Below, piece by piece: positions 1 to 25,422 of a stretch of DNA of 25,422 nt (its first letter is position 1; the number at the start of each line of letters is the position of its first letter). The notes under the pieces are model-generated. The model was not told the origin of the DNA, did no database searches, and saw nothing but the letters and a program-made list of their open reading frames with translations. The translations under genes were made by a program, and so were the position numbers. Location of the stretch: positions 1-25,422 of IMG/VR virus record IMGVR_UViG_3300031569_000037; one strand, written 5' to 3'. This DNA is from a virus.

Positions 1-434
1 AAAACTTAAAAGCTCAAATCACCTCAGATGAAGGTGTAGTGTATGAAATCTACAAGGATCATCTGGGCTACCCCACTTTCGGGGTTGGACACCTTATACT
101 AAGGACAGACCCAGAGTTCCATATGGACATAGGGGCTAGTGTATCTAAGGAAAGAGTCGAGGAATGTTTAGAGCAGGACTTACAGACAGCGTCTGATGAG
201 TGCCTTATTCTCTATCCTTGGTTCGATAGCGCACCACAGGAAGTGCGAGAGATACTGATTAATATGATGTTCAACATGGGCAGGCCTCGCCTGTCGAAGT
301 TCAAGAACTTCAGTCGGGCGTTGTATGAACAAGATTGGAAACAAGCAGCAGTAGAGGGGCGAGATTCACGTTGGCATAAGCAAGTCACGAATCGCGCTGA
401 AAGATTAATGATTAGAATGGAGAATATAGCCTAA
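1..434 (+). CDS. T4-type phage lysozyme (GH24), 5' end cut off by window
   Basis: Muramidase that cleaves the peptidoglycan glycan backbone; a lysis enzyme or virion lysozyme. The frame that ends at 434 is open to the first base of the window, so the GTG at 39 is not the start. Reading upstream gives residues ending in SDEGVVYEIYKDHLGYPTFG. The catalytic triad of T4 lysozyme (Glu11, Asp20, Thr26) is present with identical spacing: Glu at codon 30-32, Asp nine residues on in YKD, Thr six further in PTFGVGH. The C-terminal part keeps the INMMFNMG and SRWHKQVTNRAERL segments typical of the T4 lysozyme family. Only a short N-terminal piece is missing, which could hold a signal or anchor. The next gene starts directly at the stop codon. 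Confidence 0.93.
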   Translation, partial: NLKAQITSDEGVVYEIYKDHLGYPTFGVGHLILRTDPEFHMDIGASVSKERVEECLEQDLQTASDECLILYPWFDSAPQEVREILINMMFNMGRPRLSKFKNFSRALYEQDWKQAAVEGRDSRWHKQVTNRAERLMIRMENIA

Positions 435-1100
435 GTGAAAGTACAATTAGTTTCTTTAAGTACACCATCAGCAAGTACAGGAACACATGGAGCAGACGAG
501 TTTGTAGCCTACTGTGCTAGAGTAAGTAACCCTGGAAATCAGAATAATTCTAAAACCGCAGCGGGGTTGCTCAAGTACCTAATCAAGAATGACCACTGGA
601 GTCCCTTCGAAATGGTATCTATTACTATGGAGATCCAGACAACCAGAGACATCTCCCATCAGATAGTACGTCACCGTAGCTTTTCCTATCAGGAGTTCAG
701 CCAACGGTATGCAGTGTCGGACACATTTCAGACAAGGGAGACAAGACTGCAAGACCCTAAGAACCGGCAGAACAGTATAGAAATTGACATCTCTAACATA
801 GAGTCTAAGAAGCTGGCCGACCTTTGGTACTTGAAGCAGCAGGAAGTTCTGCGGAAGTCAAGAGAAGTGTACGAGTGGGCTTTGGGACGTGGCATTGCAA
901 AGGAGCAAGCACGAGCAGCTCTTCCCGAAGGGCTAACAGGTACTACACTGTACATGGCCGGAACTCTACGTAGTTGGATACACTACTGCCAATTGCGTAT
1001 GGCAAACGGCACACAGAAGGAGCACCAGGAGATAGCAGAACTGTGCTGGGACATAATAGGAACACACTTTCCAAGTGTAATAAAAGCGTTCGAGGCTTAG
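435..1100 (+). CDS. thyX: Flavin-dependent thymidylate synthase ThyX
   Basis: Makes dTMP from dUMP using methylene-tetrahydrofolate as carbon donor and FADH2/NADPH as reductant. The signature RHR-x7-S is seen at residues 79-89 (RHRSFSYQEFS), and the length of 221 aa is normal for ThyX. The start is GTG, immediately after the TAA of the lysozyme gene; a GGAG lies 12 nt upstream, so initiation is probably helped by coupling. The following gene, glyA, supplies the methylene-tetrahydrofolate, so the two form a dTMP unit. ThyX does not release dihydrofolate, so no phage dihydrofolate reductase is needed, and none is seen in the window. Confidence 0.96.
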   Translation: MKVQLVSLSTPSASTGTHGADEFVAYCARVSNPGNQNNSKTAAGLLKYLIKNDHWSPFEMVSITMEIQTTRDISHQIVRHRSFSYQEFSQRYAVSDTFQTRETRLQDPKNRQNSIEIDISNIESKKLADLWYLKQQEVLRKSREVYEWALGRGIAKEQARAALPEGLTGTTLYMAGTLRSWIHYCQLRMANGTQKEHQEIAELCWDIIGTHFPSVIKAFEA

Positions 1101-1101
1101 T

Positions 1102-2241
1102 TTGTTAGACAAAAGAATAAGGGAAATACTAGACAAAGAGATACATAGGCAAAACACTACAATAGAGCTTATAGCAAGTGAGAACTATGCAAGTGATGCA
1201 GTAATGTACCTATGTGGTAGTGTGTTTACGAATAAGTATGCAGAAGGTTATCCAGGCAAACGCTACTACAATGGTTGCGGGAACATGGATGACATCGAGC
1301 AGCTCGCAATAGATACAGTATGTAAACTATACGGAGCTGAGTATGCAAACGTACAGCCTCATAGCGGGGCTAATGCAAACACGGCAGTGTACCAAGCATT
1401 CCTAGAGCCGGGAGATACAATTCTCGGTATGGACTTAGCAAGTGGTGGACATTTGTCACACGGTAGCCCGCCCAACATCTCAGGAAAGCTATACAATGCA
1501 TACTCTTATGGTGTAAACGATTCTGGCTACCTAGACTATAACGATATACTTTACAAAGCAATTGCAGTACAGCCTAAGATGATTATTGCTGGTGCAAGTG
1601 CGTATCCGAGAGTAATAGATTGGGAGAAGTTTAGAGATATTGCAGATGAAGTAGGAGCCTTGTTGCTGGTCGATATGGCACACTATAGTGGGCTTATTGC
1701 TGGGAAGGCTTACCCTAACCCGATGCCTTACGCGGATGTAGTGACAAGTACAACACATAAGACATTGCGTGGGCCTAGAGGCGGTATTATACTTTGGAAC
1801 AATCCTGAGTACTCTAAACGTATTAACAGTGCAATCTTCCCAGGTACACAGGGTGGGCCTCTAATGAATACAATTGCCGCAAAAGCACAATGTTTTATAG
1901 AAGCAATTGATAGTTCATTTACTAAGTATGCAATTAACGTAGTTCTAAACGCTACAGCGTTCTCAGATCGGCTTACTGCAAATGGGTTTACTTGTTTAAC
2001 CGGCGGAACCGATTCACATATAATACTACTTGATTTAACCAATAGAAATATAAGCGGCAAAGACGCAGCGAATGCACTAGAGGCTAAAGGTATTACTGTA
2101 AACAAGAACGGCATTCCAAACGACCCGAGAAGCTTTGTAGAGACAAGTGGTATTAGGTTAGGTACTGCTGCGGAAACAACCAAGGGACGGGATAGAAAAT
2201 GGTTCAGAAACTTAGCCGATACCCTAGCAAATATTATATAA
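1102..2241 (+). CDS. glyA: Serine hydroxymethyltransferase
   Basis: PLP enzyme that turns serine plus tetrahydrofolate into glycine plus 5,10-methylene-tetrahydrofolate. Family motifs are clear: IELIASENYAS at 21-31, the substrate/PLP region HSGANANTAVY near 87-97, VDMAHYSGLIAGK at 190-202 and STTHKTLRGPRGG at 216-228 with PLP lysine K220. At 379 aa it is roughly 40 residues shorter than the bacterial enzyme, mostly toward the C-terminus, but SGIRLGT is retained. The start is TTG one base after the thyX stop, with GAGG six bases before it. Its place after thyX suggests it feeds dTMP synthesis. A link to hydroxymethylated bases is possible in principle, but no hydroxymethylase is visible. Confidence 0.95.
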   Translation: MLDKRIREILDKEIHRQNTTIELIASENYASDAVMYLCGSVFTNKYAEGYPGKRYYNGCGNMDDIEQLAIDTVCKLYGAEYANVQPHSGANANTAVYQAFLEPGDTILGMDLASGGHLSHGSPPNISGKLYNAYSYGVNDSGYLDYNDILYKAIAVQPKMIIAGASAYPRVIDWEKFRDIADEVGALLLVDMAHYSGLIAGKAYPNPMPYADVVTSTTHKTLRGPRGGIILWNNPEYSKRINSAIFPGTQGGPLMNTIAAKAQCFIEAIDSSFTKYAINVVLNATAFSDRLTANGFTCLTGGTDSHIILLDLTNRNISGKDAANALEAKGITVNKNGIPNDPRSFVETSGIRLGTAAETTKGRDRKWFRNLADTLANII

Positions 2242-2260
2242 CAGAAGGACTAAATAATTC

Positions 2261-2289
2261 TTGACATATTTACTGAATGTGAGTATAAT
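2261..2289 (+). promoter_or_regulatory. Sigma70-type promoter P1 (perfect consensus)
   Basis: TTGACA at 2261-2266, 17 bp spacer, TATAAT at 2284-2289, preceded by the shared lead-in TAAATAATTC. It starts about 20 bp after the glyA stop. The expected transcription start, 6-7 bases after the -10, falls on or beside the ATG at 2296, so this message would be leaderless. Confidence 0.9.
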
Positions 2290-2295
2290 ACGCCC

Positions 2296-2868
2296 ATGAA
2301 TATTTTTATACTAGACAAAAACTTAGACAGATGTGCGGAGTATCATGTTGATAAGCATATTGTAAAAATGCCACTAGAAGCGGCACAGATGCTTTGCACA
2401 AATCATTGGATAGAGAAATACCTTGGGCATGTTCCACAAAAACTTACAAAAGAAGAGTGGGCAGTCATTAAAGAAGCCAAGAAAAATCCTGTCCGAGACT
2501 TTCCTTATTTACCTACTATGTACAATCACCCTTGTACCATTTGGGCTAGAGCTACTCTGGATAACTACGAGTGGTTATTCGGCTATGCACTTTCCCTTAA
2601 TGAAGAGTACAGATATAGATACGGCAAATCGCACAAAAGCGTGCATGAAGTTATACTTAACTTACCTGAACCCGTATCCTTACCACGAGACGGACTCACT
2701 GATTTTGCACAAGCCATGCCCGATGAACTCAAAGGAGAAGACACAGTAGAAGCATATAGAAAGTTTTACCATAAAGATAAAGCGACCTTTGCTTCCTGGA
2801 AGTATAGGGATAAGCCACCTTGGTGGTCTGAAGAAGAGGCAGAGTATGAGCAAAGAATCACACGGTAA
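2296..2868 (+). CDS. Conserved phage protein starting MNIFILDKN, function unknown
   Basis: 190-residue soluble protein. The N-terminus MNIFILDKNLDRCAEYH followed by VDKHIVKMPLEAAQML is a pattern I associate with a conserved family of phage hypothetical proteins; some relatives may carry a pyrimidine-dimer glycosylase label, but I see no catalytic signature that proves this. Conserved His/Lys/Glu residues in YHVDKHIVKM and a Trp-rich C-terminus (ASWKYRDKPPWW) suggest a small enzyme or nucleic-acid-binding fold. The ATG is the only sensible start because the conserved motif begins there. There is no good Shine-Dalgarno; the start lies 7 bases after the P1 -10 box. The next gene overlaps by 23 bases. 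Confidence 0.75.
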   Translation: MNIFILDKNLDRCAEYHVDKHIVKMPLEAAQMLCTNHWIEKYLGHVPQKLTKEEWAVIKEAKKNPVRDFPYLPTMYNHPCTIWARATLDNYEWLFGYALSLNEEYRYRYGKSHKSVHEVILNLPEPVSLPRDGLTDFAQAMPDELKGEDTVEAYRKFYHKDKATFASWKYRDKPPWWSEEEAEYEQRITR

Positions 2869-3241
2869 GAAGTACGATAGTGGTAAACCTAAACTGTATC
2901 TGCTTCCGCCTAAGTCTATAAATGAAGTAGGAAAAGTACTTACATTTGGAGCAGAAAAATACGACCCTCATAACTGGAGGAAAGTAGATGATTTACAGAA
3001 CCGATACAGTAGTGCAGCGTTGCGTCACATATTCGCTCACATAGATGGGGAAGACGCAGATGAAGAGACAGGACTGTCTCACCTAGCACATGCTATATGT
3101 TGTTTAATGTTTAAATTGGAGGATGAATTAATTGGCGAGAGTGAAGAAGAAGGACTACGAGAACCTAACGAACACAAACATAGAGAAAGTAATAGAGCTG
3201 CTCTCACAAGAGAAAGCCATCACGAAAAAGGAAGCATGTGA
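2846..3241 (+). CDS. DUF5664 / MazZ-like dATP-dGTP diphosphohydrolase
   Basis: All-alpha MazG-type nucleotide pyrophosphohydrolase of the family annotated as dATP/dGTP diphosphohydrolase; MazZ of 2-aminoadenine phages belongs here. Seen: KYDSGKPKLYLLPP at 9-22, VGKVLTFGAEKYDPHNW at 28-44, ALRHIFAHIDGE at 58-69 and GLSHLAHAICCLMF at 76-89, the usual order of family motifs. I chose the ATG at 2846, which has AGAGG six bases upstream, over an earlier ATG at 2789 that would add a non-family leader. The domain ends near residue 95; the last 36 residues lie in the region also read in another frame by the next gene. It may shape the purine dNTP pool; no PurZ or DatZ is seen nearby. Confidence 0.8.
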   Translation: MSKESHGKKYDSGKPKLYLLPPKSINEVGKVLTFGAEKYDPHNWRKVDDLQNRYSSAALRHIFAHIDGEDADEETGLSHLAHAICCLMFKLEDELIGESEEEGLREPNEHKHRESNRAALTRESHHEKGSM

Positions 3242-3770
3242 AATGCTAAACATCTCGTACAATACTACGAGATTAAATAAGATCATAGCAGAGTACCAAG
3301 AACGTAAGCAGTATGTAGCAGAACGAAAGGCTACAAACAAAGGTAAGAAAGCTCAGACATACGAGATAACTGAAGCTATAACAAACTATTTGCAAGGAGA
3401 CTCTATCTCCCAAATAGCAGCGGGGTTGTATCGGTCGTCTGGGTTTGTGCGTGCCATACTCGATAGAGTAGGAGTACCACAACGACCTGTGAGCGTAGAA
3501 GAGCGTACAGAGCCTTCTATCATCCCCGATAGTTGTGTTTCTACAGAGTTCTTTGCTGGAGAAAAAGTATGGTCAGCAGCCTACCACGCTCCCGCAATAG
3601 TAGATGAGGAAGTAGAAGTAAAGAACAAGTATGAAAGCAAAGGCTACAGAGTATATATCCTAGAGAAATCAGAGGAAACTGTAGGCGGCTTTTACGCATA
3701 TGTACTAGCCTGTGAGCTAGGGAGGCTTTCTCACTTAGAGGAGCATGGAGTTAACTTAAGCAAGATATAA
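3132..3770 (+). CDS. HTH-domain phage protein, probable DNA-binding regulator
   Basis: 212 residues. Residues 1-55 (MARVKKKDYENL, then ITKKEACEMLNISYNTTRL) read as a helix-turn-helix, and a second HTH-like stretch (ISQIAAGLYRSSGFVRAIL) sits near residues 93-111. The C-terminal half is acidic and aromatic with no motif I recognise. The start is TTG, with a strong GGAGG nine bases upstream; it keeps the whole first HTH. A shorter version from ATG 3243, with AAGGAAG eight bases upstream and starting two bases after the previous stop, is possible but would split the HTH. The TTG start means a 110-base overlap in a different frame with the preceding gene. Role as regulator is inferred. Confidence 0.72.
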   Translation: MARVKKKDYENLTNTNIEKVIELLSQEKAITKKEACEMLNISYNTTRLNKIIAEYQERKQYVAERKATNKGKKAQTYEITEAITNYLQGDSISQIAAGLYRSSGFVRAILDRVGVPQRPVSVEERTEPSIIPDSCVSTEFFAGEKVWSAAYHAPAIVDEEVEVKNKYESKGYRVYILEKSEETVGGFYAYVLACELGRLSHLEEHGVNLSKI

Positions 3771-3778
3771 AGGGTAGA

Positions 3779-3898
3779 ATGGAAGAGTTTAGAATCATAA
3801 AAACAATATTGATGCTCCTGTACTTAGAGGTGGGGCTTCATATAGCAGAAATTTTATTTGATATGCACCAGTCACATATGTTTGATTGGCTACTATAA
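3779..3898 (+). CDS. Small hydrophobic protein, 39 aa
   Basis: Short ORF filling the gap between two longer genes. It reads MEEFRIIKTILMLLYLEVGL and continues to a TAA at 3896-3898. The middle (ILMLLYLEVGLHIAEILF) could span or lie on a membrane. AAAGGG lies just upstream of the ATG. Its stop is followed 12 bases later by the next ATG, with the AAGGA of that gene overlapping its end, which fits a real gene string. Function unknown. Confidence 0.5.
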   Translation: MEEFRIIKTILMLLYLEVGLHIAEILFDMHQSHMFDWLL

Positions 3899-3910
3899 AA
3901 GGAAAAGCAA

Positions 3911-4627
3911 ATGCAAGGATCTAGTTACCCACAAGAAGTGAAAGATTTTTATTGGAAAAATGTTATAGACGCAGGAATACCAGGAACAGGAGCGCAAGCC
4001 AGAGCTATTATGGTAGCAGAGTATGGAAACTCTCCCGCTAAAGCAACTTTCTATTACTGGATGAAAGGCGATTATGCCCGTGAGCAAAATAAGGCCCGAG
4101 CTGCAAGGCTTAGAAAAGAAAGCCCGATTGTTATAGTAGGAAAACGTTTAGATAAATTTAAACTGAAACAGCCAAGAATAGAGCAAGGACGTTCGATCTG
4201 GGAGCAATACGAGCACCATAACCGAGGCACCAGAATCAGATTTGCCTCTATTGAACCAGCTATTTTATGGGTAATAAATGGTAGAATTTCTAAATTTCAC
4301 GCAAAAGGAACAGGGAAAAAAAGTATGAAAATAGATGAGGGTACTTTTTACGCAAAAGACGTATTAAAATTATGGGAAGATACACAAGGATACAATCCGG
4401 ATACTTATGACTTAGACTGTACTATTTGTGGAGAGCAGCTAAATGTTGTACATAGCATATGGCAGATGGATCATATAGATCCTTCAGCGGGAAACCATTT
4501 AGAAAATACTAGCTGTACCCATAAAGAGTGTAATCAGTCAAAGTCTTCAATGCAGATGGAGGACTATCTGGTACATTGTGAAAAAGTACTTAGGAATTAT
4601 AACAGACTTCCTAAAAATAATTCTTGA
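3911..4627 (+). CDS. HNH endonuclease with N-terminal HTH-like region
   Basis: 238 residues. The C-terminal third has an HNH/zinc arrangement: CTICGEQL, then QMDHIDPSAGNHLENT with the DH pair, then CTHKECNQSK supplying the second Cys pair and the conserved Asn. Residues 25-55 (ARAIMVAEYGNSPAKATFYY) resemble an HTH. Phage HNH proteins are often free-standing homing nucleases that nick DNA in related genomes; that role is inferred. The ATG has AAGGAAAAG upstream. The stop TGA lies inside the -35 box of promoter P2, so gene end and promoter are fused. The gene reads as more A/T-rich than its neighbours, in line with a mobile gene. Confidence 0.85.
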   Translation: MQGSSYPQEVKDFYWKNVIDAGIPGTGAQARAIMVAEYGNSPAKATFYYWMKGDYAREQNKARAARLRKESPIVIVGKRLDKFKLKQPRIEQGRSIWEQYEHHNRGTRIRFASIEPAILWVINGRISKFHAKGTGKKSMKIDEGTFYAKDVLKLWEDTQGYNPDTYDLDCTICGEQLNVVHSIWQMDHIDPSAGNHLENTSCTHKECNQSKSSMQMEDYLVHCEKVLRNYNRLPKNNS

Positions 4628-4652
4628 CATCGATCTTAGATCCGTGTATAAT
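4624..4652 (+). promoter_or_regulatory. Sigma70-type promoter P2 (perfect consensus)
   Basis: TTGACA 4624-4629, 17 bp, TATAAT 4647-4652, preceded by AAAATAATTC. The TGA stop of the HNH gene is part of the -35 hexamer. It drives the methyltransferase gene with a leader of about 23 nt. Confidence 0.92.
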
Positions 4653-4682
4653 ATATTTTACAAAGTGAGGAAAATATACTAT

Positions 4683-5249
4683 ATGAGCAGACAGAAAGCG
4701 GGACAGCGGCTAAATAAAACAGACTTTTACCCTACACCGCCTTGGTGCTACGAGAACTTAGACATCGATTGGTCTATGTTCTCGTCTGCCCATGAGCCGT
4801 GTAGAGGTGATGGTAGAATACAATTCTTCTTGGAAGAGGAGCAAGGAATCCCTTGTACTTATTCGGAGATTATGGAGGATAAAGACTTCTTTGACTACAC
4901 AGACAAAGTAGACCTAATACTCACGAACCCACCTTTTAGTCTGGCTAAGGAGTTTATAGATCACTCTATTACTCTTTCAAACACTTGTATAATGCTACTA
5001 AGACTAAACTATTTAGGTAGTATAACTAGACATCCTTGGTGGAAAGAAAATACTCCTACAGCCTTACACATCCTTAGTAAAAGACCTAGTTTTACAGGTA
5101 AAGGCACAGATGCTACTGAGTATGCTTGGTTTGTATGGGATAAAAGTGATAGATTAGATAAAGGTGTGTTTTTCGCAACACTGCCAACAAAAGAACAGAA
5201 TGCCTTAGCAAAAGAGCTAGCTGAAGAAGTAGTTCTTGAACTTACCTAA
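4683..5249 (+). CDS. Small DNA adenine-N6-type methyltransferase
   Basis: 188 residues. Seen: DFYPTPPW at 14-21, an AdoMet-binding loop HEPCRGDGRIQFF at 37-49 (motif I) and the catalytic TNPPFSLAKE at 81-90 (motif IV, N-P-P-F). This is the signature of amino-methyltransferases acting on adenine or cytosine N4 in DNA. I see no separate target-recognition domain, so specificity cannot be read. Start: the ATG at 4683, downstream of promoter P2 and GAGG at 4667-4670; the longer frame from 4578 would run through the promoter and add an unlikely leader. Possible roles are self-protection from host restriction or marking of DNA. The next promoter follows directly after the stop. Confidence 0.85.
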   Translation: MSRQKAGQRLNKTDFYPTPPWCYENLDIDWSMFSSAHEPCRGDGRIQFFLEEEQGIPCTYSEIMEDKDFFDYTDKVDLILTNPPFSLAKEFIDHSITLSNTCIMLLRLNYLGSITRHPWWKENTPTALHILSKRPSFTGKGTDATEYAWFVWDKSDRLDKGVFFATLPTKEQNALAKELAEEVVLELT

Positions 5250-5258
5250 AAATAATTC

Positions 5259-5287
5259 TTGACAGAAATGTTATTTCGCGATATAAT
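5259..5287 (+). promoter_or_regulatory. Sigma70-type promoter P3 (perfect consensus)
   Basis: TTGACA 5259-5264, 17 bp, TATAAT 5282-5287, lead-in AAAATAATTC starting two bases before the end of the methyltransferase stop codon. Leader about 17 nt, containing AAGGA five bases before ATG 5312. Downstream bases (TATCATTTCAAATT) resemble those after P5 and P6. Confidence 0.93.
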
Positions 5288-5311
5288 ATCATTTCAAATT
5301 TAAGGAAACCG

Positions 5312-5743
5312 ATGGGCGACCGATTTTACCAACAGCAACTAGACAAGCTGGGCACTTGCCCAGGAATGAAAACTAAAACAAGGAACCGCAGAATGGCGTG
5401 GGACGACGACAAGAAAGCACAAGCAGTAGAAATGTACGAAGCAGAGAACCCAACCTCCGAGAATTCAATGGAGATTGTAAAAGATATAGCTGATGAGTTA
5501 AATGAAAGCCCTAACGGGGTTCGCATGATTCTTAGCAAAGCTGGTGTCTATATCAAGAAAGCTCCAGCCGCAGCAGCCTCTGGTGGTAACGCTAAAGCCC
5601 CTAGTACAAGAGTATCTAAGCAAGACGCTCAGGACGCACTTGTAGAAGCTATTAGAGCCGCAGAGAAAGAAGTAGACATGGATATCGTATCCAAGTTGAC
5701 TGGCAAAGCTGCACAGTACTTCACCACACTAATCACAGACTAG
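5312..5743 (+). CDS. Single-module HTH DNA-binding protein
   Basis: 143 residues, unknown family to me but readable. Residues 30-80 begin with WDDDKKAQAVEMYE and end in SPNGVRMILSKAGVY, a three-helix HTH pattern that closely matches each of the four modules of the protein at 8245-8973. An Ala-rich linker follows (KKAPAAAASGG) and then a helical tail (KQDAQDALVEAIRAAEKEVD). The ATG at 5312 fits the promoter leader and the AAGGA site; later Met codons (residues 19 and 28) are alternatives. It has its own promoter and a GC-rich hairpin after its stop, which suggests a strongly expressed small DNA-binding protein. Function inferred only at the level of DNA binding. Confidence 0.75.
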   Translation: MGDRFYQQQLDKLGTCPGMKTKTRNRRMAWDDDKKAQAVEMYEAENPTSENSMEIVKDIADELNESPNGVRMILSKAGVYIKKAPAAAASGGNAKAPSTRVSKQDAQDALVEAIRAAEKEVDMDIVSKLTGKAAQYFTTLITD

Positions 5744-5751
5744 TACCACCC

Positions 5752-5765
5752 GCCCCTTCGGGGGC
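5752..5765 (+). terminator. UUCG-tetraloop hairpin after the HTH gene
   Basis: GCCCC-TTCG-GGGGC: five G/C pairs closed by a C(UUCG)G loop, an exceptionally stable RNA hairpin, nine bases after the stop at 5743. No U-tract follows (ACTACCACCC), so it may be a weak terminator, or a 3'-end stabiliser or processing signal. Flanked by two copies of ACCACCC. Confidence 0.5.
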
Positions 5766-5791
5766 ACTACCACCCTTTAGAGTATAGGAAT

Positions 5792-5805
5792 GTAAAAGAT
5801 TTTAC
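5792..5805. repeat. 14-bp dyad GTAAAA-GA-TTTTAC, operator-like
   Basis: Perfect inverted repeat of 6-bp arms around GA in the 85-base gap between the HTH gene and the next gene. A two-base loop is too short for a stable RNA hairpin, so as DNA it could be a binding site for a dimeric protein. It lies 24 bases before the GTG at 5829. No promoter of the family is seen here, so what it would control is unclear. Confidence 0.3.
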
Positions 5806-5828
5806 CCACCTAAACCTAAGGAGTCTTA

Positions 5829-6095
5829 GTGAAAAAGGAAGAACTAGCCTCTCTTGTGACGGAGTATGGCGACGCTATCATTACTTATCGTAGTGAGAAC
5901 TCAAAAAAACTAAAGTACAATGTTTGCACGTTGGACTTTAGTACGCCTTATATTCAGAGCAAGAAAAATAGAGCGAAAGAATCCAGCAGTACGTTACTAC
6001 TGTTCTGTTGGGATACAGACTCATACCGTCTGTTGAAACCTTTTAATATCACAAGCGTAGTACCTTTATCATCCATCTTAAAGAACGACATATGA
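5829..6095 (+). CDS. Small protein of unknown function, 88 aa
   Basis: GTG start with AAGGAG at 5818-5823, five bases upstream, which fixes the start. The sequence begins MKKEELASLVTEYGDAIITY and has beta-rich character (YNVCTLDF, TLLLFCWD, NITSVVPLSSIL). No motif recognised. Its stop overlaps the start of the next gene as ATGA, so the two are translationally coupled and may work together with the PC4-like protein. Confidence 0.65.
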   Translation: MKKEELASLVTEYGDAIITYRSENSKKLKYNVCTLDFSTPYIQSKKNRAKESSSTLLLFCWDTDSYRLLKPFNITSVVPLSSILKNDI

Positions 6096-6409
6096 TTGAC
6101 TTAACAGAGCCTGTTGAGGTATATGAGCATGTAATTCATTATGATGAGGTGAAACAGGAGCAAGTTAGAGTCACTGTTAATACCTTTCGGGGGGTAGAAT
6201 ATCTACACGTTCGTAAGTACTACATGGACTTTACAGAGGAATGGAAGCCTACTCCGAAAGGAATAGCTTTCCCTCTTGACTTCAACAATTCTAAAGAGCT
6301 ATTCCGCGCTTTAACAGAAATAATATCGTTAGCCGAGTCTCGCCAAATCATTGAAGAAAACTTCGGTGATCTCATTAGAGAGATTTATCCGGAAGATAGT
6401 TCGAAATAG
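6092..6409 (+). CDS. PC4/p15-like ssDNA-binding protein
   Basis: 105 residues. The stretch from about 24 to 65 (VRVTVNTFRGVEYLHVRKYY, then WKPTPKGIAFPLD) matches the pattern of the PC4 fold: a basic beta-sheet with R-x-Y/F-y and K-P-x-x-K-G-I followed by a helix (ELFRALTEIISLAE). PC4-type proteins bind single-stranded DNA and affect transcription; a PC4 homologue is known in phage T5. Here it lies just before the ligase genes and is coupled (ATGA) to the gene before it. Its stop TAG is part of the lead-in of promoter P4. Likely jobs are transcription modulation or ssDNA handling; both are inferred. Confidence 0.7.
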   Translation: MIDLTEPVEVYEHVIHYDEVKQEQVRVTVNTFRGVEYLHVRKYYMDFTEEWKPTPKGIAFPLDFNNSKELFRALTEIISLAESRQIIEENFGDLIREIYPEDSSK

Positions 6410-6412
6410 TTC

Positions 6413-6441
6413 TTGACTTTTTCCCTATTCTTCTGTATAAT
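6413..6441 (+). promoter_or_regulatory. Sigma70-type promoter P4
   Basis: TTGACT 6413-6418, 17 bp, TATAAT 6436-6441, lead-in GAAATAGTTC that contains the stop codon of the PC4-like gene. The only family member with a non-consensus base (T for A at the last position of the -35). Leader about 22 nt before ATG 6470. Confidence 0.88.
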
Positions 6442-6469
6442 ATCTTTAAATAAATGAGAGAAAGAACAA

Positions 6470-7420
6470 ATGAGCGACATCGGTGAAGACTACCGCAATA
6501 AGATAGCAAAACTCTACTACGAAGAAGGCACAAGCCCTCTCGATGACTATGAGTGGGATCTTCTTGATGACAATCAGACCGTAGGCTACACTCCTAAAGA
6601 GAGTGTTAGGCATCTCTATCAATTGTTCTCCCTTCAAAAATCTTTCTCAGAGCAAGAAGTCTGGGACTGGATGGAGGATAAAGAAGTTGTAGAGACACCT
6701 AAGCTAGACGGTGCTGCTATATCTCTTGTTTATAACAATGGAGTACTCGTTCGAGCTACTAGCCGTGGCGATGGAGTGCGAGGTGTGGACATAACAGCAA
6801 ATGTATGTCATCTAGTACCTAAGCGAATCGACTTCGAGTCTCTCTGTCAGATTGATGGTGAAGTCGTAGCGCCCAGTAGTATTCCGAATGCAAGAAACTT
6901 TGCAGCAGGTGCGTTAAACCTCAAAAGTGTAGAAGAGTTCAAGCAACGAGTACCTAACTTATTCTTTGTAGTGCATGATATGCGACCAAACTATGACTTT
7001 AAGTACTGGAGTGATAAACTGAACTTTTGTTACACTCTTGGATTCCATACGGACATTACGTTCATTGATACCAATGCGGATGAGTTCCCCACGGATGGCC
7101 TAGTCTACAGACTTGATAGTCTAAAAGAATGGGAAGATGCAGGATTTACTGCACACCACCCACGGGGTTCGATAGCTCTCAAAGAGCAGAAAGCCGGAGT
7201 AACTACTACTCTATTGGATGTTGTATGGCAGACTGGTAAGTCTGGGGTAGTCACTCCAGTAGCTCACCTAGAGCCTATTATGATAGGTGAAGCAAAAGTT
7301 TCTAGAGCTACGTTGCATAATATGGAATATATCAACGAGCTAGGCTTAGAAATTGGTTGCGAAGTCGAGGTCATACGCAGTGGTGAAATTATCCCTCGTA
7401 TAGTACGACGACTTAACTAA
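6470..7420 (+). CDS. ligA: NAD-dependent DNA ligase, adenylation plus OB part (LigA subunit)
   Basis: N-terminal half of a split NAD-dependent ligase; seals nicks after self-adenylation from NAD. Domain Ia remnant YYEEGTSPLDDYEWDLL at 16-32 (NMN binding), a FSLQKSFS segment at 53-60, adenylation motif KLDG at 78-81 with catalytic K78, SRGDGVRG at 96-103, DGEVV near 129, TDGLVYRLD near 208-216 and TTTLLDVVWQTGKSGVVTPV opening the OB fold, which runs to the end with ATLHN and EVEVIRSGEIIPR. At 316 aa it stops exactly where the zinc finger would begin in one-piece ligases. The rest is encoded by the next gene from its own promoter. T5 also has its ligase in two genes. Confidence 0.92.
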   Translation: MSDIGEDYRNKIAKLYYEEGTSPLDDYEWDLLDDNQTVGYTPKESVRHLYQLFSLQKSFSEQEVWDWMEDKEVVETPKLDGAAISLVYNNGVLVRATSRGDGVRGVDITANVCHLVPKRIDFESLCQIDGEVVAPSSIPNARNFAAGALNLKSVEEFKQRVPNLFFVVHDMRPNYDFKYWSDKLNFCYTLGFHTDITFIDTNADEFPTDGLVYRLDSLKEWEDAGFTAHHPRGSIALKEQKAGVTTTLLDVVWQTGKSGVVTPVAHLEPIMIGEAKVSRATLHNMEYINELGLEIGCEVEVIRSGEIIPRIVRRLN

Positions 7421-7429
7421 AAATAGTTC

Positions 7430-7458
7430 TTGACAATAACGTCAAAATTCTATATAAT
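7430..7458 (+). promoter_or_regulatory. Sigma70-type promoter P5 (perfect consensus)
   Basis: TTGACA 7430-7435, 17 bp, TATAAT 7453-7458, lead-in AAATAGTTC directly after the ligA stop. Leader about 20 nt (ACTTTCAATTCAAGAGGAG) nearly the same as that of P6. Confidence 0.93.
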
Positions 7459-7484
7459 ATACTTTCAATTCAAGAGGAGTCCCA

Positions 7485-8261
7485 ATGCAAGCGATACTAG
7501 CCCCCACTATTTGTGGTTCATGCGGTACTGTCCTTGTGTGGAGAAATGATTTACTATTCTGTAATGAGCCATACTGCCCTGCTCAGATTAGTAAACAGAT
7601 AGAGCATTTTGCTAAGACCTTGAAGATCAAAGGGCTAGGCCCGAAGACTATAGAAAAGCTGCATCTTTCGTCTATACATGAAATTTACTCGCTTGACTAT
7701 GATCTTACTATGCTAGCCTTATCTTCTAAGCCTCTTACAGAGAAGCTACTCATTGAGATTGATAATAGTAAGAAAGCAACACTAAACCAATTACTACCCG
7801 CTTTCAGTATACCCTTAGTAGGAAAGACTGCAACAGAGAAATTGTCTGCAACTGTACTCAGTATCGCTGAGATTACACCAGACAAATGTCAAGAAGCAGG
7901 TCTGGGCGCTAAGACAACTGAAAGTTTGATGGATTGGTTAGAAGACGAGTGGCTCTTCGGTGATGTAGGAAAGCTACCGTTTTCTTTTGAGTTTGAGCAG
8001 AAAGCTCCACAACAGGAGGCACACGGTACAGTATGTATTAGTGGTAAGCTGAAAAGTTTTCCTACTAAGAACGCTGCAACAGCCGCTCTCTGCTTACACG
8101 GTTATGATGTCAAAAGCAGCGTAACCAAGGATGTAACCATTCTAGTGAATGAGAGTGGCATAGAGAGTGCAAAAACAAAGAAAGCCAGAGACTCTGGCAT
8201 AACAATAGTAACCAATCTATTAAACTTTTTAGGAGAAGCAACCAATGGCAACACTGCCTAA
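7485..8261 (+). CDS. ligB: NAD-dependent DNA ligase, Zn finger, HhH and BRCT part (LigB subunit)
   Basis: C-terminal half of the split ligase. Seen: a Cys4 zinc finger with C10, C13, C26 and C31 (CGSCG, then FCNEPYCPAQ), helix-hairpin-helix segments (LKIKGLGPKTIEKL, then PLVGKTATEKL) and a BRCT-like tail from about residue 180 (GTVCISGKLKSFPTKNAA, then VTKDVTILVNESG). These are the DNA-clamping domains of bacterial LigA. The ATG has AGGAG five bases upstream in the P5 leader. It has no nucleotidyl transfer residues and must act with the 6470-7420 product. Separate promoters would allow the two halves to be made at different levels. The next gene overlaps by 17 bases. Confidence 0.88.
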   Translation: MQAILAPTICGSCGTVLVWRNDLLFCNEPYCPAQISKQIEHFAKTLKIKGLGPKTIEKLHLSSIHEIYSLDYDLTMLALSSKPLTEKLLIEIDNSKKATLNQLLPAFSIPLVGKTATEKLSATVLSIAEITPDKCQEAGLGAKTTESLMDWLEDEWLFGDVGKLPFSFEFEQKAPQQEAHGTVCISGKLKSFPTKNAATAALCLHGYDVKSSVTKDVTILVNESGIESAKTKKARDSGITIVTNLLNFLGEATNGNTA

Positions 8262-8973
8262 GTGGACTGATGAGCGTACCGACACGCTTACTAATTTTGT
8301 CGGCGATGAGACACCTGTCTCTCAAGCCTCTGTAGCAGAAGCCGCAGAACAGCTTGAAACAACAACACGGTCAGTTTCTAGTAAACTGCGTAAAATGGGA
8401 TTCGAAGTAGAGCTTGCCTCTGCGAAAGCCACACGCGCTTTCAGCGAGTCTCAAGAAGCTACTCTCTCGTCTTTTGTCGAAGACAACAGCGGCGAGTACA
8501 CCTACGCAGAGATCGCATCTCACTTTGAAGACGGGGCTTTTAGTCCTAAGTCTATCCAAGGTAAGATTCTTTCTATGGAACTTACTGACCACGTTAAGCC
8601 AGCTCCCAAAGTGGAGACTGTAAGGACTTATTCCCCAGCGGAAGAGAAGACCTTCGTATCTATGGTTAATGATGGCGCATTTGTGGAAGCAATTGCAGAG
8701 TCCTTAGACCGTACTGTAAACAGTGTTCGAGGCAAGGCGCTCAGCCTTCTTCGTTCTGGCGAAATTGAGGCCATTCCCCGTCAGGAATTCACTAAAGGCT
8801 CAGCTAAGGATGATCCTTTGGCCGACCTCGGTGATGTATCTGACATGACAGTTGAGTCGATTGCAGAGCAAATCGGTAAGACTGCCAGAGGCGTCAAAAC
8901 TATGTTGACTCGTCGTGGTCTGACAGCGTCAGATTATGATGGGGCTGCAAAGAAAGAGAAAGCTGCTTCCTAG
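8245..8973 (+). CDS. DNA-binding protein with four tandem HTH/Myb-like modules
   Basis: 242 residues made largely of four related three-helix modules at about 7-52, 66-112, 129-171 and 201-226. Each ends in a recognition-helix-like block: TTRSVSSKLRKMG, SPKSIQGKILSME, TVNSVRGKALSLL, TARGVKTMLTRRG. Modules 1-3 begin with an aromatic-acidic start (WTDERTDTL, FSESQEATL, YSPAEEKTF). The tail is Lys-rich (AAKKEKAAS). This is a multivalent DNA-binding layout; the 5312-5743 protein carries one copy of the same module. AGGAG lies nine bases before the ATG. The gene has fewer rare codons and is more GC-rich than its neighbours, and ends in a strong terminator, which suggests high expression. Architectural or regulatory DNA binding is inferred. 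Confidence 0.75.
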   Translation: MATLPKWTDERTDTLTNFVGDETPVSQASVAEAAEQLETTTRSVSSKLRKMGFEVELASAKATRAFSESQEATLSSFVEDNSGEYTYAEIASHFEDGAFSPKSIQGKILSMELTDHVKPAPKVETVRTYSPAEEKTFVSMVNDGAFVEAIAESLDRTVNSVRGKALSLLRSGEIEAIPRQEFTKGSAKDDPLADLGDVSDMTVESIAEQIGKTARGVKTMLTRRGLTASDYDGAAKKEKAAS

Positions 8974-8991
8974 TAAGTAGTTAAAAATCTG

Positions 8992-9029
8992 TGTAGTCAG
9001 GGCAAGGGGTTGTTCTGGCTGCATTTTTT
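8992..9029 (+). terminator. Intrinsic terminator: 14-bp hairpin plus T6
   Basis: Arm TGTAGTCAGGGCAA (8992-9005), loop GGGG, arm TTGTTCTGGCTGCA (9010-9023), then TTTTTT (9024-9029). All 14 positions pair if G-U is allowed (five wobble pairs). It is the only feature in the 71-base gap besides the downstream ribosome site GGGGGA. It should cut most transcripts from P5 before the helicase gene, for which no promoter of the family is seen; read-through would then set helicase levels. Confidence 0.75.
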
Positions 9030-9044
9030 CATTCGGGGGATTCA

Positions 9045-10397
9045 TTGAATATAGCTAGTGCTTTTATAAAGCAAGTTTTGGATGCGCGAGACTTCGAGTC
9101 TTGGTCATCCGTGCGTAAGCACTACTTGCCTTCAGCCTATCACAGATTGTTTTCTGAGATAGACAAGCACTGTGAAAAATTCCATGAACTCCCTACGTTT
9201 GAAGACCTCAAGTTTGAACTAAGAGACGGTGCGACTAAGGAACTACTCTTTGCTGTTGACGCAGTGGAAGTAGATGCTGATGCGTACATGCTCTTACAGT
9301 ACCTAAAGAATGAGTACACTCAGAAAGAGATACTGAATTCACTTGAGGACTATGTTGACCACTCTATATCCTTTGAGGATGCAGAGGAGTCAGTAGCACA
9401 CCTACATCAGATCGTTCTTGATATCGAAGAAAAAGTAGAGCTTCAAGAACCTCAAGAGAGTATGCAACGTATTCCCTTGTTCGAACCTGATGAGGAGTTA
9501 GGAAAGTACCTACCTCTCGGCTTAAATACCGATAATGACTACGAAATCTCGTTCTCCCCCCGAGACTTGATTCTTGTAGGCGGTCGCCGAGGGGCAGGGA
9601 AATCTATTACTTGTTCAAACATTGCTAATAATGTCTATGAATCTGGTAAGTCTGCAATCTATTTCACTATTGAGATGGACAGTCGAGCAATCCTTCAGAG
9701 GTGTTGTTCTATTGCAACTGAGATACCTTTCTCACGCCTACGCGCTAAAAATCTTAACGTAACGGAATGGGAGAAGGTTGCTAGTTGGTGGGCCGGCCGA
9801 TATCAAGACAGTCAAGAGCGACTGGCAGAGTATCAAGAACACCGAAACTTTGAGCAGTTCCACGATAAACTAAAGTCTACTTGCGAGTTACACCCCACTC
9901 AACAGTTGGACGTGGTTTATGACCCCTCTCTTACTGTCTCTAAGATAAGAGCCGAACTTGATAAGAAAGTCAAAAGTAAGATGGACGTTGGCGTAGTAAT
10001 CGTTGACTACATCAATCAAGTTAAGCGGTCTAGTATGCCTTCTCGTGGAGGGCAGTATGACTGGACAGAACAAATAGAAGTTAGCAAGGCTTTGAAGAGT
10101 ATGGCGCAGGAATTTGAAACCCCAATATTCTCGCCCTATCAGACAGACGCTAGCGGTGAAGCTCGATTCGCAAAAGGTATTCTTGATGCTGCTGATGCAG
10201 CGTACTCTATGGAACCTTGGAGCCAAGAAGATGGTTGTATGACGTTTACTTGCGTAAAGATGAGAGCAGCCGCTATGCGTTCTTTTACTTCTACAATGGA
10301 CTGGGAGACTCTTAAGATTGGCCCTGAGTCAGCTTTGACTCCGACAGAGAAAGAGGATAACGACCAAAAAACTGGAGAAGACATAGACGATCTCTAA
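9045..10397 (+). CDS. DnaB-type replicative DNA helicase
   Basis: 450 residues; unwinds the fork ahead of the polymerase. An N-terminal all-helical region of about 140 residues precedes a RecA-like core. Walker A GGRRGAGKS at 179-187 (K186), the 1a segment AIYFTIEMDSRAIL near 204-217, and Walker B VGVVIVDYINQV at 315-326 are clear, followed by an EFETPIFSPYQTD block equivalent to motif H3, and a conserved KMRAAAM near the end. The start is TTG with GGGGGA about five bases upstream. The gene follows the terminator at 8992-9029 and is followed directly by promoter P6, so it is transcribed almost as a single unit. Primase and polymerase are further downstream. Confidence 0.9.
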   Translation: MNIASAFIKQVLDARDFESWSSVRKHYLPSAYHRLFSEIDKHCEKFHELPTFEDLKFELRDGATKELLFAVDAVEVDADAYMLLQYLKNEYTQKEILNSLEDYVDHSISFEDAEESVAHLHQIVLDIEEKVELQEPQESMQRIPLFEPDEELGKYLPLGLNTDNDYEISFSPRDLILVGGRRGAGKSITCSNIANNVYESGKSAIYFTIEMDSRAILQRCCSIATEIPFSRLRAKNLNVTEWEKVASWWAGRYQDSQERLAEYQEHRNFEQFHDKLKSTCELHPTQQLDVVYDPSLTVSKIRAELDKKVKSKMDVGVVIVDYINQVKRSSMPSRGGQYDWTEQIEVSKALKSMAQEFETPIFSPYQTDASGEARFAKGILDAADAAYSMEPWSQEDGCMTFTCVKMRAAAMRSFTSTMDWETLKIGPESALTPTEKEDNDQKTGEDIDDL

Positions 10398-10405
10398 AAT
10401 ATATC

Positions 10406-10434
10406 TTGACAGTCACCTTAAAATCGAGTATAAT
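10406..10434 (+). promoter_or_regulatory. Sigma70-type promoter P6 (perfect consensus)
   Basis: TTGACA 10406-10411, 17 bp, TATAAT 10429-10434; lead-in AAAATATATC begins at the helicase stop. The downstream leader ACTTTCAAATTCAA almost repeats that of P5. It is the last promoter before the primase and polymerase genes. Confidence 0.93.
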
Positions 10435-10460
10435 ATACTTTCAAATTCAACGGAGCTGGC

Positions 10461-10748
10461 ATGGCTATAATCAGAGGGAGTATGAAACATACATTCAGTG
10501 GTAGAAAACGTAAACAAATTTCCAGAGCGAAACAAGTACAGAAAGTACAGTTCTATACCCTCAATAGAGAGGAACCGGTACGACGAGAAACTAAACAGTA
10601 TCCGTCTGCTCCGATGACCCCCTATAAACCAGCTAAAGACGAGACGTACAAGCAAGAGATATCCGCTGAATATACTATAGCCCCCGCTTATAACAAGGGA
10701 GCTTATCAAGTCATAGCCAAGGACGATATCGTAAACATAGGAAAGTAA
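10461..10748 (+). CDS. Basic phage protein of unknown function, 95 aa
   Basis: Starts MAIIRGSMKHTFSGRKRKQI with a strongly basic first third (RKRKQISRAK), then a Pro/Tyr-rich middle (YPSAPMTPYKPAKDETYK) and a conserved-looking end (YTIAPAYNKGAYQVI). No signal, membrane segment or catalytic motif. GGAG six bases upstream of the ATG and the P6 leader fix the start. First gene of the primase-polymerase operon, so a role in early replication or host takeover is plausible but unproven. Confidence 0.72.
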   Translation: MAIIRGSMKHTFSGRKRKQISRAKQVQKVQFYTLNREEPVRRETKQYPSAPMTPYKPAKDETYKQEISAEYTIAPAYNKGAYQVIAKDDIVNIGK

Positions 10749-10749
10749 A

Positions 10750-10968
10750 GTGTTAATGGCTTTCCTGCTAGTAGTTATTGTGGAGGGGGTTGCCCAAGAT
10801 ACTGAAGATATGTACTTCAGAGATATAGACAGGTGCAACTACTTCTCCTATAAAATAGGCACTGGCGACAGTGATGAAGATGAGCATCGTTACTATAATT
10901 ATCAACGCAACGTAACATCATACTGTCTACCTAAAATGGTAGAAGAAACTACTAAGTTTTGGGACTGA
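10750..10968 (+). CDS. Small exported protein of unknown function, 72 aa
   Basis: GTG start one base after the previous stop codon; translation is probably coupled. The first 16 residues (MLMAFLLVVIVEGVAQ) form a hydrophobic signal-like stretch with a possible cleavage site after Ala-Gln, before DTEDMYFRD. The mature part is acidic and Tyr-rich with two Cys (RCNYF and SYCLP) that could form a disulphide in the periplasm. An envelope-directed product in the middle of a replication operon is odd. Function unknown. Confidence 0.6.
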   Translation: MLMAFLLVVIVEGVAQDTEDMYFRDIDRCNYFSYKIGTGDSDEDEHRYYNYQRNVTSYCLPKMVEETTKFWD

Positions 10969-10972
10969 TACA

Positions 10973-11116
10973 ATGGAAGACGAGACCAAGGAGATTCTTC
11001 AATGGTTAGATAAGATACAAGGAGCTGACTACAGAAGGAAAGTAAGAGAGATGCTTGACCTTAACTTCGACGGTCAAGAAGAAGAATCAGATTATAAGCC
11101 ACACGAAAGAGACTAA
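10973..11116 (+). CDS. Small acidic protein, 47 aa
   Basis: ORF starting MEDETKEILQWLDKIQGADY with many charged residues (YRRKVREML, then GQEEESDYK). The stop TAA shares its last base with the ATG of the primase (TAATG), and the ATG is four bases after the previous stop, so it fits the gene string exactly. Likely helical. Function unknown; position suggests a small partner of the primase or helicase. Confidence 0.55.
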   Translation: MEDETKEILQWLDKIQGADYRRKVREMLDLNFDGQEEESDYKPHERD

Positions 11117-11943
11117 TGGATATAGAAAGAATATTAAAAGAGCATGATGTATACTTTATGCAGAAGGGTGCAGACTTTCTAGTAAAGTGTCTAAGCCCTG
11201 AGCATGAGGATAGAAATCCTAGTATGCGGATTGATCAGATTACTGGTATCTTTCAGTGCTTTTCGTGTGGATTTAAGGGTAACTTATTTAATCATTTTGG
11301 GGAAAGGGCAAATCAGCTACAACAACAGAGAGACCTTTTTAAGAAGAAGCTTACACAAAAGCGCTCCGAAAGTGTTGGTTTGTCCTTTCCCCAAAATACT
11401 TTGCCGTATGTAGGAAACTGGAGAGGTATACGTCCAGAAACTTATAGGAAGTTTGAGGCCTTCCAGCACGCTGCGGCAGATTATGTAGGTAGAATAGTAT
11501 TTCCCATACGGGATATATCAGGTAATATAGTTGCGTTTCAAGGTAGGCATACTGGTAATGGTATACCTAAGTACAAGTTTACTCCCCCTGGGGCTAGACT
11601 ACCTTTCTTTCCTATAGTGGAGTTTATACAAAGCTCTGTTATACTTGTAGAAGGTATCTACGATATGATAAACTTGCACGATAAAGGTTTGACTAATGCT
11701 GTATGTTGTTTTGGAACGAACAATTATAATGAGAGTAAGCTCTCAATGCTGCGTGTACAAGGCGCAGAGTATGTAGAAATATTCTTTGACGGGGACGACG
11801 CAGGTCAGACAGCGGCAGAGAAATTAAAGAGTGAGTGTGAGAAATCTGGTCTCGTAGCTAGGAATATCCACTTCAAGGATACTGATCCTGGTGCACTTAC
11901 TCAAACTTCAGTAGATAAATTAAAGAGGAAGTTATATGGCTAG
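11116..11943 (+). CDS. DnaG-type DNA primase (Zn finger plus TOPRIM)
   Basis: Makes RNA primers. A CHC2-type zinc finger is seen with C25, H30, C48 and C51 (KCLSPEHEDRNPSMRI, then FQCFSCGFKGN). The TOPRIM core has VILVEGIYDMINL at 175-187 with E179 and FFDGDDAGQTAAEKL at 223-237 with D225 and D227. A short linker lies between; IVFPIRDISGNIVAFQGR at 127-144 is the usual pre-TOPRIM segment. At 275 aa it is much shorter than bacterial DnaG (about 580) and has no helicase-binding C-domain. It is coupled to the gene before (TAATG) and overlaps the polymerase by eight bases. Confidence 0.92.
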   Translation: MDIERILKEHDVYFMQKGADFLVKCLSPEHEDRNPSMRIDQITGIFQCFSCGFKGNLFNHFGERANQLQQQRDLFKKKLTQKRSESVGLSFPQNTLPYVGNWRGIRPETYRKFEAFQHAAADYVGRIVFPIRDISGNIVAFQGRHTGNGIPKYKFTPPGARLPFFPIVEFIQSSVILVEGIYDMINLHDKGLTNAVCCFGTNNYNESKLSMLRVQGAEYVEIFFDGDDAGQTAAEKLKSECEKSGLVARNIHFKDTDPGALTQTSVDKLKRKLYG

Positions 11944-14218
11944 AGTTGCCTTAGTAGAAACTAAAAAGGGTAGAACTGATTACAGACGAGAATTCGATGA
12001 CGAGTTCGACTTTGATCAATATCAGCTATGCTCTGATCCAACTATCAAGAAAGTACTAAAACGAGACTGTGATATTGATATAAACACAGACCACTACGAC
12101 TGGGTTATACTAGTAGGTAGTGACGCGCTTAAGTACTTTACCAAAATTAATTCAGTGACGGAGTACTCCGGCAAGAAAGTAGAAAAGAAATTTTTACCTG
12201 TAATTAACCCTGCGATGCTCACATTCAAACCTGAGGCTCGTAAGACGTGGGAGACTTCTAAAGAAAGTATCATTAACCATATTAAAGGCTTAGTCGAGGA
12301 GGTAATAATAGATGAAACAGTTGCTATCGGAATCGAAGATACTACCCAGTGTAATCGCTTTATACAAGCGGCTATTGACCATGAAACTACTTATGTGGCG
12401 CTCGATTCGGAGACGACTGGGTTATATCCTAGGGACGGTCATATACTCGGTATATCATTATGTTTTGATGGTGTCCAAGGTGCTTATATTAATACCGAGT
12501 GCTTTGATGAGACTACTGAAGCGTTACTGCAAGAACTATTTACGAAAAAGACAGTAATATTCCATAACGCAAAGTTTGACGTAGCGTTCTTTGAGTACCA
12601 TTTTAACTTTAACTTTCCATCTATAGAAGACACAATGCTGCTCCATTACCTCATAGACGAGAACCCTGGAGGGCACGGCCTTAAGCCTCTGTCTATTAAG
12701 TATACAGTCTATGGCGACTACGAGAAGCCAATGTACGAGTGGATGGATAACTATAGAAAAGAGCATGGCATACTAAAGGCTGACTTCCAGTGGGCGTCTA
12801 TTCCTTTTGATGTGATGAAAACATATGCGGCTATGGATGCTTTATGTACGTTCATTCTTTTTGAGAAGTTCGTAAAAATTAAGCAGAACCCAAAGCTCAA
12901 AAAAGTATATGACAACTTACTTATTCCAGGTACTAGGTTTCTTATAAGTGTACAAGATAATGGCGTACCCTTTGACAGGGAGAGGCTTCAGGTCTCTCAA
13001 GACCTTATGCAAACGCAGATTGATGAAGCTATTAGTACACTGTATAGTGACCCTGCAATTAACAAATTCGAGAAGATAAATGGAAAAGATTTTAATCCTA
13101 ACAGCACTGTCCAGCTTCGTAGCCTCCTTTTTGATTTTCTCGGTCTACGTCCTACTGGTAAGAAAACAGGAACAGGAGCTAACTCAACGGATGCAGAAGT
13201 ACTCGGAGAACTTGCATCCCAATCTGAAGTTCCTGGACTTATCCTTAACATACGTCAACGATCCAAAATTAAGAATACTTACTTGGACAAAATCATACCG
13301 CAGCTGGATAGAGATAGTCGGTTACGCACAGGCTTCAATCTCCACAGTACTACTAGTGGCCGTCTTAGCTCTAGTGGTAAACTTAATATGCAACAACTAC
13401 CTAGGGATAACCCTATTGTAAAAGGTTGTATCAGAGCTGCGGAAGGTCACAAGATAGTAGCAATGGACTTAACAACTGCAGAAGTATATGTAGCTGCAGT
13501 TCTCGCAGAGGACAAGGCTCTTATAGAAGTATTTCGCTCAGGCGGTAACTTTCATAGTTCAATTGCGAAGACAGTATTCAAACTAAACTGTGAGGTAGAG
13601 GACGTTGCAAGTTTATTTTCAAAGGAACGACAGGCTGCTAAAGCTGTTACCTTTGGTATTATGTACGGCGCTGGCCCTAAGAAGATCAGTGAGCAAGTCA
13701 CAAAAGACTCTGGCTCTTATTTTAGCCAGCAAGAGGCAAAAGAAGTTATTGATGATTACTTTCAGTCTTTCTTTCAACTAAAGAACTGGATACAGAATAA
13801 TCATAAATTTATAGAGCAGAATGGCTTTGTATATAGTTTCTTTGGTCGAAAAAGGAGACTACCAAATGTCAAGTCCTCAGACGCGGGCATCAAAAGTCAT
13901 AGCATTCGTTCTGGTCTTAACTTTCTGGTGCAGTCTACTGCTAGTGACATTAACCTTCTTGGGGCTATAGATATGCAAGCATACCTAAAAGCCACTAAGT
14001 CTAAGGCAAGAATCTTTGCTTTAGTGCACGACTCGATATTGGCAGAAGTACCAATCTCAGAGGTAGATGGATATTGTGAGCAATTAGAGCAATATATACA
14101 AATGGACAGAGGAATATCAATTCCTGGAGCACCTGTAGGTTGTGACTTCGATGTTGGAGACGACTACTCTATGGGTAAATTCGAGAAACAATATGGAGGA
14201 ACTTTGGGCATTAGCTAG
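11936..14218 (+). CDS. Family A DNA polymerase with 3'-5' exonuclease and UDG-like N-terminus
   Basis: 760 residues; phage replicative polymerase. Proofreading exonuclease: DSET (D157, E159), NAKFD at 211-215 and YAAMD at 297-301. Polymerase: motif A AMDLTTAEV with D511 and steric-gate E516; motif B R565, K569, F573, Y577 in the R-x3-K-x3-F-G-x2-Y-G pattern; motif C VHDS with H698 and D699. F573 predicts rejection of dideoxynucleotides. There is no 5'-3' nuclease domain; that function is at 22753-23571. Residues 54-120 (WVILVGSDALKYF, GKKVEKKFLPVINPAMLTF, ARKTWETSKESI) resemble the C-terminal half of a family 4 uracil-DNA glycosylase, with the catalytic front motif missing. GAGGAAG lies seven bases before the ATG. 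Confidence 0.96.
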   Translation: MARVALVETKKGRTDYRREFDDEFDFDQYQLCSDPTIKKVLKRDCDIDINTDHYDWVILVGSDALKYFTKINSVTEYSGKKVEKKFLPVINPAMLTFKPEARKTWETSKESIINHIKGLVEEVIIDETVAIGIEDTTQCNRFIQAAIDHETTYVALDSETTGLYPRDGHILGISLCFDGVQGAYINTECFDETTEALLQELFTKKTVIFHNAKFDVAFFEYHFNFNFPSIEDTMLLHYLIDENPGGHGLKPLSIKYTVYGDYEKPMYEWMDNYRKEHGILKADFQWASIPFDVMKTYAAMDALCTFILFEKFVKIKQNPKLKKVYDNLLIPGTRFLISVQDNGVPFDRERLQVSQDLMQTQIDEAISTLYSDPAINKFEKINGKDFNPNSTVQLRSLLFDFLGLRPTGKKTGTGANSTDAEVLGELASQSEVPGLILNIRQRSKIKNTYLDKIIPQLDRDSRLRTGFNLHSTTSGRLSSSGKLNMQQLPRDNPIVKGCIRAAEGHKIVAMDLTTAEVYVAAVLAEDKALIEVFRSGGNFHSSIAKTVFKLNCEVEDVASLFSKERQAAKAVTFGIMYGAGPKKISEQVTKDSGSYFSQQEAKEVIDDYFQSFFQLKNWIQNNHKFIEQNGFVYSFFGRKRRLPNVKSSDAGIKSHSIRSGLNFLVQSTASDINLLGAIDMQAYLKATKSKARIFALVHDSILAEVPISEVDGYCEQLEQYIQMDRGISIPGAPVGCDFDVGDDYSMGKFEKQYGGTLGIS

Positions 14219-14783
14219 TACGTTCTGGCAATGGACTATATTAATTATACTGGTACTAACAGGCTTCTTAATCAATGTATTTGACAAAAGACCAAGAGAA
14301 AACAGAGTTAACTTCACATACGAGGATATGCCCAGTATGAGACCTTTGCCTATTAAAACAGGTGAGAAAGGCTTTTGGGGTGCTATTTGGATGTGGTTAA
14401 CTGGAACAAGAAAGTGGGAGCTAGCAGAAGACTTCAACTATACGCTTAATGATGATGAGTTTGTAGTTCCTGAAGGTTTTGTTTTTGACGGAGCTTCTGT
14501 CCCTAAGTTTCTTGCAATCTGGCTGTCCCCCGTAGGAGTTCTATTGATGGGAGGTCTTGTGCATGACTATGGGTATAAGTACTCTAGGTTAAAGAAGCGT
14601 AATAGTCATTTTCGTGTAGAAGATGCTCAAGAGCAGAAGTACATGGATCAGTTGTTTAGAGATATATGTATAGAAGTGAATGGCTTTAGGTTGTTAAACT
14701 ACTTAGCCTACTATGCGCTTCGTATCTGTGGCTTTCTTGCTTGGAATAAACATAAGAAAAGCGGTAGTCACGATGAGCTATAG
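14193..14783 (+). CDS. Membrane-anchored DUF1353 protein
   Basis: 196 residues. Residues 10-28 (TFWQWTILIILVLTGFLIN) form one transmembrane helix, followed by a basic KRPRENR. The DUF1353 core is clear: EFVVPEGFVFDGASVPKF then GLVHDYGYKYSRL, the typical GF-x-x-DGAS-x-P and HDYxY motifs. DUF1353 is common in phages and has no proven activity. I chose the ATG at 14193 because an earlier ATG at 14142 would put a non-family leader inside the polymerase gene; the overlap with the polymerase is then 26 bases. The C-terminus has a second weak hydrophobic stretch (LNYLAYYALRICGFLAW). It overlaps iscU by 11 bases. Confidence 0.75.
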   Translation: MEELWALASTFWQWTILIILVLTGFLINVFDKRPRENRVNFTYEDMPSMRPLPIKTGEKGFWGAIWMWLTGTRKWELAEDFNYTLNDDEFVVPEGFVFDGASVPKFLAIWLSPVGVLLMGGLVHDYGYKYSRLKKRNSHFRVEDAQEQKYMDQLFRDICIEVNGFRLLNYLAYYALRICGFLAWNKHKKSGSHDEL

Positions 14784-15144
14784 TAAACAAGTACTCGACC
14801 ATTATCAAAACCCACGTAATGTGGGTAAGATGGAGATTACTGATAAGGTTGGCACAGGTATGGTGGGAGCACCAGCCTGTGGTGACGTTATGAGATTACA
14901 GATAGAAGTGGAGGACGGTATCATTACAGATGCAGTGTTCAAAACCTATGGGTGTGGTAGTGCTATAGCGTCTTCTTCTCTTCTAACAGAGTGGGTTAAA
15001 GGGCGAACTTTAGAGTCTGCTAATAGTATAAAAAATGTAGAGATAGTAGAAGAGTTAGCCCTTCCTCCTGTAAAGATACATTGTAGCGTACTTGCGGAAG
15101 ACGCAATTAAAGCTGCAATCAAAGACTACAGAGGTAAGCACTAA
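14773..15144 (+). CDS. iscU: IscU-type Fe-S cluster scaffold protein
   Basis: 123 residues, close to the 128 of bacterial IscU. All three cluster Cys are kept: C36 in GAPACGD with D38, C61 in YGCGSAIASSS, and C104 in KIHCSVLAEDAIK with H103. The chaperone-recognition motif LPPVK is intact at 97-101, so the host HscA/HscB could act on it. The N-terminal SKQVLDHYQNPRNVG is typical. Start: ATG 14773, overlapping the previous stop; a longer frame from 14713 is not supported. No IscS, IscA or ferredoxin gene lies nearby, so it would work with host partners. Phage carriage implies extra Fe-S demand in infection; the target enzyme is unknown. Confidence 0.93.
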   Translation: MSYSKQVLDHYQNPRNVGKMEITDKVGTGMVGAPACGDVMRLQIEVEDGIITDAVFKTYGCGSAIASSSLLTEWVKGRTLESANSIKNVEIVEELALPPVKIHCSVLAEDAIKAAIKDYRGKH

Positions 15145-15145
15145 G

Positions 15146-15244
15146 ATGAACCTTCATGGCTGGCTTGCACAGCTCGTGAAGTGCCTTATGGGGCTATCTT
15201 TTATATATCTTTTAACGGAAACCGCAGTACTAATGACCAATTAG
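15146..15244 (+). CDS. Small hydrophobic ORF, 32 aa
   Basis: MNLHGWLAQLVKCLMGLSF then IYLLTETAVLM, one possible membrane helix. The ATG is one base after the iscU stop; a GAGG lies 11 bases upstream. Its TAG overlaps the ribosome site of the next gene. It fills a 108-base gap that would otherwise be empty, but such a short ORF could be chance. Confidence 0.35.
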   Translation: MNLHGWLAQLVKCLMGLSFIYLLTETAVLMTN

Positions 15245-15252
15245 GGGGTTCA

Positions 15253-15477
15253 ATGACTTATAGCATAAAGTGGACAAGTAAGACAGGGGAAGACCTATCT
15301 TACTCATATAGTTTAAACAGCAGCGTATACGGAATGGCTCAAGCACTAGACAACAGCGGTTCCACAGATATAAAAATTTACAACAATGGAGTTTTAATTG
15401 ATCATTACATACAGGGATGTACAACACGTAACCTTCCCGGTATATCAGATCCCGTCAAACAACTGGACTTATTCTGA
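15253..15477 (+). CDS. Small protein of unknown function, 74 aa
   Basis: Starts MTYSIKWTSKTGEDLSYSYS. Ser/Tyr-rich beta-prone sequence with a YNNGVLIDHYI segment. AGGGGG four to five bases upstream fixes ATG 15253; an earlier ATG at 15181 lacks a ribosome site and overlaps the small ORF. The last 80 bases overlap the next gene in another frame. No family recognised. Confidence 0.6.
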   Translation: MTYSIKWTSKTGEDLSYSYSLNSSVYGMAQALDNSGSTDIKIYNNGVLIDHYIQGCTTRNLPGISDPVKQLDLF

Positions 15478-15892
15478 TGGGCTACTTTTTGTAGATGATC
15501 TGTTAGTAGACGATACTAATCAGCCAGGAGAAACTCTAGGCTTACGAAGACTGCAGACCCCCTTCAGGGATATAATGCGTCTTAGTCGAGCTCTTATTAA
15601 CCATGTAGGGGTTATAAAACAAACTAACAAAACTTTTATAGATTCAAGAGGCATGCCTTTCATATATGAGAAAACCCAGTTCTGTAAGTTAAAATACTAC
15701 AAGATTCGTAGGGTTGAACATAGAGAGGTAGCTTCTTTATTGTGGGTGCATAAAGTTACTATTCCCTTTACTATTCCACGGCCTCCTTATGAGGGAAGGT
15801 CATGGGCGGGAATACTACATCAAGGAGATGCACCTTGGATGTTGTACGAGTACGCCGAAGAAAAAATAAAGGACACTCGAAGAAAGGTATAG
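15398..15892 (+). CDS. Conserved-looking phage protein of unknown function, 164 aa
   Basis: TTG start with GGAG six bases upstream; there is no in-frame ATG for a long way, and the segment FPVYQIPSNNWTYSDGLLFV near the start reads as real protein, so TTG is the best start. Middle: LGLRRLQTPFRDIMRLSRAL and QFCKLKYYKIRRVEH; end: rich in Trp and Tyr (PWMLYEYAEEKIKDTRRKV). No motif recognised. It precedes phoH by eight bases, whose ribosome site AGGA overlaps its stop, so the two are likely co-translated. Confidence 0.65.
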   Translation: MIITYRDVQHVTFPVYQIPSNNWTYSDGLLFVDDLLVDDTNQPGETLGLRRLQTPFRDIMRLSRALINHVGVIKQTNKTFIDSRGMPFIYEKTQFCKLKYYKIRRVEHREVASLLWVHKVTIPFTIPRPPYEGRSWAGILHQGDAPWMLYEYAEEKIKDTRRKV

Positions 15893-15899
15893 GAATTAT

Positions 15900-16559
15900 A
15901 TGGGTAACAAGCGTAAAACTTTAAACGGCTCAGGTCTTCAGCTAGAAGAGATAGAGCCTTTAACCAAGAATCAATTAATAGCATTTGAGTCCGAGAAGAA
16001 CTTAGTTCTCCACGGGGTCGCAGGTACAGGAAAGACTTTTATCTCCTGTTACTTAGCTTTTGATGATATGATTAAAGGGTATTATAGTAACTTAGTCTTA
16101 ATCCGTAGTGCAGTACCAACAAGGGACATTGGATTCCTTCCTGGTAATGAGAAGGAGAAAGCCTCTGTATATGAAGAACCGTATAAAGAAGTTGCAAACG
16201 AGCTATTTAACCGTGGAGACGCGTACCAAATACTTAAAACTAAGGGTCTAGTACACTTTATGACTACTTCTTACATAAGAGGTATAACTTTAAAGGACTC
16301 TGTTATACTTATAGATGAGTGTCAGAATATGACATTCCATGAGTTAGATTCTATAATCACCCGAGTGGGTAAGTACTGTAGAGTTATTTTCTGTGGAGAC
16401 TTTGAACAGTCTGATCTGAAGAATAATGGATTAAAAGAATTCTTGAAGATACTGGAAACAATGGGCGCTTTTGATATGGTTAACTTCGAAGTGCAGGATA
16501 TTGTGCGAAGTGACTTTGTGAAAGAATACTTAACTGCTAAAAATCGTTTAGGAATGTAG
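15900..16559 (+). CDS. phoH: PhoH-like ATPase
   Basis: 219 residues. P-loop GVAGTGKT at 39-46 (K45) preceded by LTKNQLIAFESEKNLVL, the usual PhoH Q-motif-like lead; RSAVPTRDIGFLPGN near 69-83 is a hallmark of the family; Walker B VILIDECQNM at 135-144; sensor-like CGDFEQSD and a C-terminal DIVRSDFVKEYL arginine block. Very common in marine phages; biochemical role is ATP hydrolysis possibly tied to RNA or DNA, not proven. Host phoH is phosphate-regulated, but no pho box is seen here. AGGA sits five bases before the ATG. Confidence 0.92.
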   Translation: MGNKRKTLNGSGLQLEEIEPLTKNQLIAFESEKNLVLHGVAGTGKTFISCYLAFDDMIKGYYSNLVLIRSAVPTRDIGFLPGNEKEKASVYEEPYKEVANELFNRGDAYQILKTKGLVHFMTTSYIRGITLKDSVILIDECQNMTFHELDSIITRVGKYCRVIFCGDFEQSDLKNNGLKEFLKILETMGAFDMVNFEVQDIVRSDFVKEYLTAKNRLGM

Positions 16560-16562
16560 GTA

Positions 16563-17246
16563 GTGTATTTTATATCCGCCCCTTTTGGGAACTATATAAA
16601 CACAAAGAGTACAACTAGCGTTACAGGCAGTTGGACGCTTGCTCCTCGGCCTGGGCTAGTAAAGCAAATAGTTAAAACACTACGCTATACTAGAACAGGT
16701 TGGAGGAATAAACTAGGTCTACGTAATAAAGGCGTAGACCACGGGTGTAGGAAGCATCGTGGCTATAATATAATGAGTCTTGCAGCAATCGAGAAGGATG
16801 ATTGGCCGCAGCTACACAGTATTGTAGACGAGTATACTAGTGTTGAAATAAACATTAGTTGCCCTAACCTAGGTAAGCAAGTAGACCAGTTGTACCCTGG
16901 CTTTGATCTTTGGACACAAGCAAACCGTAAGTGGTGTATTGCTAAAATATCTCCTACAGCGGACGAGAAACTTGTTGACAAATTAGTAGAATCAGGGTAT
17001 AATAGTATTCATGCAAGCAACACATTAGACTCAGAAAAAGGAGGACTTAGTGGTAAAGTACTTATACCTTACACTATGAAGTTAATATCTTACATAAAGA
17101 AAACACACCCCCATGTGCAAGTTATTGCAGGTGGCGGTGTAACGTGTAAGCAAGATGCTGAAGAGTATCTAAACGTAGGAGCAGACCATATTAGCTTAGG
17201 TAGTGTATGCTTCACACCATGGAAATTAAAAGGTATTTTACAATAA
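16563..17246 (+). CDS. Dihydroorotate-dehydrogenase-like FMN protein
   Basis: 227 residues with the beta/alpha-barrel FMN motifs of PyrD: GLRNKGVDHG at 52-61, VEINISCPNLGK at 94-105, IAKISP at 126-131, ASNTL then GGLSG at 151-164, VIAGGGVTCKQDAEEYL at 187-203 and GADHISLGS at 206-214. These are the orotate and flavin phosphate sites. It is about 80-100 residues shorter than cellular DHODs, with a trimmed N-terminus and little between NISCPN and KISP. It could supply pyrimidines, or be a changed flavoenzyme; dihydrouridine synthase is less likely because the NISCPN and GGLSG motifs are those of PyrD. GTG start four bases after the phoH stop. Its stop overlaps the helicase start (TAATG). Confidence 0.78.
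   Translation: MYFISAPFGNYINTKSTTSVTGSWTLAPRPGLVKQIVKTLRYTRTGWRNKLGLRNKGVDHGCRKHRGYNIMSLAAIEKDDWPQLHSIVDEYTSVEINISCPNLGKQVDQLYPGFDLWTQANRKWCIAKISPTADEKLVDKLVESGYNSIHASNTLDSEKGGLSGKVLIPYTMKLISYIKKTHPHVQVIAGGGVTCKQDAEEYLNVGADHISLGSVCFTPWKLKGILQ
16716..16740 (+). repeat. Perfect 8-bp inverted repeat in the dehydrogenase-like gene
   Basis: GGTCTACG (16716-16723), nine-base loop, CGTAGACC (16733-16740). It lies in the codons for GLRNKGVDHG, a conserved flavin-site segment, so the protein may explain part of it. No U-tract follows. Possible mRNA hairpin. Confidence 0.4.
16975..17003 (+). promoter_or_regulatory. Perfect internal sigma70 consensus inside the dehydrogenase-like gene
   Basis: TTGACA 16975-16980, exactly 17 bp, TATAAT 16998-17003, all 12 bases matching. 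It lacks the AAAATANTTC lead-in and the TTTCAA leader of the other promoters. The expected start near 17010 would give a leader of about 236 nt to the UvsW-like helicase at 17246, which has no other promoter. Confidence 0.6.
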
Positions 17247-18529
17247 TGAAAGCACTAATCAGCAATCGCATTTACCTTGAGGTAACGCAGGAATATAAGG
17301 AGTTTTTAAGTAAAGAGCTTACCTATACTATTCCTTCGTTCAATCCGAAAGACCCTCCCTTTGTCATAAAGAATATGGCAAGGGTACGTGATACGCTGGT
17401 TAGTATACCAATAGGAAGAACGGATCTGATACCCTCTGACTACGAAGTAGTTGATAAGCGTATCAATATACCAGTAGACTTTCCAGAGTTTAAGCTGCCC
17501 CTACGACCAAGCCAACAAGAGGTCTACGACGAACTCGAAGACAACTGTATAATAAACGCTTGGGTCAGTTGGGGAAAGACTTTTACAGGTCTTGCCATTG
17601 CTGGTAAGCTGGGACAGAAAACACTCATCATAGTACACACAGTACCTCTAAGAAACCAGTGGGCAAAGGAAGTACAAAAAGTGTATGGAATTACTCCTGG
17701 TATCATAGGCAGTGGAAAGTTTGAAATTGATGCTCCAATTGTAATTGGGAATACTCAAAGTTTATACAGAAACATTCTGAAAATAAACAAACAGTTCGGC
17801 ACTATCATACTAGATGAGATGCATCACGTATCCTCTCCTACATTTTCCAAAGTGATAGACACAAACTATGCTAGGTATAAGATAGGCTTGTCTGGAACTA
17901 TTGAGAGAAAGGACGGTAAGCATGTTGTATTCAGGGATTACTTTGGAAGTAAGGTTTTTAAGCCACCAAAGGAGAACTACATGGTTCCTTCTATAACTGT
18001 ATACCCTTCGGAGATACGGTTCATGGATGGCCAGAGGACTCCTTGGGCTAACAAAGTAACTCACCTGTGTAACCAGGAAGAGTATAGACACAGTGTATCT
18101 CTCATAGCGGCAGCCTACGCTGCAAAGGGGCATAAGGTTCTGGTAGTATCTGACCGTGTGCATTTTCTAAAAGCATGTGCAGAACTGACAGGAGACAGAG
18201 CAATCTGTGTCACTGGAGATGTAGCACACGAAGATAGAGAGACCCTGATAGATGAGATGCGTAGTGGACGGAAGGACGTACTATACGGAACTCAAGCTAT
18301 ATTCTCAGAAGGTATCTCTGTAGATAACCTGAGCTGTTTGATACTAGCAACTCCTGTTAATAACGAGCCTCTGCTCACTCAGCTAATAGGGCGTATCATA
18401 CGCAAGAAAGAGGGTAAAAAACCTCCTGTAGTAATAGATATACACTTAAAGGGGAATACTGCACGTCGGCAAGCTTCCAATAGGATGGGGTACTATATCA
18501 AAGAGGGATATAAAATAAACCAACTATAA
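17246..18529 (+). CDS. UvsW-like superfamily 2 DNA helicase
   Basis: 427 residues from ATG 17246, which overlaps the previous TAA (TAATG); an earlier ATG at 17207 is not needed. SF2 motifs in order: FKLPLRPSQQEVYDEL (Q-like), motif I NAWVSWGKT at 104-112 with K111 (Trp where Ser/Gly is usual), Ia TLIIVHTVPLRNQW, motif II ILDEMHHV at 188-195, motif III GLSGTIERKDG at 214-224, motif V YGTQAIFSEGISV, motif VI QLIGRIIRKKEGK. The order and the LSGT-ERKDG pair match T4 UvsW, which moves branch points and promotes fork regression. Promoter P7 follows 11 bases after the stop. Joined with gp46/47-like genes downstream it fits recombination-dependent replication. Confidence 0.9.
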   Translation: MKALISNRIYLEVTQEYKEFLSKELTYTIPSFNPKDPPFVIKNMARVRDTLVSIPIGRTDLIPSDYEVVDKRINIPVDFPEFKLPLRPSQQEVYDELEDNCIINAWVSWGKTFTGLAIAGKLGQKTLIIVHTVPLRNQWAKEVQKVYGITPGIIGSGKFEIDAPIVIGNTQSLYRNILKINKQFGTIILDEMHHVSSPTFSKVIDTNYARYKIGLSGTIERKDGKHVVFRDYFGSKVFKPPKENYMVPSITVYPSEIRFMDGQRTPWANKVTHLCNQEEYRHSVSLIAAAYAAKGHKVLVVSDRVHFLKACAELTGDRAICVTGDVAHEDRETLIDEMRSGRKDVLYGTQAIFSEGISVDNLSCLILATPVNNEPLLTQLIGRIIRKKEGKKPPVVIDIHLKGNTARRQASNRMGYYIKEGYKINQL

Positions 18530-18540
18530 AAAAATAGTTC

Positions 18541-18569
18541 TTGACATTAGTAACATTTTAAGGTATAAT
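18541..18569 (+). promoter_or_regulatory. Sigma70-type promoter P7 (perfect consensus)
   Basis: TTGACA 18541-18546, 17 bp, TATAAT 18564-18569, lead-in AAAAATAGTTC. The ATG of the next ORF begins at 18570, directly after the -10 box, so RNA made here, starting near 18576, cannot contain that ATG. The spacer also holds AAGG (18560-18563), a fair ribosome site for it. The promoter probably serves the SSB gene at 18974. Confidence 0.92.
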
Positions 18570-18971
18570 ATGCTCTTATATAATTGGAATAAAGTATTTA
18601 AAACTTGCAAAGCGAATCCACCCGAAATCATCCGAGTGTTCAAAATGTTAGTTGACAAGGAGCTACCTTTAAATAAGTATGACCCTGTGTACAAGTACTC
18701 AAACATAGATTTTTCTGGGCAGAGCTTCTTAGTTCACCCTGACGTTCTACTGTACCAACTGTATAAATATTCTTACCGAGATGTTTGCATATACATCGCT
18801 TTTGCAGCTTTACGCTCATATGGCGAATATCAAGCGTCAGGTAAAATAACCTTGGATCTACTGCACTTGCAACTAGATCCTGAAATCTTTATAAACAATA
18901 ATAGACTACTTTGGTTAGAAGGTGATGATATCCATTTCCTTCACGAAGAAGTCCCAATGGAGAAAAACTAG
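18570..18971 (+). CDS. Unknown protein whose ATG lies on a promoter's -10 box
   Basis: 133 residues from the first ATG (MLLYNWNKVFKTCKANPPEI). Helical and rich in Leu/Tyr, with a KYSYRDVCIYIAFAALRSYG segment and acidic end. No family recognised; the YNW and VFKMLVDKELPLNKYD parts look conserved-type. The ATG is preceded by AAGG six bases away but sits at the expected core of promoter P7, so only RNA coming from upstream could use it. From P7 RNA the next in-frame Met is residue 26 (18645), without a ribosome site. Either the full protein is made only on read-through RNA or a shorter form exists. Confidence 0.6.
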   Translation: MLLYNWNKVFKTCKANPPEIIRVFKMLVDKELPLNKYDPVYKYSNIDFSGQSFLVHPDVLLYQLYKYSYRDVCIYIAFAALRSYGEYQASGKITLDLLHLQLDPEIFINNNRLLWLEGDDIHFLHEEVPMEKN

Positions 18972-18973
18972 AT

Positions 18974-19600
18974 ATGGCTATATCATTTAACAAACAAAAA
19001 GGTTCTGCACAGAAAACTTCCATCAGTACTTTTCAGTACAAAGACGGTGACAACCGCATGCGTATTTGTGGCGATATTCTCGCTCGCTATGTGTACTGGG
19101 TGAAAGGTGAGAACGACAAGAACATTCCTCTGGAGTGTCTGTCTTTTGATCGAGATGCAGAAGCCTTTACAAATCAAGAAAAAGATTGGGTTCGTGAGTA
19201 CTATCCCGACCTCAAGTGTGGCTGGAGCTACGCTACACAGTGTATTGACAACGGCGAAATCAAAGTTGTGAATCTCAAGAAGAAGCTCTGGGAATCAATC
19301 ATCAGTGCCGCTGAAGACCTCGGCGACCCTACTGACCCAGTTACTGGTTGGGATATTATCTTCAAGCGAGTAAAGACTGGCCCTCTGCCCTATAATGTAG
19401 AGTACCAGCTTCAAGCTCTGAAGTGCAAGCCCAAAGCTCTCAGCGATGCTGACATGGCTCTAGTAGCTGAGATCAAGTCTATGGACGAAGTAATGTCTCG
19501 CCCGACTCCTGATGCTCAGAAAGAGTTGTTGGATCGTGTACGACAGGCTAGTACATCCGAAGTTGATGACACTCTTGAAGCAGAATTCAACGTAGGATGA
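18974..19600 (+). CDS. Probable single-stranded DNA-binding protein (gp32-like)
   Basis: 208 residues. Basic N-terminus (MAISFNKQKGSAQKTS), a beta-rich core with MRICGDILARYVYWVKGE, IPLECLSF and KRVKTGPLPYNVEYQLQALK, a helical part and an acidic tail (EVDDTLEAEF) of the kind that SSBs use to bind partners. Core C-x-n pattern (ECLSF, KCGWSYATQC) may bind metal as gp32 does, but I cannot confirm it. It lies between UvsW-like and gp47/gp46-like genes, the expected neighbourhood for SSB. Codon use looks more GC-rich than in flanking genes, consistent with high expression from P7. The next gene overlaps as ATGA. Confidence 0.6.
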   Translation: MAISFNKQKGSAQKTSISTFQYKDGDNRMRICGDILARYVYWVKGENDKNIPLECLSFDRDAEAFTNQEKDWVREYYPDLKCGWSYATQCIDNGEIKVVNLKKKLWESIISAAEDLGDPTDPVTGWDIIFKRVKTGPLPYNVEYQLQALKCKPKALSDADMALVAEIKSMDEVMSRPTPDAQKELLDRVRQASTSEVDDTLEAEFNVG

Positions 19601-20556
19601 TTCTATTCACCGCAGACTGGCACTTGAAACTGGGACAGAAGAATGTCCCAGTTGACTGGGCAAGGAAAAGATATGAGTCTTTCTTTGCTCAAATTCACGA
19701 GATAGAGAACGAGTGTAGTATGCACATAATTGGGGGCGATCTCTTTGATCGTCTTCCAACTATGGAAGAGTTGGAGTTGTACTTCACATTCATAAGGCAA
19801 GTAGGAATACCTACTCTAATTTATGATGGGAACCACGAAGCCACGAAGAAGAACAAAACCTTTTTTAGTCAACTAAAGCAAGTGAGTAGGGATATTAATC
19901 CTTTCATTCACATTGTAGACTTGTCCTATGTGGACAAAGATAGAGGGTTCAATGTTCTACCTTACGCAGACTTACATAGAAATAATAGTATAGAAGCCTT
20001 CAATACTCAGTGGCCTCTGTTTACCCATGTACGTGGAGAGATACCACCGCATGTAAAGCCAGAAGTTGAACTAGAAAGATTTGAAGACTTCCCTGTAGTA
20101 TTTGCAGGAGACTTACACGCTCATAGTAATACGCAGCAAAACATTGTGTACCCAGGAAGTCCCATGACTACTTCGTTTCATAGAAACATAGTAGAGACAG
20201 GGTATTTACTAATAAATGACTTAGACTGGTCTTGGATGTGGGAGAGGTTTGAGCTACCACAACTGTTAAGAAAGACAGTGCAAAACCCAGATGATATGAT
20301 ACCTAGTGACTATCATCACACAATATATGAATTGGAGGGCGACATACAAGACCTTTCAAAAGTTAAGAACTCGGAGTTGTTAGATAAGAAAGTAGTAAAA
20401 CGTAGTACGGAAGCAACGCTTGTTCTCACTAAAGACATGACTGTCGGAGACGAGCTAGCAGAGTACTTAACCTACATTCTAGAACTCCCAGATGAAAAGA
20501 TATCAAGTATTATAGGAACTTATAATGATTACTCTCAAACAGCTACAGTGGAATAA
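19597..20556 (+). CDS. SbcD/Mre11-type nuclease (T4 gp47-like)
   Basis: 319 residues; metallophosphatase subunit of a double-strand-end-processing nuclease. Motifs: TADWHL at 5-10 (D7, H9), IGGDLFDR at 45-52 (D48), YDGNHE at 76-81 (N79, H80), FTHVRGE with H144 and FAGDLHAH at 169-176 (H174, H176). These are the five metal-binding blocks of Mre11. The ATG overlaps the SSB stop (ATGA), so it is coupled; a perfect 10-bp hairpin begins 31 bases into the gene. It forms the working complex with the gp46-like product, whose gene overlaps it by 32 bases. Confidence 0.92.
   Translation: MILFTADWHLKLGQKNVPVDWARKRYESFFAQIHEIENECSMHIIGGDLFDRLPTMEELELYFTFIRQVGIPTLIYDGNHEATKKNKTFFSQLKQVSRDINPFIHIVDLSYVDKDRGFNVLPYADLHRNNSIEAFNTQWPLFTHVRGEIPPHVKPEVELERFEDFPVVFAGDLHAHSNTQQNIVYPGSPMTTSFHRNIVETGYLLINDLDWSWMWERFELPQLLRKTVQNPDDMIPSDYHHTIYELEGDIQDLSKVKNSELLDKKVVKRSTEATLVLTKDMTVGDELAEYLTYILELPDEKISSIIGTYNDYSQTATVE
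19628..19653 (+). repeat. Perfect 10-bp hairpin at the start of the SbcD-like gene
   Basis: AACTGGGACA (19628-19637), loop GAAGAA, TGTCCCAGTT (19644-19653); all ten pairs are Watson-Crick. It begins 31 bases after the start codon, just past the ribosome footprint. No T-tract follows (GACTGGGCAAGG). It could pause ribosomes, protect the 3' end of SSB mRNA or be an RNase III site. Codons encode LKLGQKNVPVDW. Confidence 0.65.
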
Positions 20557-22318
20557 TTGTTTTAGCTACGGCTCTAACAATGAGTTACTACTTGATGAGA
20601 ATACTGTAACTCAGATTATAGGAACAAATGGCACTGGAAAGTCGTCAATACCTCTAATCATTGAGGAAGCTCTCTATAATAAGAACTCAAAGGGTATAAA
20701 GAAAGCTGACATTCCTAACAGGTATCAGGGTGACGGCTATAATATTAAACTTACGTTCACCAAGGATACAGACAGCTACACAGTAAGTATAGATAGAAAG
20801 ACTACAGTTAAGGTAAAGCTAGAAAAGAATGGCGAGGATATATCCAGCCACACTGCTACTAATACCTATAAAACAATACAGGAGATAATTGGAGTAGACT
20901 TCAAGACTTTCTCTCAGTTGGTTTATCAAAGTACAAATGCAAGCCTACAGTTTCTAACTGCTACGGATACAAACCGTAAGAAGTTCTTGATTGATCTATT
21001 ACACCTTGAAGGGTATGTAGAGCTGTTTGATGTATTTAAAGAAGAGTCTAGAAAGCTGACAGTAGAAATTAGTGGAGCACAAGCCGCCGTTGATACAGTA
21101 CAAAAATGGCTCTCAGATAATAAATTGAGTGATAGTAACATACTTCCCATGTTGGATTTACGAATAAACACGGAAGAAGAAGAGAAAGAGTTCCGTCACT
21201 TGACGAAGGAAATTGAAAATATCTTAGAGCGGAACAAAAAAATCTCTAAGAATAATCAATTAATTGAGCTACTGGGGCAGATTGATTTACAGGATATACA
21301 AAATCCTTCAGTAACGGAACGAAAGTCTTATGATGCGCTACAAGAAGAAGTAGGAAACTTTACGCAAATCGCAGCGGGGTCAAAACGACTTCTAACAAAG
21401 TTAAACCAATTAGGGGATACTTGCCCTACTTGCGAGCAGTCGGTAGACGGTACGTTTGTAGAGGAACTAAAGAAGGAAGAAACTGATAAGATATCAGTAT
21501 CGGAGAGAGAAATTGGGAACATTGAAGCAGAAATTAAAAGCATTAAAAGAGATAATAATGAGTTCACGCGTCTTCAAACTCTTGAAGCAGATTGGAAAGA
21601 GATTTATCGGAGTGTGGACAGGAATCTTCCTACGTCTCTCTTGGACAAGAACGAGCTTGAGTTACGGCTGGAGAGCGTTCGAGCTGAGTTACTTCAACGC
21701 AAGGAGCAGTTGGAAAGCACAGCAAAGGAAAACGAAAAAAGAACGAAGCATAACACCAGAATCCAAGTAATACAGGAGCAGACAGACTCCTTTCTAAAGC
21801 AGTCAGCAGAGCTACAGGAAGTACTTGAAAAACAACAAGGACTCGCCTCTAACTTGGATGTACTAAAGAAAGCATTTAGTACAAATGGACTACTTGCTTA
21901 CAAGATTGAAAACCTTGTAAAAGAATTAGAAGAAATGGCGAATACTTATCTAGCAGAGCTATCTGATGGTAGGTTTACTTTAGAGTTTGTAGTATCAAAT
22001 GATAAGCTAAACGTGCAAGTCACAGACGACGGCAAAATAGTAGATATTCTCGCACTTTCTTCAGGAGAGCTAGCTAGAGTAAACACAGCGACTCTTATAG
22101 CTATTCGTAAGCTAATGAGTAGTATATCTAAGTCTAAGTTAAACATACTTTTCTTAGATGAAGTTATTGCAGTATTAGACGACACGGGTCGCGAGAAGCT
22201 GGTAGAGGTTCTTATCGAGGAAGATTTGAACACATACATAGTATCTCACGGTTGGACTCACCCACTCCTCGATAAGATCGAAGTAGTGAAAGAAGAAAAT
22301 ATTAGTAGATTGGAGTAA
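20525..22318 (+). CDS. SbcC/Rad50-type ATPase (T4 gp46-like)
   Basis: 597 residues. Walker A GTNGTGKS at 33-40 (K39), long coiled-coil arms on both sides of a zinc hook CPTC at 300-303, ABC signature LSSGELARVNTATL at 511-524 and Walker B ILFLDEVIAVLD at 541-552, with a late VSHGW (H-loop) at 573-577. This is a compact Rad50/SbcC: hook in the middle, arms of about 150-200 residues. With the 19597-20556 product it processes DNA ends for recombination-driven replication and degrades host DNA in T4. AGGA lies seven bases before the ATG; overlap of 32 bases with the previous gene ensures coupled making of the pair. Confidence 0.95.
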   Translation: MITLKQLQWNNCFSYGSNNELLLDENTVTQIIGTNGTGKSSIPLIIEEALYNKNSKGIKKADIPNRYQGDGYNIKLTFTKDTDSYTVSIDRKTTVKVKLEKNGEDISSHTATNTYKTIQEIIGVDFKTFSQLVYQSTNASLQFLTATDTNRKKFLIDLLHLEGYVELFDVFKEESRKLTVEISGAQAAVDTVQKWLSDNKLSDSNILPMLDLRINTEEEEKEFRHLTKEIENILERNKKISKNNQLIELLGQIDLQDIQNPSVTERKSYDALQEEVGNFTQIAAGSKRLLTKLNQLGDTCPTCEQSVDGTFVEELKKEETDKISVSEREIGNIEAEIKSIKRDNNEFTRLQTLEADWKEIYRSVDRNLPTSLLDKNELELRLESVRAELLQRKEQLESTAKENEKRTKHNTRIQVIQEQTDSFLKQSAELQEVLEKQQGLASNLDVLKKAFSTNGLLAYKIENLVKELEEMANTYLAELSDGRFTLEFVVSNDKLNVQVTDDGKIVDILALSSGELARVNTATLIAIRKLMSSISKSKLNILFLDEVIAVLDDTGREKLVEVLIEEDLNTYIVSHGWTHPLLDKIEVVKEENISRLE

Positions 22319-22319
22319 A

Positions 22320-22763
22320 ATGGTTGATAGTAGAGCAAAGGGAGCTAGAGGAGAGTATCTAGTACGCGACTTATTACGAGAGCATACTAATCTTCAGTTC
22401 GAGAGAGTACCGATGTCAGGTGCTTTGGAGTACTTAAAAGGAGATTTGTATGTTCCAAATGAGAAAAACTTCTTTTGTATAGAGGTAAAAAATTATGCTG
22501 AGTCGCCACTCACTGATAAAATACTTACACAAAAGAAGACAAACCATCTAACCCAGTGGTGGAAAAAGTTACTTATACAAGCAGAAGGAGGAGGCCAAAA
22601 GCCTCTTCTCTTCTTTAAGTATAACAGATCAAAGGTATATGTAGGTACGGCAGTATGTCCTCTACATATATCTTATCTGTATGTAAGTGACTTGGACTGC
22701 TACGTTTCTCTTGCAGAAGAGTGGTTAGATAAAGAAGAGGTAGAATTCATAAATGGCAATTAG
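22320..22763 (+). CDS. Hjc-like Holliday junction resolvase / PD-(D/E)xK nuclease
   Basis: 147 residues. Fold motifs: RAKGARGEYLVRDLL with E12, MSGALEYLKGDLYV with D42, and FFCIEVKNY with E55 and K57: the E...GD...E-x-K arrangement of archaeal Hjc and related phage resolvases. It cuts four-way junctions so that branched concatemers can be packaged; this role is inferred from family and neighbours (UvsW-like, gp46/47-like). GGAG lies four bases before the start of the ATG. It overlaps the flap endonuclease by 11 bases. Confidence 0.82.
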   Translation: MVDSRAKGARGEYLVRDLLREHTNLQFERVPMSGALEYLKGDLYVPNEKNFFCIEVKNYAESPLTDKILTQKKTNHLTQWWKKLLIQAEGGGQKPLLFFKYNRSKVYVGTAVCPLHISYLYVSDLDCYVSLAEEWLDKEEVEFINGN

Positions 22764-23571
22764 TTTTAACGACCAGAGAAAGACGGGTACACTTGTAGTA
22801 GACGCTCTTAACTTAGCATTTCGTTGGAAGCATGCAGGAAGGTCAGACTTTAGATACGACTATATTAAGACAGTACAGTCGTTCGCTGACTCATACAAGT
22901 GTAAAGATATAATTATTACAGCAGACGGAGGTGCTTCTAGTTATAGAAAGGGCATACGATCTGACTATAAAGGGAACAGAAAAGAGAAGTACGCAACCCA
23001 AACGGAAGAAGAAAAAATTGCGTTTGAAGAGTTCTTTGAAGAGTACCAAGCTACTTTAGATATGATAGAGTGGCCTGTGTTACAATACGCTGGAGTAGAG
23101 GCTGATGATATAGCAGCACATCTAGTAAAGAACAAAGAGGAGTTTGGGTTCGAGAATATGTGGTTAATCTCTAGTGATAGAGACTGGGACTTGCTTATAC
23201 AAGAGGGTGTAAATAGGTTCTCATATGTAAATAGAAAAGAAGTAACTATAAACAATTGGTACGATCATTATGAAGTTACTCCAGAGGAGTTCATCTCTCT
23301 CAAGTGCTTAACCGGAGATAAGGGCGATAACGTCCCTGGTATTCCTGGCATTGGCCCAAAGAGAGCTTATGTACTTATAAAAGAGTATGGAGATGCCTTC
23401 AGTATATACGACGCAGCACCTATTGCAGGCAAGTATAAATATATAGAGTCTCTCAATGAGAACTATGAACAAATATTACAGAACTATGAATTAATGGATT
23501 TGATTACTTACTGTGATGAAGCTATCGGTAAAAATAATGTTGCCGAGATAAAGGAGAGGTTTGCGTGTTAA
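22753..23571 (+). CDS. 5'-3' exonuclease / flap endonuclease
   Basis: 272 residues; PolA N-terminal-type / T5 D15-type nuclease. Metal-site blocks: LVVDALNLAFRW with D17, ITADGG followed by YRKGIRSDYKGNR, VEADDIAAHL, LISSDRDWDLL, and the H3TH with LTGDKGDNVPGIPGIGPKRA. It removes RNA primers and 5' flaps and so supplies the domain the phage polymerase lacks; nicks are then closed by the split ligase. The ATG is read with a 11-base overlap; GAGG lies 12 bases away. It shares its first six residues (MAISFN) with the SSB, but codons differ. Confidence 0.94.
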   Translation: MAISFNDQRKTGTLVVDALNLAFRWKHAGRSDFRYDYIKTVQSFADSYKCKDIIITADGGASSYRKGIRSDYKGNRKEKYATQTEEEKIAFEEFFEEYQATLDMIEWPVLQYAGVEADDIAAHLVKNKEEFGFENMWLISSDRDWDLLIQEGVNRFSYVNRKEVTINNWYDHYEVTPEEFISLKCLTGDKGDNVPGIPGIGPKRAYVLIKEYGDAFSIYDAAPIAGKYKYIESLNENYEQILQNYELMDLITYCDEAIGKNNVAEIKERFAC

Positions 23572-25334
23572 TAAATTATGATAGAGATAATTATCTATCG
23601 GAGTTCAGTCATAAAACTTTACAAGACAGGTACTTAATAGAGGGCGAAACTTCTCCTCAAGACGCGTTTGCAAGAGCTGCTAAGGCTTTTTCAGATGATG
23701 ATGCTCATGCACAGAGGCTATACGATTATGCTAGTAAACTTTGGTTCATGTTTTCTACTCCTATACTTTCTAATGGTGGGACATCCCGTGGGCTGCCTAT
23801 TAGTTGCTTTCTTAATTATGTTGAGGACAGCAGACAAGGACTTACCGGGCATTACACTGAGAATGCCTTCTTATCTAGTGTGGGTGGTGGCGTTGGGGGC
23901 TCTTGGAGCGCTGTACGCTCAGTAGGGTCTACAACCTCTAATGGATCAGAAAGTACTGGTGTTATACCATTCATGAAAGTCGTGGACGCTGAGATGTTAG
24001 CGTTCTCTCAAGGAGTCACAAGACGAGGTAGTTATGCAGCATATTTGGACATATCACATCCAGAAGTTGAAGAGTTTCTGGATGTTCGCAAGCCTACAGG
24101 CGGCGATGTTAACCGAAAATCAGTTAATTTACATCATGGTGTCCTTATTGATGATAGATTCATGGATATCATAGAGCAGGCTACGCGAGTAGAAGGCTTT
24201 GATGACTCTTGGGACTTGATTGACCCACATAGTAAGAAAGTTATTAAGACTGTGTCTGCTAAAACTCTATGGGTGAAGCTCATACAGAACCGAGTTGAGA
24301 CAGGCGAACCGTACATTATGTTTAAAGACACTGTACAAGCTGCGTTACCTCAGTTCCAGAAAGACTTAGGGCTGCAGGTAAATCACTCTAACTTATGCTC
24401 TGAGATTACGCTTGCAACAAACGCGAATCGTACAGCAGTATGTTGTCTATCTAGTGTAAACTTGGAAGAGTATGATGAGTGGAAAGATAATCCACAGTTT
24501 ATAAATGATCTAGTAAGAATGCTAGATAATGTGATAACTCATTTTTGCGAGGCTGCTCCTGCACAGCTATATAGAGCAGTAGCAAGTGCAAAAGCAGAAA
24601 GAAGTATAGGTCTGGGGGCTATGGGCTTTCATGCTTATTTACAACGCCACAACATTCCTTTTGAGAGTGCGATGGCAAAAAGCAGGAACAATAAAATGTT
24701 CGGCTTTATAAAAGGAGAGGCTGAAAATGCTACAAGAGAACTGGCTGTGGAACGTGGCCCGTGCCCTGATGGGGCTAGTGCTGGGGTTCGGAATGCTCAT
24801 TTGTTGGCTGTGGCTCCTAATGCTAGCAGCAGTATTATCTGTGGTAATACTTCTCCCAGTATTGAGCCTTACAGGGCTAACGCATTTACTCAAAAAACTA
24901 AATCTGGATCTTCCTTACTGAAGAACGAGTACTTAGAACATGCTCTACAAGAGATAGGGCAGGACACGGATGACGTTTGGAAAAGTATTATTACGAACGG
25001 AGGCTCAGTACAACACTTAGAGTTTCTCGACGACTATACAAAGGACGTATTCAAGACTGCTGTAGAGATAGACCAACGTTGGGTTATCGAGATGGCAGCG
25101 GATAGACAGGAGAAGATATGCCAGAGCCAGTCTCTAAATATATTCTTTCCGTCTAATGTATCAAAACAAGAACTCCACGCTATACATATGATGGCATGGA
25201 AAAAGAAAGTAAAAACTTTATACTATCTAAGAAGTGAGGCATCAAAGCGCGCAGAGACGGTTTCCGATGAAGCGCTACGTCAGTACATATTTGACAGTAT
25301 AGACGACGAAGGCTGTTTAGCTTGTGAAGGGTAA
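23565..25334 (+). CDS. nrdA: Class I ribonucleotide reductase, large chain
   Basis: 589 residues; reduces ribonucleotides to deoxyribonucleotides. Active-site residues: C81 (GLPISCFLNYV), N276/C278/E280 (NLCSE) and C293 (AVCCLSSVNL). Near the C-terminus KTLYYLR holds the paired Tyr of the radical path, and the end CLACEG is the redox Cys pair, so it is a class I enzyme that needs a NrdB, not seen within the window. The chain begins with YDRDNYLSEFSHKTLQDRY and so lacks the N-terminal ATP-cone that lets dATP switch off cellular NrdA (about 760 aa in E. coli). GTG start with AAGGAG eight bases upstream; overlaps the flap endonuclease stop by seven bases. Confidence 0.95.
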   Translation: MLINYDRDNYLSEFSHKTLQDRYLIEGETSPQDAFARAAKAFSDDDAHAQRLYDYASKLWFMFSTPILSNGGTSRGLPISCFLNYVEDSRQGLTGHYTENAFLSSVGGGVGGSWSAVRSVGSTTSNGSESTGVIPFMKVVDAEMLAFSQGVTRRGSYAAYLDISHPEVEEFLDVRKPTGGDVNRKSVNLHHGVLIDDRFMDIIEQATRVEGFDDSWDLIDPHSKKVIKTVSAKTLWVKLIQNRVETGEPYIMFKDTVQAALPQFQKDLGLQVNHSNLCSEITLATNANRTAVCCLSSVNLEEYDEWKDNPQFINDLVRMLDNVITHFCEAAPAQLYRAVASAKAERSIGLGAMGFHAYLQRHNIPFESAMAKSRNNKMFGFIKGEAENATRELAVERGPCPDGASAGVRNAHLLAVAPNASSSIICGNTSPSIEPYRANAFTQKTKSGSSLLKNEYLEHALQEIGQDTDDVWKSIITNGGSVQHLEFLDDYTKDVFKTAVEIDQRWVIEMAADRQEKICQSQSLNIFFPSNVSKQELHAIHMMAWKKKVKTLYYLRSEASKRAETVSDEALRQYIFDSIDDEGCLACEG

Positions 25335-25422
25335 AGTCTGGTTAATTTGGAAGTATACTATTGGCAGTTTCAGTGATGATAAGACACTAGAGTATGACAA
25401 TATTATTGCAGGTATTAGAAGT
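25324..25422 (+). CDS. Start of a further gene, cut by window end
   Basis: GTG at 25324 overlaps the nrdA stop and opens a frame that stays open to the last base: MKGKVWLIWKYTIGSFSDDK and on to YDNIIAGIRS. The WKYTIGSFSD and YDN...IR pattern looks like a real phage protein. 33 codons visible. Could be a small protein between nrdA and nrdB; identity unknown. Confidence 0.55.
   Translation, partial: MKGKVWLIWKYTIGSFSDDKTLEYDNIIAGIRS

Follow-up and report, generated by a model that had tools for sequence, protein, structure and literature searches.

The probable promoter of the SSB gene in the window (the whole stretch of 25,422 nucleotides that was analysed) would exclude a small gene from its own transcript by its position, the small protein being weakly made from read-through RNA; a probability of about 0.7 is given to this reading. 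The site starting at 18541 would be an internal σ70-type promoter, the positional equivalent of P31B of phage T5, opening the SSB transcript unit. Its -10 hexamer and discriminator abut and cover the beginning of a conserved small gene, the 133-aa ORF (Table 1). RNA made from this promoter would begin about 7-9 nt past the -10, in codon 3, a position predicted from the spacing at another gene of these phages. Devoid of the ATG, it would include the remainder of the small gene as an untranslated stretch ending at the ribosome site of SSB. Synthesis of the small protein would be weak and would depend only on RNA that has come through the polymerase and helicase genes. In such a scheme, the SSB level would be raised and that of the small protein would not, and the small gene is best read as belonging to the upstream replication unit. 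Anatomy, conservation, translation of codon 2 and start signals that are weak at the ORF but strong at SSB are the parts of the scheme that are read from the DNA itself.

Table 1. Features of the 18541 locus and of candidate upstream promoters (Shine-Dalgarno matches scored with an assumed E. coli anti-Shine-Dalgarno).
Feature	Position	Strand	Remarks
Nearest upstream promoter of the phage's own extended type	10406-10434	+	candidate read-through source; 8.1 kb upstream of 18541
TTGACA-N17-TATAAT inside dihydroorotate dehydrogenase-like gene	16975-17003	+	probably a chance match
D10-like helicase gene	17207-18529	+	putative start codon; phrog_16, E 2.4e-71; directly upstream
A-rich element AAAAATAGTTC	18530-18540	+	possible UP element; directly 5' of -35; common to the phage's own promoters
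-35 hexamer TTGACA	18541-18546	+	sequence reading; majority frequency mean 0.98 over 48 clusters
-10 hexamer TATAAT	18564-18569	+	sequence reading; majority frequency mean 0.997 over 48 clusters
133-aa ORF	18570-18971	+	phrog_4258, E 1.3e-16; T5.125 homologue; same D10/D11 interval in T5-like phages
ATG start codon of 133-aa ORF	18570-18572	+	inside promoter discriminator; gap to -10 = 0 nt
Predicted RNA start of 18541 promoter	18576-18578	+	7-9 nt past -10; inferred from ORF 2296 relatives
Met26, proposed alternative start	18645-18647	+	unsupported; match <= -4 kcal/mol in 0/37 clusters having Met26
GGAG, Shine-Dalgarno site of SSB	18959-18962	+	within ORF end; strong match in 39/39 clusters
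SSB gene (D11-like)	18974-19600	+	ATG 18974; phrog_1607, E 4.5e-29; probable main promoter target

The window is a fragment of a marine T5-like phage far from cultured members, its DNA polymerase reaching at best 45% identity among the matches listed. This assignment follows from the order D10, small gene, D11, which is common to cultured T5-like phages. The 133-aa ORF lies between the D10 helicase and D11/SSB genes, as expected of the T5.125 family, and its match to phrog_4258 is full-length (residues 1-127 against positions 1-117 of the 120 of the profile). As in T5, the gene that comes next after SSB is SbcD/D12-like. In T5, the order is D10, T5.125, D11, and promoters P31A and P31B are annotated between D10 and T5.125; the 18541 promoter occupies the place of P31B, between D10 and the small gene preceding D11. 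The function of the small protein is not indicated by its matches, which in the viral library are uncharacterized proteins, including those of Proteus phage PM135 and Vibrio phage pVp-1. The ORF has no match over the Pfam cut-off in Pfam and none among PDB sequences, its fold has no PDB match with E <= 0.001, and the top Z of the VIA comparison is only 2.0. The AlphaFold model (pLDDT 88.9) is ordered from residue 2, residues 1-12 belonging to the ordered core.

The 18541 site fits the σ70 consensus (TTGACA, 16-18 nt, TATAAT) with a spacer of 17 nt and scores 12/12 in the promoter scan. In the 25,422-base record, TTGACA-N16/18-TATAAT is found seven times, always on the + strand and always with N17, as against no match for the reversed control pattern. 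The AAAAATAGTTC element, possibly an UP element, is kept in the clade of the window, with several alignment columns at 1.0. Before the -35 of the phage's own promoters at 4624, 5259 and 7430, an A-rich motif ends in TTC; this motif is weaker before 2261 and 10406. The main difference between early and late T5 promoters is described in PMC7472727 as residing in the discriminator, early promoters carrying ATATT. The discriminator of the 18541 site is ATGCT and thus is not that of the T5 early class. Because the start codon occupies the discriminator, the time class of the promoter is not readable from the sequence.

Conservation was assessed on 195 loci in 70 clusters, made up of the window, 89, 73 and 20 relatives and 12 loci from a phage collection. 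Of two retrievals of 80 loci each, 73 loci were used from one (the other 7 repeating contigs already included) and 20 from the other (the remainder being repeats); one further set was not counted apart, and L020 was excluded. The 195 loci still contain a few repeats: T5 is present as L030 and L174, and L021 and L196 are probably both pVp-1. Some retrievals used peptide patterns that included the start codon, which partly selected for the presence of Met1, but not for the promoter or its spacing.

The distance from the -10 to the start codon is two-peaked among the 195 loci, with 121 loci at 0-4 nt, 2 at 11 nt and 72 at 16 nt or more, the automatic promoter choice possibly shifting some leadered gaps, such as those at 33-35 nt, by a few nucleotides. 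The initial annotation had noticed that the -10 box touches the ATG. The coordinates confirm it, and the clade keeps this arrangement: the ATG is 0-2 nt past the -10 in every one of its 116 loci (48 clusters, window included). Within these clusters, the majority frequency of the spacer averages 0.64, whereas the -35 reaches 0.98 and the -10 0.997. A single ATG past a promoter could be a matter of luck; its conservation in the clade excludes that the abutment is due to chance. The five loci at 0-4 nt outside the clade are those of three Riker-type phages, of Eos and of KKP_3711, whereas most T5-like phages outside the clade have a leader of at least 16 nt, usually with a Shine-Dalgarno site. 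In Eos, Klebsiella phage Riker and Enterobacter phage KKP_3711, the start codon at the same locus is likewise close to the -10, 1-4 nt past it; however, these phages have further TATAAT boxes closely upstream, which the window lacks, and the start codon of KKP_3711 is TTG. T5 itself (AY543070) resembles the window in its arrangement D10, small gene, D11/SSB, D12, with P31B just before the small gene, but its leader measures about 29 nt and contains GAGGAG, and its homologous start is an ATT, whereas the window has no leader and an ATG touching the -10. The SSB gene in the gene 32 region of T4 also has a promoter inside the preceding gene; the neighbouring genes are unrelated to those of the window, and an overlap of promoter and start codon is not known there.

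Where RNA starts with respect to such a -10 may be predicted from another gene of the window. RNA start sites of σ70 promoters lie about 6-9 nt past the -10. At ORF 2296, the ATG is 6 nt past a perfect TATAAT (2261-2298), and 80 relatives of this ORF were retrieved, among which 75 of the 78 with upstream sequence have the ATG 6-7 nt past the -10. The mRNA of ORF 2296 is itself predicted to be leaderless. Both loci are tightly packed, without leader, but at ORF 2296 the RNA is expected to begin at the ATG. If the spacing of ORF 2296 marks the RNA start in these phages, RNA from the 18541 promoter would start in codon 3, and codons 1 and 2 would therefore precede the promoter RNA. Codon 2 is a Leu codon in 46 of the 48 clade clusters, represented by TTG (19), CTC (13), TTA (9), CTT (2), CTG (2) and CTA (1). 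Since Leu2 is kept with all six codons, codon 2 is translated, and this would be from RNA made upstream. This implies that upstream RNA would read through the promoter site into the ORF. Thus, the gap of 0-2 nt and the constancy of Leu2 support the initial proposal that promoter RNA lacks the ATG and that the full ORF needs read-through RNA. The stronger statement that promoter and start codon exclude each other would hold for one RNA species only: the DNA is where the promoter acts, the start codon being used in RNA, and the two RNA species can be present together.

The starts of the ORF and of SSB differ sharply in their signals. With an assumed E. coli anti-Shine-Dalgarno, which may not be that of the host, and a strong match defined as <= -4 kcal/mol, SSB has a strong match in all 39 clusters (mean -7.6 kcal/mol) and the ORF in 2 of 39 clade clusters; in the wider set, 3 of 51 overlap clusters have such a match at the ORF, as against 14 of 18 leadered ones. 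The AAGG at 18560-18563, within the promoter spacer, had been taken for a ribosome site; it is present in the window but, judged by the 3 of 51, is not kept as such. The RNA around the SSB start is open (unpaired 0.62 versus 0.449 in control stretches, p 1.4e-18). That openness might replace the Shine-Dalgarno at the ORF start was considered and rejected, this start being no more open than control stretches (0.45, p 0.43). According to PMC3121790, Shine-Dalgarno-independent starts depend on open RNA; the ORF start not being open, translation of the ORF is probably weak. On promoter RNA before SSB, an in-frame start with a Shine-Dalgarno match (E. coli anti-Shine-Dalgarno assumed) is absent in 36 of 48 clusters; the other 12 have one, at several differing places, and no such internal start is common to the whole clade. 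The first well-equipped start would be that of SSB, in agreement with the initial suggestion that promoter RNA serves this gene.

The same RNA consequences would arise without any selected regulatory effect if a squeeze of the intergenic region had made the promoter and the start codon meet, both then being needed. This alternative has slightly less than an even chance of being true. In 41 of 48 clusters, only 10-18 nt separate the stop of the upstream ORF from the -35, the distance being 33 nt in 3 others, and AT often follows the -10 boxes of these phages, so that one G gives an ATG. The deep conservation could be explained by two needed, overlapping elements, with few insertable positions between the -10 and the ATG. 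Against it, the overlap state changes three times on a quick tree built from the ORF and SSB, two changes being forced by starred branches, although long branches call for caution; on this basis, the overlap would have had at least two origins among T5-like phages. The promoters found elsewhere in these genomes also argue against a mere squeeze. Three long relatives have 26 promoter matches, 21 of which were examined (5 sites of G002 repeating those of G001 were left out); a gap of 0 is seen only for the ORF/SSB promoter (two of 21), the others mostly having leaders of at least 20 nt (20-49 nt) or a gap of 7 nt, and a few having no clear gene start. The promoters of L399 and L407, with an ATG 7 nt past the -10, belong to candidate leaderless genes. 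L407 has a further in-frame ATG overlapping the -10 by two bases (-2), an ambiguous exception.

It is tempting to imagine, although the odds are against it, that the -10 was placed on the start codon as a selected removal of the gene from the strong transcript, which evolved two or more times and fixes the ratio of small protein to SSB. The level of the small protein would then be set by read-through and that of SSB by its own promoter, the ATT of T5 being another tuning of the same start. In leadered relatives, the transcript of the SSB promoter includes the ORF, whose ribosome site is good there (14/18, as scored above with the E. coli sequence); low dosage is therefore not a need of the whole family. 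If true, position alone would sort a gene out of a transcript, through a deeply conserved overlap of promoter and start codon. A large group of phages would then offer, beside SSB, a compact case of control of a protein ratio, and a rule would be gained for the annotation of gene starts in T5-like phages. In the literature on promoter/start overlap, phage AUU starts, T5 start mapping and internal promoters, where subscription papers were thinly covered, the arrangement was not found.

The initial annotation had gone further in proposing a switch, early read-through giving the full protein and later promoter RNA giving SSB and a short form started at Met26. Promoter RNA is indeed expected to lack the ATG, and 37 of 39 clusters do have Met26, but none of these 37 has a Shine-Dalgarno match <= -4 at Met26 (E. 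coli anti-Shine-Dalgarno assumed), and such a start would remove residues 1-12 of the ordered core. Moreover, in a 13-row alignment, Met is at position 26 only in the window and L008, and at 27 in five others. No sign of differing timing was found. The own-type upstream promoter at 10406 is far away; in two long relatives, G001 and G002, the nearest comparable promoter on this strand is about 5.5-5.7 kb upstream of the orthologous site. The 16975 promoter was rejected as a read-through source, being devoid of the family motif and absent from L001, L002, L003 and L006, near relatives whose ORFs are 97-99% identical. The short form and the switch are thus very unlikely.

That the ATG at 18570 is not the real start, the ORF beginning downstream or being no gene, is even more improbable. 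The weak initiation signals of the ORF and the annotation of T5.125 from an internal Met would favor this idea; however, the N-terminus is kept from residue 1 in leadered and overlapping homologues, and Leu2 varies synonymously. Residue 1 of the ORF aligns with the start of leadered T5-like homologues, which is well 3' of their promoter. In T5.125 (L030 5647-6009, AY543070), the codon aligned with Met1 is an ATT past GAGGAG, as in 21 of 21 T5-group loci (T5 counted twice), and the GenBank start is an internal Met 26 codons 3' of this ATT. Codons 2-25 of T5.125 show 8 synonymous and 4 amino-acid changes with respect to L152, and there is no in-frame ATG, GTG or TTG between the upstream stop and the annotated Met. 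For both reasons, the real start of T5.125 is probably AUU, and the annotated one probably 26 codons too late. In L195 (1492) and L216 (1495), ATT and ATA, respectively, are found at the Met1 position past strong Shine-Dalgarno matches (again with the E. coli sequence), and in-frame TTG codons occur further upstream.

Scarcely credible, finally, is a leaderless mRNA beginning at the ATG of the 133-aa ORF, in spite of the low Shine-Dalgarno signal of the ORF in the clade and of another gene of these phages that looks leaderless, since the leaderless gap is 6-7 nt (75/78) as against 0-2 nt here (116/116) and σ70 RNA starts lie beyond such a distance.

Near the ORF end (18869-18968), the codons CTA-CTT and GAAGAAGTC show almost no synonymous change. 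A conserved RNA structure before SSB, suggested by this constancy, was rejected, RNAalifold giving 0 pairs; the constancy of the GAAGAAGTC codons may reflect the SSB ribosome site.
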